64,000 nucleotides of DNA from Mycolicibacterium mengxianglii (GTDB lineage Bacteria; Actinomycetota; Actinomycetes; Mycobacteriales; Mycobacteriaceae): assembly GCF_015710575.1 (NCBI RefSeq), contig NZ_CP065373.1, forward strand, positions 4,278,001 through 4,342,000. The letters run 5' to 3'. Position numbers and translations under genes: made by a program. Below the pieces are notes generated by a model. That model was not told the origin of the DNA. It made no database searches and saw only the letters and a program-made list of their open reading frames with translations. Of the stretch, positions 1 to 64,000 are shown piece by piece (the stretch's first letter is position 1; each line of letters opens with the position of its first letter).

Positions 1-438
1 ACCCTGTTCCGGTACTACGCCTCCAAGAGCGCCATCCCCTGGGGCGACTTCGACGCCCATCTGGGGCAGCTGCGTGAACTCCTGGCCGGTATCGACCCCG
101 AAGTGCCGCTGCGCGAGGCGCTGCGCTCGGGGCTGCTGGCGTTCAACACCTTCGACGAGATGGAGTCCGTCCGGCACCGGGAGCGGATGCGGCTCATCCT
201 GGAAACCGCGGAGCTGCAGGCTTATTCGATGACGATGTATGCCGGCTGGCGCGACGTCATCGCCGACTTCGTGGCCCACCGGCGAGGTCAGCGCCCCGCT
301 GACATCGGACCCCAGGCCGTCGCGTGGATGATGCTCGGAGTGGCCCTGTCGGCCTACGAGCACTGGCTCGACGACGCTTCGGTGACGCTGACCCACGCCC
401 TGGCCGAAGCCTTCGACGTCGTCGCCTCCGGTTTGTAG
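1..438 (+). CDS. mftR: Mycofactocin-system TetR-family regulator, C-terminal part (5' end outside window)
   Basis: The reading frame is open from base 1, so the DNA-binding N-terminus lies outside the window. The first visible residues, [20 protein letters not shown], have the helix-turn-helix exit and the [10 protein letters not shown] signature I associate with MftR regulators of the mycofactocin (peptide-derived redox cofactor) cluster. The remaining ~130 residues form a helical ligand-binding domain. In H37Rv the homologue (Rv0691c) is divergent from mftA-F, so the biosynthetic cluster is expected just left of the window on the minus strand. The oxidoreductases at 2412-3584 and 8678-9529 fit this neighbourhood. 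The assignment rests on remembered family sequence and synteny. Confidence 0.75.
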
Positions 439-456
439 GGCCTCCGGTTTGTAGGG
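425..456 (+). repeat. 16-bp perfect tandem duplication across the mftR stop codon
   Basis: CCTCCGGTTTGTAGGG occurs at 425-440 and again at 441-456. The first copy contains the last codons and TAG stop of mftR. The second copy runs directly into the palindrome at 456-504. It looks like a slippage duplication. Confidence 0.85.
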
Positions 457-504
457 ATTTCGGCGCGCTCGCGACCGCTACGCGGCGACGAGCGCGCCGA
501 AATC
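456..504. terminator. Palindrome family A, copy 1 (terminator-like hairpin)
   Basis: A perfect 16-bp inverted repeat: GATTTCGGCGCGCTCG at 456-471 and its complement at 489-504, with a 17-base loop. It follows the mftR stop and precedes the sigma factor gene. There is no U-tract, so it may be a mycobacterial-type tail-less terminator or an RNA-protecting element. Closely related copies lie at 2357-2405 and 35898-35946. Confidence 0.6.
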
Positions 505-550
505 ACAGAAGAGGTGACGGAGTCCGTGCTCCGATGGCGACGATAAGGGT

Positions 551-1093
551 GTGAGCGCCGAATCGGCACGACCCGATGCCCAGCGGTCACTGCTGGCGCT
601 GTACGACGAGGCCCTTCCCGTCGTGTACGGGTACTTCGTCCGGCGCTGCGGTGATCGCGGGACGGCTGAGGACCTGACATCGGAAACGTTCCTGGCCGCC
701 TTGGACGGGCCCCGTGCGCCGCGATTTGCCAGGAAAGACGACCCGCAGAGCACTCCGGTCAGCGTGCCGTGGCTGCTCGGGGTGGCCCGGCACAAGCTGG
801 CCGACCACTACCGGCGCCGCTCCGACCGCTTCACCGTCCCGGTGGCCGAACTACCCGAGCCCAGCGACGAAACCGACCACTGGGACGCCGAATTGGACCG
901 CATCGTCGCCGAGAGTGTGTTGGCCCGGCTGTCCGAACCGCACCGCACGGTGCTGGCTCTGCGCTATATGGACGACTGCTCGGTGCCCGAGTGCGCCGCG
1001 TTGATCGGCCGCACGGTGCACGCCACCGAGGCGCTCCTGGTGCGGGCCCGCCGGGCCTTCAAACAGCAGTATCCGGAAGGAGGCGCGTCATGA
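551..1093 (+). CDS. ECF-type RNA polymerase sigma factor
   Basis: A 180-residue sigma-70 family ECF factor starting at GTG 551. Region 2 (about residues 10-80) shows LYDEALPVVYGYFVRRCG, then AEDLTSETFLAAL, then PWLLGVARHKLADHYRRR, the core- and -10-binding helices. Region 4 (about 115-172) has LSEPHRTVLALRYMDDCS and an HTH ending LLVRARRAFKQ. No classical anti-sigma gene follows. Instead the stop overlaps the start of a VOC-domain protein (ATGA, 1090-1093) whose N-terminus resembles the short segment often found in such partners. The signal it responds to cannot be read from the sequence. Confidence 0.88.
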   Translation: MSAESARPDAQRSLLALYDEALPVVYGYFVRRCGDRGTAEDLTSETFLAALDGPRAPRFARKDDPQSTPVSVPWLLGVARHKLADHYRRRSDRFTVPVAELPEPSDETDHWDAELDRIVAESVLARLSEPHRTVLALRYMDDCSVPECAALIGRTVHATEALLVRARRAFKQQYPEGGAS

Positions 1094-2355
1094 ACGATCC
1101 CCTCGACGTGCTGCGCGCCGACGACCCCCCGGTCGCGCCGGACCCGCAGTTCGCCGCGCGCCTGCGCCGCCGCCTCGAGTCGGCGCTCAACCTGCCCGCC
1201 GGAACCGAAGGAGTCATCATGAGCGGCACCGACACCGCGATCGCAGACCTGGCCACCACCGTCGCCCAGCAACTCCCCCGCCCCGCTGCCCTGCCGTACC
1301 TCACCGTGCAGGACGCGCGAGCAGCCATCGCCTGGTACGTCGACACCTTCGGCGCGACAGTCGTCGGCGATCCGATTGTCATGGACGACAAGCGCATTGG
1401 CCACGCCGAGCTGACGCTCTCGGGCGGCACCCTGTACCTGGCCGACGAGTACCCGGAAATGGGGTTGACCGCCCCGTCGCCGGGCGCGACGTCGGTGAGT
1501 TTGATGCTGGCGGTTCCCGACACCGATGCCATCCTGCGCCGGGCCCACGACCGCGGCGCACGCGTCGAACGTGAGCCCTATGAAAACCACGGTTCCCGCA
1601 GCGCCAGCATCATCGATCCGTTCGGGCACCGCTGGATGCTCACCGGCCCGGTCACCGGCGCCGCCACGCCGATCCAGCACGGCGATGTCGGCTACGTGTC
1701 GATGTGGACTCCGGACAAGACCCGGGCCGCCGCGTTCTATCACCACCTGCTCGGCTGGGCCGTCGACCCCGACACCGGCCAGGTCACCAACACCGACCAG
1801 CGCATCGGCATCGTCGAGGCGGGCCGCAGCACCCTCTCGTGCTGCTACGCGGTCACCGACCTCGAGGGCGCCCGGCAATCCATCCTCGCCCACGGCGGCG
1901 ACGTCGGCGCGCAGCAGGAGTTCGACTTCGGCACCGTGCTCGAGGCCACCGACCCGCAGGGCGCGCCGTTCGCGGTGTTGCGGCCGAACCCGGGAACTCC
2001 GCGACCGGAGCTCAATGGGACTGGGCCAGGCGAGCTTTCGTACATCACCTACGAGGTGCCCGACGCCGCGGCCTTCCGGTCCTTCTACAGCGGGCTGATG
2101 TTCTGGGCCTTCGAGCCCGGGCGTGTCGAGGACGGCTGGCAGATCCGGGGCACCCACCCGATGGCCGGGGTGGCCGGCGGCAGTCCGCAGCCGACGACGG
2201 TGCCGATGTGGACGGTTGACGACATCGACACCGCCGTCACGCGGGTGCGCGAGGCCGGCGGATCGGTGCTGCAAGAGCCCAGCCGGCAGCCCTACGGGCG
2301 GATGGCCGAGTGCACCGACGACCAGGGTGGCCGGTTCTACCTGGGTGAGTTTTAG
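1090..2355 (+). CDS. VOC (glyoxalase/bleomycin-resistance) protein paired with ECF sigma factor
   Basis: 421 residues, ATG at 1090 overlapping the sigma gene stop by 4 bp, so translation is probably coupled. Residues 1-40 (DPLDVLRADDPPVAPDPQFA followed by an Arg-rich helix) look like the leading segment found in anti-sigma-like partners rather than part of a VOC fold. A PhnB-like VOC domain follows at about 70-185 (GGTLYLADEYPEMG, then SASIIDPFGHRWML). A second is at about 200-300 (GYVSMWTPDKTRAAAFYHHL, then EATDPQGAPFAVL) and a third at about 315-421 (FYSGLMFWAFEPG, ending GRFYLGEF). Members bind metals, small electrophiles or antibiotics. Here the protein is plausibly a sensor or detoxifier tied to the sigma factor. 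The substrate is unknown. Confidence 0.82.
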   Translation: MNDPLDVLRADDPPVAPDPQFAARLRRRLESALNLPAGTEGVIMSGTDTAIADLATTVAQQLPRPAALPYLTVQDARAAIAWYVDTFGATVVGDPIVMDDKRIGHAELTLSGGTLYLADEYPEMGLTAPSPGATSVSLMLAVPDTDAILRRAHDRGARVEREPYENHGSRSASIIDPFGHRWMLTGPVTGAATPIQHGDVGYVSMWTPDKTRAAAFYHHLLGWAVDPDTGQVTNTDQRIGIVEAGRSTLSCCYAVTDLEGARQSILAHGGDVGAQQEFDFGTVLEATDPQGAPFAVLRPNPGTPRPELNGTGPGELSYITYEVPDAAAFRSFYSGLMFWAFEPGRVEDGWQIRGTHPMAGVAGGSPQPTTVPMWTVDDIDTAVTRVREAGGSVLQEPSRQPYGRMAECTDDQGGRFYLGEF

Positions 2356-2356
2356 G

Positions 2357-2405
2357 GATTTGGGCGCGCTCGTGACCGCTCAGCGGCGATGAGCGCGCCC
2401 AAATC
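2357..2405. terminator. Palindrome family A, copy 2 (terminator-like hairpin between convergent genes)
   Basis: A perfect 15-bp inverted repeat: GATTTGGGCGCGCTC at 2357-2371 and its complement at 2391-2405, with a 19-base loop containing CCGCTCAGCGG. It begins 2 bases after the VOC stop and ends 7 bases before the convergent reductase stop, an ideal place for a bidirectional terminator. Confidence 0.7.
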
Positions 2406-2411
2406 GCAAAA

Positions 2412-3584
2412 TCAGCCGAGGACTTCGGAGATGGCGGCGCCTGCGGCGATCTTGGCCCGGACCTTCATCACCTTGCCGGGCATACCGCCGCCGACGACGC
2501 CGACGAGCGCACCTTCGCGTTCGTAGTAGGCCAGGAACTTGCGGCCGTCGTCCTCGACGAGGTGCACGATGTCGTCGGCTTCCGGCTCACCCAGGCACTG
2601 GATCTTGACGTCGTACTGGTCACTCCAGAAGTACGGCACCACAACGGCCTGGGGCGGCTCTTTACCGAGCAGCGACGGCACCAGCACCCGGGCCTGCTCG
2701 GCCACGTTGCTCCAATGTTCCACGCGCGCTTGATGTCCCGTGGCGTCCTGCCAGGACGCCACATCACCGAGGGCCCAGATGTGCGGGACGGTGGTGCGGC
2801 CCACGTTGTCGCAGATGATGCCGTTGTCGACGGCCACGCCGCTGCCCTCGAGCCAGTCAGTGGCCGGCCGGGAGCCGATACCGACCACCACCAGGTCGGC
2901 CTCGATCGCCGAGCCGTCCGAGAGCACCACCTTCTCGACTCGTTCCGGCGTACCGCCCCCGACGATCTCGGCGACGCCGATCCCGGTGCGTACGTCCACC
3001 CCTTCGGCCCGGTGCAGGCGGGCCACCAGGTTGCCGATCTGCGCGCCGAGCACCGAGGCCAGCGGAGCCGGCTGCGGTTCGACCATCACCACGTCGACTC
3101 CGAAGCCCCGCAGGCTGGCCGCCACCTCGCATCCGATGAAACCGGCGCCGATCACCACGGCGCGGTGCGCTTCCCCGGCATGCTTTCGCAGCGCCAGGCT
3201 CTCGTCGACGGTACGCAGTACCCGCACGCCCTCCATCTCGGGCAACGACGGAATTCGCTTGGGTGTAAGGCCGGTTGCGATGATCAGGTCGTCATAGGGC
3301 AGCAGCGCATCGTTGTCGAGGCGCACCGTCTTGGCGTCACCGTCGATGGTGGTGGCGGCGGATCCGAGCAGCAGCGTGATGTTGTTCTCGTCGTAGAACT
3401 CCATCGGCTTGAGCGTCACGTCGTCGACCTGAGCGCGCAGCACTTCCTTCGACAACGGCGGCCGATCGTAGGGCAGGTGCACCTCGTCGCTGACGATGGT
3501 GACCGGACCGGTGTACTCCGCGCGGCGCAGCTGCTCAGCGACACGTGTCGCTGCCAGCCCACCTCCCACAATGACTATTCCCAC
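2412..3584 (-). CDS. FAD-dependent pyridine nucleotide-disulphide/ferredoxin reductase
   Basis: 390 residues with the order expected of ferredoxin--NAD(P)H reductases of oxygenase systems. An FAD-binding Rossmann motif (VIVGGGLAATRVAEQLRRA) lies at the N-terminus. DRPPLSKEVL follows, then an NAD(P)H-binding motif near residue 145 (VIGAGFIGCEVAASLRGFGV) and the second FAD contact IWALGDVASW near 270. It probably passes electrons from NAD(P)H to a ferredoxin serving a P450 or Rieske oxygenase. By synteny it matches H37Rv Rv0688, which there lies beside a mycofactocin-type SDR. Here that SDR is 5 kb away at 8678-9529. Confidence 0.9.
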   Translation of the reverse strand: MGIVIVGGGLAATRVAEQLRRAEYTGPVTIVSDEVHLPYDRPPLSKEVLRAQVDDVTLKPMEFYDENNITLLLGSAATTIDGDAKTVRLDNDALLPYDDLIIATGLTPKRIPSLPEMEGVRVLRTVDESLALRKHAGEAHRAVVIGAGFIGCEVAASLRGFGVDVVMVEPQPAPLASVLGAQIGNLVARLHRAEGVDVRTGIGVAEIVGGGTPERVEKVVLSDGSAIEADLVVVGIGSRPATDWLEGSGVAVDNGIICDNVGRTTVPHIWALGDVASWQDATGHQARVEHWSNVAEQARVLVPSLLGKEPPQAVVVPYFWSDQYDVKIQCLGEPEADDIVHLVEDDGRKFLAYYEREGALVGVVGGGMPGKVMKVRAKIAAGAAISEVLG

Positions 3585-3640
3585 GCAAGCTTCTTACACG
3601 ATATCGAGTCGTCGTGGTTCCCCACCCTCTGAGCAGAAGC

Positions 3641-4093
3641 TCAGCTGCCCGGTGGCGTCCGGTCGATCAGGTTGGACAACACCACGATGCTTTCACTGCG
3701 TTCGATGTCACCGCTGGACCGGATCTGCTCCAAAGTGTCTTCCAGATGGCGCATGTCGCGTGCGAGTACGTGCAGGATCGCATCGGACGTGCCGGTGACG
3801 GTCGCGGCGGAGACGACTTCGGGCATGTTCACCCAGGCCGCCCGCAGCTGGCCCGGCGAAATGGTGCCGTGGCAGTACACCTGCACGTAGGCCTCGGTGG
3901 TCCAGCCCAGTGCCTGTCTGTCGATCACTGTGGTGAAGCCCCGGATCACCCCGCTGTCGATCATCCGATCCACCCGCCGTTTGACCGCCGGCGCGGACAG
4001 ATTGACCCGTTCGCCGATCTCGGCGAACGTCGCGCGGGCGTGCGCGGCGAGCTCGGCGAGGATCAGTTCATCGGTGTCATCGAGCCGATCCAT
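3641..4093 (-). CDS. Lrp/AsnC-family transcriptional regulator
   Basis: 150 residues from ATG 4093. An N-terminal AsnC winged helix (MDRLDDTDELILAELAAHAR, then NLSAPAVKRRVDRMIDSGVI) is followed by a RAM ligand-binding domain (about 65-140) ending with the typical GTSDAILHVLARDMRHLEDT and SESIVVLSNLI. It is divergent from the amidinohydrolase-rocD-permease operon, 120 bp apart. That is the usual arrangement for an Lrp regulator sensing an amino acid (arginine or ornithine here by inference) and controlling its catabolism. H37Rv has the same pairing at Rv2324/Rv2323c. Upstream in-frame sequence overlaps the divergent gene and was excluded. Confidence 0.92.
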   Translation of the reverse strand: MDRLDDTDELILAELAAHARATFAEIGERVNLSAPAVKRRVDRMIDSGVIRGFTTVIDRQALGWTTEAYVQVYCHGTISPGQLRAAWVNMPEVVSAATVTGTSDAILHVLARDMRHLEDTLEQIRSSGDIERSESIVVLSNLIDRTPPGS

Positions 4094-4137
4094 CCAACCC
4101 ACCCTCTTCCCGCAACAAATCGCCGCATTGTCTGCCG

Positions 4138-4188
4138 TTGCGCAAGAAATCCTACATGGGCACGCAATGGGTGAAGATTGATTGCGCA
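4138..4188. promoter_or_regulatory. Candidate AsnC operator region in divergent promoter
   Basis: The 120-bp divergent spacer carries the perfect palindrome TTGCGCAA at 4138-4145 and a second TTGCGCA at 4182-4188, about four helical turns apart. Lrp/AsnC octamers typically wrap DNA over such spaced half-sites. Assignment is by position and symmetry only. Confidence 0.35.
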
Positions 4189-4213
4189 CGGGGCGGAAAA
4201 TATCCTCGTCACC

Positions 4214-5065
4214 ATGACGATCTCCGATATCGCCAGCGACATCACCCCCGTCGAACGGGTCCCCACCCTGCGCCACTACGCAATGACCGCGCCCACCCAC
4301 TTCACCGTCGAATACGCCATCAACCCCTGGATGGACACCAGCAACCCCGTCGACCCGGCCCTGGCCGCCGCACAGTGGGAAGAACTGCGGCAGACGTATC
4401 TGCGCCTGGGCCATACCGTCGATGTGATTTCCCCCGAACCCGGCCTGCCCGACATGGTGTACGCCGCCAACGGCGGACTGGTGGTCGGTGACACCGCCGT
4501 CGTCGCGCGCTTCCGATTCGCCGAACGGGCAGGCGAGGCCGACGCCTACGCTGCGTGGCTGACGGCAGCGGGATTCCGGCCGCGGTTCACCGAGCACATC
4601 AACGAAGGCCAGGGTGACCTCCTGGTCGTCGGGTCGAAGATCTTGGCGGGCACCGGATTTCGCACCGACGTGGCCGCCCACGCCGAGATCGCGGAGCTGA
4701 CCGGGCTGCCGGTGGTCACGTTGGAGCTGACCGACCCGAGGTTCTACCACCTCGACACCGCACTGGCGGTGCTCGACGACACCACCATCGCCTATTACCC
4801 GCCGGCGTTCACCGACGCCTCGCGCGCCACCCTGACAAGCCTGTTCCCCGCGGCCATCGAGGTCAACAGCGCCGATGCCTACGTGCTCGGCCTCAACGTC
4901 GTCTCCGACGGCAGGCATGTGGTGCTGCCCTCGGCGGCCACCGGGTTCGCCGCCGAGCTACGGGCATTCGGTTTCGAGCCCATCGGCGTCGACCTGTCCG
5001 AACTGCTCAAAGGCGGCGGATCGGTCAAATGCTGCACCCTGGAGATCTACCGTGACCCTCGTTGA
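4214..5065 (+). CDS. Arginine deiminase-superfamily amidinohydrolase (DDAH/CtlX-like)
   Basis: 283 residues from ATG 4214; an upstream TTG at 4178 is possible but less likely. The fold is the arginine-deiminase/dimethylarginine-dimethylaminohydrolase type. It shows an N-terminal substrate-loop motif NPWMDTSNPVDP, then PDMVYAANGGLVVG, the catalytic histidine in RFYHLDTALAVLD (His179) and the catalytic cysteine in GGSVKCCTLEIYR (Cys273, or 274). Such enzymes hydrolyse guanidino or ureido groups of arginine, methylarginines or citrulline. Its stop overlaps the rocD start by 14 bp, so the likely role is to release ornithine or citrulline for the next enzyme. Substrate specificity is inference. 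The H37Rv equivalent is Rv2323c. Confidence 0.85.
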   Translation: MTISDIASDITPVERVPTLRHYAMTAPTHFTVEYAINPWMDTSNPVDPALAAAQWEELRQTYLRLGHTVDVISPEPGLPDMVYAANGGLVVGDTAVVARFRFAERAGEADAYAAWLTAAGFRPRFTEHINEGQGDLLVVGSKILAGTGFRTDVAAHAEIAELTGLPVVTLELTDPRFYHLDTALAVLDDTTIAYYPPAFTDASRATLTSLFPAAIEVNSADAYVLGLNVVSDGRHVVLPSAATGFAAELRAFGFEPIGVDLSELLKGGGSVKCCTLEIYRDPR

Positions 5066-6293
5066 TGCCGGCAGCGCCGACGCGCTGGCCCTGGAAGACC
5101 GCTACACCGCACACAACTACTCCCCGCTGCCCGTCGTCGCGGCCAGCGCGGACGGCGCCTGGATCACCGACGTCGAAGGCCGCCGTTACCTCGACTGCCT
5201 GGCGGCCTACTCGGCGGTCAATTTCGGGCACCGCCACCCCGCCATCACGGCCGTCGCGCATGCGCAGCTGGACACGGTCACACTGGTGAGCCGCGCCTTC
5301 CACTCCGACCGGCTCGGCCCGTTCTGTGCCGCACTGGCCCGGCTCTGCGGCAAGGAGCTGGTGCTGCCGATGAACAGCGGCGCCGAAGCAGTGGAAAGCG
5401 GCATCAAAGTCGCCCGCAAATGGGGTACCGACGTCAAGGGCGTGCCTGCCGGTGAAGCGAATATCATCGTGGCGGAGAACAACTTCCACGGCCGCACCAT
5501 CAGCATTGTCAGCTTCTCCACCGACGAGTCCGCCCGCAGCGGCTTCGGCCCGTTCACCCCGGGTTTCCGGACGGTGCCGTTCGGCGATCCTGACGCCATC
5601 GCTGCGGCCATCGACGAGAACACCGTGGCGGTGCTGCTCGAGCCCATCCAGGGTGAGGCCGGCATCATCGTGCCGCCGGCGGACTATCTGCCCCGGGTGC
5701 GCGACATCTGCAGCCGCCACCGCGTCCTGATGATCGCCGACGAGATCCAGTCCGGGCTGGCGCGTACCGGGCGGACGTTCGCCTGCGACCACTGGGACGT
5801 GGTGCCCGATGTGTACCTGCTGGGCAAGGCGCTCGGGGGCGGGGTGATGCCGCTGTCGGCCGTCGTCGCCGACGCCGACGTCCTCGGCGTGCTGCACCCC
5901 GGCGAGCACGGGTCGACGTTCGGGGGCAATCCGCTGGCCGCTGCGATCGGCACCACCGTGGTGGAGCTGTTGGCCACCGGCGAATTCCAGTCTCGCTCAG
6001 CGACATTGGGCACACGGCTGCACGACCGCCTGCGTGCCCTGATCGGCAGTGGTGTGCTGGCGGTTCGCGGGCTGGGACTGTGGGCCGGGGTGGACATCGA
6101 TCCGGCCCTGGGCACCGGCAAGCACCTCAGTCATCTGCTCGCGCAGCACGGTGTGCTGGTCAAGGACACCCATGGCAGCACCCTGCGCTTTGCTCCACCT
6201 CTGGTCATCACCGAAGAAGAGATCGACTGGGCAGTCGAGCAGTTCACCGCAGTTCTGGCCGAGGAACGGGCGCACCGCGCTAGCGTGAGGTAA
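5052..6293 (+). CDS. rocD: Ornithine aminotransferase (full length)
   Basis: 413 residues from GTG 5052, overlapping the preceding gene by 14 bp. It is a class III PLP aminotransferase: YTAHNYSPLPVV at the start, MNSGAEAVESGIKVARKWG for phosphate binding, the DEIQSGLARTG motif with Asp230 contacting the pyridine nitrogen, and the Schiff-base lysine Lys259 in YLLGKALGGG. It transfers the delta-amino group of ornithine to 2-oxoglutarate, giving glutamate semialdehyde (and pyrroline-5-carboxylate). In H37Rv the equivalent is split into rocD1 and rocD2; here the frame is intact. It is followed after 16 bp by the permease. Confidence 0.93.
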   Translation: MTLVDAGSADALALEDRYTAHNYSPLPVVAASADGAWITDVEGRRYLDCLAAYSAVNFGHRHPAITAVAHAQLDTVTLVSRAFHSDRLGPFCAALARLCGKELVLPMNSGAEAVESGIKVARKWGTDVKGVPAGEANIIVAENNFHGRTISIVSFSTDESARSGFGPFTPGFRTVPFGDPDAIAAAIDENTVAVLLEPIQGEAGIIVPPADYLPRVRDICSRHRVLMIADEIQSGLARTGRTFACDHWDVVPDVYLLGKALGGGVMPLSAVVADADVLGVLHPGEHGSTFGGNPLAAAIGTTVVELLATGEFQSRSATLGTRLHDRLRALIGSGVLAVRGLGLWAGVDIDPALGTGKHLSHLLAQHGVLVKDTHGSTLRFAPPLVITEEEIDWAVEQFTAVLAEERAHRASVR

Positions 6294-6309
6294 ACCAGCG
6301 GGAGGCGAT

Positions 6310-7799
6310 ATGACCTCATCCAATGGCGGTGGGCCGAGTATCGGTCTCGTCGGGCAGATGATCCGCCGACGCCCCGTCGCCGGGGCACCCGTCGCGCATG
6401 GCGCTGCCGACCACCTCAAGCGAAGTATCGGCACGTTCCAGCTGATGATGTTCGGCGTCGGCGCCACGGTGGGCACCGGCATCTTCTTCGTGCTGGCCGA
6501 GGCCGCACCCGAAGCGGGACCGGCGGTCATCATCTCGTTTGTGATCGCGGGTGTGGCGGCCGGCCTGTCCGCACTCTGTTACGCCGAGTTGGCGTCCTCG
6601 GTCCCGGTGTCCGGTTCGACCTACTCCTACGCGTACACCACCATGGGTGAGTTCGTCGCCATGGGCGTGGCCGCGTGCCTGCTGCTCGAGTACGGCGTCT
6701 CTGTCGCTGCGGTCGCGGTCGGGTGGAGCGGTTATCTGAACAAGCTGCTGCACAACCTGTTCGGGTTCCAGATTCCGCAGGCGCTGTCAGCGGCACCGTG
6801 GGATGACCCCTCGGGTGTGGTCAATCTGCCCTCGGTGGTGTTGATCGCGCTGTGCGCGCTGCTACTGATCCGCGGCGCCAGTGAGTCGGCACTGGTCAAC
6901 AGCATCATGGTGATCATCAAGCTCGGGGTGCTCGGGTTGTTCGTGGTGATCGCCCTGACGGCGTACAACGCCGACAATTTCGCCGGCTTCATGGACGCCG
7001 GCTGGCATGGCGTCACCGCGGCGGCGGCCACCATCTTCTTCTCGTTCATCGGGCTGGACGCGGTGTCGACTGCCGGCGATGAAGTCAAGGATCCGCAGAA
7101 GACGATGCCGCGCGCCATCATCGGCGCGCTGCTGATCGTCGCGAGCGTCTATGTCCTGGTGGCGTTCGCCGGTGTGGGCTCACAACCCGCCGCGGAATTC
7201 GGCTCCGAGGAGCAGGCCAGCGCCGGGCTGGCGGTCATTCTGGAGAACATCACCGGAAGCACCTGGGCCAGCACCACTCTGGCTGCCGGAGCGGTGATCT
7301 CGATCTTCTCCGTCACGCTGGTGGTGATGTACGGGCAGACGCGCATCCTGTTCGCCATGGGTCGCGACGGTCTGCTTCCTTCGCTGTTCGCCAAGGTGAA
7401 CCTGCGCACCATGACCCCGGTCAACAACACCGTCATCGTGGCCGTGGTGACCGGCATCCTGGCCGGCTTCATTCCGCTGACCCATCTGCTGGACATGGTG
7501 TCCATCGGCACCCTGGTCGCGTTCATCGTCGTCTCGCTCGGTGTCATCATCCTGCGAGTGCGTGAACCCGACCTGCGCCGGGCATTCAAGGTGCCGCTGT
7601 ACCCGGTCACCCCGGTGGTGTCGGTGCTGGCGTGCATCTGGGTGCTGTCCGGGCTGCATTGGATCACCTGGGTGTGGTTCGGCATCTGGGTGAGCGTGGC
7701 ACTGGTGTTCTACCTGCTGTGGGGCCGGCACCACAGCGCGCTCAACGACGGCGGTGACGGCGGGGTCCTCACCGCCACGCCCGGTGCCGAGGACGCCCC

Positions 7800-7803
<4 letters not shown>
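6310..7803 (+). CDS. rocE: APC-family amino acid permease (RocE-like)
   Basis: 497 residues with about 12 hydrophobic segments. The first follows the sequence FQLMMFGVGATVGTGIFFVL, the conserved APC substrate-site helix 1 (GVGATVGTGIF). The conserved cationic-amino-acid-transporter segment FFSFIGLDAVSTAGDEVKDP lies near residue 245. The soluble N-terminus has about 35 residues. Genomic position (after rocD, before a Usp gene, overlapping it by GTGA) argues for import of arginine or ornithine, as for H37Rv Rv2320c. The exact substrate is inferred from context. Confidence 0.88.
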
Positions 7804-10698
<2,895 letters not shown>

Positions 10699-10788
10699 GG
10701 ATCGAACCCTTCCACAGACGTTGCCCTGTTCATCGCGCTGCGGCCGTCGGTGTTACAGCAGCAGCCAAACCCCACCGACAACGAAAGC

Positions 10789-10812
10789 GGCGCCCACCCG
10801 AAGGTGAGCGCC
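10789..10812 (-). terminator. Rho-independent-like terminator of the tuf transcript
   Basis: 10-bp arms GGCGCCCACC (10789-10798) and GGTGAGCGCC (10803-10812) with one G-U type mismatch and a CGAA tetraloop. It lies about 57 bases beyond the tuf stop on the minus strand. No strong U-run follows, as is usual in mycobacteria. Confidence 0.65.
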
Positions 10813-10868
10813 GCAATCGCAGAGCAGGTAAAGCTAGATCACTTGAGGATCGCCGTCGGCGGAGCCGA

Positions 10869-12059
10869 CTACTTCAGGATCTTGGTAACGCGGCCGGCGC
10901 CGACGGTACGGCCACCCTCGCGGATCGCGAAGCGCAGGCCTTCGTCCATGGCGACGGGCTGGATCAGCTTGACGGAGATGTCGGTGTTGTCACCGGGCAT
11001 CACCATCTCGGTGCCCTCAGGAAGGGTCACCACGCCGGTCACGTCCGTGGTACGGAAGTAGAACTGCGGCCGGTAGTTGTTGAAGAACGGCGTGTGACGG
11101 CCACCCTCGTCCTTGGACAGGATGTAGACGCTGCCCTCGAAGTCGGTGTGCGGCGTGGTGGTGCCGGGCTTGACCACAACCTGGCCACGCTCGACGTCCT
11201 CACGCTTGACGCCACGAACCAGCAGACCAACGTTGTCGCCGGCCTGGCCCTGATCGAGCAGCTTGCGGAACATCTCGACACCGGTGACCGTGGTCTTGGT
11301 GGTGCCGGGGCGGATGCCGACGATCTCGACTTCCTCGTTCACGTTGATCACGCCACGCTCGACACGACCGGTGACGACGGTGCCACGACCGGTGATCGTG
11401 AAGACGTCCTCAACGGGCATCAGGAACGGCTTGTCGGTCTCGCGGACCGGATCCGGGATGGACTCGTCCACCGCATCCATCAGCTCTTCGACGGACTTGA
11501 CCCACTTCTCGTCGCCCTCGAGTGCCTTCAGCGCGGACACCTTGACAACCGGGGCGTCCTCGTCGAAATCCTGGGCGGCCAGCAGTTCGCGGACCTCCAT
11601 CTCGACGAGCTCGATGAGCTCTTCGTCGTCAACCATGTCGGCCTTGTTCAGCGCGACCAGGATGTAGGGCACGCCGACCTGGCGGGCGAGCAGCACGTGC
11701 TCACGCGTCTGGGGCATGGGACCGTCGGTGGCGGCGACCACCAGGATTGCGCCGTCCATCTGGGCGGCACCGGTGATCATGTTCTTGATGTAGTCAGCGT
11801 GACCGGGGGCGTCAACGTGTGCGTAGTGACGCTTCTCGGTCTGGTACTCCACGTGGGAGATGTTGATGGTGATACCGCGCTGACGCTCTTCGGGCGCATT
11901 GTCGATCTGGTCGAATGCGCGCGATTCGTTCAACTCCGGGTACTTATCGTGCAGAACCTTGGTGATTGCTGCGGTAAGCGTGGTTTTGCCGTGGTCAACG
12001 TGACCAATGGTCCCGATGTTGACGTGCGGCTTCGTCCGCTCGAACTTCGCCTTCGCCAC
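10869..12059 (-). CDS. tuf: Elongation factor Tu
   Basis: 396 residues, GTG start at 12059 preceded by AGGAGGACACAGAA. All GTPase motifs are present: G1 [10 protein letters not shown]3 DAPGHADY and G4 NKADM. Effector residues are RGITIN, and domains 2 and 3 follow to [10 protein letters not shown]. It delivers aminoacyl-tRNA to the ribosome. The only tuf gene seen, it is last in the rpsL-rpsG-fusA-tuf (str) operon, 90 bp after fusA. Confidence 0.98.
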
Positions 12060-12149
12060 TTCTGTGTCCTCCTGGACTTGTTGGTGCTTTGGTTAAAGCA
12101 GTGTGTTGATTTCTTCGGTTGTCAGTCGCCGCGGGTGGCGGCAGACGAA

Positions 12150-14252
12150 TTACTCGCCCGTCGCCTTGGCGATGATCTCCTTCGACACGTTCGCCGGAAC
12201 TTCAGCGTACGAGTCGAACACCATGGAGTAGTTCGCCCGGCCCTGGGTCTTCGACCGAAGGTCGCCGACGTAGCCGAACATTTCGGACAGCGGAACCTGC
12301 GCCCTGACGACGCGAGCACCGCTGCGCTCCTCCATGGCCTGAATCTGACCACGGCGGGAGTTCAGGTCGCCGATCACTTCACCCATGTAGTCCTCGGGTG
12401 TGGTGACCTCGACGGCCATGACTGGTTCCAGGATGACCGGCTGCGCCTGGGCGGCAGCCTTCTTCAGTACCTGAGAACCGGCGATCTTGAAGGCCATTTC
12501 CGAGGAGTCGACGTCGTGGTATGCGCCGTCGAGCAGGATCAGCTTCAGATTCACCAGCGGGTAACCGGCCAGCACGCCGTACTGCATGGCGTCCTGCGCA
12601 CCGGCATCCACCGACGGGATGTACTCGCGCGGGATGCGTCCGCCGGTGACCTTGTTCTCGAACTCGTAGGTCGCGCCGTCCTCACCCGAGAAGGGCTCGA
12701 TGCTGACGAGAACCTTGGCGAACTGGCCGGAGCCACCCGTCTGCTTCTTGTGGGTGAACTCGACCTTTTCGACCGCGCGCTTGATGGTTTCGCGGTAGGC
12801 GACCTGCGGCTTGCCGACGTTGGCCTCGACCTTGAACTCGCGGCGCATCCGGTCGACGAGGATGTCGAGGTGAAGCTCGCCCATTCCGCCGATGACCGTC
12901 TGGCCGGTCTCGCTGTCCTGGTGGACCTTGAAGGTCGGGTCCTCTTCGGCCAGCTTCTGGATCGCCAGGCTCAACTTCTCCTGGTCGCTCTTCGTCTTGG
13001 GCTCGATGGCCACCTCGATCACCGGATCGGGGAACGTCATCGACTCCAGCACAACCTGCTGGTTCGGGTCGCTCAGGGTGTCACCGGTGGTGGTGTCCTT
13101 CAGACCGATCACGGCGTAGATGTGGCCGGCCGACGCACGCTCAACAGGGTTTTCCTTGTTGGAGTGCATCTGGAACAGCTTGCCCAGCCGCTCCTTCTTG
13201 CCCTTCGTGGCGTTGATGACCTGGCTGCCCGACTCCACGGTGCCCGAGTACACGCGCACGTAGGTCAGCTTGCCGAAGAACGGGTGCGTGGCGACCTTGA
13301 ACGCCAGCGCCGAGAACGGCTCGTCGGTGGACGGGCGGCGGACGAGGATCTCGTCCTCCTTGCCCGGCACGTGTCCGCTGACGGACTCGACGTCCAGCGG
13401 CGACGGCAGGTAGTCGATCACGGCGTCGAGCATGGGCTGAACGCCCTTGTTCTTGAACGCGCTACCGCACAGCACCGGGTAGATCTCGGAGTTGACGACC
13501 ATCTTGCGGATCGCGCCCTTGATCTCCTCGATCGAGAGCTCCTCGCCGCCGAAATACTTCTCCAGCAGGGTCTCGTCGGTCTCGGCGACCGTCTCGAGCA
13601 GCTTGGTGCGGTACTCGTCGGCCTTTTCCTGCAGTTCAGCCGGGATGTCGACGACGTCGTACTTCTCGCCGAGCTTGGCTTCGGCGCTCCACACCTTGGC
13701 CTTCATCTCGACCAGGTCGACGATGCCTTCGAAGCCACCCTCGGAGCCGATGGGCAGCTGGATGGGCAGCGCCCGGGCGCCGAGACGCTCCTCGATGGTG
13801 CGCACGGTGAAGTAGAAGTCGGCGCCGATCTTGTCCATCTTGTTGACGAAGCAGATACGCGGCACGTCGTACTTGTCAGCCTGGCGCCAGACCTGCTCGG
13901 ACTGCGGCTCCACGCCTTCTTTGCCATCGAAGACGGCGACGGCGCCGTCGAGCACACGCAGGCTGCGCTCCACCTCAACGGTGAAGTCGACGTGCCCGGG
14001 GGTGTCGATGATGTTGATCTGGTTGCCATTCCAGAAGCAGGTGGTAGCAGCCGAGGTAATGGTGATACCCCGCTCCTGCTCCTGCTCCATCCAGTCCATC
14101 GTGGCCGCGCCGTCGTGGACCTCACCGATCTTGTAGCTGATGCCGGTGTAGTACAGGATGCGTTCGGTCGTCGTCGTCTTGCCGGCATCGATGTGCGCCA
14201 TGATGCCGATGTTGCGGACCTTGGTGAGGTCGGTGAGCACGTCCTGTGCCAC
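12150..14252 (-). CDS. fusA: Elongation factor G
   Basis: About 700 residues with start GTG 14252 (product begins [16 protein letters not shown]). An in-frame GTG at 14264 would add four residues but leaves no room for a ribosome site. G1 is [14 protein letters not shown]3 is DTPGHVDF and G4 is [10 protein letters not shown]. Domains II-V follow, with the domain IV translocation tip region near [14 protein letters not shown]. It catalyses GTP-driven ribosomal translocation and recycling. It is third in the str operon, 78 bp after rpsG. Length agrees with other mycobacterial EF-G1 proteins. Confidence 0.97.
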
Positions 14253-14330
14253 GGCTAAAACCACTCTTTCGCTTGCTAGTTAGGTGTTCTTGAGCGCCCG
14301 CAGGTCAGTGCAGACCGCGGGCGAGCTGAG

Positions 14331-14801
14331 TCACCAGCGGTAGTGCGCGAAGGCCCGGTTCGCTTCGGCCATCTTGTGGGTGTCCTCGCGTCGCTTGACG
14401 GCGGCACCCAGGCCATTACTGGCGTCGAGGATCTCGTTGGCGAGACGCTCGACCATGGTCTTCTCGCGGCGAGCCTTGGAGAAGCTGACCAGCCAGCGCA
14501 GCGCCAGCGTGACCGAACGGTCGGGACGAACTTCGACGGGCACCTGGTAGGTGGCGCCACCGACACGACGGCTGCGGACCTCGAGGGCCGGCTTCACGTT
14601 GTCGAGGGCACGCTTCAGGGTGACCACGGGGTCGGTGCCTGTCTTGTCGCGAGCCTGCTCCAGCGCACCATAAACAATGCGCTCAGCCAGCGATTTCTTC
14701 CCGTCCAGCAGGACTTTGTTGACCAGCTGGGTGACCAGCTGCGACCCGTAGACCGGATCGTTGACCAACGGGCGCTTCGGCGCGGGACCCTTGCGCGGCA
14801 T
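14331..14801 (-). CDS. rpsG: 30S ribosomal protein S7
   Basis: 156 residues, [20 protein letters not shown] at the N-terminus and the conserved [13 protein letters not shown] and [17 protein letters not shown] segments. S7 nucleates assembly of the 30S head by binding 16S rRNA. Its ATG overlaps the rpsL stop by one base (TAATG), implying coupled translation in the str operon. Confidence 0.98.
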
Positions 14802-15175
14802 TAGCTCTTCTCCTTCTTCGCGCCGTAACGGCTGCGGGCCTGCTTGCGGTTCTTGACACCCTGGGTGTCCAGCGAGCCGCGGATGATCTTGTAACGCACA
14901 CCGGGCAGGTCCTTCACACGACCACCGCGGACCAGCACCATCGAGTGCTCCTGCAGGTTGTGGCCCTCACCGGGGATGTAGGCGGTGACCTCGACCCCGG
15001 TCGTCAGCTTCACGCGCGCCACCTTGCGAAGTGCCGAGTTCGGCTTCTTCGGTGTCGTCGTGTACACGCGGGTGCACACGCCGCGGCGCTGCGGGCTGCC
15101 CTTGAGGGCCGCGGTCTTGACCTTGGCGATCTTGTCGCGGCGACCCTTACGGACCAGCTGCTGAATGGTTGGCAT
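14801..15175 (-). CDS. rpsL: 30S ribosomal protein S12
   Basis: 124 residues with the invariant [11 protein letters not shown] and [13 protein letters not shown] loops near the decoding centre. Lysines are present at positions 43 and 88, the two sites whose substitution gives streptomycin resistance in mycobacteria, so the target is of the susceptible type. It is the first gene of the str operon, preceded by an AGGAAG ribosome site and a long leader. Confidence 0.98.
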
Positions 15176-15436
15176 TTACCGGCTTCCTGTGTAGTGCTGT
15201 GCTGCGTTGGTTCGTTTGTCGCGCTTGGGCGCTTTGTAAGTCTCTGTACTGCAGTTTCGCCCGGTCTGCGTACCCCGCGATCGGGCGTGTCGCATGCGGT
15301 CGGTCTCGATCCGGTGATTCCGACCGGGGTCGGCTACCTTCTCGATGCCTGAAGACATGCGAATTGGCCCGGCGTGCGCGCAGACTCACCGCCCTACTCG
15401 ACGGCATGCGCCCATCTGGGCCAGGCACGAGCTACC

Positions 15437-15464
15437 ACGATACCAGGGGCAGCCATGTCGACAA
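15437..15464 (-). promoter_or_regulatory. Candidate sigma-A promoter of the str operon
   Basis: On the minus strand TTGTCG (15459-15464) and TATCGT (15437-15442) are separated by 16 bp. Transcription would start near 15430, leaving a roughly 255-base leader before rpsL. The 379-bp gap 15176-15554 otherwise shows no gene or clear riboswitch. Confidence 0.35.
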
Positions 15465-15554
15465 AACCGCGGCGACGCCCACCGACACTGACCAGGCGGT
15501 GGGCAGACCTGGATATTTCCGCGGCTCTTCCCGCAGGTCAGCCTACCGCTCTTT

Positions 15555-16181
15555 TCACCGGCGATGTTCCAGTCCCGTGGTCAGGCGCAACACCATGTCC
15601 GAGAAGACGGCATCGGTGTCGATATCGTCCATCACCCCGGTCATCTCCAGCAGGACGAATCCGTGCAGTGCCGACCAGAACTCCAGAGCGGCGTAATAGG
15701 CGTCCTGGCCTTCGAGCCCGTAGGACTCCAGCACGTTGATCACCGGTGTCGCGGCGTCTTTGGTGGCCGCTGAGTACTCGGGGTCGTCGCCGCCGAACGG
15801 CATCCGGGTGAACGCGGAGTACCGGCCCGGGTGATGGTGGGCGTAACTGCGGTAGGCACCCGCCATCACCAGCACCGCGTCTTCGCGTACCCGGCCCTCA
15901 CCGACGGTGTTGAGCATGCCGATGATGTCGCCGATCACCCGCATGCGGACGGTGCGCCGCAGGTCATCGAGGCTGGTGACGTGGTTGTAGAGCGACGGGC
16001 CCTTGGTGCCGAGGTGGTTGGCCAGGGCGTTGATGGTCAGCGCGTCCCAGCCCTCGCGGTCGAGGAAGCTCAGCGCGGCGTTGACGATGATGTCGCGGCT
16101 CAGCTTGGCCGGCCGGGCCGGTGAACGGGTACCGGCGCGCGACCGAGCCCCCGTCGACGACGGATCGGGCCGTGGTGCCAT
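15555..16181 (-). CDS. TetR-family transcriptional regulator upstream of the str operon
   Basis: 208 residues. A disordered Arg/Pro/Ser-rich N-terminus (about 1-25) precedes the TetR HTH at about 28-75 (IIVNAALSFLDREGWDALTI, then ANHLGTKGPSLYNHVTSLDD). The C-terminal ligand domain contains AYRSYAHHHPGRYSAFTRMP and ALEFWSALHGFVLLEMTGVM, the WHG-type C-terminal domain. It matches H37Rv Rv0681 by position, codirectional with rpsL and 379 bp before it. The ligand and targets are unknown. Confidence 0.88.
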   Translation of the reverse strand: MAPRPDPSSTGARSRAGTRSPARPAKLSRDIIVNAALSFLDREGWDALTINALANHLGTKGPSLYNHVTSLDDLRRTVRMRVIGDIIGMLNTVGEGRVREDAVLVMAGAYRSYAHHHPGRYSAFTRMPFGGDDPEYSAATKDAATPVINVLESYGLEGQDAYYAALEFWSALHGFVLLEMTGVMDDIDTDAVFSDMVLRLTTGLEHRR

Positions 16182-16229
16182 GGCGGTGCCCCCAGAGTTC
16201 TCAGACCGGTTGGCGGTCAGCGGCCAACT

Positions 16230-16736
16230 CTAGTTGACGCGGTCCTGGGACAACTGCGCCAGCTTCGCGGTGATGCTGCACAGATCGGGCAGGCTGGCCG
16301 GGTTCAGCGTCTGGATGGACCACGCGATGACGTCGTCGCCCTTGTCGATGTAGATGCTGCACGCGTTGACGTCCTGGGCTTGGAAACCCTGGTTACCGGA
16401 CATCTCCAGTTCGGTGATGGTGCGGCCGGCATCATGCTCGAGCTGCCGCTCGAGGTCGAGGTCGCTGCCGCGGTACCACCAGGTCGAGATTCCCATCCCG
16501 GCGCCGACAGAGCCCAGCATGGTGTCTTCCTGCCAGAAACACCCCGCGCTGCCGTCGAGCACCTTGCGGAAGATCGCAGTGCCCGCGGCCGCCTCCACCT
16601 CATCGTCGGTGACCAGGTTGCACTCACCACTGTGAAAGGCCCCCGGCGGAGGCTGCGCAGACGTCGCGTCCGGTTCTGACGGTGCCCCGCACGCCGCGAG
16701 GACCCCGGCGAACAGCAGGAGTACCAACCGCCTCAT
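16230..16736 (-). CDS. DUF3558-type lipoprotein
   Basis: 168 residues. A lipoprotein signal peptide ends in the lipobox LAAC (Cys16), followed by a Ser/Pro/Gln-rich linker. The mature part has the DUF3558 hallmark of a conserved cysteine before a short helix (ECNLVTDDEVEAAAG), later CFWQEDTML and a final C in LPDLCSITAKLA. Function is unknown. It starts with no gap after the stop of the homologous gene at 16737-17261, so the two form a paired operon. Confidence 0.8.
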   Translation of the reverse strand: MRRLVLLLFAGVLAACGAPSEPDATSAQPPPGAFHSGECNLVTDDEVEAAAGTAIFRKVLDGSAGCFWQEDTMLGSVGAGMGISTWWYRGSDLDLERQLEHDAGRTITELEMSGNQGFQAQDVNACSIYIDKGDDVIAWSIQTLNPASLPDLCSITAKLAQLSQDRVN

Positions 16737-17261
16737 CTACATCTCCGAGGACAGGGTCGCGGCCAGCAGTTGTTTGGCCTCCACACAGGGATCGCCGTCG
16801 AGTTCGTTGCGGAACTGCACCCACCAACTCAGCACACCCGGATCGGCCGACGTGGTCGCCGCGCACGAGATACCTGTGCTCGACGTGCGAGCCAAGAAGG
16901 CCGGGTACCGCTGCACCACCGTCTCGGTGATCTGGGCGCCGCGCGCTTCGGCGGCGGCACGCTCGCGGTCGAGGGTGCCGGTGTCGAACCAGGAGAACGT
17001 GGCGTCGATCGTGGTGTCCTGCCGGCTCAGCACGTACTGACAGACCGCACCGCTGTAGGGCCGGACCACCTCATCGGCTTGGACGGTGTCGCGGACGGTG
17101 GTGTCGGTCAGCCGGCCGCAGCTGTCGTCGAAGTAGCCGAAATTGCGCCCCGACTCGTCGGCCTGGGGCTGAGCGAGTTGAGCACTGCCGTTGACAGTGT
17201 GCGAGCATCCGCTCACCGCTACTCCAGCGGCGACTGCCAGCACCACAAAAAGCGTTTTCAC
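16737..17261 (-). CDS. DUF3558-type lipoprotein
   Basis: 174 residues with a lipobox VSGC (Cys19) and a mature part carrying DDSCGRLTDTTVRD and VCQYVLS, the same cysteine layout as its downstream neighbour at 16230-16736. The two are probably paralogues made together and anchored on the outer face of the plasma membrane. Role unknown. It is divergent from the two DUF3060 genes across a 143-bp spacer. Confidence 0.78.
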   Translation of the reverse strand: MKTLFVVLAVAAGVAVSGCSHTVNGSAQLAQPQADESGRNFGYFDDSCGRLTDTTVRDTVQADEVVRPYSGAVCQYVLSRQDTTIDATFSWFDTGTLDRERAAAEARGAQITETVVQRYPAFLARTSSTGISCAATTSADPGVLSWWVQFRNELDGDPCVEAKQLLAATLSSEM

Positions 17262-17404
17262 CGTCCCTAACCGTACTGATCTGAAGGGCCTGCGGCGAGC
17301 CGACGGATCACTGTGACAAGAAGTGGTACGAACTTGTTCAGCGGCCTGGCGGTTGCACGTAGGCTTCAGGCCACATAACGGTCGTCATAGCGTGAGGGGT
17401 CACA

Positions 17405-17773
17405 GTGAAACGGACGTCGGCAGGTGCCCTGGTGGGCTGCGCGGTGCTCGCGGTTTCGTTCGCCGGCGCTCCGGTTGCGACCGCCAAGAACGGCGACACC
17501 CACGTCACCGGCGTCGGTTCGGTCCGGACCGTCGACTGCAACGACTCGACGATCTTCATCAACGGCTCCAACAACGTCATCACCGCGCTCGGTAACTGCT
17601 GGGCGGTGACGATGCAGGGCTCGTACAACACCGTCATCGTCGACAACGTCATCAACGACATCACGGTGTATGGCTTCGAGCAGACGGCTTATTACAAGAA
17701 CGGCTCGCCGGCGATCATCGACCGCGGCCGTGAGCTGGGGATGACCAATCGCATCGCCCGCGTTCCCGCCTGA
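17405..17773 (+). CDS. Secreted DUF3060 protein
   Basis: 122 residues, GTG start at 17405. A signal peptide (MKRTSAGALVGCAVLAVSFA, predicted cut after ATA near residue 27) precedes a DUF3060 domain of short beta-helix-like repeats with alternating Asn/Asp/Gly/Val: FINGSNNVITALGNCWAVTM then GSYNTVIVDNVINDI. The two cysteines (VDCNDS, GNCWA) are spaced as in the next gene. Function unknown. By order and size it resembles H37Rv Rv0680c. Confidence 0.78.
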   Translation: MKRTSAGALVGCAVLAVSFAGAPVATAKNGDTHVTGVGSVRTVDCNDSTIFINGSNNVITALGNCWAVTMQGSYNTVIVDNVINDITVYGFEQTAYYKNGSPAIIDRGRELGMTNRIARVPA

Positions 17774-17813
17774 CGCGACGCACTCCCCCAGCCCCCACAC
17801 GAAACGAGGAACC

Positions 17814-18221
17814 ATGCCCAGCCATCGTTGGCCCCTTCTGTTCGCTGCCTGTGCGGTGGGCACCATCGGCCTGGCGGGTTGCGGTTCGGAGTCTTCGGAC
17901 ACCAACGCCCCGACAGCCACGGCGGGCAGCTCGGGCGCCCAGGTCGAGGTGGGCAACACGATCAACTACGGATCGTTCGGGACCACCGCCGAAATCGACT
18001 GCGCCGACGGCAAATCCCTGAATGTCGGTGGCTCCAACAACACGTTGACGGTCAAAGGGACGTGCGCGTCGGTGAATGTCGGCGGCGCCGACAACCGGCT
18101 CACGTTCGACACGATCGACAACAAACTGTCGGTCGTGGGCATCAACAACACCGTCCGCTACACCGCTGGCGACCCCCAGGTCGACAACTTGGGCTCGGGC
18201 AACAAGATCGAGAAGCACTGA
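17814..18221 (+). CDS. DUF3060 lipoprotein
   Basis: 135 residues with lipobox LAGC (Cys23), a Ser/Thr/Ala linker, and DUF3060 repeats LNVGGSNNTLTVKGTCASVN, VGGADNRLTFDTIDNKLSVV and GINNTVRYTAGDP. These suggest a small right-handed beta-helix. A paralogue of the preceding gene, 40 bp downstream and in the same operon. By order it corresponds to H37Rv Rv0679c, a cell-envelope protein. A hairpin follows the stop immediately. Confidence 0.8.
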   Translation: MPSHRWPLLFAACAVGTIGLAGCGSESSDTNAPTATAGSSGAQVEVGNTINYGSFGTTAEIDCADGKSLNVGGSNNTLTVKGTCASVNVGGADNRLTFDTIDNKLSVVGINNTVRYTAGDPQVDNLGSGNKIEKH

Positions 18222-18222
18222 C

Positions 18223-18244
18223 CGCCCAAACGTGAGTTTGGGCG
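18223..18244 (+). terminator. Hairpin after DUF3060 operon
   Basis: A perfect 9-bp stem CGCCCAAAC (18223-18231) / GTTTGGGCG (18236-18244) with a GTGA loop, beginning 2 bases after the stop codon. Confidence 0.65.
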
Positions 18245-18300
18245 CCGAAGTGCGAGTGAAATCCGCCATTTCGTCGATCTCGGCGCAGGTTCTCAGCGCG

Positions 18301-19065
18301 TCACTCGCTGGTTCCGTGCCGGCCGGCGCCTTGCGCGAATCGCTGAGCCCCCGACAGGGATTCGTGCTTGACGCGCGACATGCTGGCGAATTCGACGGCC
18401 ATCGCGTCTTGCTCCGATGCGCCCCACTGATGCAGCGCCGAGAGCCGGTCGGCTCGTAGGCACTGCTGCGGTAGTGCCGCCAGTTGGGCCGCGAGTTCTT
18501 CGGCTTTCTCCCGGGCCTGTCCGGTGGGCACCACCCGGTTGGCCAGTCCGATCTGCAGGGCTTCGGTGGCGTCGACGGACCGTCCGGTGAGAATCAGATC
18601 CATCGCACGGCTGTGCCCGATCAGCCGGGGCAGCCGCACCGTGCCGCCATCGATCAGCGGTACACCCCAGCGGCGGCAGAACACGCCGAACACCGCGTCT
18701 TCCTCGACCACCCGCAGGTCACACCACAACGCCAGCTCCAGGCCCCCGGCCACGGCGAACCCGCTGACGGCGGCAATCACCGGCTTGGACAACACCATTC
18801 GCGTCGGCCCCATCGGACCGGGGCCGGTGCGGTGCACCGGGTTGGCGTCAGCAGTGCCGAACGCCTTGAGATCGGCTCCGGCGCAGAACGTTCCGTTGTC
18901 ACCCCACAGTACCGCCACCGAGGCCGACTCGTCGTTGTCGAACTCGTCGAACGCCTCGTACAGCTCCGCGGCTGCCGGGCCGTTGACTGCGTTACGGGCC
19001 TGCGGCCGGTTCATGATGACGGTCGTCACCGGACCGTTGCGCTCCACACGCACTCCACCACTCAT
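18301..19065 (-). CDS. echA5: Enoyl-CoA hydratase/isomerase (EchA5-like)
   Basis: 254 residues of crotonase fold. GPVTTVIMNRPQARNAVNGP at the N-terminus, oxyanion-hole segments ADLKAFGTA (about 65) and VSGFAVAGGLELALWCDLRV (about 105), then the expected FCRRWGVPLIDGGTVRLPRL. One catalytic glutamate usual in hydratases is replaced around this VPLIDGG stretch, as in many EchA paralogues, so the reaction may not be classical hydration. It starts directly after the PaaX-type regulator stop and is the last gene of the fadE8 block, as in H37Rv Rv0675. Confidence 0.85.
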   Translation of the reverse strand: MSGGVRVERNGPVTTVIMNRPQARNAVNGPAAAELYEAFDEFDNDESASVAVLWGDNGTFCAGADLKAFGTADANPVHRTGPGPMGPTRMVLSKPVIAAVSGFAVAGGLELALWCDLRVVEEDAVFGVFCRRWGVPLIDGGTVRLPRLIGHSRAMDLILTGRSVDATEALQIGLANRVVPTGQAREKAEELAAQLAALPQQCLRADRLSALHQWGASEQDAMAVEFASMSRVKHESLSGAQRFAQGAGRHGTSE

Positions 19066-19794
19066 CTACGCCTCCACCTCCATATGGTCCCGCCGGTCAG
19101 CCAGTTCGGCAGCGAATGTTGCATAAGAAGAACGCAATTCGTCACCGGGCCAGTATTCCGGCAGCAGTTCCGCCGGCAGCAGCGGATCGGTCAACAGGTG
19201 CCGCACCATGGCTGCGGCTGCCACGAACCTGCCCGGCACGCCGTCGGCGTCGGCCATCTCGTCAAGCAGTCGCCGGCCCGTCGCGGCCCAGCCCGGCAGG
19301 TCCCACAACTGGCCTGCCAGGTCGGCGGGGGCGTCGTCGTAGCTTCGCAGTACCCGCACCCGGCCGGCGACTTCGCCGGGCAGGTCGAGTTCCACATTCG
19401 CCGGGCGTAACCACACCCCTTCGCGGAGTTCACCGAACCTGGCTTGTAGCAGCATTTTTCGCTGCGCGGACCGCTCCCGTGCGGCGCTGCCCACGCTGGT
19501 GATCACCAGGGTGTTCCAGCTGCGGTCCCAGGCCTGGACCGTGGGCGCCAGTGCTTCGTCCTGACGGCGCTGACGGGCCAGCAGGCGGTCGGAGAGCCGG
19601 TAGCCGTCAGCTGACCGGATCAGGTCCCCGGCGGCGACCATCCGCGTCAGCGCCACCCGCAATGCGTTGTCGTTGATACCGAAATCTGCTGTCAGTCTGA
19701 TCAATTCGCCGGGAGTGGCCCAGGCCGGATGGGCACCCAACAGCACCGACAACACCACTGACCTGGCCGTCATCCGGCTCGGCGCGGGAGCCAC
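19066..19794 (-). CDS. PaaX-family transcriptional regulator
   Basis: 242 residues. The N-terminal PaaX winged helix (about 8-75: RSVVLSVLLGAHPAWATPGE, then FGINDNALRVALTRMVAAGD and a wing GYRLSDRLLARQ) and the C-terminal dimer domain (WDRSWNTLVITSV) are clear. PaaX repressors respond to aryl-CoA or acyl-CoA thioesters such as phenylacetyl-CoA. It is embedded between two crotonase genes (4 bp after echA4, 0 bp before echA5), which suggests self-regulation of this acyl-CoA pathway. H37Rv equivalent: Rv0674. Confidence 0.87.
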   Translation of the reverse strand: MAPAPSRMTARSVVLSVLLGAHPAWATPGELIRLTADFGINDNALRVALTRMVAAGDLIRSADGYRLSDRLLARQRRQDEALAPTVQAWDRSWNTLVITSVGSAARERSAQRKMLLQARFGELREGVWLRPANVELDLPGEVAGRVRVLRSYDDAPADLAGQLWDLPGWAATGRRLLDEMADADGVPGRFVAAAAMVRHLLTDPLLPAELLPEYWPGDELRSSYATFAAELADRRDHMEVEA

Positions 19795-19797
19795 CGG

Positions 19798-20736
19798 CTA
19801 TACCCCGGACGTCCTGCGGCCGTGGTCACCGCGCGGCTCGTCCCGGTTGCGCACCGCTTCGCGGAAGCCGTGTTCGCGCGCCTCGGCGACAAATGCGTGC
19901 CCCTCCGGCGTGTGCCGGGCCACTCCGTCGAACACAGTGCTCACCATCTGGCTGGTGGCGACACCCTGTTGCAGTAGCGCGGTATTCAGTGCCAGCTTCG
20001 CCATGATCAGCTGGTTGACCGGCATCGCGGCGATGCGTTCGACCAGTCGTTCGGTACGCTCGTCGAGGTCCGCGGGCTCCGGCGCCTCGATCGCAAGCCC
20101 CCATTCGGCGGCCTGCGCCCCGGTGATGCAGTCGCCGGTGAACAGCAACCGCTTGGCGCGCTGGTCACCGAGGCGGTGCGCCCACAGCCCGGCCGCCGGC
20201 ACACCCCACACCCGCATCGGCGGGTAGCCGATCTTGGCGTCGGCGGCGGTGATGATCTGGTCGGCGTGCAGGGCGATATCGGTGCCGCCGGCCACGCAGT
20301 AGCCGTGGATCTTGACCACCGTCGGCTTGTCGGCGCGCATCAGGCTGGAGAAGCCGCGGACGAAACGGCTCATCATCTGGTAATCGATCATCGGGTCCCA
20401 CGGCTGGTCGGGCAGATGATTGATCGCCTGGGTCTTTCCCGACAGCACGGTGTCGCGGTACGGGCTGCCGCCCCCGGCCGACGACGATCCCTCGGCGTAG
20501 GCCGACAGGTCGAACCCGGCGCAGAACCCTTCTCCCCTACCGGAAATCAGCATCACGTGGACGTTCGGATCGAGGTCGGCGCGTTCCACCAGAGCGGAGA
20601 GCTCCAATGGTGTGTCGGCGACGATCGCATTGCCCTTCTCGGGCCGGTTGAACGTGATGCGGGCAACCCGGTCGGTGACTTCGTAGGTCATCGTCTTGAG
20701 GTTGTCGAAGTCCACCGGCCGGATGGCGTGCGTCAT
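19798..20736 (-). CDS. echA4: Enoyl-CoA hydratase/isomerase (EchA4-like)
   Basis: 312 residues from ATG 20736; in-frame upstream sequence runs into fadE8 and was excluded. Crotonase motifs: RVARITFNRPEKGNAIVADT, GRGEGFCAGFDLSAYAEGSS (oxyanion hole) and VVKIHGYCVAGGTDIALHAD. It has a longer middle insertion (SPYRDTVLSGK to MMSRFV) than standard 260-residue hydratases, and a basic C-terminal tail RDEPRGDHGRRTSGV. It acts on an unknown acyl-CoA, after fadE8 and before the PaaX regulator in one operon. Confidence 0.85.
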   Translation of the reverse strand: MTHAIRPVDFDNLKTMTYEVTDRVARITFNRPEKGNAIVADTPLELSALVERADLDPNVHVMLISGRGEGFCAGFDLSAYAEGSSSAGGGSPYRDTVLSGKTQAINHLPDQPWDPMIDYQMMSRFVRGFSSLMRADKPTVVKIHGYCVAGGTDIALHADQIITAADAKIGYPPMRVWGVPAAGLWAHRLGDQRAKRLLFTGDCITGAQAAEWGLAIEAPEPADLDERTERLVERIAAMPVNQLIMAKLALNTALLQQGVATSQMVSTVFDGVARHTPEGHAFVAEAREHGFREAVRNRDEPRGDHGRRTSGV

Positions 20737-20827
20737 ACGGTGGTCCCCACTCCCGCGAGCAGCCGCGAACTCGCCCCTTCTCGGGCATTCTGAGGTGAGG
20801 TTGCGTCTGCTCGGCCGGTTATGCGCG

Positions 20828-22456
20828 TCATCCCTTGACCAGCGCCCGCTCGATGACCGGTGCCAGGTCCAGACCCGTCGGCATGGTGCCGTACGCCCCG
20901 CCCCAACGGCCGTCCATCCGGGTGGCCAGAAACGCCTCGGCGACCGCCGGGTGGCCGTGGCGCACCAGCAGTGAGCCTTGCAACGCCAGGCAGATGTCCT
21001 CGGCGATCTTGCGGCCGCGGTACTGGATGGTGGCCAGGTCGTCGAGCTGGGGACGCAACCGGGCGACGTGCGCATCGAGCCGCGCGTCCTGCCCGCCGGC
21101 CGTGGCGACCTCGTCGAACAGCACCTCTACGCTCTCGGGCCGAGTTGCCATGGCGCGCAACGTGTCCAGCGCGCTGACGTTGCCAGATCCTTCCCAGATG
21201 CCCATCAGCGGCGCTTCGCGGTAGAGGCGCGGCATGCCGGACTCCTCGACGTAGCCGTTGCCGCCCAGACATTCCATCGCCTCAGCCGCGTGGCCGGTGG
21301 CACGCTTGCACACCCAGTACTTGCTGGCAGCCAAGCCGATGCGACGCAGCAGCGCCTCCCGCTGATCACCGCGGGCCGCGCGGTCGGTGGCCCCGGCCAT
21401 CCGCATCGCCACCATGGTCGCGGCCTCGGCTTCCACAGCCAGATCGGCGAGCACGTTGCGCATCAGCGGCTGGTCGATCAGATACTCGCCGAACGCTTTC
21501 CGATGCTGGGCGTGGTGAATGGCGCGGGCGAGCCCGCTGCGCATGCTGGTGGCGCTGCCCAGTGTGCAATCCAGCCGCGTCAGGTTGACCATCTCGATGA
21601 TGGTCGGCACGCCGCGGCCTTCCTCACCGACCAACCATGCTGTGGCGCGGTCGTATTCGACTTCACTGGAGGCGTTGGCATGATTGCCGAGCTTGCCCTT
21701 GAGGCGCTGCAGGTACATCCGGTTCCGGGTGCCGTCAGGCAGTACCCGCGGCAGGAAAAAGCAGGACAGCCCGCTCGGGGCCTGCGCCAGCACCAGGAAG
21801 ATATCGCTCATCGGGGCGGAGGTGAACCACTTGTGTCCGGTCAGGGAGTAGGTGCCGTCACCGTTGGGGGTGGCCGCTGTGGTGCCCGCCCGGACGTCGG
21901 AGCCGCCCTGCTTCTCGGTCATCGACATCCCGGCGGTGATACCGGCTTTGGTGGCGGGCGGTTTCAGCTCGGGGTCATACACCCGGCTGGTCAGCAGCGG
22001 CTCGTACACCGCGGCCAGCTCCGGGTTGGCCCGCAATGCCGGAACCACCGCATAGGTCATCGAGATCGGGCAGATGTGACCCGGCTCGGTGGTCCAGACG
22101 GAGTTCTTGGCCGCCCGGACGACGTGGGAGCCGGCGCGGTCGTCGGCCCACGGTGCGGCGTGCAGGCCGTGGCCGACGGCGACGGTCATCAGCTCGTGGT
22201 AGGAGGGGTCGTACTCGACCTCGTCGACGCGGTGCCCGTAGCGGTCATGGGTGTGCAGGATCGGCTGGTTGCGGTCGGCGAGTTCCCCCCAGCGTTGGGC
22301 CTGGCGACTGCCCGAGAGGGCGCCGAGCTCGGTGATCTCGTCGAGGCCCCACTGGCCGCCTTCGCGGATCAGCGCTTCAACCAGGACCGGCGAGGTCGCG
22401 GGGTTGTGGTTCTCCAGCGGCGGCACCTGGTTGGTGACGACATGCGTGTCCGACAT
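20828..22456 (-). CDS. fadE8: Acyl-CoA dehydrogenase, AidB-like (FadE8)
   Basis: 542 residues from ATG 22456, matching the length I recall for H37Rv FadE8. The order is AidB-like: a long N-terminal domain (NQVPPLENHNPATSPVLVEA), the FAD-binding region GMSMTEKQGGSDVRAGT and LTGHKWFTSAPMSDIFLVLA, then C-terminal helices with MECLGGNGYVEESGMPRLYR and SGNVSALDTLRAMATRP. It dehydrogenates a branched or unusual acyl-CoA; AidB relatives also bind DNA. First gene of the fadE8-echA4-PaaX-echA5 operon. A 91-bp spacer precedes echA4. Confidence 0.9.
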   Translation of the reverse strand: MSDTHVVTNQVPPLENHNPATSPVLVEALIREGGQWGLDEITELGALSGSRQAQRWGELADRNQPILHTHDRYGHRVDEVEYDPSYHELMTVAVGHGLHAAPWADDRAGSHVVRAAKNSVWTTEPGHICPISMTYAVVPALRANPELAAVYEPLLTSRVYDPELKPPATKAGITAGMSMTEKQGGSDVRAGTTAATPNGDGTYSLTGHKWFTSAPMSDIFLVLAQAPSGLSCFFLPRVLPDGTRNRMYLQRLKGKLGNHANASSEVEYDRATAWLVGEEGRGVPTIIEMVNLTRLDCTLGSATSMRSGLARAIHHAQHRKAFGEYLIDQPLMRNVLADLAVEAEAATMVAMRMAGATDRAARGDQREALLRRIGLAASKYWVCKRATGHAAEAMECLGGNGYVEESGMPRLYREAPLMGIWEGSGNVSALDTLRAMATRPESVEVLFDEVATAGGQDARLDAHVARLRPQLDDLATIQYRGRKIAEDICLALQGSLLVRHGHPAVAEAFLATRMDGRWGGAYGTMPTGLDLAPVIERALVKG

Positions 22457-22522
22457 CCCCGAAGTATTACAGTCCTGCGACACCCGCACAATCCCCGTAA
22501 TGCCGCTGCCCCCCAAAACAGC

Positions 22523-22582
22523 GCGAGCGTGCGCGTCCCCACCCGACACGCCGCGGCAATACCGTGGTCTGCGCACGCTCGC
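22523..22582. repeat. Palindrome family B, copy 2
   Basis: A perfect 12-bp inverted repeat, GCGAGCGTGCGC (22523-22534) and its complement (22571-22582). The interior shares GTCCCC, CGACACGCCG and CCGTGGTCT with the copy at 9564-9619. It lies in the divergent spacer between fadE8 and the cupin gene. Confidence 0.75.
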
Positions 22583-22598
22583 GGGGCAGGCTGGGCCG

Positions 22599-22943
22599 GT
22601 GACCGTCCTAGAGCCCAACACCCTCGTCCATGCCTTGGCCGTCGATGTTGCGCACAAACCCGTCCCCGCTGATCAATCGCTTCGAGGCGAGCCGAGCACC
22701 GGGACACAACCCCTGGCCGACTTCGACGGCCTGGAGGTCGGCATCTGGGAGATGACGCCGGGCGTGATGACCGACGTCGAGGTGGAAGAGCTCTTCATCG
22801 TGTTATCCGGCTCGGCGACAATCGAATTCGTCGACGGATCGCCCTCGCTGGCTGTCGGCCCCGGTGACGTGGTGCGCCTGGCCTCCGGCACCGAGACGAT
22901 CTGGACGGTCACCGAGACCCTGCGCAAGATCTATCTGGCCTGA
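22599..22943 (+). CDS. Small cupin-domain protein
   Basis: 114 residues from GTG 22599, with GGGGCAGG upstream as ribosome site; the longer open frame upstream overlaps palindrome B and is not credible. A single cupin barrel of the ureidoglycine-aminohydrolase-like type: TDVEVEELFIVLSGSATIEF (motif 1) and VGPGDVVRLASGTETIWTV (motif 2). Some metal-binding histidines expected of cupin enzymes are replaced by acidic residues. It may be a binding or sensor protein. No operon partner. Confidence 0.78.
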   Translation: MTVLEPNTLVHALAVDVAHKPVPADQSLRGEPSTGTQPLADFDGLEVGIWEMTPGVMTDVEVEELFIVLSGSATIEFVDGSPSLAVGPGDVVRLASGTETIWTVTETLRKIYLA

Positions 22944-22971
22944 CGCCAACGGCTTGCGGCGCACCACACAG

Positions 22972-23832
22972 TCACCACGTCCGCGGGCAACCGCGGGCGA
23001 TCAGCGCGTCGCCGACCCGCCGCAGGAACACCTGCGGTGAGTTGTGCAGCATCCCGCTGGTCAGCCGGATGTCGACCCAACCCAACTCGGGCAGCCGCGC
23101 GTACCGCTCCACATCACGGCTGAACTGCCGCGGCTGCGTCCAATGCTGGGCCCCTTCGAAGTCGACGCCGACCTGATACTGCCGCCATCCCAGGTCGAGG
23201 CGCCCGACAAATTTCCCGTAGCCGTCGAACACCTCGATCTGGGTCTCCGGCGGGGGAAAGCCGGCCTGCACCAACAACAATCGGGTCCGAGACTCGTACA
23301 GCGATTCCGCTCCCCCGTCGACGAGCGCCAACGTCTCGCGCAGTTGACGAAGTCCCCCCGCGCGCGGATGACGATGCGCGACAGCCTCGATATCGATGAC
23401 CTTGACGTCGGTGACGTTCATCAGCGCGTCGATGCGCTCAACTCCGTCCTCCAGTGGCAGCCGCCGGCCCAGGTCGAAGGCGGTGCGGGCCGGTGTGGTG
23501 ACGGGCAGACCCTTCGCCATGGTCGACTCGCCGGGCAGCAACCGGTCGGTGTGTACGACGATCCCAGTCGGCGGCCGACGGTTTGTGTGGATGAGTTCAA
23601 CCGGCAAGTCCGCATCGATCCACTTGGCGCCCAAGGCCGCTGAGGCCGACAGCGCCGCGAGCACGGCTGCTCGCCGCGACCACAGCCATCCTCCCCTGCT
23701 CCATCCGAGCATCGACAAGTCGACTCCCCGATCGACCCAGACCCCCGGAAAGATGGACCGGTAGTACAGCTTCAGCTCGCGGAACGTCAGCGCTCCGTCG
23801 CCCAGCGCCTCGGATGCCAGGAACGGCTCCAT
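22972..23832 (-). CDS. DUF559-type protein with Vsr/PD-(D/E)xK nuclease-like C-terminus
   Basis: 286 residues from ATG 23832. The N-terminal half has an AbiEi-like wing region (FRELKLYYRSIFPGVWVDRG) and ALSASAALGAKWIDADLPVE. The C-terminal half fits DUF559, with Glu in SLYESRTRLLL, Asp in VGRLDLGWRQYQ and VGVDFEGAQHW, the E...D...E pattern of Vsr-like endonucleases. Such genes are abundant in mycobacteria and uncharacterised. The frame stays open upstream through the 81-bp repeats because each unit is 27 codons. A start at 24117 would add 27-residue repeats, but I consider it unlikely. Confidence 0.72.
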   Translation of the reverse strand: MEPFLASEALGDGALTFRELKLYYRSIFPGVWVDRGVDLSMLGWSRGGWLWSRRAAVLAALSASAALGAKWIDADLPVELIHTNRRPPTGIVVHTDRLLPGESTMAKGLPVTTPARTAFDLGRRLPLEDGVERIDALMNVTDVKVIDIEAVAHRHPRAGGLRQLRETLALVDGGAESLYESRTRLLLVQAGFPPPETQIEVFDGYGKFVGRLDLGWRQYQVGVDFEGAQHWTQPRQFSRDVERYARLPELGWVDIRLTSGMLHNSPQVFLRRVGDALIARGCPRTW

Positions 23833-23880
23833 GCGCTGACTCTTGCAGTGGCGACGGGTTCGCAACTTCCACTGTCCACA

Positions 23881-24190
23881 GCCTCGACGGTCGTGCGTCC
23901 CACTACGCCGCCGCGGCGTGTCCCGTCGTAAACCGCACACCCGTGCAGCCGCCAACCCACAGCCTCGACGGTCGTGCGTCCCACTACGCCGCCGCGGCGT
24001 GTCCCGTCGTAAACCGCACACCCGTGCAGCAGCCAACCCACAGCCTCGACGGTCGTGCGTCCCACTACGCCGCCGCGGCGTGTCCCGTCGTAAACCGCAC
24101 ACCCGTGCAGCAGCCAACCCACGGCCGCTCGACGGTCGTGCGTCCCACTACGCCGCCGCGGCGTGTCCCGTCGTAAACCGCACACGCGTG
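23881..24190. repeat. 81-bp tandem repeat, four units (VNTR-like)
   Basis: Units begin at 23881, 23962 and 24043 (period exactly 81), with a fourth offset by 2 bases near 24126. Units are nearly identical; differences are at the CAGCCGCC/CAGCAGCC step and the unit-4 junction. Each contains the short palindrome ACGCCG-CCG-CGGCGT. The array fills the 426-bp gap between the DUF559 gene and the rpoC terminator. Confidence 0.92.
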
Positions 24191-24205
24191 GCCAGCCGCA
24201 ACGAA

Positions 24206-24235
24206 AAGGGCCCCCGCTCGAAAGCGAGGGCCCTT
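24206..24235 (-). terminator. Intrinsic terminator of rpoBC
   Basis: On the minus strand, AAGGGCCCTCGCT, a TTCG loop and AGCGGGGGCCCTT (one mismatch), then TTCGTTG. The 13-bp GC-rich stem with a short U-run starts 23 bases after the rpoC stop. Confidence 0.88.
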
Positions 24236-24258
24236 CCCGAAACGAACTACTAGTCGAA

Positions 24259-28239
<3,981 letters not shown>

Positions 28240-28266
28240 TCAAATGGGTCGAGGGTGCTGGAAGAC

Positions 28267-31890
<3,624 letters not shown>

Positions 31891-31893
31891 TCA

Positions 31894-31907
31894 CTGAGAT
31901 ATCTCAG
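31894..31907. promoter_or_regulatory. 14-bp perfect palindrome upstream of rpoB
   Basis: CTGAGAT-ATCTCAG lies 139-152 bp before the rpoB start, in the expected promoter/leader zone of a 587-bp intergenic region (31756-32342). It could be an operator or an RNA element; no known factor is assigned. Otherwise this spacer shows only the GntR-type box at 32254-32275. Confidence 0.35.
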
Positions 31908-32253
31908 GCTAGGTACTGCGGTCGGAGGCGGTGAGTGGGCAGGAGGCAGCCAGCGCAACGTCCAACAATAGCGCACGGACGCGCATTCCTCAACTAGCCC
32001 ACGCGGGGACCCATATGGCGCTGGCTGGCGTCCGAATCTCCCGTTGCAAACATGCTGCGAAACAGATTGAACCCTGGACGCGCTTCCGTCAAGAGGGGAC
32101 GCGCGTGTCCGCGAAATCTGACCGTGAACTGCGACGGTGCCCCGAATTGCACCCGATCGGCAATGGGGCCGGGCCTGCGCTCCCACACACCCGCCCATTC
32201 TCGAAAGTTTTCCCTTGCGCCGTTTCACACGGTGTGTTTATGCTCCGCATGTC

Positions 32254-32275
32254 AACTGTTCAACAATAGGACAGT
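32254..32275. promoter_or_regulatory. GntR-type operator candidate, site 1
   Basis: Read on the minus strand this is ACTGTCCTA-T-TGTTGAACA-G-TT, containing the 9-bp palindrome TGTTGAACA. It matches site 2 at 41216-41237 in 20 of 22 positions. It lies 68 bp upstream of the aldehyde dehydrogenase gene that heads the catabolic island. Confidence 0.65.
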
Positions 32276-32342
32276 GTGCGGGCTCACCCTGTGGTCTGCC
32301 CCGCATCCGCCCACCCCGACCCTCCTGGGAGCACCCACAACC

Positions 32343-33776
32343 ATGGCTGAAGTCCAGCTCATGCACATCGCCGGCGAGCAGACCGGCGCCGCCGACGGCA
32401 CCTGCGAACCGGTGATCAACCCGGCCGACGGCGCGCAGATCGCCACCGTGCCGGTCGCCGGCGCCGCCGACGTCGACCGCGCGGTCGCCGCGGCTGAGGA
32501 TGCTTTCCCCGGGTGGGCGGCGACCACCCCCGGCCAGCGGGGCGAACTGTTGCTGGAACTGGCCCAGCGGTTGCACGCCCATGCCGAGGAATTCGCTCAG
32601 CTCGAGTCCCGCAACGTCGGCAAGCCCATCTCGGTGGCCCGGGAGGAGATCCCGTTCGGAGTCGACAACATGCGGTTCTTCGCCGGTGCCGCCCGGGTGC
32701 TCGACGGCCGGGCCGCCGGTGAGTACTCGCCGACACACACCAGCTTCATCCGCCGGGACCCGCTGGGCGTGGTCGGCAGCGTCGCCCCGTGGAACTTCCC
32801 GCTGCTGATGGCCATCTGGAAGATCTGCCCGGCGCTGATGACCGGCAACACCCTGGTGCTCAAGCCCAGCGAGCAGACTCCCCTGACCACGCTGCGGCTG
32901 GCCGAACTCGCCGCGGACCTGTTCCCGCCGGGGGTCTTCAATGTGGTCACCGGCCACGGCGACACCGTGGGCCAGGCTCTGGTGTCGCACCCGCGGGTAC
33001 GGATGACGTCGCTGACCGGTGACACCAGCACCGGCAAGCTGGTGGCGCGCGCCGGGGCCGCGAACCTGAAACGGCTGCACCTCGAACTGGGCGGTAAAGC
33101 CCCGGTGCTGGTGTTCGACGACTGCGATCTCGAGCTGGCGATCGCCAAGATCTGCGAGGGCGGGTACGGCAACTCCGGCCAGGATTGCATGGCCGCGTCC
33201 CGGGTGTACGTCGAGGACGGCATCTACGACGAGTTCGTCGCCGAGCTCACCCGCGCGGTGTCCAAGGTAGCCATGGGCGCACCGCAGGACGAACACACCG
33301 AGATGGGGCCGGTGATCTCGGCCAGGCAGCGCGACCGGATCGCCGGCTTCGTCGAGCGGGCCACGGCGTCGGGCCCGGCGGCGCTGGCGACCGGCGGCCC
33401 CGCGGCCGGCCCCGGCTTCTGGTATCAGCCCTCGCTGGTGGTCGACGCGCCGCAGGACTCCGAGATCGTCCAGAAAGAGGTGTTCGGCCCGGTGGTCACC
33501 ACCACCCGGTTCCGCGGCGAGGAGCAGGCCTTCTCCTGGGCCAATGACGTCGAATACGGCTTGGCCGCTTCGGTTTTCACTCGCGATGTGTCCCGCGCGA
33601 TGCGCGCCGCCCGGGTACTGCAGTTCGGCACGGTGTGGATCAACGACCACCTGCCGATCGTGGCCGAAATGCCGCACGGCGGCTTCAAGCAGTCCGGTCA
33701 CGGCAACGACATGTCGATCTATTCGCTCGAGGAGTACACGGAGATCAAGCACGTCATGATCCGTCTCGCTTCGTGA
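32343..33776 (+). CDS. Aldehyde dehydrogenase (aminobutyraldehyde dehydrogenase-like)
   Basis: 477 residues from ATG 32343; in-frame sequence further upstream covers the operator and is not coding. NAD(P)-dependent ALDH fold: VAPWNFPLLMAIWKICPALM, the NAD loop SLTGDTSTGKLV, general-base Glu in LHLELGGKAPVLV, and catalytic Cys282 in GNSGQDCMAASRV. The GQDC pattern and EYGLAASVFTRDVSRAMR resemble gamma-aminobutyraldehyde and related omega-amino-aldehyde dehydrogenases. It probably oxidises an amino-aldehyde product of this cluster to its acid. First gene of the island, preceded by the GntR-type box. Confidence 0.9.
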   Translation: MAEVQLMHIAGEQTGAADGTCEPVINPADGAQIATVPVAGAADVDRAVAAAEDAFPGWAATTPGQRGELLLELAQRLHAHAEEFAQLESRNVGKPISVAREEIPFGVDNMRFFAGAARVLDGRAAGEYSPTHTSFIRRDPLGVVGSVAPWNFPLLMAIWKICPALMTGNTLVLKPSEQTPLTTLRLAELAADLFPPGVFNVVTGHGDTVGQALVSHPRVRMTSLTGDTSTGKLVARAGAANLKRLHLELGGKAPVLVFDDCDLELAIAKICEGGYGNSGQDCMAASRVYVEDGIYDEFVAELTRAVSKVAMGAPQDEHTEMGPVISARQRDRIAGFVERATASGPAALATGGPAAGPGFWYQPSLVVDAPQDSEIVQKEVFGPVVTTTRFRGEEQAFSWANDVEYGLAASVFTRDVSRAMRAARVLQFGTVWINDHLPIVAEMPHGGFKQSGHGNDMSIYSLEEYTEIKHVMIRLAS

Positions 33777-33807
33777 CCGCAGTCCCCCGACAGAACCTTG
33801 GAGACCC

Positions 33808-34158
33808 ATGAGCTCGCCCGCATTTGACGGTGAAGTGTTCGCCGTCAACATGTTCTCGCTGCTACCCGGCGCCGACCCGAAAGAATTCGAACACTTCTCC
33901 ACCCACGTGGACCGGCCCACCTGCCTGGCCTTCGGTGACGTCGTGAAGTCCTTCGACGCCTTCCGGGTCGCCGTCGCTCCCGATGGTGCGCCCGCCGACA
34001 TCGTCGAGGTGATGCACGTCGCCGACTGGGCGAAGTGGGAGCGGCTCCGCGACAACGATCCGGCATTCCGTCCCGTGATGGACGGCTTCAACGCCCTGGT
34101 CGACGTCACCACCGTCCGCACCTGGTTCACCCGCGCAATTTCTGGAGGCACTCCATGA
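33808..34158 (+). CDS. Small REDY/HapK-like alpha-beta barrel protein
   Basis: 116 residues beginning MSSPAFDGEVFAVNMFSLLP and containing FRVAVAPDGAPADIVEVMHV and WERLRDNDPAFRPVMDGFNA. This is the compact dimeric ferredoxin-like pattern of REDY-like/HapK or related ABM-fold proteins. No catalytic residue is evident. It lies 31 bp after the ALDH, and its stop overlaps the next start (ATGA), so it is translationally coupled to the flavoprotein. The family call is tentative; a helper or small isomerase role is possible. Confidence 0.55.
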   Translation: MSSPAFDGEVFAVNMFSLLPGADPKEFEHFSTHVDRPTCLAFGDVVKSFDAFRVAVAPDGAPADIVEVMHVADWAKWERLRDNDPAFRPVMDGFNALVDVTTVRTWFTRAISGGTP

Positions 34159-35891
34159 CGACGTACGACGCCATCATCATCGGCGCCGGCCACAACGGCC
34201 TGATCACCGCCGGGTACCTGGCCAGAGCCGGCAAGAAGGTCCTCGTCGTCGAAGCCCGTGACGTCGTGGGCGGGGCGTGCACCAGCGAAGAGCTCATCCC
34301 GGGGGCCACCTGGTCGTCGTGCGCCTTCATCGCCAGCCTGCTGCGTCCGGAGATCATCGCCGAGCTGGAGCTGGAGCGCTACGGCCTGGAGATGTATCAG
34401 ACCGAGGCCAACGAGGTCAGCATCTTCGGAGACGGCAGCCACCTGTTCATGTGGAAGGACATGGACCGCACGCTCAAGGAGATCGAGAAGTTCTCCAAGC
34501 GCGACGCCCAGGCTTTCCTGGACTTCGGGCTGCGGGTGAAGAAGTTCGCCTCGATCCTGACGCCATTCCTGCTGTCGCCGGCGCCCAGCCGGTCGCAGGT
34601 GTTGGCCGCCTTCGAGGCTGCGGGCGCCGAGGACCTCTTCAACGAGATGGTGCTGTTGTCGACGAAGGATCTGCTGGACCGCTACTTCGATTCCGAGCAC
34701 ATCAAGGGCCTGTTCACCTTCTTCGGGATGATCTCGGTGTGGGGCGGCCCGTCCACCCCCGGCACCGGCTACGTCTACGGCCACCACTCCGTCGGCGAAT
34801 TCAAGGGCACGTTGGGCCAGTGGGGATTCGTCAAGGGCGGCATGGGCGGCATCACCCAGGCGTTGGCCCGCAGCGCCCAGGCCCACGGCGCCGAGATCAG
34901 GCTGAGCTCACCGGTGCGTCAGGTGGTGCTGACCAAGGGGCAGGCCACCGGTGTGCAGCTCGTCAGTGGCGAGACCCTCTCGGCGCGCACGGTGATCTCC
35001 AATCCCGACCCGCAGCGCTCCATGCTCGAGCTGCTGCCGCCGGGCGCGGTGGACGCCAAGCTGACGGCGAAGCTGCAGAACTACGACGCCCGCGGTTCCA
35101 TGGCCCGCATCCACCTGCTGATCGACGAGCTGCCTGACTACGTCGGCTTCACCGCCGGCGAATTCGGCCCGCAGCATCAGGCGCAGGCCATCCTCGGTGC
35201 CTCGATCGAGAACTTCGAACTGGCGTGGGAGGCGCAGCGGCGCGGCGAGATCCCGGACGATTTCGTCATCGAGGCGGTCATCCAGTCCACCCACGACGAC
35301 ACCCTGGCCCCGGCCGGTAAGCACACCATGACCCTTGGTGTGCAACAACTTCCGTTCGAGTTGGCCGGCACCGACTGGGATTCGATCCGGGAGGAGTGGG
35401 CGGACCGGGTGCTCGAGGTGTTGTTCCGGTACGCGCCGAATCTGCGCCACCACATCCTGGAGCGGGTCATCATCACGCCGAAGGATCTCGAGCGCGATTA
35501 CGGCCTGACCGGCGGCAACATCTTCCACGGCGCGATGTTCTTCGACCAGCTGTTCAACAACCGGCCCACCCCGGAGCTGGCCGACTATCGCACCACCGTC
35601 GGCAATTACTACCTGTGTGGCTCGGGAACCCATCCCGGCGGCGGTGTCATGGGCGCCAACGGTCACAACGCCGCCAAGGTCGTCATCGCCGACCTCAACG
35701 GCACCCCGGCGCCGACAGCCACCCGCGTCGGCCCCGCACCCAAGGCCGGGGTCATCGACAGGGCGATGGAGACGGTGATGGATACCAAGGCCGGCAAGAA
35801 GCTCGGTTACACCGTGGCCAGCACTCCGGCACTGCGCAAGGTCGTCAAGTTCGCTGCCCGCAGCGACAGCTCTCGCAACTCCCCCCGTTAA
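34155..35891 (+). CDS. Phytoene desaturase-like FAD oxidoreductase (PYROXD2-like)
   Basis: 578 residues from ATG 34155 (4-bp overlap with the preceding stop). The N-terminal FAD Rossmann motif is DAIIIGAGHNGLITAGYLAR, followed by VVEARDVVGGACTSEELIPG. A middle domain carries GYVYGHHSVGEFKGTLGQWG and FVKGGMGGITQALARSAQAH. The C-terminal FAD contact is YYLCGSGTHPGGGVMGANGH. This is the PYROXD2/CrtI-like class, not a carotenoid locus, since no phytoene genes are present. It may oxidise an amine or C-C bond in the pathway. A basic tail of about 50 residues follows the FAD domain. Confidence 0.85.
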   Translation: MTTYDAIIIGAGHNGLITAGYLARAGKKVLVVEARDVVGGACTSEELIPGATWSSCAFIASLLRPEIIAELELERYGLEMYQTEANEVSIFGDGSHLFMWKDMDRTLKEIEKFSKRDAQAFLDFGLRVKKFASILTPFLLSPAPSRSQVLAAFEAAGAEDLFNEMVLLSTKDLLDRYFDSEHIKGLFTFFGMISVWGGPSTPGTGYVYGHHSVGEFKGTLGQWGFVKGGMGGITQALARSAQAHGAEIRLSSPVRQVVLTKGQATGVQLVSGETLSARTVISNPDPQRSMLELLPPGAVDAKLTAKLQNYDARGSMARIHLLIDELPDYVGFTAGEFGPQHQAQAILGASIENFELAWEAQRRGEIPDDFVIEAVIQSTHDDTLAPAGKHTMTLGVQQLPFELAGTDWDSIREEWADRVLEVLFRYAPNLRHHILERVIITPKDLERDYGLTGGNIFHGAMFFDQLFNNRPTPELADYRTTVGNYYLCGSGTHPGGGVMGANGHNAAKVVIADLNGTPAPTATRVGPAPKAGVIDRAMETVMDTKAGKKLGYTVASTPALRKVVKFAARSDSSRNSPR

Positions 35892-35897
35892 TCCTGC

Positions 35898-35946
35898 GAT
35901 TTCGGCGCGCTGGCCGTCGCTCAGCGGTCGAAATCGCGCCGAAATC
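35898..35946. repeat. Palindrome family A, copy 3
   Basis: 12-bp arms GATTTCGGCGCG (35898-35909) and its complement (35935-35946) around CTCAGCGG, as in copies 1 and 2. It starts 6 bases after the flavoprotein stop and ends 18 bases before the permease ATG, so it may dampen read-through within the island. Confidence 0.7.
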
Positions 35947-35964
35947 ACCCGGAAAGGACCCGCC

Positions 35965-37461
35965 ATGCTCCCTCAGGATGACCCCCAGTCGCTGGCTACT
36001 CCGCTGGCGACGGCCAAAGACTCCCCCGACGGCTCGTCGCTGGCGCGCAATCAGATCGGCGTGCTGGGCATCGTGTTCTTCGTCGTCGCGGCCGCGGCAC
36101 CACTGACCGTGGTGGTGGCGCTGTTCCCGGTGATCATCGGCTCCGGCAACGGTGTCGGCATCGCGGGCGCGTTCGTACTGGTGGCGGTGGTGCTGACCAT
36201 CTTCGCGGTCGGTTACGTCGCGATGAGCAAACACATCACCAACGCCGGCGCCTTCTACGCCTTCATCACCCGGGGGTTGGGACGGCCGGTGGGCCTGGGT
36301 TCGGCGTCGTTGGCGATTTTCGCCTACAACGCGATCCAGCTCGGTGTCATCGGCGGGTTCGGTTACTACGCAGCAGAATTCGTGACCAAACACAGCGGGG
36401 TCGCCATCCCCTGGTGGGTGTTCTCTTTCATCGCGATGGGCGCGTCACTGTTTCTGGGCATCCGGCAGATCCACGCCGGAGCGCGGGTGTTGGCGGTGCT
36501 GCTGACGTTGGAGACGGCGATCATCCTGATCCTCAACATCGGCATCCTGTTCAATTCGCCCACCCCGATCAGCGACTACTCGTTTGAACCGTTCGCGCCG
36601 TCAGCGGTGCTCGCCGGCGCCATCGGGGTGGCGCTGATGTTCGCCCATGCCTCCTTCATCGGCTTCGAGGGCACCGCCATCTACGGTGAGGAAGCCAAGG
36701 ACCCCAAGCGGACGGTGCCGCGCGCCACCTACGCCTCGGTGATCTTCATGGGTGTGTTCTACGCCGTGACCGCCTTCCTGATCGTCAACGCCGTCGGTGT
36801 CGGTAACGTCGTCGATCTGGCCGGAACCGAAGGTGGCAACCTGGTTTTCGCGGTCAGCGACTCCATCCTGGGCCGGGTCGGCACCGAGGCGTTCCAGCTG
36901 CTGGTCATCACCAGCCTCTTCGCCGCCATCCTGACGTTCCACAACAACGTCGCCCGCTACCTGTACTCGCTGGGCCGCCAGGGAGTGATCTGGTCGAAGC
37001 TGGGCACCACACATCCGACCCGCAAGTCGCCGGCGCTGGCCTGCTACGTCCAGATCGCCATGGTGGCTGTGGTGGTCGCGATCTTCGCGGTGTTCGGCCT
37101 GGATCCCTACACCACACTGTTCACCTGGTGGACCGGCGTGGGTGCGGCGGCGATCATCCTGCTGCAGACCATCGCCAGCATCGCGATCTTTGTGTTCTTC
37201 CGCCGCTCCGATGTCGACAAGCGACCGTGGAACACCTTCATCGCCCCGCTGCTCGGCATCGCCGGTCTGCTGCCGTTCCTGTACTACGCGCTCACCGGTA
37301 TGGACGTCCTGCTGGGCGCCGGTGGCTGGTTGCAGGTGCTGTTCACCGGCATGCTGTTCGCGTCGCTGGCCATCGGCGTCATCGGCGCCTACGTGATCAA
37401 GGCCCGCTCCCCACAACGATATGCGCAACTGAACTCCACACTGGGCGACCGTCTCGCCTGA
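35965..37461 (+). CDS. APC-superfamily amino acid/amine permease
   Basis: 498 residues with about 12 membrane segments; start ATG 35965 with GGAAAGGA upstream. Helix 1 region: SLARNQIGVLGIVFFVVAAA then PLTVVVALFPVIIGSGNGVG. The conserved FIGFEGTAIYGEEAKDPKRT lies near residue 230. A soluble N-terminus of about 25 residues is seen. It probably imports the amino compound degraded by the downstream kinase/phospho-lyase fusion, 36 bp away. Substrate not readable from sequence. Confidence 0.88.
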   Translation: MLPQDDPQSLATPLATAKDSPDGSSLARNQIGVLGIVFFVVAAAAPLTVVVALFPVIIGSGNGVGIAGAFVLVAVVLTIFAVGYVAMSKHITNAGAFYAFITRGLGRPVGLGSASLAIFAYNAIQLGVIGGFGYYAAEFVTKHSGVAIPWWVFSFIAMGASLFLGIRQIHAGARVLAVLLTLETAIILILNIGILFNSPTPISDYSFEPFAPSAVLAGAIGVALMFAHASFIGFEGTAIYGEEAKDPKRTVPRATYASVIFMGVFYAVTAFLIVNAVGVGNVVDLAGTEGGNLVFAVSDSILGRVGTEAFQLLVITSLFAAILTFHNNVARYLYSLGRQGVIWSKLGTTHPTRKSPALACYVQIAMVAVVVAIFAVFGLDPYTTLFTWWTGVGAAAIILLQTIASIAIFVFFRRSDVDKRPWNTFIAPLLGIAGLLPFLYYALTGMDVLLGAGGWLQVLFTGMLFASLAIGVIGAYVIKARSPQRYAQLNSTLGDRLA

Positions 37462-37497
37462 TTGCGCTGTCCTCCAACATATTCGAAGGGACGTTTC

Positions 37498-40485
37498 ATG
37501 TCAGCCGACGGTGTCGTCGACTTACGCCGGCCGGAGCCGCTCGAGCCGGACGAGGCGCTCGAGGTGGTCTCCAGCGCTTTCGGGTTGGCCGTTTCGCACC
37601 CGGTGACCTTGGGTGGCGAGTTCGACCAGAACCTGCGTGTCACCGATCCGACGGGTCGGCATTACCTGGTGAAGGTGTCCGCGCTGCCCGACGCCGGTCC
37701 GTCCACCGCCGATTGGCATGAGCGGATCCTGCTGCACTTGCAGACGACGGCACCCGAATTGCCGCTGCCCCGGCTGATTCCGGCCCTCGGCGGTCACCGG
37801 TACGTCATCGCGCCGACCAGCAAGGGCGACCGGATGTTCCGGGTGTTGTCCTGGCTGACCGGAGCGCCGCTGGCCGAGCAGGAGCACTCCGACGAACTGC
37901 TCGGCGAGCTGGGCCGCGTCGCGGGCCTGGTGTCCAATGCGTTGGCCTCGATGCCGGAGCCGTCCACCGCGATCACCCACGACTGGGACATGCGGCGGGC
38001 CCGCGATGTGGTGGACCGCAGCATCGGCGCCGTCGACGACCCGCAGCAACAAGCTGATGTCTCCGAAGTCATGCGGTGGTTCGACACCATCGAGCCCCTG
38101 CTGGCCGACCTGCCCCGCGGGGTGGCCCACCAGGATCTCAACGACTCCAACATCCTGGCGACCACCGATCCCGACGGCCGCCAGCGGATCAGCGGTGTGC
38201 TCGACATTTACGACGCCCTCTATACCGCGCGGGTGGCGGAACTGGCCGTCGCGACCGGTTATGCGCTGGTGCGCAAACAGGATCCGATGCACGTCGCGCA
38301 ACTGGTGGTGGCCGGGTTCAACGCGGTGGCCCCGTTGACCGATGATGAACTGGCCGCGGTATTTCCGCTCGCCGCGGCCCGGTTGGCCATGAACGCGGTC
38401 ACCTGGACCCAGCGCAACGCCAACACCCGCAATGACCATGGCGCCCGACGGATGCAACACACCTGGCCGGCGCTGGCGAAGGTCGCCCGCATCGATCCTG
38501 ACTACGCCGAGGCCGCGCTGCGGGTGGCGTGTGGCCGGCCGGCCCATCCGGATGCCCGCCGGGTGGCGGCGGCGGTTGCCACGCCTGCGGCACCCTGGTC
38601 GACGGCGGAAAGGTCCGCGGTGCCCGTGGACACCGGCACGGCCAGTGATCTTTTCGACGTCATCAACTGGGACCAGCCTGCGGAGGTCGGCCGGGCCGTC
38701 GACGGTCTGCTCGGCAGCCGCGCCGACGGGTTCGGTGTCATCGATCATCTGCGGCCCAATCTGCTGTGGGCCGGGCAGCGCGGTGTCGGGGCCGACGAGC
38801 CCGCGACCACCACCCTCGGTACCCGCCTGTTGCTGCGCGAGGGCGACCCGGTGACCTGCCCGCTGGGCGGCGTCATCGAAACCGGTGACGGATTGGTGCT
38901 GCGCCACGATGTGGTCGACGACGACGGCCCGCTGACGTTTCGCACCCACTGGCACGGGTTGAGGCCGACCGCCTCGGGTCCCGACGTTGCCGCGGGCGCC
39001 GCACTGGGCAGCGCGCACGGCGACGCGGGTGACGGGCTGGGAACCGCTGTCGGCGTGTCTGTTTCCCTTGCCCGCCGGCACCGTCCCGGGGCCGGTTGGC
39101 CGGAACGGGTCACTCCGGGTGCGGCAGCGGTGTTCGCTGAACTGTCTCCGGATCCAGCCGCACTGCTCGGGCTCGAACGTGCCTCGGCGAGTACCTTGCG
39201 CGCCCAGAACGTGCTGTCGATCCGGCGTGAGCGGCTGGCCAGTTCGCAGCGGGCCTACTACCGGGCGCCGATGAATCTGCAACGGGGGCGCGGGGTGTGG
39301 CTGTACGACGAGGACGGCTACGGCTATCTGGATTCGTTGAACAACGTCACCCATGTCGGCCATGCCGATCCCCGGGTGGCCGAGGCGTCCCGGCGTCAGA
39401 TGAACAAGCTGAACACCAACAGCCGCTTCCTCTACGAGGGCATCTCGACCTACGCCCAGAAACTGACCGACACGTTGCCCGACCCGCTGAATGTGGTGTT
39501 CTTCGTCTGCACCGGCAGCGAGGCCAACGATCTGGCCGTGCGAATCGCGCGGCAGGTCACCGGCCGCGCCGACATCGCGATCATCGACGGCGCGTATCAC
39601 GGCAACACCGGTGTGGTGACCGGACTTTCACCCAACCGCTACAAAGGCCCCGGTGGCGCGGGCGCTCCCCCGACGACTCACGAGGTGATGATCCCGGACC
39701 GCTACCGGGGACCGTTCGGCTACGACGACCCCGATGCGGGCAGTAAGTACGGCGCCGAAGCGGCCCGGCTGTTCGACGACATGGTGAGTTCGGGTCACCC
39801 GCCTGCGGCATTTTTGGCCGAATCGTTGATGGGTACGGCAGGCAATATCGTCTTCCCGGACGGTTTCCTGGCGACCGCGTTCGCCGCTGCCCGGGCAGCC
39901 GGGGCTCTGGTGATCTCCGATGAGGTGCAGGTCGGAGTCGGGCGCATGGCCGACACCTTCTGGGGGTTCGAACTCGGCGGTGTGGTCCCCGATATCGTGA
40001 CGATGGGTAAGCCACTGGGCAACGGCCACCCGCTGGCCGCCGTGGTGACCACCCGGGAGATCGCCGACGCGTTCGACACGGGCATGAAGTACTTCAACAC
40101 TTTTGGCGGCAACCCGGTGTCGTGCGCTATCGGCAGCGCGGTGTTGGACATCGTGCTCGATGACGGGCTGCAGCAGCATGCAGGCGAGGTGGGCCGCTAC
40201 TTCGCCGACAGCCTGCGTCAGGTGCAGCGACGCCGGCCGATCATCGGGGACGTGCGTGGGCAGGGCCTGTATCTCGGGGTGGAGCTGGTCCGCGACCGTG
40301 ACACCAAAGAGCCCGCCAAGGCCGAAGCATTCGAGGTGACCGAGCTGATGAAGGCCGAAGGTGTCATCGTCTTCCCCAACGGGGTCCATGACAATGTGCT
40401 GAAGATCAAGCCGCCCATGATCTTCCAGCGCGAGCACGTCGACATCTACTGCGAGGCACTCGACCGGGTGCTGAGCCGGCTGTAG
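37498..40485 (+). CDS. Kinase / M23-like / class III PLP phospho-lyase fusion
   Basis: 995 residues from ATG 37498 (GAAGGGA upstream). Residues about 15-370 are an APH-fold small-molecule kinase: Brenner motif HQDLNDSN (His211, Asp213, Asn218) and metal Asp236 in GVLDIYDAL, most like hydroxylysine/homoserine-type kinases. Residues about 400-550 resemble an M23/LytM beta domain ([20 protein letters not shown], then THWHGL). Residues about 565-995 are a class III PLP enzyme of the ethanolamine-phosphate/phosphohydroxylysine phospho-lyase group: [51 protein letters not shown] and Lys838 in [10 protein letters not shown]. It would phosphorylate an amino alcohol and then eliminate phosphate and ammonia to an aldehyde. 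Confidence 0.9.
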
Positions 40486-40509
40486 CGGGCTCGGCTTCCC
40501 GGCCAGACC

Positions 40510-41181
40510 TCAGGAGCGGTTGGCGAAGATCGCCGCAACCCGCTGGGCGTTGACGGTGAGGATCTCCTCCAGTACGGCACGGGCCTTGTCGGGATTGCCG
40601 GTTTCCAGGGCGGCCATGATCGAGGTGTGCTCCTCGATCACCCCTTCCTGCGATTCGAATTCGCGGTCCTCGACGGACAACACCACCAGGAAGAACCTCA
40701 GCTCACGGGCGAGCTGAGCGTAGAACTCGTCAATGCGCTTGCTGCCCAACATCGAGACGATCGCGGCGTGGAAGGCGAGGTCCTTCTCGGCGATGGCGGC
40801 GGGGTCATGGGTTTCGTAGGCCGCCATCAGCGCATGCAGGGCCGCGCGCACCGGCGCGAGCTCCTCAGGGGTCCGGGGAGTGGCCGCCGCGGACAGCTCC
40901 AGGGAGATGCGGGCACGGTAGAGCTCGGCGAGGTCTTCCTGCGACGGGTCGACGACGGCGGCGCCATGGTGCATCGTGTGGCGCACCAGCCCGCCGGCTT
41001 CGAGCATCCGCACCGCCTCGCGGACGGTGTTACGCGAAATACCCAGGGACGCAGCGATTGTGCTTTCCCGGATCGGCGCCCCGGGCGCCATCTCGCCTCG
41101 CATGATGGCGTCGCTCAGGCCGTCGGCCACCTGCTGGGCGGTACTGGTACGACGCAGCGTCAGGTTTTCGACAGGATTCAT
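40510..41181 (-). CDS. GntR-family regulator, FCD (FadR) subgroup
   Basis: 223 residues from ATG 41181; a GTG at 41208 would add nine residues but lies closer to the operator. The GntR winged helix (about 8-75) contains QQVADGLSDAIMRGEMAPGA, then LGISRNTVREAVRMLEAGGL. An all-helical FCD ligand/metal domain (about 85-215) follows, with AELYRARISLELSAAATPRT and KDLAFHAAIVSMLGSKRIDE. It is divergent from the FAD/Fe-S dehydrogenase and convergent with the fusion gene. A 22-bp operator-like site in its own promoter also precedes the island's first gene, so it probably controls the whole set. Confidence 0.92.
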   Translation of the reverse strand: MNPVENLTLRRTSTAQQVADGLSDAIMRGEMAPGAPIRESTIAASLGISRNTVREAVRMLEAGGLVRHTMHHGAAVVDPSQEDLAELYRARISLELSAAATPRTPEELAPVRAALHALMAAYETHDPAAIAEKDLAFHAAIVSMLGSKRIDEFYAQLARELRFFLVVLSVEDREFESQEGVIEEHTSIMAALETGNPDKARAVLEEILTVNAQRVAAIFANRS

Positions 41182-41215
41182 GACCCAATAATAGGCGATT
41201 GCGTTCACTAGCTAT

Positions 41216-41237
41216 ACTGTCCTACTGTTGAACAATT
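41216..41237. promoter_or_regulatory. GntR-type operator candidate, site 2
   Basis: ACTGTCCTA-C-TGTTGAACA-A-TT, 20 of 22 identical to the complement of site 1 at 32254-32275, with the TGTTGAACA core. It lies in the divergent spacer 35 bp upstream of the GntR start and 77 bp before the FAD/Fe-S dehydrogenase, well placed for autoregulation. Confidence 0.7.
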
Positions 41238-41313
41238 CGCTAGATTTGCAGAACCTCAGCGGCGCTCACCGCCCCGGTGACCCCACACATCACCCACGTA
41301 CCCTCAGGTAACG

Positions 41314-44211
41314 ATGACGCAGCAGCTACGGCCCACCGATGTCGATCCCGCATCCGCTCGCGCGGCTCTGGACCGGCTGGATGTCCCGATCGATCACACC
41401 GCACGCACCCGGGCGCAGTTCGCCTACGACGCCTCCCATTACCGGGTGGCGCCGCTGGCCGTCGCCTTCCCCCGATCCGTCACCGATGTGGTGGAACTGC
41501 TGGAGGTGTGCCGCCGGCACGCGATCCCGGTGATCCCGCGTGGTGGCGGAACGTCCATGGCCGGCAACGCAATCGGGCCCGGGCTGGTGCTGGACTTCTC
41601 CCGGCACATGAACGAGGTGCTGCACCTCAACCCGCAGCGCCGGCTGGCCGTCGTCCAACCGGGGGTGGTCCTCGACGACCTGCAGCGGCTGGCACGTCCA
41701 CACGGCCTGGAGTTCGGGCCGGACCCGTCGTCGCACAGCCGGGCCACCCTGGGCGGCATGATCGGCAACGACGCCTGCGGCAACCACTCGGTACGGCACG
41801 GCCGCACCGTCGCCCATGTCCGTGAGCTCGAGTTGGTACTGGCCGACGGCACCCACGTGCACGCCGGACCTGACGGGCTGCGGCCGGCCACCGCCGAGCA
41901 CGCCGACCGGGTGGCCGAACTCAATGCCCAGTTGCGAGAACTGGTGTCGGACAACCTCGGTGCGCTCCGCACCGAGCTGGGACGGATCAACCGCCAGGTG
42001 TCGGGCTACCAACTGCACCATCTGCTGCCGGAGCACGGGTTCGACGTGGCCAAGATGCTGGTGGGTTCTGAGGGCAGCTGTGCGGTGGTGGTGGCGGCCA
42101 CGGTCGATCTGGTGCCCGTCGCGCCCACGGCGCTGCTGATCGCGGTCGGCTACCCCGACGTGGTCGCCGCCGCCGACGATGTGCCGACCATCCTGGAGTA
42201 CTCGCCGGCAGCGGTCGAGGGCATGGACGAGAGCATCGTCACCGCGATGCGTGCCCGCCGCGGCCCGGACGCGGTGGCGGGCCTACCCGACGGTGGCGCA
42301 TGGCTTTTCGTCGACCTCGACGGCGATGACGTCACCGAAGTGGCGCAACGCGCCGAGGAACTGGTACGGCGGCTCCGCGACCAGGGCAATCTGACCGACG
42401 CACGGGTGGTTCCGGACCCGGCTCAGCGCGCGTCCCTGTGGCGGGTCCGCGAAGACGGTGCCGGTTTGTCCGCCCGCTCCCCCGACGGTGGCCAGACGTG
42501 GACGGGCTGGGAAGACTCCGCCGTCGCGCCGGCCGACCTGCCCGCCTACCTGCGGGACTTCCGGCAGTTGCTCGACGAGCACGGCCGAAAGGGCGTGATG
42601 TACGGGCACTTCGGCGCCGGTTGCATTCACGTCCGCATCGACTTCGACTTCGGCACCGCCGAGGGTGTGGCGGACATGTCCGCGTTCGTCACCGCGGCCG
42701 CCGAGTTGGTCACCCGCCATGGCGGCACCCTCTCGGGTGAGCACGGCGACGGGCGCGCCCGTGGCGCGCTGCTGAACATCATGTACAGCCCGCAGATGCT
42801 CGGGCTGTTCGGCCGGGTCAAGCAGATCTTCGATCCGGCCCGGCTGCTCAACCCAGGCATCATCGTCGACCCCGTTGCGGTGACCGCCGATCTCGGGCCC
42901 CTGCCGTTGACGGTGCTCACCCCGAGCACATCAGGTTTCGCCTTCCCGCATGACCGCGGCGGGTTCGCCGGCGCTGTCAGCCGGTGCGTGGGAATTGCCA
43001 AGTGCCGCAGCGATGTCGGCGGGGTGATGTGCCCGAGCTATCGGGCCACCCACGATGAGAACCACTCCACCCGCGGCCGGGCCCGCGCCCTGCAGGAGAT
43101 GATGCGCACCGAGCACAGTGTGGTCGACGACGGTTGGCGTTCCGACGATGTGCGCGAGACCCTGGATCTGTGCCTGTCGTGTAAAGCGTGCTCTGCCGAC
43201 TGCCCCGTCGGCGTCGACATGTCCACCTACAAATCGGAGTTCCTGCACCGGCACTACCGCAGGCGCGTCCGTCCGCGCAGCCACTATTCGCTGGGCTGGT
43301 TGCCGGCATTGGCCCGGGTGGCGGGCATCGCGCCGAGGCTGGTGAATGCGTTGGCCGGCAACCGCACTGCGCATCGGGTGATGGCGCGGCTCGGCGGCGT
43401 GACGACCCGGCGCGCGGTGCCGCAGTTCGCTCCCGCCAACGCTGCCATGCGGTCGATGGCCGGGTTCGTGACGACCGGTACCGAGCCCGACGCGGTGCTG
43501 TTCGTCGATACCTTCACCCGCGCCTTCCGACCTGAACTGGCCGGGGCGGCGGCAGCGGTGTTGGCCGACACCGGCGCCGACCTCAGCGCCAGCCAGGGCG
43601 CCTGTTGTGGGCTGACGTGGATCACCACCGGACAACTCGACATCGCCAAGCGGGTACTGCGCCGCACCACGGAGATTCTGGACAAGACCGGTACGGCGCC
43701 GATCGTGGTGCTCGAACCCAGTTGCGCCGCAGCCCTGCACAAGGACCTGCCGGAGCTGGTGCCCACCGCGGCGGCCCGCCGTGTCGCGGCCCGGATCACC
43801 ACCTTCGCCGGTTACCTCGACCAGCGCCTCGACGCCGGCTGGGTGCCGCCACCACTGCCCGATGATGTGGTGCTGCAACAGCATTGCCATGAGTACGCCG
43901 TTTTCTCCCCGACGCTGCAGCAGCGGCTGCTGTCCCGGCTGGGGGTCTCGTCGGTCGACAATGCCACCGGTTGCTGCGGCCTGGCCGGGAACTTCGGCTT
44001 CGAGCGCGAGCACTACGACACCTCGATCGCGGTCGCCGGTCTGGCGCTCAGACCAGCGCTGGACGCGGCGGCGCCGGGCACTCCGGTGCTGGCCGACGGC
44101 TTCAGCTGCCAGACCCAGATCAGCCACCTCAGTGTTGACAATGATTCTCCCCCAACCCATCTCGCGCAGCTCCTGTGGAGCGCGCTGAACCGCAGAGGAC
44201 CCCGCCCATGA
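41314..44211 (+). CDS. FAD/Fe-S D-2-hydroxyacid dehydrogenase (YdiJ/GlcDF-like)
   Basis: 965 residues. The PCMH-type FAD domain (about 35-215) has VIPRGGGTSMAGNAIGPGLV and TLGGMIGNDACGNHSVRHGR. The FAD-oxidase C-terminal domain (about 260-520) has MYGHFGAGCIHVRIDFDFGT and LSGEHGDGRARGALL. Cysteines 558, 564 and 573 belong to the YdiJ-type CRSDVGGVMCPSY region, and a classical 4Fe-4S motif sits at Cys620, 623, 626 and 630. Two CCG modules (Cys764/765, Cys887/888) end the protein. This one-polypeptide order matches bacterial D-2-hydroxyglutarate/D-lactate dehydrogenases feeding electrons to the respiratory chain. Confidence 0.9.
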   Translation: MTQQLRPTDVDPASARAALDRLDVPIDHTARTRAQFAYDASHYRVAPLAVAFPRSVTDVVELLEVCRRHAIPVIPRGGGTSMAGNAIGPGLVLDFSRHMNEVLHLNPQRRLAVVQPGVVLDDLQRLARPHGLEFGPDPSSHSRATLGGMIGNDACGNHSVRHGRTVAHVRELELVLADGTHVHAGPDGLRPATAEHADRVAELNAQLRELVSDNLGALRTELGRINRQVSGYQLHHLLPEHGFDVAKMLVGSEGSCAVVVAATVDLVPVAPTALLIAVGYPDVVAAADDVPTILEYSPAAVEGMDESIVTAMRARRGPDAVAGLPDGGAWLFVDLDGDDVTEVAQRAEELVRRLRDQGNLTDARVVPDPAQRASLWRVREDGAGLSARSPDGGQTWTGWEDSAVAPADLPAYLRDFRQLLDEHGRKGVMYGHFGAGCIHVRIDFDFGTAEGVADMSAFVTAAAELVTRHGGTLSGEHGDGRARGALLNIMYSPQMLGLFGRVKQIFDPARLLNPGIIVDPVAVTADLGPLPLTVLTPSTSGFAFPHDRGGFAGAVSRCVGIAKCRSDVGGVMCPSYRATHDENHSTRGRARALQEMMRTEHSVVDDGWRSDDVRETLDLCLSCKACSADCPVGVDMSTYKSEFLHRHYRRRVRPRSHYSLGWLPALARVAGIAPRLVNALAGNRTAHRVMARLGGVTTRRAVPQFAPANAAMRSMAGFVTTGTEPDAVLFVDTFTRAFRPELAGAAAAVLADTGADLSASQGACCGLTWITTGQLDIAKRVLRRTTEILDKTGTAPIVVLEPSCAAALHKDLPELVPTAAARRVAARITTFAGYLDQRLDAGWVPPPLPDDVVLQQHCHEYAVFSPTLQQRLLSRLGVSSVDNATGCCGLAGNFGFEREHYDTSIAVAGLALRPALDAAAPGTPVLADGFSCQTQISHLSVDNDSPPTHLAQLLWSALNRRGPRP

Positions 44212-45692
44212 CCGCGACGACCGATCAGTTCACCGACTTTTCCGGGTTCACCGAGCAGTTCCCCCGCAACCTGCTGATCGGCGGCGAGTGGGTTGAGGGC
44301 GGCGCCGGGGCGACGATGCCGGTGGAGAATCCGGCGACCGGCGAAACGCTGACGGTGGTGGCCGACGCCGAACCCGCCGATGGGGCCCGGGCGCTGGCGG
44401 CCGCCGTTGCCGCGCAACGGGACTGGGCCCGCACCGCACCGCGCAAGCGGAGTGAGATCCTGCGCGCCGCTTATGATCTGCTGCTGGGGCGGATCGAGGA
44501 TCTGGCGTTGTTGATGACGCTGGAGATGGGCAAGTCGCTCGACGAGGCGCGCGGTGAGGTGCGTTATGCGGCTGAATTCTTCCGCTGGTTCTCCGAGGAG
44601 GCCGTGCGCATCGACGGCGGTTACACCCGGGTGCCCGCCGGCGACAAACGGGCGCTGGTGCTCGCCGCACCGGTGGGGCCGTGCCTGCTGATCACGCCGT
44701 GGAATTTCCCGCTGGCGATGGGCGCCCGCAAGATCGGGCCTGCTATCGCGGCCGGCTGCACGATGGTGCTCAAACCGGCCCCGCAGACGCCGCTGTCATC
44801 CCTGGCGCTGGCGGCCATCCTGATCGAAGCGGGCCTGCCCGCCGGGGTCCTCAACGTGGTGACCACCTCCCGTGCCGGTGAGCTGACCGAACCCCTGCTG
44901 CGCGGCGGTGAGGTGCGCAAGCTGTCGTTCACCGGGTCCACTGCCGTCGGCAAAATCCTGTTGGCGCAATGCGGTTCGGCCGTGGTGCGCACGTCGATGG
45001 AGCTGGGCGGCAACGCTCCGTTCCTGGTGTTCTCCGACGCTGACCTGGACGTCGCCCTTGATGCTGCGATGCAGGCCAAGATGCGCAACATGGGTGAGGC
45101 GTGCACCAGCGCGAACCGGTTTTACGTCCACGAGCGTGTTGCGGCGCCGTTCGCCGAGGAGCTCGCGCGGCGGATGTCGGCGCTGCGGGTGGCGCCGGGG
45201 TGGCTCGAGGGAGCCCAGGTGGGTCCGCTGATCGACGGGGCCAGCCGGGACAAGGTGCAACGCCTGGTACGTGACGCGGTGAGCCGCGGCGCGACCGTGC
45301 TCGCCGGCGGAGGTGCCCCGGAGGGTCCGGGTTACTTCTACAGCCCGACGGTGCTGACCGATGTCGCTGCCGCCAGTGAGCTGTGCAGCGCCGAGATCTT
45401 CGGACCCGTCGCAGCCATCCAGACGTTCAATGAGGACGATGATGTGGTGGCGCTGGCCAACAACACCCCGTGGGGTCTGGTCGGTTATGTCTTCACCCAG
45501 GACGTCGACCGTGCCTTCAATGTCAGCGAGGACCTGAATGTCGGTATGGTGGGCCTGAATTCGGGCATTGTGTCCGATCCTGCGACCCCGTTCGGCGGGG
45601 TGAAGGAGTCGGGGCTCGGGCGTGAAGGCGGCCGCGTCGGAATCGACGAGTTCCTGGACTACAAGCTGATCAGCATGCCGATCCGGCGGTAG
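44208..45692 (+). CDS. Aldehyde dehydrogenase (succinate-semialdehyde dehydrogenase-like)
   Basis: 494 residues from ATG 44208, overlapping the dehydrogenase stop (ATGA). ALDH motifs: ITPWNFPLAMGARKIGPAIA, NAD-loop FTGSTAVGKILL, general-base Glu in SMELGGNAPFLVF and catalytic Cys299 in MGEACTSANRF. The ending SDPATPFGGVKESGLGREGG is typical of the GabD group. Sequence grouping suggests semialdehyde substrates such as succinate, glutarate or aminoadipate semialdehyde. It is the second ALDH in the island, in a different transcription unit from the first. Confidence 0.9.
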   Translation: MTATTDQFTDFSGFTEQFPRNLLIGGEWVEGGAGATMPVENPATGETLTVVADAEPADGARALAAAVAAQRDWARTAPRKRSEILRAAYDLLLGRIEDLALLMTLEMGKSLDEARGEVRYAAEFFRWFSEEAVRIDGGYTRVPAGDKRALVLAAPVGPCLLITPWNFPLAMGARKIGPAIAAGCTMVLKPAPQTPLSSLALAAILIEAGLPAGVLNVVTTSRAGELTEPLLRGGEVRKLSFTGSTAVGKILLAQCGSAVVRTSMELGGNAPFLVFSDADLDVALDAAMQAKMRNMGEACTSANRFYVHERVAAPFAEELARRMSALRVAPGWLEGAQVGPLIDGASRDKVQRLVRDAVSRGATVLAGGGAPEGPGYFYSPTVLTDVAAASELCSAEIFGPVAAIQTFNEDDDVVALANNTPWGLVGYVFTQDVDRAFNVSEDLNVGMVGLNSGIVSDPATPFGGVKESGLGREGGRVGIDEFLDYKLISMPIRR

Positions 45693-45718
45693 CGACCAAC
45701 CGGCAGTCAGAGCAGAAA

Positions 45719-45757
45719 CCGCCCTACCCCGACGGCACAGCAGACGGGGTAGGGCGG
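45719..45757. terminator. Bidirectional terminator between ALDH and mceG
   Basis: A perfect 13-bp inverted repeat CCGCCCTACCCCG (45719-45731) and its complement (45745-45757) in the 75-bp gap between convergent stops. A-rich and T-poor flanks suggest a tail-less hairpin. Confidence 0.8.
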
Positions 45758-45767
45758 AATCAGCGGA

Positions 45768-46850
45768 TCAGGCTTCGCGTTGGGCGGGGATCGACGCGGT
45801 AGGTGCGTCGTCCTCCTCGGTGCGATGGCGCGAGGTGGTGTCATCGCTGGACCCATTGGTTTCGTACCGGTTGGTGCCGTCGAGGTCCTCGCGGATCGCT
45901 TCCTGGGCGGCCGGCGGCAACGAGTGCAGGATTTCCCGCACCCGGGCCTGGCGGCGGCCCACAGCCTGGCGTTCCGGCATGCCAGGGGTTGCCTGGACCT
46001 GCGGCGGCACACCGACGATTTCTTCGACACCGCCGTCGTGGTGACCGGCGTCGACCATGGCCTGCTCTTCGGCCATCTGCGCCTCGTCCTTTTCCTCGGA
46101 CATGCCGATGGGCCCGATACGGCGGCCGTTGAGGAACTGACGCACCACCGGCTCGTCACTGGTCAGCAGCACCTCGCGGGGGCCGAACATGACCAGGTGC
46201 TTGCGGAACAGCATGCCGATGTTGTCGGGCACGGTCCGGGCGATGTTGATGTTGTGCGTGACGATCAGGATGGTGGCGTCGATCTGGGCGTTGATGTCGA
46301 TCAGCAGCTGCGACAGGTACGCCGTACGGACGGGGTCCAGACCGGAGTCGGGCTCGTCGCAGAGGATGATCTGCGGGTCCAGTACCAGCGACCGGGCCAG
46401 CCCGGCGCGCTTGCGCATACCGCCGGAGATCTCGCCGGGGAACTTGGTCTCGTCGCCGCCGAGGCCGACGAGTTCCAGCTTGTCCATCACGACCTGACGG
46501 ATTTCGCTTTCCTTCTTCTTGGTGTGCTCACGCAAGGGGAAGGCGGTGTTGTCGTAGATGTTCATCGAGCCGAACAGCGCGCCGTCCTGGAACATGACGC
46601 CGAACAGGGTCCGGATCTCGTAGAGCTCCTTGGCGGAGCATTCGAGGATGTTGGTGCCGTCGACGATGATCTTGCCGCGCTCCGGGCGCAGCAGACCGAT
46701 CAGGGACTTCAGGAACACCGACTTACCGGTACCGGAGGGGCCCAGGAGGACGCTGACTTCACCCGGCGGGAGATCGAAGGTGACGTCCTCCCAAATTCGC
46801 TGGGATCCGAAGGACTTAGTCAGTCCCTCGACCTGGATACCAATGCCCAC
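45768..46850 (-). CDS. mceG: Mce-transporter ATPase MceG (Mkl)
   Basis: 360 residues from GTG 46850, with GGAAGG seven bases upstream; a GTG at 46892 lacks this. ABC ATPase: Walker A GPSGTGKS near residue 45, Q-loop VMFQDGALFG, signature ISGGMRKRAGLARSLV, Walker B IILCDEPDSGLDP and H-loop IVTHNINIA. Beyond about 250 a C-terminal extension (VRQFLNGRRIGPIGMSEEKD, then an acidic, variable tail) marks MceG, the shared ATPase energising Mce lipid/sterol importers in the cell envelope. Monocistronic here. Confidence 0.95.
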   Translation of the reverse strand: MGIGIQVEGLTKSFGSQRIWEDVTFDLPPGEVSVLLGPSGTGKSVFLKSLIGLLRPERGKIIVDGTNILECSAKELYEIRTLFGVMFQDGALFGSMNIYDNTAFPLREHTKKKESEIRQVVMDKLELVGLGGDETKFPGEISGGMRKRAGLARSLVLDPQIILCDEPDSGLDPVRTAYLSQLLIDINAQIDATILIVTHNINIARTVPDNIGMLFRKHLVMFGPREVLLTSDEPVVRQFLNGRRIGPIGMSEEKDEAQMAEEQAMVDAGHHDGGVEEIVGVPPQVQATPGMPERQAVGRRQARVREILHSLPPAAQEAIREDLDGTNRYETNGSSDDTTSRHRTEEDDAPTASIPAQREA

Positions 46851-47008
46851 ACGAAATCCTTCCGATTCGAAATCACCAAGCCTCCAGCCCACCCGCCTGT
46901 GGCTTGAGTCACTGTAGCGTATGGCGTTACGTCAGTTCGCCGTTGTGTCATTACCTTTATCGACACCGGCGTCCAGCGATGCCGTTACGGTACCCCCCGA
47001 ACAAAACA

Positions 47009-47041
47009 AACCGCCCGGGGTCCGTGGACCCCGGGCGGTTT
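47009..47041 (-). terminator. Intrinsic terminator of rplJL
   Basis: On the minus strand, AACCGCCCGGGGTCC, a short AC loop, then GGACCCCGGGCGGTTT followed by GTTTTGTTC. A 15-bp perfect stem with a U-rich tail, 15 bases after the rplL stop. The strongest terminator in the window. Confidence 0.93.
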
Positions 47042-47055
47042 GCGAAAACTGCGAA

Positions 47056-47442
47056 CTACTTGACGGTGACCGATGCGCCGGCGGCCTCGAGCTTGGCCTT
47101 GGCGTCCTCGGCGGCATCCTTGCCGACCTTCTCGAGCAGCGCCTTGGGGGCGCTGTCGACCAGATCCTTGGCCTCTTTGAGGCCCAGGCCGGAAACGATT
47201 TCGCGGACGACCTTGATGACGCCGATCTTCTTCTCGCCGGCACCCTCGAGGATGACGTCGAATTCGGACTGCTCTTCAGCAGCCTCGGCGGGGGCGCCGG
47301 CGGGGCCGGCAGCGGCGACGGCCACGGGGGCAGCCGCGGTCACGTCGAAGGTCTCCTCAAACGCCTTCACGAACTCCGAGAGTTCGAGCAGAGTCAGTTC
47401 CTTGAAAGCATCGAGCAGTTCTTCGGTGCTGAGCTTGGCCAT
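47056..47442 (-). CDS. rplL: 50S ribosomal protein L7/L12
   Basis: 128 residues. The N-terminal dimerisation helices ([20 protein letters not shown]), an Ala/Pro/Gly-rich hinge (about 35-55) and the compact C-terminal factor-binding domain ([20 protein letters not shown], then [20 protein letters not shown]) are complete. It forms the stalk that recruits EF-Tu and EF-G. It follows rplJ by 56 bp and ends at a strong terminator. Confidence 0.98.
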
Positions 47443-47498
47443 GTTGTGGTCCTTTCCTAATTCCTTGACCGGATTGTCGATCGAGATTGGTTCTGGGG

Positions 47499-48107
47499 TT
47501 ATTCGGTTGTCTCGGCAGGAGCGTCAGCCTCGGCCGCAGGTGCGGCATCCTCGGCCGTAGCCTCGGCTGCGGGCGCCGCGGGGGCGCCTTCGGCCTCGGT
47601 CCGCTTGTCCTGCAACGCTGCCGCGAGTCGGGCGACCTGCGACAACGGCGCCTGGAACAGCGCTGCGGCCTGGCTGGTCTTCGCCTTCATCGCGCCGGCC
47701 ATCTTGGCCAGCAGCACCTCACGCGACTCGAGGTCCGCGATGGCCTCGACCTGCGCGACGGACAGCGGCGCGCCGTCCATGTAGCCGCCCTTGATGACCA
47801 GCGCCTTGTGCTCCTTGGCGAAGGTCTTGATCGCCTTTGCGGCGTCGACCGGCTCACCCTGGATGAACGCGATGGCCGTGGGGCCGGCGAAGAGCTCGTC
47901 GAGACCTTCGACTCCTGCTTCGGACGCGGCACGCTTGACGAGCGTGTTCTTCGCGACCGAATAGGTGGCCCCGGCGCCCAGAGAGCGACGTAGTTGGGCC
48001 AGGTGGGCCACCGTCAGGCCGCGGTACTCGGTGACGACGGTGGCAGTCGAGGCTTTGAACTGCTCGGTGATCTCTGCAACGGCAGTGGCCTTGTCAGCCT
48101 TGGCCAT
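47499..48107 (-). CDS. rplJ: 50S ribosomal protein L10
   Basis: 202 residues. The conserved rRNA-binding half has [20 protein letters not shown] and [20 protein letters not shown], and the L12-binding helix is near [20 protein letters not shown]. About 35 residues of an Ala/Glu-rich tail ([20 protein letters not shown]) extend past the usual end, longer than I recall for M. tuberculosis. It anchors the L7/L12 stalk. It is preceded by a ~200-base leader with an attenuator-like hairpin. Confidence 0.97.
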
Positions 48108-48167
48108 GCATGCCTCCTCGGTGTGTCTAGCTACTTACCCTCTGCCACCGGAGCCGGAAACGACAAA

Positions 48168-48195
48168 CGCCCCGACGCAGGATGCGGTCGGGGCG
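48168..48195 (-). ncRNA. rplJ leader hairpin (L10 autoregulation/attenuator candidate)
   Basis: On the minus strand CGCCCCGAC (48187-48195), a 10-base loop, then GTCGGGGCG (48168-48176) followed by TTTGTCGTTT. A 9-bp GC stem with a U-rich tail, 61-88 bases before the rplJ ATG, looks like an intrinsic terminator inside a leader. L10-L12 complexes bind such rplJ leaders to limit expression in many bacteria; attenuation here is inference. Confidence 0.55.
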
Positions 48196-48318
48196 CGAAA
48201 TCACCAGGCGGTAAAGCCCGATAAGTTGATGCCTCGTCCTCCTGCGTGGGCCGCCCGGATGTTCCCGGACCTTCAACCGATTGCTCGGTGACCGACGGTC
48301 TTCGGTGGATCGTTGACC

Positions 48319-48348
48319 AGGATAGCCGCATCAGGGCCGATCGGCCAA
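48319..48348 (-). promoter_or_regulatory. Candidate sigma-A promoter of rplJL
   Basis: Minus-strand TTGGCC (48343-48348) and TATCCT (48319-48324), 18 bp apart, just below the end of the ROK gene. Transcription would begin near 48312, giving a ~205-base leader that includes the hairpin at 48168-48195. Confidence 0.5.
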
Positions 48349-48357
48349 AACGCGCCG

Positions 48358-49260
48358 TCAGTCCCGCAGCAGCGCGGCCGCACCCACCAGGCCGGCGTCG
48401 GCACCCAGTGCGGCGGGCACCACCTGCATACCGGTGAGGAAATCCAGTCGGGCATAACCGGCCAGCGACGCCCGCAGCGGCTCGAACAGCACTGCGCCCG
48501 CGTTGGCCACCCCTCCCCCGATCACCACCAGATCCAGGTCGCACACCGCACCGACAGAGGCGACCATGGCCGCCACCGCATCGGCGGAGCGTTCAAAAGC
48601 CCGCTGCGCCAACCGATCTCCCCCTCGGGCCGCCGCGGCCAGTTCCGGACCTCCGGCCTCGGCCGGGGCATCCCAGCCCAGCTCGCGCGCCCACTGCACC
48701 ATTCGCGGCCCGGCGGCGATCGCCTCGACGCACCCGCGGGCACCGCAGGAACACTGCGGCCCGCCGGGTTCGACCACCACATGGCCGACGTGTCCGGCGT
48801 TCCCGGTGCGTCCGACATACGGTTTCCCGTCGAGCACCAGCCCGCCGCCCACTCCGGTGGAGATCACCATCCCCATCATGGACGGCGCGCCCTGCCCGGC
48901 GCCGCGCCAATGCTCGCCGAGCGCCATGCACACGCCGTCGCCCCCGATCCGCACCGGCACGTCGGGTGCCACCGCCACCAGCCGGTCCCGCAGCGGGAAG
49001 TCCGACCAGCCGGCGATGTTGATGGGGCTGACCGTCCCGGCGTGGATGTCGATCGGCCCGGCCGCCGCGACGCCGATACCGCGCACGTCGGCTTCGGCGG
49101 CCGTCGCCTTGAGCATCCGTTCGACGGCCTGCCACACCGCCTCGGCGTCACCGCGGGGTGTCGGGGTGGTGCTGGTGGCGAACAGTCGGCCGTCGTCGTC
49201 GACCAGGCCGGCGGCGATCTTGGTCCCGCCGATGTCCAGTGCCAGGGTGAGGTCGGCCAT
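48358..49260 (-). CDS. ROK-family sugar kinase
   Basis: 300 residues from ATG 49260. Phosphate loop LALDIGGTKIAAGLVDD, the sugar-binding segment HVGHVVVEPGG with the ROK zinc motif CSCGARGCVE, and the second ATP loop LDLVVIGGGVANAG. ROK kinases phosphorylate glucose, N-acetylglucosamine or similar hexoses using ATP or polyphosphate. The start overlaps the preceding stop by one base (TGATG). By position it equals H37Rv Rv0650. The exact sugar is unknown. Confidence 0.9.
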   Translation of the reverse strand: MADLTLALDIGGTKIAAGLVDDDGRLFATSTTPTPRGDAEAVWQAVERMLKATAAEADVRGIGVAAAGPIDIHAGTVSPINIAGWSDFPLRDRLVAVAPDVPVRIGGDGVCMALGEHWRGAGQGAPSMMGMVISTGVGGGLVLDGKPYVGRTGNAGHVGHVVVEPGGPQCSCGARGCVEAIAAGPRMVQWARELGWDAPAEAGGPELAAAARGGDRLAQRAFERSADAVAAMVASVGAVCDLDLVVIGGGVANAGAVLFEPLRASLAGYARLDFLTGMQVVPAALGADAGLVGAAALLRD

Positions 49261-49838
49261 CAGCGCCGACGGACGTGAAAGCGGGGAGGCGCGACGAGGT
49301 CGGCGCTGCGGGTCTCGAGCCACTGCCGGAACGCCCGCCGACGGGCGGTGCCGCGCAGGTGTGCCGCGATTGCAGGCCGCACGGCATCCAGCGCAGGGCT
49401 CTGCCCGCCGCTGCGGCGCCGGTCGACGCAGGTCACCGCCGTGGCGAACCGCCGGGGGTTGCGTTCGTGATAGGCCTGGATCTCGGGTTCGGAGACGTCG
49501 ATGTCCTCGGTGACGTACCAGAACACCGCACGTGCCAGCGGGTCGGCCAGTGCGGCGGCGGCGAGGCTGCCGACCTCGAAGCGCGCGGTCCCGTCGGGCA
49601 GCACGTCCGCCAGGCTGGGAGCGTGATCGGCGGTGACCCCGAGACGGATGGCTTCGGCGCGCAGTACCCGTTCGATATGGATCAGCTGGGACAGCCAGCG
49701 TCGCAGCTGCCGCCATTGCGGGGTCCCGATCAGCGGTAATGCCGCCCCGGGGGTGGTGGCACGGAACTGCGCCTCGCGTGCGTCGATCTCTTCGACGGAC
49801 ACCGTCATGGTCGCGGGGTGATGCATCGGCCGGGCCAT
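49260..49838 (-). CDS. Uncharacterised helical protein with PpiC/SurA-like C-terminus
   Basis: 192 residues from ATG 49838. No strong family match. The N-terminal half has VSVEEIDAREAQFRATTPGA and RVLRAEAIRLGV. The centre has DIDVSEPEIQAYHERNPRRF, and the end has VRPAIAAHLRGTARRRAFRQ. This resembles the helical prolyl-isomerase-associated fold of PpiC/SurA proteins without an isomerase domain. By synteny it may correspond to H37Rv Rv0649 (annotated fabD2), but the sequence shows no acyltransferase GHSxG motif. Coupled to the ROK kinase by a one-base overlap. Confidence 0.6.
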   Translation of the reverse strand: MARPMHHPATMTVSVEEIDAREAQFRATTPGAALPLIGTPQWRQLRRWLSQLIHIERVLRAEAIRLGVTADHAPSLADVLPDGTARFEVGSLAAAALADPLARAVFWYVTEDIDVSEPEIQAYHERNPRRFATAVTCVDRRRSGGQSPALDAVRPAIAAHLRGTARRRAFRQWLETRSADLVAPPRFHVRRR

Positions 49839-50104
49839 GGCTCCTAGCTTGTGGTCCAGGCGGCGGTGTCGCCACCGGCCGTTCACCGATCGTGCCCAAG
49901 AGTTCATTGGCTTGTGACCAGGACCCCTCGCCTGCGTCGCGACGGGTCGGCCGGGCTGTGCCAAAGTGGAGCCATTGTGAGGAATCGAGTCATCCGCCCC
50001 AGTGAGCTGCGCGGCTCTCGCGATCTGCTGTCGCTGGGATTCGAAGCACACCGAAGCGCTCTGCTGCTGAAACTGCGGTGGCACAACTCCCGCGGCTCCG
50101 CAGG

Positions 50105-50881
50105 TCAGGGCGCGGTGTCGGACACCACGTCGACCATCAATGCCCGGTGGTCGGAGATGGACAGCAGCGGCGCCGAGGTCTGAGTCCCCCGCAACGACGG
50201 GTCGTCGGTCAGGATGTGGTCCAGCTGCCGGCTCGGCACGTCGGCCGGGAAGGTGTTGGCCGCCGCCAGCGCCCGGAACCTCGAGGTTCGTGCGACCGCG
50301 GGCGGGGTCATGTTCAGATCGCCCATCAGCACGTGCGGTCCGGGAAAGCCCCGCACGTCGCGGACCAGCCGGCGCAGCTGCACCCGATTCCAGGCCGGCA
50401 CGAAAGACAGGTGGGTGTTGGCCACGGTCAGCGGTCCGATCGGTGTCTCGAACCGGGCCACCATCGCGGCCCGCGGCTCTTCGTCGACCATCAGCACTTT
50501 GCCGGGTTCCTGCAGGTACATCGGGAACCGGAACGGGATCCGCGGCAGCCGCAGCACCTGCCAGTTCACCGCCGGGAAGCGGGACAGCAGCGCGATGCCG
50601 TAGCCGGCGGTGCCGGGTTGTTCGGTGCCGGTGGCCGCCATCCAGGTGGCTCCGGGGGTGCCGGCGATGGCTGCGACGAATCGGTGACTGACCGCGCCCA
50701 TGGCTTCGGCGGCCAGCGCGGTCAGGTCGGCCATCGATGAGCGCGGCTGGTCGAGGTCGACCTCCTGCAGTGCCAGTACGTCGGCATCGAGCTCTTTGAT
50801 GCTGGCCGCCAGCCGGTCCAGTCGTACCTCACCGTCATGCACGCTTCGTCCGTGCAGGATGTTGAAAGTCGCCATCCGCAT
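50105..50881 (-). CDS. Endonuclease/exonuclease/phosphatase-family protein
   Basis: 258 residues from ATG 50881. EEP fold with catalytic and metal residues in RMATFNILHGRSVHDGEV (Asn7), ALQEVDLDQPRSS (Glu), VANTHLSFVP (His), HVLMGDLNMTPP (Asp, Asn), QLDHILTDD and a final SDHRALMVDV. Substrates in this family range from DNA to inositol phosphates and sphingomyelin; none is implied here. No signal peptide, so probably cytosolic. Divergent from the nucleotidyltransferase. Confidence 0.87.
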   Translation of the reverse strand: MRMATFNILHGRSVHDGEVRLDRLAASIKELDADVLALQEVDLDQPRSSMADLTALAAEAMGAVSHRFVAAIAGTPGATWMAATGTEQPGTAGYGIALLSRFPAVNWQVLRLPRIPFRFPMYLQEPGKVLMVDEEPRAAMVARFETPIGPLTVANTHLSFVPAWNRVQLRRLVRDVRGFPGPHVLMGDLNMTPPAVARTSRFRALAAANTFPADVPSRQLDHILTDDPSLRGTQTSAPLLSISDHRALMVDVVSDTAP

Positions 50882-50928
50882 GGGTATGTACTACCCACCT
50901 CGCCCCGCCGACCCACAGGAGCCCACTC

Positions 50929-51480
50929 ATGCCCGTGCGCAATGACGAGTTACGCGATGCGCTCAGACGCGCCGCGTCGGCGTTCAAGGCGCACGGTCCG
51001 GACTTCGCGTTGGGCGGCAGTTACGCGTTGTGGGCGCACGGCGGTCCGGAGCCGGTGCACGATGTCGACTTCGTGGTTGCCGAGGACGATGTCGAGACGG
51101 CGGCGCTGACGTTGGAGAAGGTGGGCTTCGTTGTGGAGCGCACACCTGAGGACTGGTTGTTCAAGGCGTGTGTGGGCGACGAGTTCGTGATCGACGTGCT
51201 GCACCGCCTCAACGGGGTTCGGGTTGATGCGACGACGTTGGCGCCGGCCGAGGAGCTCGACGTCCTGGCCATCCGGATGCCGGTGATGCCACCCACCGAG
51301 GTGATCATCGCAAAGCTGTTGTCGCTCAACGAACATCACTGCGATTTCGCGGCGCTGCTGCCCGGGGTGCGGGCGGTGCGCGAGCGGGTGGATTGGCAGC
51401 AGGTCCGCACCGCCGTCGCGGACAACGATTTCGCGATGGCCTTCCTGGTGCTGTCGGACCGGCTCGGCATCACCGAGTAG
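50929..51480 (+). CDS. Nucleotidyltransferase-fold protein (AbiEii/MNT-like)
   Basis: 183 residues. The minimal nucleotidyltransferase core shows GSYALWAHGGPEPVHDVDF, the GS...DxD catalytic signature, then DEFVIDVLHRLNGVRVDATT with a third acidic residue. C-terminal helices include TEVIIAKLLSLNEHHCD. Such proteins include AbiEii/MenT-type toxins and antibiotic nucleotidyltransferases. No antitoxin partner is adjacent, so a toxin role is not supported. The gene overlaps the convergent WYL regulator by 11 bp at the 3' end. Confidence 0.8.
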   Translation: MPVRNDELRDALRRAASAFKAHGPDFALGGSYALWAHGGPEPVHDVDFVVAEDDVETAALTLEKVGFVVERTPEDWLFKACVGDEFVIDVLHRLNGVRVDATTLAPAEELDVLAIRMPVMPPTEVIIAKLLSLNEHHCDFAALLPGVRAVRERVDWQQVRTAVADNDFAMAFLVLSDRLGITE

Positions 51481-52420
51481 CCGCGGCGAGCCGCTCGGCC
51501 ACCGCCCGGGCACCTTCGATCACTTCGGGCGGCCCCAGGATCTGGAAGTCGCGGCCGACCATGGCGAAGTGCAGCGCGATCTTCTCGGGGTCGTCGGCAC
51601 CGGCGGTGACGATGCAGGCGTCCGGTCCGTCGGCTTCGATGGTGGCCGACGCCGGCGAGAAGTGTTGTTCCAGAAACTCTTTGGAGGCCTGGTAACGCAC
51701 CCTGGCGATGTGCGGGTAGGGCGAGCTGCTGATCGCTCGGCTGACGTAGGCCGCGGCGTCGGGTGCCTCGCGCGGGGTGAACGTGGTGCCGCCGGCGCGC
51801 ACGTCGCTCATCCGGTCCAGCCGTAGGGTGCGCCAGTCGGTGCGGTCGCGGTCCCAGGCCAGCAGGTACCAGCGTCGGCCGGTGGTCACCAGTTGGTAGG
51901 GCTCGAGACGACGCTGCGTTTCGGTGCCGCGGATGTCGGTGTAGGACGCGTCGACGTGTTCGTGGTCGCGGCAGGCGCGGGCCAGGGTCATCAGCGCTTC
52001 TGGTTCCACTGGTGCGTCGTTGCCCGACGTCAGCGTGACGGTCGTTTCGTGGACGGCCGAGACCTGGGAACGCAGCCGGGCGGGCATCACCTGATCCAGC
52101 TTGGACAGTGCGCGCAGCGCCGATTCGCCGATGCCGGCGACGCTGCCGCCGGCGGCCAGGCGCAGGCAGACGGCCATCGCGACGGCTTCCTCGGGGTCCA
52201 GCAGCAGCGGGGGTAGCGCGGCCCCGGCGCCCAGTTGGTAGCCGCCGCCGTGCCCGGTGCTGGCGTGGACGGGATAGCCCAGCTCACGCAGCCGGTCGAT
52301 ATCGCGGCGCACGCTGCGGCCGGTCACCCGCAGGCGCTGGGCCAGCTCGTCGCCGGTCCACACCCGCCGCGACTGCAGCAGTCCGAGCAGTTGCAGTACT
52401 CGGCCCGTCGTTTCGGACAT
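51470..52420 (-). CDS. YafY-type HTH/WYL-domain regulator
   Basis: 316 residues. N-terminal HTH_11 (about 5-60: RVLQLLGLLQSRRVWTGDEL, then RVTGRSVRRDIDRLRELGYP), a wing VHASTGHGGGYQLGAG, and a WYL domain (about 135-215) with LEPYQLVTTGRRWYLLAWDR. The C-terminal extension is WCX-like. WYL regulators sense nucleic acids or small ligands. It is divergent from two DinB-family genes (62-bp spacer), a recurrent actinobacterial pairing that suggests it controls them. Confidence 0.9.
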   Translation of the reverse strand: MSETTGRVLQLLGLLQSRRVWTGDELAQRLRVTGRSVRRDIDRLRELGYPVHASTGHGGGYQLGAGAALPPLLLDPEEAVAMAVCLRLAAGGSVAGIGESALRALSKLDQVMPARLRSQVSAVHETTVTLTSGNDAPVEPEALMTLARACRDHEHVDASYTDIRGTETQRRLEPYQLVTTGRRWYLLAWDRDRTDWRTLRLDRMSDVRAGGTTFTPREAPDAAAYVSRAISSSPYPHIARVRYQASKEFLEQHFSPASATIEADGPDACIVTAGADDPEKIALHFAMVGRDFQILGPPEVIEGARAVAERLAAATR

Positions 52421-52482
52421 GCCTCGAAGTATGTCGCACTTCTAGGACCGAATCTGTCCTGAATGCCTGAGAGGGTGTTCCC

Positions 52483-53016
52483 ATGACCCTCCGCCTGACT
52501 GATCAGCTGGCCGATCAATTGGACGTCCACTGGCAGCACGCATTGCGCCCGCGCCTCGATGGGCTCACCGATGACGAGTACTTCTATGAACCGGTGCCCG
52601 GCTGCTGGACCATTCGTCCGGCCGGCGCGCGAATGTTTCCCGATTTCGCCGACCCGCCGCCGCAACCGGAACCGTTCACCACCATCGCGTGGCGGCTGGC
52701 GCACGTCATCGTCGGCGTGCTGGCCATGCGGGTGCACCACCATTTCGGCGGCCCGCCCGCCGACTACCAGAGCTGGACCTACGCCACCGACGCCGATACC
52801 GCGCTGCGTCAGCTCGACGGTGCTTATCGCGCCTGGACGGCCGGGGTGCGCGGACTGGACGAGGCCGCCCTGAGCCGGCCCATCGGCCCGGCCGAAGGTC
52901 ACTGGGCACAGCACCCGATGTCCGAGCTGGTGCTGCACATCAATCGCGAAGTCATTCATCACGGAGCCGAAATCGCCTGCATCCGTGACCTGTACGCCCA
53001 CAACAAGGAGAACTGA
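52483..53016 (+). CDS. DinB-superfamily protein
   Basis: 177 residues. Four-helix DinB fold: LTDQLADQLDVHWQHALRPR, FYEPVPGCWTIRPAG, WRLAHVIVGVLAMRVHHHFG with metal-type histidines, and MSELVLHINREVIHHGAEIA at the end. DinB proteins often bind a divalent metal and act as thiol-dependent (mycothiol or bacillithiol) transferases. Mycobacteria use mycothiol, so a mycothiol S-transferase role is plausible but unproved. Three bases separate it from the next DinB gene. Confidence 0.83.
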   Translation: MTLRLTDQLADQLDVHWQHALRPRLDGLTDDEYFYEPVPGCWTIRPAGARMFPDFADPPPQPEPFTTIAWRLAHVIVGVLAMRVHHHFGGPPADYQSWTYATDADTALRQLDGAYRAWTAGVRGLDEAALSRPIGPAEGHWAQHPMSELVLHINREVIHHGAEIACIRDLYAHNKEN

Positions 53017-53018
53017 TC

Positions 53019-53621
53019 ATGCCCGCAATGCCGCCTCCCATCACCGACGAGCGCGCCGGACTGAAGGATTACCTGGCCGCCCAGCAGTACGCCTTCCACG
53101 CCATCGCGTTCGGCCTCACCGACGAGCAGGCCCGCCAGACGCCGACCGTCAGCGCACTGTCCATCGGGGGGGTCATCAAGCACGTCACGCAGTGCCAGCG
53201 CAGCTGGATGCGGCGGGTGAGCTCGGCCCCCGAACTCGCACCGACCGATCTGCGCTCGCAGGAGGAGCAGCAATCGGAGTATCAGAACGAGTTCGTCATG
53301 CGCGAGGACGAGACGCTGGCCGACCTGCTGGCCGCGTTCGATGCCGGCAACAAGGAAGCCCTCGCGCTGATCGATGCCGTGGACCTCGGCGCCGCGGTGC
53401 CCGTCCCCCCGGGTGTCCCGTGGTTCCCGCAGGACGTCCCGGCGTGGTCGATGCGGTGGGTGCTGTTCCATTTGATCGAGGAGTTGTCCCGGCATGCCGG
53501 GCAGGCCGACATCATCCGGGAAAGCATCGACGGCGCGACGCTCTATGAGCTGTTAGCCGGTGTGGAGGACTGGGAGCCCACGCCGTGGTTGACGCCGTGG
53601 GGCAAGACACCGGTGAGCTGA
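53019..53621 (+). CDS. DinB-superfamily protein (DUF664-like)
   Basis: 200 residues: LKDYLAAQQYAFHAIAFGLT, IGGVIKHVTQCQRSWMRRVS with a conserved histidine, then WVLFHLIEELSRHAGQADII with the second pair of metal-type histidines. The final segment LLAGVEDWEPTPWLTPWG is common in DUF664 members. It probably shares a mycothiol-dependent detoxification role with its operon partner at 52483-53016. Both lie opposite the WYL regulator. Confidence 0.83.
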   Translation: MPAMPPPITDERAGLKDYLAAQQYAFHAIAFGLTDEQARQTPTVSALSIGGVIKHVTQCQRSWMRRVSSAPELAPTDLRSQEEQQSEYQNEFVMREDETLADLLAAFDAGNKEALALIDAVDLGAAVPVPPGVPWFPQDVPAWSMRWVLFHLIEELSRHAGQADIIRESIDGATLYELLAGVEDWEPTPWLTPWGKTPVS

Positions 53622-53767
53622 TCGGTGGTGACCCACGTGGCTGCTGGGGCGAATCGCCCGTGACGTGAGCGCTCTCACGCACTTCATATCCGTCTCATTG
53701 GAGACCCGAAGTGTAACGCCAGATGTGGCCGCCTAGCAGCGGGTTCGACCCGACGCAGCGGCGGCGG

Positions 53768-53791
53768 CCGGGGCCGAAAACTCGGCCCCGG
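53768..53791. terminator. Hairpin in the DinB-aarF spacer
   Basis: A perfect 10-bp stem CCGGGGCCGA / TCGGCCCCGG with an AAAC loop, 146 bp after the DinB stop and 58 bp before aarF. It could end the DinB transcript or sit in the aarF leader. Confidence 0.5.
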
Positions 53792-53849
53792 CAAAGCCGC
53801 CGGCCCCGCTTGGGTGGGCTCAGACCTGCGAATTTGAGACACTGCAGAC

Positions 53850-55208
53850 ATGAGTTCAACCAAACACCGCGAGGTGGCCAAGCTTGATCGGGTGCCCTTG
53901 CCCATCGAGGCGGCCCGAATCGGCGTCACGGGTTGGCAGCTCACCCGCGCAGGCGCCCGCGTCGTCTCCAAACTGCCCGCCCGAGGTCCCTGGCAAGCCA
54001 AGGTCATCAAAGAGATCCCCAAGGCTTTCGAGCAGCTGGGTCCCACCTACGTCAAGTTCGGCCAGATCATCGCGTCCAGTCCCGGTGCGTTCGGCGAGCC
54101 GATGAGCCGCGAGTTCCGCAGCCTGCTGGACTCCGTGCCGCCGGCCGACCCCGCCGAGGTGCACCAGCTGTTGCGCGAGGAACTCGGCGGCGAGCCGCAC
54201 AAGCTGTTCAAGCATTTCGACGATCAGCCGTTCGCGTCGGCGTCCATCGCGCAGGTGCACTTCGCCACCCTGCACAGTGGTGAAGAGGTGGTGGTGAAGA
54301 TCCAGCGCCCGGGCATCCGGCGCCGGGTGGCCGCCGACCTGCAGATCCTCAAGCGGTTCGCGCAACTCGTCGAGCTGGCCAAGATGGGCCGTCGCCTCTC
54401 CGCTCAGGACGTCGTCGCCGATTTCTCCGACAACCTGGCCGAGGAGCTGGACTTCCGGCTCGAGGCGCAGTCGATGGATGCCTGGGTCAGCCATCTGAAG
54501 TCGTCGCCGCTGGGCCGCAACATCAAGGTGCCCGACGTGCACTGGAGCTTCACCAGCGAGCGGGTGCTGACGATGGAGCGCGTCGCCGGCGTGCGCATCG
54601 ACGATGTCGCGGCGATCCGCAAGATGGGCTTCGACGGGACCGAGCTGGTCAAGGCCCTGCTGTTCTCGACGTTCGAGGGCGGGTTGCGGCACGGCCTGTT
54701 CCACGGCGACCTGCACGCCGGCAACCTGCTGGTCAACGACGAGGGCCAGGTGGTGTTCCTCGACTTCGGCATCATGGGCCGTATCGACCCCCGCACCCGG
54801 TGGCTGCTGCGCGAACTGGTGTACGCCCTGCTGGTCAAGAAGGACCACGCCGCCGCCGGCAAGATCGTGGTGCTGCTCGGGGCCGTCGGCACCGTCAAAC
54901 CGGAAGCCGAGGCGGCCAAGGACTTGGAGGCGTTCGCGCAGCCGCTGAGCATGAAGTCCCTGGGCGACATGTCCTATGCCGATATCGGCAAGCAGCTCGG
55001 AACGTTGGCCGAGGCCTATGACGTCAAGCTGCCCCGCGAGCTGGTGTTGATCGGCAAGCAGTTCCTCTATGTCGAGCGGTACATGAAGCTGCTGGCGCCG
55101 CACTGGCAGATGATGAACGACCCGCAGTTCTCCGGCTACTTCGCCAACTTCATGGTCGAGGTCAGCCGCGAGCACCGGTCCGATCTCGACGCACCGGAAA
55201 AGGTCTGA
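53850..55208 (+). CDS. ABC1/UbiB-family atypical kinase (AarF-like)
   Basis: 452 residues. The family KxGQ motif is in PTYVKFGQIIASSPGAF. The Ala-rich nucleotide loop ASASIAQVHFA replaces the usual Gly-rich loop, and the catalytic region HGLFHGDLHAGNLL is followed by DFGIMGRI. UbiB/COQ8 proteins have ATPase activity and support quinone or lipid metabolism at membranes. In H37Rv (Rv0647c) the gene also stands beside lipG and the mmaA cluster. One base separates it from lipG. Confidence 0.92.
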   Translation: MSSTKHREVAKLDRVPLPIEAARIGVTGWQLTRAGARVVSKLPARGPWQAKVIKEIPKAFEQLGPTYVKFGQIIASSPGAFGEPMSREFRSLLDSVPPADPAEVHQLLREELGGEPHKLFKHFDDQPFASASIAQVHFATLHSGEEVVVKIQRPGIRRRVAADLQILKRFAQLVELAKMGRRLSAQDVVADFSDNLAEELDFRLEAQSMDAWVSHLKSSPLGRNIKVPDVHWSFTSERVLTMERVAGVRIDDVAAIRKMGFDGTELVKALLFSTFEGGLRHGLFHGDLHAGNLLVNDEGQVVFLDFGIMGRIDPRTRWLLRELVYALLVKKDHAAAGKIVVLLGAVGTVKPEAEAAKDLEAFAQPLSMKSLGDMSYADIGKQLGTLAEAYDVKLPRELVLIGKQFLYVERYMKLLAPHWQMMNDPQFSGYFANFMVEVSREHRSDLDAPEKV

Positions 55209-55209
55209 C

Positions 55210-56201
55210 GTGGAAATCCGTAGTGGCTATGCCAAGTCCAACGCCGGGCCTCTTACTCGCGGAAAAACGCCGCTCGACGAACCCGGCGGGTCCAACGATC
55301 TGGACATCTACTTCGAAGAGATGGGCGAGCCGACGGATCCGGCTGTCCTGCTGATCATGGGGCTGGGCGCGCAGCTGCTGCTGTGGCGCGACGGGTTCTG
55401 CGAGAAGCTGGTCGACCGGGGCCTGCGGGTGATCCGGTTCGACAACCGCGATGTCGGCCTGTCCACCAAGCTGGACGGTCAGAAGGTGGAGACCAACCAG
55501 TACGCCAGCATGGCGCGCTCGCTGGTCGGGCAGAAGAGCCCGTCGGTGTACACGTTGGAGGACATGGCCGACGACGCTGCTGCCGTGCTCACCCACCTCG
55601 GCATCGACGCCGCCCACGTTGTCGGCGCGTCGATGGGCGGGATGATCGCCCAGGTGTTCGCCGCCCGTCATGCCGCGCGGACACAGTCGCTGGGCGTGAT
55701 CTTCTCCAGCAACAACCGGGCGGCGCTGCCGCCGCCGGATCCGCGGGCCCTGTTCGCCGTCATCAAGGGGCCGCGGCCGGACGCACCGCGCGACGTCATC
55801 ATCGACAATGCGGTGCGGGTGAACAAGGTGATCGGCAGCCCGGGCTACCCGGCGCCGGCGGACCGGATCCGCGCCGAGGCCATCGAGGGTTATGACCGCT
55901 CCTACTACCCCTGGGGGTGGCCCGGCAGTTCGGCGCCATCCTCGGAAGCGGCAGTCTGCTGCATTACGACCGTCAGATCAGCGTGCCGACGGTGGTGATC
56001 CACGGGCTTTCCGACAAACTGATGCGTCCCTCGGGTGGTCGGTCGATCGCGACGACGATCCCCGGTGCCCGGTTGGTACTGTTCCCCGGCATGGGCCATG
56101 AGCTGCCCGAACAGCTGTGGGATCAAGTCGTCGGAGAGTTGTGCCTGACATTTGACGAAAGCCGTTCACCGAATCCTGGAGCTCTTGACTCCGCCCTTTG
56201 A
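55210..56201 (+). pseudogene. lipG: LipG-like alpha/beta hydrolase, frameshifted
   Basis: Read in one frame from GTG 55210 the protein has VLLIMGLGAQLLLWRDGF, FDNRDVGLSTKL and the nucleophile elbow GASMGGMIAQVFAA. It then leaves the family after SYYPWGW and stops at 55998. The continuation (VARQFGAILGSGSLLHYDRQ, then VVIHGLSDKLMRPSGG with the acid residue, and GMGHELPEQLW with the catalytic His) is in another frame to 56201. One extra G in the run at 55913-55917 would restore a 330-residue hydrolase. It is either a recent inactivating deletion or a homopolymer sequencing error. Confidence 0.85.
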
Positions 56202-56304
56202 GGTTCTGAGGGTAGAGTTCCACCCGACATCGGGGTGGTTGTTGAGCCGTTGCGGGGGACGCGATGACTCGCCTCTGGGACGACCAGAAGGACGTGAGCC
56301 TGGT

Positions 56305-57168
56305 ATGGCCAAAAAACTGAAACCGCATTTCGAAGACGTGCAGGCGCATTACGACCTATCTGACGAGTTCTTCGCGCTGTTTCTGGACCCAACGCAGACC
56401 TACAGCTGCGCGTATTTCGAGCGCGAGGACATGACGCTCGAGGAAGCGCAGCTCGCCAAGATCGATCTGGCGCTGGGCAAACTCGGTTTGCAGCCGGGAA
56501 TGACACTGCTGGATGTTGGCTGCGGTTGGGGCGCGACGATGCGCCGTGCGGTGGAGAAGTACGACGTCAACGTCATCGGACTGACGTTGAGCAAGAACCA
56601 GGCCGAGCATGTGCAGCGGTCGTTCGACGAGATGGACAGTCCGCGGACCAAGCGGGTGCTGCTCGAAGGCTGGGAGGCCTTCGACGAGCCCGTCGACCGG
56701 ATCGTGTCGATCGGTGCGTTCGAGCACTTCGGGCACGAGCGGTATCCGGATTATTTCAAGATGGCCTACGACGCCATGCCGGATGACGGCGTGATGCTGC
56801 TGCACACGATCGTCGGCTTCAATCCGTTGGACGCCAAGGAGATGGGCGTGCCGATCAGCTTCGAGCTGGCGCGCTTCATCAAATTCATCATGACCGAGAT
56901 CTTCCCGGGCGGACGACTGCCGTCGATCCCGATGGTGGAAGAGCGGGCCGCCGAGGGCGGATTCAACGTCAGCCGGGTGCAGCACCTGCAGCCGCATTAC
57001 GCGCGGACGTTGGACCATTGGGCCGCGGCGCTGGAGTCCCGCAAGGACGAGGCGATCGCCATCCAGTCCGAAGAGGTCTACGAGCGCTACATGAAGTACC
57101 TGACCGGATGCGCCAAGCTGTTCCGCCAGGGGCAGGTGGACGTATGCCAGTTCACCTGCGAGAAGTAA
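56305..57168 (+). CDS. Mycolic acid cyclopropane synthase/methyltransferase (MmaA2/CmaA1-like)
   Basis: 287 residues from ATG 56305. SAM-dependent enzyme of the mycolate methyltransferase family: [20 protein letters not shown], the signature [23 protein letters not shown] loop [28 protein letters not shown], and bicarbonate-site region [12 protein letters not shown], ending [20 protein letters not shown]. These enzymes add methylene bridges or methyl branches to double bonds of meromycolate chains. The sequence is closest in my memory to MmaA2/CmaA1, which form cis-cyclopropanes. It lies 104 bp after lipG. Confidence 0.9.
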
Positions 57169-57305
57169 TCCGTATTCAATTCTCGTGAACGGGAGGCCGA
57201 GCAGCGCGCCTCGGCTTTCCGCGTCACCAATGCAGGTAGGGTGCCTGTCACAGTCGAGGTGAGTGCCACGCTGTGCATGCATTTAGGAAGGGCAAGTTAA
57301 GACAG

Positions 57306-58202
57306 ATGGCCGACCAGACTTCGGGAACCACAGACCTGCAGCCGCATTTCGAGGACATCCAGGCGCACTACGACCTCTCGGATGACTTCTTCGGGGTGTT
57401 CCAGGATCCGACGCGCAAATACAGCTGCGCCTACTTCACCAGCCCGGACGCCACGTTGTCCGAGGCTCAGATCGCCAATGTTGATCAGCACCTCGAGAAG
57501 CTGGACCTCAAGCCCGGCATGACGCTGTTGGAGATCGGTTGCGGCTGGGGCCTGACGCTGCAGCGCGCGATGGAGAAGTACGACGTCAATGTCATCGGGC
57601 TGACACTGAGCAAGAACCAGCAGGTGTACTGCAACCAGCTGCTCGCCGGCCTGAACAGCGAGCGGACCTACGATGTGCGGCTGGAAGGCTGGGAGCAGTT
57701 CCACTCCCCCGTTGACCGGATCGTCTCGATCGAGGCGTTCGAGCACTTCGGTTTCGAGCGGTACGACGAGTTCTTCAAGACCTGCTTCGACATCATGCCC
57801 GACGACGGCCGGATGACGATTCAGAGCAGCGTCGCCTACCACCCGTTCGATCTTGCCGCGCGCGGCAAGAAGCTGACGTTCCAGATGGCCCGGTTCATCA
57901 AGTTCATGATCACCGAGATCTTCCCCGGCGGCCGCCTGCCGTCGACGAAGATGATGGTGGAGCACGGCGAGAAGGCGGGCTTCGTGGTGCCCGAGACCGT
58001 CTCGCTGCGCAATCACTACATCAAGACCCTCGGCATCTGGGCTAATCGCTTGGAGCAGAACAAGGAAGCGGCCATCGCCGCGACCGACGAGGAGAACTAC
58101 AACCGCTACATGAAGTACCTGAACGGTTGCCAGTACTACTTCATCGACGAAAGCATCGATGTCAGCCTGGTGACCTACCTGAAGCCGGGTGCTGCGGCGT
58201 AA
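57306..58202 (+). CDS. Mycolic acid methyltransferase (MmaA4-like)
   Basis: 298 residues from ATG 57306 (a GTG at 57273 is less likely). Same family core: [23 protein letters not shown] loop [20 protein letters not shown] and [20 protein letters not shown]. The C-terminus [16 protein letters not shown] and [20 protein letters not shown] closely resemble MmaA4, which makes hydroxymycolate precursors of keto- and methoxymycolates. Whether oxygenated mycolates are made depends on genes outside the window. It is separated by 137 bp from its paralogue and followed by a hairpin terminator. Confidence 0.88.
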
Positions 58203-58255
58203 GGCTGCGCTTGCCGGTCACTCGCCGCACCCTGTTTCGTCGGCATTTGCTTACG

Positions 58256-58304
58256 ACGTTCGGCCCCCTTTGCGAATCTCTGGTACGCGGCGGGGGCCGA
58301 ACGT
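58256..58304. terminator. Inverted repeat downstream of the mmaA4-like gene
   Basis: Perfect 13-bp arms ACGTTCGGCCCCC (58256-58268) and its complement (58292-58304) with a 23-base loop, 54 bp after the stop. Confidence 0.7.
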
Positions 58305-58900
58305 CTGTGCCAGTTCGAGGCGAGTTTTGGATTCATCCTGCGGGTGCAGGTGGTAGGTGGGGTGGTGCGAGCGGGAGTTTGCTGACGTGCCCGTGCTCAG
58401 CACTTCGTGTCCCGGCTGACCGACAGGCTCCACATCTGCATTGCCGGCGTAGCGGCCGCTGCGAACGGCAACCTCCGGGCCGCCCGCAGCCGATACTGTC
58501 AGTACGCGACCCCGTGGCGCCCTCGACCAATTCTCGCTGAGGTGCGTTCTCTGTCCGCAGCAGCTGGTGGTGTTGAGCCGGTCACAACCCGTCGCGCGTC
58601 GCGCCTGCGAGCGGTCTGCTCGGCTTATAGCGCTGGCTAGCGTGCGCAACCAAACCAGTGCCCAAGAATTCCCGAGCTGGACCACGCCCAATGTGTGGTC
58701 ACGTCTGCACTCGCCTAACGACTACGCTGCGGTGAACGATTGCGATTAGGACGTATCAAAACGGATCGGCCGGCCCTTGCGTAATTGCACCTTAGTTGCG
58801 CTTCGGCTCCTCCACCCAGACAGCACTCCATGTGCTAACCCCTGAGGCCTAATAATCACAAGTTGACCAGCGTCACCCGCTGCGTGCGGAATGTCTTCTA
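58305..58900. other. Intergenic, no gene recognised
   Basis: About 600 bases between the mmaA4 terminator and the sugar transferase. Short open frames show no family resemblance. Base composition becomes richer in A and T from about 58740, marking the edge of the polysaccharide region. Confidence 0.6.
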
Positions 58901-60391
58901 TCAGTAAGCGCCGGAGTGACTGAACACGGCCTTCAGAGTCTTAACGGCAATGAGAAGATCCGAGACCATCGACCAGTTCTCGACATAGAACAGATCGAGC
59001 CGCACGGAATCCTCCCAAGACAAGTCTGAGCGGCCGCTTACCTGCCACAGCCCGGTGATGCCCGGCTTGACGAGCAGGCGCTTCCTAGCGTAATCGTCGT
59101 AGGACCTTACCTCCTTAGCAAGTGGCGGACGCGGACCAACGACACTCATGTCGCGCTTGATTACATTGATGAACTGAGGCAGCTCGTCAATGCTGAACTT
59201 GCGCAGAACGCGGCCGACCGTGGTGACGCGAGGGTCCTCACGGATCTTGAACAGCACCCCGCCCTCGCTTTGGTTGAGGTCGGAAAGTTTATCGACCATG
59301 CCGTCGGCCCCGTCGACCATCGTGCGGTACTTGATCATCTGGAACGGCTTGCCGTCGAGCCCAATACGCTCCTGGCGGTAAAAGATCGGTCCCCTGCTAG
59401 TCAGTTTGATCGCCACCGCCACGGCAAGGAGCACCGGTAGGCCACACAGAAGTACTGCGCTCGAGAACACAACGTCAAACAGTCGTTTCTCAAATCGCTT
59501 TGCACCGTGGTACTGCGGCTTTTCCACATGAATCAACGGCAACCCCGCAACCGGGCGCATTTTCAGGCGGGGACCGGCCACATCAACTACACCCGGAGAA
59601 ACGAGTAGATCAATATCGAGTTTCTCGAGCTCCCAGGACAAATCGCGAAATCCACGCCCGTCAAGACGCTCTGTGGCCGTCACAGCGACCGCGTGACTGT
59701 TGGTAGCAGTAACGGCGCCGACGACGTTGGACTCGTCACCGAAGACGGGTATCTGCCCGACGCCTGCGACGTCGATATCGGCCCGCCTCACCGGGCCAGG
59801 AATGCAGGCACCGACCACCTCGTACTCCGAACCAGCCTCGCGGGCAAAGGACTTGGTTAAGTCACGAACTGCCGGTGCGGAGCCGACGACCAGAACTCGC
59901 GTTATACAGCGGCCGTGCTTCTCGCGCATCCTTACAACCACGCGGCGCGCGCCCCACCGGAATGCGACCAGCAGCACTAGGCCAATGGGCAGGGCAATCA
60001 TCAGATAGCCCCGTGCGATGTCTAACTTGAGAAGCATCGAGATGATCGCAATGCCACCGAAGATCGAAAGAGTGGCTAGCAGCACCCGGCGGTACTCTTC
60101 CGCGCCGGAACCGACAATTCGAGGCGAACGCGAATGATTGATCGACAGCGCCGACATCCAAAAAACTGCGATCGCCAGCGATAGGTGTGCGTAGTCGATG
60201 TAGCGGTAAACAGGCACTTCCTGAGTGAGCTCGCCAAACCGGAGCCACTGTGCCAGACAGACCGACAGAACCACCGCCAACAAGTCGATCGCCACCAGTC
60301 GACGCGCGTACCCGAGTTGCCAAGTTGGAACTCTGTTCGCAGCCCTCGCGATATTTGCTGAAGGCCCCAGCCGATCATCCACCGCCGTCAT
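58901..60391 (-). CDS. Polyprenyl-phosphate glycosylphosphotransferase (exopolysaccharide initiating enzyme)
   Basis: 496 residues from ATG 60391 with GGGGGG just before it. The N-terminal half has four to five membrane helices and a CoA-binding-like Rossmann region (ITRVLVVGSAPAVRDLTKSF). The C-terminal catalytic sugar transferase domain (about 300-496) has KRLFDVVFSSAVLLCGLPVL, then IKLTSRGPIFYRQERIGLDG, KIREDPRVTTVGRVLRKFSI, DELPQFINVIKRDMSVVGPR and PGITGLWQVSGRSDLSW. This is the WcaJ/WbaP family, which transfers a sugar-1-phosphate to undecaprenyl/decaprenyl phosphate to begin repeat-unit synthesis. Confidence 0.93.
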   Translation of the reverse strand: MTAVDDRLGPSANIARAANRVPTWQLGYARRLVAIDLLAVVLSVCLAQWLRFGELTQEVPVYRYIDYAHLSLAIAVFWMSALSINHSRSPRIVGSGAEEYRRVLLATLSIFGGIAIISMLLKLDIARGYLMIALPIGLVLLVAFRWGARRVVVRMREKHGRCITRVLVVGSAPAVRDLTKSFAREAGSEYEVVGACIPGPVRRADIDVAGVGQIPVFGDESNVVGAVTATNSHAVAVTATERLDGRGFRDLSWELEKLDIDLLVSPGVVDVAGPRLKMRPVAGLPLIHVEKPQYHGAKRFEKRLFDVVFSSAVLLCGLPVLLAVAVAIKLTSRGPIFYRQERIGLDGKPFQMIKYRTMVDGADGMVDKLSDLNQSEGGVLFKIREDPRVTTVGRVLRKFSIDELPQFINVIKRDMSVVGPRPPLAKEVRSYDDYARKRLLVKPGITGLWQVSGRSDLSWEDSVRLDLFYVENWSMVSDLLIAVKTLKAVFSHSGAY

Positions 60392-60429
60392 GCATCCCCC
60401 CACGTAGTCCGCCCCTTAACCGAAACTTT

Positions 60430-60850
60430 ATCGCAGCTTTAGCTTCATCCTCAAGACGGCAGCGCGTTCGCTCGCCAGCCGCGGGATTCTTCGGCGTGAA
60501 CCGCGTCCAATCACGACGCCACCGAACACCGAGGGCCGGCCGCCATACCGCCAGCAGCCCTCCGCGAAGGCTCCGGTGATCCGCGGACCCGCAACGGTCG
60601 ACGACGGGCCAGCCATCAGTGAATGCGAGGGCGACCGGAAGTTTCGGGGAGTCGATGAACTGACGGGTCGCAAGGTCCCGCAAGTCCGCCCAATCGCCAC
60701 TGGCGCGCATGGCCGACCTCCAAAAACCACACCAGGCGCTGTAAGGGCCACCGATCGGCGCGCATAGCCCTGCTTGCATGGCCGAAAAGATCCTTGTTGG
60801 AGGTAAAACGATCTTTGCTGGAGGAACAAGGCGGTCGTTACCATTCCCCC
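60430..60850 (-). pseudogene. Decayed 5' fragment of the sugar transferase gene
   Basis: Minus-strand translations in shifting frames match the N-terminal part of the neighbouring transferase. QGYARRSVALTAPG parallels LGYARRLVAIDLLA, and QFIDSPKLPVALAFTDGW followed by ADHRS parallels RYIDYAHLSLAIAVFW and NHSRS. At DNA level GATCTTTGCTGGAGG and CGGTCGTTACC at about 60810-60842 mirror the start region of the intact gene and the fragment at 61490-61540. The catalytic domain is missing. Boundaries are approximate. Confidence 0.6.
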
Positions 60851-61084
60851 TCCCTCCAGGGCGCATAACTCTCAGGTAGGGCTACCCACCCGTCCATATC
60901 CTAAGACGAGCGGCGGATTAGCGCAGCACGGCCGAGTACCTGAATGCGGTACGTACATTCGTCGATTTCGGCGAGTCAAAACGACGTTGGTCAGGACCCG
61001 GCCAAAGCGAGGGCTCGGGGTAACTAAAGTCTGCGACGGCAACATCTAGCAGATGTGAGGTAGACGGTTTCGCCTACCGTACGT

Positions 61085-61435
61085 CGTCATTCGGCCGCCG
61101 CGCGAGACATGAACAACATAATTCCAGTATCGGAGTCAAAAGGTGAGCGATCTGCCTTCCAACTGCCGAAAGACATCCCCGCTTTGTCCAATCGGATAGG
61201 GGACATCCGGCCCGTCGTGCGGCGCCAGCCGGGGCGAAAGGTATCGAGGTCGGCGGCAGTTTTGCGCCCTGCACTCCGAGACCTGGCGCGAGGCCTCGCT
61301 CCCGTAAAAGGCTCCCGCAAAAGTCCGGGTAAGGCGATGTGGGGCTGGTTCCAGCACTCGGTCCGCTTCGCAAGCGTCATCGCTCGAAGCAGGTCGCCTC
61401 TGACGTGCCTTCGGCGCATGGCCGACCACACAACC
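61085..61435 (-). pseudogene. Decayed 3' half of a low-molecular-weight tyrosine phosphatase gene
   Basis: Fragments in different frames match the intact phosphatase at 61813-62385. DLLRAMT parallels DLILAMT. VLEPAPHRLTRTF parallels VLELAPHRLNRTF. SEASRQVSECRAQ parallels SEASRLVSQCHAQ, DVPYPIGQSGDVF parallels DIPDPIGQSAEVF, and GRQIAHLLTPILEL parallels GSQIADLLAPVLEF. The P-loop is absent and the acid Asp of the DP motif is Tyr, so it cannot be active. Confidence 0.85.
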
Positions 61436-61489
61436 ACATAAGAGCCAACAAACAGCGCACATAGCCGGTGTCACGCCGGAGTTGTTCGA

Positions 61490-61540
61490 TACCGCAGCGA
61501 TATTTGCTGGCGATACCTGCCGGTCGTTTACCGCCGCCAT
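61490..61540 (-). pseudogene. Very short fragment of the sugar transferase start
   Basis: The minus-strand frame reads MAAVNDRQVSPANIAAVSN, paralleling MTAVDDRLGPSANIARAAN of the intact enzyme. The DNA shares GCGATATTTGCTG and ACCGCCG-CAT. It is joined directly to the phosphatase remnant. Confidence 0.7.
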
Positions 61541-61812
61541 CTGAGCCTAAGGACCTATTTTCTCTGCTGCAGCGTTACTCACGCCCCGGAATCATCTCAA
61601 CCCGAGCATGGCCTCGGCTCGGGCACCTAACAATTCGGCACCGTGCCGGACACGTATCGATTCGTTGCGTACGCAGGCTTTCCGCTGCGCGGATACGGCT
61701 GTTGCCGCACCGTTAGCAAGGATGATTCGGAAGAAAATCCTGTGCGCCAACGCATAGCGAACTCTATCTGGATTTTTCCGCCGCCGCTTTGACAGAGTGA
61801 TCACCGCTGATG

Positions 61813-62385
61813 TCAATCGACTGCCGAAGTGGAGGAGCGCCGGCAAAATTCGAGTACCGGCGCGAGAAGGTCGGCAATCTGCGAACCAACCGCAGCGAAC
61901 ACTTCCGCGCTCTGACCAATTGGGTCAGGAATGTCCGGGCGTTGGTCCAAGGCCAATTGCGGGCGTAGCGCTACGAGTTCAGCAACAGTTTGCGCGTGAC
62001 ACTGTGAGACAAGTCTTGATGCCTCACTCAAGGTGAAGGTTCTGTTCAGGCGATGCGGGGCAAGTTCCAACACGTTGTCGCGGTGACCCGTCGTCATGGC
62101 GAGAATGAGATCGGCGTCCGCTGTGATTCTCTGTGTGAGCTGCCGAGCGGCGAAGCCGGATGGGTCGCCACCCAAGCTCTTCAGGACAGACGCCGCGTGC
62201 TGGTGGATCGGATGCGCGATCATTGCGCGGGTCCCGGCGCTGGATGCCTTGAAGCCCGGAATCTGAAAACGATTGCCATACATGACGGCGAGCCTCTCCG
62301 CTGTAGGAGATCGACAGATATTTCCGGTGCAGACGAACAGTACGTGCAGAGCGATCCCTCGTTCCAGTTTCGTGCGCAGCCGCAT
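61813..62385 (-). CDS. Low-molecular-weight protein tyrosine phosphatase
   Basis: About 190 residues if ATG 62385 is used; an ATG at 62421 is also in frame and neither has a good ribosome site, so the start is uncertain. The catalytic P-loop is VCTGNICRSP (Cys-x5-Arg) and the general acid lies in DIPDPIGQS. The DLILAMTTGHRDNVLEL segment is also typical. In polysaccharide loci such enzymes (Wzb-like) dephosphorylate the chain-length tyrosine kinase. Position between ugd and the sugar transferase fits this. Confidence 0.87.
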   Translation of the reverse strand: MRLRTKLERGIALHVLFVCTGNICRSPTAERLAVMYGNRFQIPGFKASSAGTRAMIAHPIHQHAASVLKSLGGDPSGFAARQLTQRITADADLILAMTTGHRDNVLELAPHRLNRTFTLSEASRLVSQCHAQTVAELVALRPQLALDQRPDIPDPIGQSAEVFAAVGSQIADLLAPVLEFCRRSSTSAVD

Positions 62386-62638
62386 GCTTTGTGCGTGTAT
62401 TCGGCAGCTGGTGGTTTTCATGGATTGTCGTATCCGGTAACTCTGCCCCAGCCCGAGAGTCAGACGCAGGCCGAGCCCATCGAAGCACCTCAGCGGCCGA
62501 CGGGTTGCGGGTGTGGTCAGATTAGTGGATGTTGGTCCAATCGGGGCCGCGTCGGGTGATCCCAATTCGGTTGAACGTCAGCCGACACTGGACACCTATC
62601 TTGCGTCGGAACATTTGAGAAGCTGAGGGGGAAGCGGA

Positions 62639-63967
62639 ATGGGTTGCCGTATCGCAGTTTTCGGGACTGGTTATTTAGGTGCGACGCATGCTGCATGCAT
62701 GGCGGAACTGGGGCACGAAGTAATCGGCGTGGACGTTGACACGGCAAAGCTCGAGAAGCTCGCTGCCGGCGAGGTTCCGTTCTACGAACCCGGGTTGGCT
62801 GAGGTCCTCAAGGCGAATGTCGATTCCGGTCGTGTCCGATTTACGACCTCTTACGAAACGGCAGCGGAGTTCGCGGACATCCACTTCATCGGGGTTGCGA
62901 CTCCGCAGAAGCGCGGCGAGTTCGCAGCCGACCTCACCTACGTTGATTCGGTCGTGACGAAGCTGGCACCGCTTCTCACCAGGCCGTCGGTCATCTTTGG
63001 GAAGTCAACCGTACCGGTGGGGACCGCTGCACGGCTGAGCGAGATGGTGCGGCGGCTCGCCCCGGTCGGCAATGCCGCTGAGGTCGCATGGAATCCAGAG
63101 TTTCTTCGTGAAGGATTTGCAGTGCAGGACACACTTCATCCTGACCGTATCGTGCTGGGTGTCGATACTGACCGTAGAGGCCGAGCCGAAGAGGTAGCTC
63201 GAGAGGTATATAGCGACATCATCGCAGAGGGTGTTCCGTTCGTGATCACCGATCTCGAAACGTCAGAGCTGGTCAAGACCGCCGCGAATGCGTTTCTCGC
63301 CACCAAGATTTCGTTCATCAACGCAATGGCAGAGGTATGTGAAGCGGCAGGCGCCGACGTGTCTGAGTTGGCCGACGCTATTGGCTACGACGCACGGATC
63401 GGGCGGCGATTCCTCAACGCGGGTATAGGGTTCGGTGGAGGCTGTCTGCCGAAAGACATCCGCGCTTTCATGGCGCGGGCAGGTGAACTCGGCGCCAACC
63501 AAGCGCTGACGTTTTTGCGCGAAGTCGACAGCATCAACATGCGGCGTCGGACAAAGATGATGGAGATGACAAGGGAGATTGCGGGCGGCTCCCTCATTGG
63601 AGCAAGGGTGGCGGTCCTGGGCGCGGCCTTCAAGCCCGATTCTGACGACATTCGCGATTCACCCGCCCTGAACATTGCCGGACAGATTCAACTACAAGGT
63701 GCGTCGGTGGCCGTATACGACCCCAAAGCAATGGAGAACTCTCGTAAGCTGTTTCCGACGTTGGATTACGCCAGCGATGTAAACGAAGCTTGCAGTGGCG
63801 CCGATGTCACCCTCGTGCTGACCGAATGGGATGAGTTCCGGCGGCTCAATCCGGCTGATTTGGATCCCATCGTGCGGGCCCGGCGCATCATCGATGGCAG
63901 AAACTGCCTTGACCAAGCCAAGTGGCGTAGCTCAGGTTGGGAATACCGTGGCATGGGCCGGCGCTAA
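62639..63967 (+). CDS. UDP-glucose/GDP-mannose 6-dehydrogenase family enzyme
   Basis: 442 residues from ATG 62639 with GAGGGGGAAG upstream. NAD-binding CRIAVFGTGYLGATHAACMA, the middle domain with KSTVPVGTAARLSEMVRRLA and WNPEFLREGFAVQDTLHPDR, LVKTAANAFLATKISFINAM, and the catalytic Cys269 in GFGGGCLPKDIRAFMA. It also has the C-terminal UDP-binding GAAFKPDSDDIRDSPALNIA. It oxidises a nucleotide hexose, most likely UDP-glucose to UDP-glucuronate, for polysaccharide synthesis. Divergent from the phosphatase across ~250 bp. Confidence 0.93.
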   Translation: MGCRIAVFGTGYLGATHAACMAELGHEVIGVDVDTAKLEKLAAGEVPFYEPGLAEVLKANVDSGRVRFTTSYETAAEFADIHFIGVATPQKRGEFAADLTYVDSVVTKLAPLLTRPSVIFGKSTVPVGTAARLSEMVRRLAPVGNAAEVAWNPEFLREGFAVQDTLHPDRIVLGVDTDRRGRAEEVAREVYSDIIAEGVPFVITDLETSELVKTAANAFLATKISFINAMAEVCEAAGADVSELADAIGYDARIGRRFLNAGIGFGGGCLPKDIRAFMARAGELGANQALTFLREVDSINMRRRTKMMEMTREIAGGSLIGARVAVLGAAFKPDSDDIRDSPALNIAGQIQLQGASVAVYDPKAMENSRKLFPTLDYASDVNEACSGADVTLVLTEWDEFRRLNPADLDPIVRARRIIDGRNCLDQAKWRSSGWEYRGMGRR

Positions 63968-64000
63968 GCACCCGCAGCGCAAGGATTGACAAATCAGCGG

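Follow-up and report, generated by a model that had tools for sequence, protein, structure and literature searches.

In vertebrates, HYKK phosphorylates 5-hydroxylysine and PHYKPL then acts as an ammonia-phospholyase, the two enzymes being encoded by separate genes. The hydroxylysine kinase and phospholyase genes were reportedly identified in a study of 2012, and no link of this pair to a permease, a flavoprotein, HapK, or a YdiJ protein is known to us. Putrescine is converted to succinate by an amine oxidase, an aminobutyraldehyde dehydrogenase, and a succinate-semialdehyde dehydrogenase (SSADH), and the candidate pathway described below would be a hydroxylated parallel of this route. The class III PLP lyase PbfA, an (R)-1-hydroxy-2-aminoethylphosphonate ammonia-lyase, yields an aldehyde and ammonia (PMC8154272), YdiJ is a D-2-hydroxyglutarate dehydrogenase (PMC9504171), and the Herbaspirillum operon Hrubri_0242-0245 carries adjacent genes annotated as hydroxylysine kinase and 4-aminobutyrate aminotransferase (PMC13275390). 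No description of the cluster reported here was found in the literature searched by title and abstract.

We analyzed a window of 64,000 nucleotides from Mycolicibacterium mengxianglii, to which all coordinates refer. The window holds an island of eight genes, which we propose, at a probability of roughly 50%, to be a two-module regulon under GntR/FCD control, serving the import and catabolism of a small hydroxylated amine via phosphorylation and the elimination of phosphate and ammonia.

Gene content and control of the island

The eight genes were confirmed at 32343-45692 by ORF reading and a Pfam profile search, and the set, its order, and its overlaps were all as the first-pass annotation had described them. 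The first gene (32343-33776, + strand) encodes ALDH1 of the aminobutyraldehyde-dehydrogenase subfamily, which passed the cut-off of NCBIfam PRK13473 (705 versus 615 bits) and scored below that of the equivalog TIGR03374 (596 versus 909). It is followed by a HapK/REDY-like dimeric alpha-beta barrel protein (33808-34158, +; Pfam PF11639, 28.2 bits, cut-off 25), whose AlphaFold2 model (pLDDT 91) matched HapK itself best (2jdj) and then varied dimeric barrel proteins. The third gene (34155-35891, +) encodes an FAD flavoprotein of the CrtI/amine-oxidase superfamily, assigned by Pfam (Amino_oxidase, 68 bits) and by its same-genus orthologues. This protein scored 284 bits with CrtO, far under the cut-off of 1000, and carotenoid enzymes gave the top scores in NCBIfam and among solved structures; the label "PYROXD2-like" is the name used by the first-pass annotation. 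An APC-superfamily permease (35965-37461, +; Pfam AA_permease_2) comes next, followed by a fusion of an APH-type kinase, an M23-like degenerate domain, and a phospho-lyase-clade class III PLP domain (37498-40485, +).

The GntR/FCD regulator of the island (40510-41208, −; Pfam FCD and GntR, operator co-occurrence) is transcribed divergently from a YdiJ-like FAD/Fe-S 2-hydroxyacid dehydrogenase (41314-44211, +; Pfam FAD_binding_4, FAD-oxidase_C, Fer4, and CCG), which scored 474 bits against the YdiJ equivalog cut-off of 1350. The last gene (44208-45692, +) encodes ALDH2, which is SSADH-like: its best PDB relatives are SSADHs, and its score lies under the cut-off of the SSADH model TIGR01780 (542 versus 646 bits). 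Both ALDHs match Pfam Aldedh. ATGA overlaps of four bases join the HapK and flavoprotein genes (34155-34158) and the YdiJ and ALDH2 genes (44208-44211). A repeat search showed an inverted repeat at 45712-45764, between the convergent genes for ALDH2 and an ABC ATPase, which is a probable two-way terminator. The G+C content of the island (0.65-0.70) lies inside the range of its flanks (0.61-0.71), and the eight island proteins gave no Pfam match to microcompartment families, in agreement with the earlier reading.

The island had also been described as inserted between mceG and rpoB. This holds in the window, where rpoB occupies 28267-31797 (−) and a Mla/Mce-type ABC ATPase gene, which we take to be mceG, occupies 45768-46892 (−). 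Judged by the location of the ATPase gene, the arrangement was not seen in the 20 other island genomes: in eight, the gene shared the contig of the island but was separated from it by at least about 0.3 Mb, and in 12 it was on another contig, for which no distance applies.

An inverted-copy search combined with a pattern count revealed two putative operators, one 5' of ALDH1 (32254-32275, +; AACTGTTCAACAATAGGACAGT) and the other in the divergent GntR/YdiJ promoter region (41216-41237, −). They are inverted copies of 22 nt, 91% alike, and thus the common operator sites claimed earlier were borne out. With up to one mismatch, TGTTSAACANTA matched four times in the 64 kb, always within the two operator sites, and 100 shuffles gave a mean of 0.26 matches and a maximum of 2.

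A flavoprotein orthologue was found in 22 of 396 same-genus genomes, namely, the present one and 21 others at 88-92% identity. These loci were inspected with about 9 kb on each side unless the contig ended, and genes were counted over the 22 loci by tblastn. The pattern TGTTSWACA stands 5' of ALDH1 in 21 of them, and the GntR regulator was found in 21 (at L151 as a half only, before the contig end). The sole locus without the upstream pattern (L146, genome G765) is one at which the regulator, the kinase, and the lyase were not found nearby. The pattern also matches inside genes, the flavoprotein gene included, and its 52 matches in 415,844 bases compare with a mean of 0.95 for permuted patterns and a largest permuted count of 42; therefore, its upstream position, not its total count, carries the argument. 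The putative operator thus appears to track the GntR/FCD regulator across the same-genus loci. Because the operators are common to island genes and their presence follows that of the regulator, the island is likely co-regulated as one GntR/FCD set, and it seems to be a jointly controlled set for the breakdown of a small hydroxylated amine. The first-pass annotation had seen one apparent regulon here and had named genes that are not co-conserved or co-regulated as the outcome that would speak against it; the genome search for co-occurrence gave no such outcome, and co-conservation of the island genes holds at the level of sequence.

The fusion protein and its replacement by separate kinase and lyase genes

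The kinase domain of the fusion (aa 41-273) matches APH (PF01636, 62 bits, cut-off 23), and its translation reads HQDLNDSN and LDIYD, with the APH catalytic Asp motif; against the PDB it gave a marginal sequence match to 2ppq (E 0.034). At the other end, aa 587-992 match Aminotran_3 (Pfam). This class III domain can be aligned over its full length with human ETNPPL (6tor), its best-scoring solved relative, and with the class III phospholyase 5g4i, which we take to be from Arthrobacter. The PLP lysine region and the clade motifs NNV, GKPxGNG, and FNTxxGN are kept.

A class III tree of 33 rows was built that included all 16 class III domains found in the own genome. Twenty rows, among them 6tor and 5g4i, formed one clade (100/99). 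The 13 rows outside it were the L106 protein (described below) and 12 own class III proteins, called transaminases or their kin by family only; several of these outside branches are long and were flagged by the program. Within the clade, the domain of the window groups with 6tor (9 rows, 100/98). The grouping of the separate lyases described below with 5g4i is weak (86/68), and ten rows without 5g4i cohere (99/98). Four of the 16 own domains fall in the clade; these come from two fusions, that of the island and L103, and from the single-domain proteins L104 and L105. Membership of the class III domain in the phospho-lyase clade is therefore well supported, and the domain is predicted to release phosphate and ammonia. 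It could instead be an ordinary transaminase next to a kinase domain with another role, as the Pfam name Aminotran_3 and the label "aminotransferase" of a related NCBIfam model would have it; however, its place in one clade with two solved phospho-lyases and apart from the 12 other own proteins, its GKPxGNG and NNV motifs, and the replacement of kinase and lyase as a pair described below make this scarcely credible.

The middle of the fusion (aa 307-568) matched no Pfam family at an E value of ≤5, M23 included. The M23-like domain lies within about aa 385-570, and the only three Foldseek matches of its AlphaFold2 model (pLDDT 83) at an E value of ≤0.001 were M23/LytM structures (E 6e-4 to 8e-4), at a modest query TM of 0.35-0.42. 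Across 23 rows, no histidine was present at any invariant or nearly invariant position. The domain is thus probably a degenerate M23-like fold and not a peptidase. The M23 name given in the first-pass annotation survives as an M23/LytM fold in the model, without a Pfam match and without conserved zinc histidines.

The fusion is present in three of the 22 same-genus loci (the window, P9-64, and G865), and 16 loci carry adjacent separate kinase and lyase genes, 65-69% and 82-84% identical, respectively, to the M. iranicum copies (L100). The stretches at L151 and L153 are cut off by the ends of their contigs, and the stretch at L146 holds no kinase, lyase, regulator, or YdiJ. In the L151 genome, a lyase of 83% identity is encoded on a separate contig, and genome-wide searches at an E value of ≤1e-80 found no such lyase in G765 or in G801 (the L153 genome, 58% complete). 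In the split loci, YdiJ and ALDH2 come after the lyase: YdiJ was found in 15 of 16 (not in L141) and ALDH2, at an identity of at least 62% and mostly clipped by the stretch end, in 13. At L100, L138, and L148, the sequence examined breaks off within YdiJ or soon after it, so that any ALDH2 would lie beyond it.

We compared the proteins of the window with those of the fused and the split loci. The upper proteins showed mean identities of 87% and 85% (ALDH1), 63% and 66% (HapK), 89% and 91% (flavoprotein), and 85% and 90% (permease), respectively, and the lower proteins showed 84% and 47% (GntR) and 73% and 56% (YdiJ); for ALDH2, full-length rows were too few for this comparison. Trees of the upper operon, GntR, and YdiJ covered 12 of the 22 loci. 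The mycobacterial upper operons formed one clade (100/100) against Pseudonocardia and Streptomyces iranensis. The fused and split types separated in the GntR tree (100/100 each), and the fused-type YdiJ grouped with Pseudonocardia YdiJ (100/100) and the split-type YdiJ with that of L106 (100/100). By these sequence comparisons, the kinase/lyase, the regulator, and the hydroxyacid dehydrogenase change together while the upper operon stays of one type, which we read as strong evidence for kinase and lyase as members of the pathway. We also considered whether an orthologue of the fusion is common throughout Mycobacteriaceae, and rejected this: among the matches listed for 151 genomes, only the own fusion exceeded 50% identity, and at least four other fusions showed about 36-38%.

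The gene set, the operators, the phospho-lyase clade, and the replacement of the fusion by separate kinase and lyase genes are thus supported from sequence. The phosphorylate-then-eliminate chemistry, proposed in the first-pass annotation, is likewise well supported, as a prediction from sequence, because the domain belongs to the phospho-lyase clade and the fusion is replaced by a separate kinase and lyase.

Relatives of the two modules elsewhere

A genome-contig search found fusion relatives encoded at 34 loci, of which 33 (L009-L041) were surveyed and one distant match (L042) was set aside; two Pseudonocardia loci with identical fusions (L027 and L038) were counted as one organism. Among the 33 loci, the core of permease, fusion, ALDH1, HapK, and flavoprotein was found in P9-64, Pseudonocardia, and S. 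iranensis, and the P9-64 and Pseudonocardia loci additionally carry YdiJ and ALDH2. At 29 of the 33 actinobacterial loci, including most Streptomyces loci examined, no upper module accompanies the fusion in the stretch examined, some stretches being cut by contig ends, and the fusion may therefore serve more than one pathway. These solitary Streptomyces fusions would suit a fusion that acts on plain ethanolamine or 1-amino-2-propanol while the other enzymes handle the products or co-occurring substrates, as would ETNPPL as the best-scoring solved relative and a weak match of the permease to ethanolamine permease (36.7 bits, cut-off 382). However, few parts of the island are as conserved as the flavoprotein and ALDH1, which also accompany kinase and lyase on two rhizobial plasmids, and we regard this explanation as quite unlikely.

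The plasmids in question, from Rhizobium CIAT894 and Agrobacterium CFBP7129, carry a single series of genes for ALDH1 (54-56% identity, partial sequence), an unfused kinase and lyase, an importer, a hypothetical protein, and the flavoprotein (52-53%), without HapK. A sugar-type ABC importer replaces the permease; in Rhizobium, its solute-binding protein has sugar-binding relatives. A search for HapK on plasmids gave no match at an E value of ≤0.01; the Rhizobium hypothetical gene adjoining the flavoprotein was considered as a HapK and ruled out, having no similarity to it. Neither YdiJ nor ALDH2 was found next to the S. iranensis or rhizobial sets. ALDH1, kinase, lyase, and flavoprotein thus recur jointly across two phyla, as judged by homology. 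YdiJ, ALDH2, and HapK may be optional parts, because YdiJ is missing from L141, YdiJ and ALDH2 from the S. iranensis and rhizobial sets, and HapK from the rhizobial sets. In the L106 operon, which lies beside ectoine genes, YdiJ and ALDH2 stand behind a GABA-transaminase-like class III protein. Since the pair follows both the lyase and this protein, a role after deamination fits.

The own genome holds a second upper operon (L102), with a permease, ALDH1, HapK, and flavoprotein 56%, 61%, 49%, and 61% identical to those of the island. This operon has no kinase or lyase and also encodes an acylating acetaldehyde dehydrogenase, a 4-hydroxy-2-oxovalerate aldolase, a TetR-type protein (by a weak Pfam match under the cut-off), and an IlvD/EDD dehydratase. 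The same-genus search gave 35 such paralogous flavoproteins at 60-64% identity. Twelve further paralogue loci were examined with crude ORF calls, 11 at 60-64% and one (L163) at 45%; the 11 share most of the L102 layout, with the dehydratase called in nine, and L163 does not. On a Mesorhizobium plasmid (L075), the flavoprotein adjoins an aldose epimerase and an SDR, with a sugar-type importer nearby. This epimerase raised the idea of a sugar mutarotase role for HapK, and no mutarotase was named among the 50 fold matches listed for the HapK model. The IlvD/EDD dehydratase is adjacent to the flavoprotein family in L102 and L101 and separated from it by three genes in L075. Because this dehydratase accompanies the flavoprotein in two other settings, the path of the flavoprotein may run through hydroxy-acids. 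In addition, the paralogous operon with its dehydratase and aldolase points to a polyhydroxylated product, and we infer that the upper module would turn an amine or amino-polyol into a hydroxy-acid.

These neighborhoods also bear on the substrate suggested in the first-pass annotation, 5-hydroxylysine, which would be phosphorylated and cleaved to aminoadipate semialdehyde and then converted via aminoadipate and 2-oxoadipate to D-2-hydroxyglutarate, the substrate of YdiJ. The vertebrate precedent and the phospho-lyase clade agree with it. However, HglS, which makes D-2-hydroxyglutarate from 2-oxoadipate (PMC7286885), was missing as PF07063 from 12 of 21 island genomes, the own one included, and present in nine, G801 lying outside this search. 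Genus base rate aside, this distribution argues against a compulsory HglS step and leaves room for hydroxylysine routes that bypass HglS. Furthermore, the YdiJ-like enzyme is far under the D-2-hydroxyglutarate dehydrogenase cut-off, HapK and ALDH2 would have no evident role, the paralogous upper operon lies beside sugar-acid-type enzymes, and the rhizobial importer is of the sugar type. The proposed aminoadipate/2-oxoadipate link and the D-2-hydroxyglutarate step are thus unsupported, and we consider the route very unlikely.

Alternatively, a bis(2-hydroxyalkyl)amine or similar compound, as in diethanolamine, could be cleaved by the flavoprotein to yield a primary amino alcohol and a hydroxy-aldehyde. 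ALDH1 and the YdiJ-like enzyme would take the latter through a hydroxy-acid to an oxo-acid (glycolate to glyoxylate), and the fusion and ALDH2 would take the former (ethanolamine to acetaldehyde to acetate). Every enzyme except HapK would have a role, two ALDHs and one 2-hydroxyacid dehydrogenase would be accounted for, the lyase domain groups with an ethanolamine-phosphate enzyme, human ETNPPL, and the YdiJ-like protein matches GlcD (215 bits, cut-off 568). We nevertheless hold this scheme to be unlikely, given the sugar-type importer of the rhizobia, the YdiJ-ALDH2 pair behind a GABA-transaminase-like protein, and the SSADH-like and aminobutyraldehyde-like ALDHs, neither of which is, to our knowledge, typical for acetaldehyde or glycolaldehyde.

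Candidate pathway and comparison with known systems

In the proposed two-module regulon, the APC permease would take up a small hydroxylated amine, the flavoprotein would oxidize one end to an aldehyde, and ALDH1 would oxidize this aldehyde to a carboxylate. The kinase domain would then phosphorylate the hydroxyl adjoining the remaining primary amine, and the class III PLP domain would eliminate phosphate and ammonia to give a terminal aldehyde, which ALDH2 would oxidize to a diacid; the YdiJ-like enzyme would oxidize the 2-hydroxy(di)acid to an oxo-acid. We infer the order of the steps and the role of each oxidoreductase. HapK is counted in the upper module and is given no step. Our guess at the most likely substrate is a hydroxylated C4 diamine or amino-polyol of the 2-hydroxyputrescine or amino-tetritol type, because ALDH1 groups with 4-aminobutanal dehydrogenases, ALDH2 is SSADH-like, and the kin of YdiJ use D-2-hydroxy-diacids, ALDH2 and YdiJ both missing their family cut-offs.

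It is possible, at somewhat under even odds, that this is a new pathway of actinobacteria and rhizobia in which a hydroxylated diamine or amino-polyol loses its amine by phosphorylation and elimination instead of transamination and in which two deeply separate lower modules have been exchanged below a single conserved upper operon. One of these modules is fused and ETNPPL-like, the other is split and from another phospho-lyase branch, and each has its own regulator and hydroxyacid dehydrogenase. Related species with one upper pathway and a fused or separate kinase and phospholyase would then constitute a natural experiment for phosphate-assisted bacterial deamination. The pathway would also place bacterial proteins now annotated as "aminotransferase" or "hypothetical" (PRK06149 and PRK06148) in a physiological context and suggest a testable role for the flavoprotein and HapK families.

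Compared with known systems, the island resembles ETNPPL (6tor) and 5g4i in its class III domain, by full-length alignment and motifs; the crystallized chains are single-domain, whereas in the island fusion this domain is preceded by the kinase and the degenerate M23-like domain. It shares the logic of kinase and then ammonia-phospholyase with vertebrate HYKK and PHYKPL, which differ in their separate genes and 5-hydroxylysine substrate. The bacterial kinase-class III fusions PRK06148 and PRK06149 match the island fusion over nearly its whole length, yet at 831 and 731 bits it remains under their curated cut-offs of 1128 and 973. PbfA eliminates water and not phosphate, and the score against it is 205 bits, under its cut-off of 525. 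The similarity to YdiJ covers the FAD part (aa 26-601). The Herbaspirillum operon is likened by annotation, not by sequence, and differs in carrying a 2-haloacid dehalogenase and an Lrp regulator. Finally, the island and putrescine catabolism have related enzyme families at both aldehyde steps, but the island has a kinase and phospho-lyase in place of GABA transaminase, together with HapK and a YdiJ-like enzyme.

Other gene settings of the fusion

In 30 of 33 loci, the kinase–phospho-lyase fusion has a conserved neighbouring gene that encodes roughly 405 amino acids and is PucR-like by eye. In L010–L041, the fusion is the same enzyme in a genomic setting different from that of the island. The Streptomyces fusion loci often also carried HAD-like and aspartoacylase-like genes, both identified by eye, and a DAO-type flavoprotein, whose type was taken from a scan of one member. 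In Pseudonocardia (L027:20801-22714) and S. iranensis (L035:16627-18414), the island was followed by a gene judged gamma-glutamyltransferase-like by eye.

Partial and related gene sets

A second upper operon is present in the M. mengxianglii genome (L102, G000:C1:3513000-3530000). It carries neither kinase nor lyase and is joined to a sugar-acid-type dehydratase, an aldolase and an acylating aldehyde dehydrogenase; most genes of this arrangement were found again in 11 of 12 additional loci. At locus L146 of the same-genus genome G765, the upper operon was the only part of the island present, the operator was absent, and the permease match was broken across two reading frames. This locus looks like a decaying copy.

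Another run, comprising GABA-transaminase-like, YdiJ-like, ALDH2-like, GntR-like and ectoine-hydrolase-like genes (L106:2792-18900), is possibly a (hydroxy)ectoine degradation operon. A frame matching ectA/ectB lies close to it.

Further phospho-lyase-clade enzymes of M. mengxianglii

The genome encodes four members of the phospho-lyase clade, which includes human ETNPPL (6tor) and the Arthrobacter phospholyase (5g4i). Two single-domain members were located at L104:5919-7244 and L105:5619-7109, and the former adjoins a permease 32% identical to that of the island. A second APH–class III fusion (L103; match at G000:C1:2114765-2117377, minus strand) shares approximately 38% identity with the window fusion. 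Because its phospho-lyase motifs are altered, with FSSAGGS in place of FNTFGGN, it may catalyze a different reaction.
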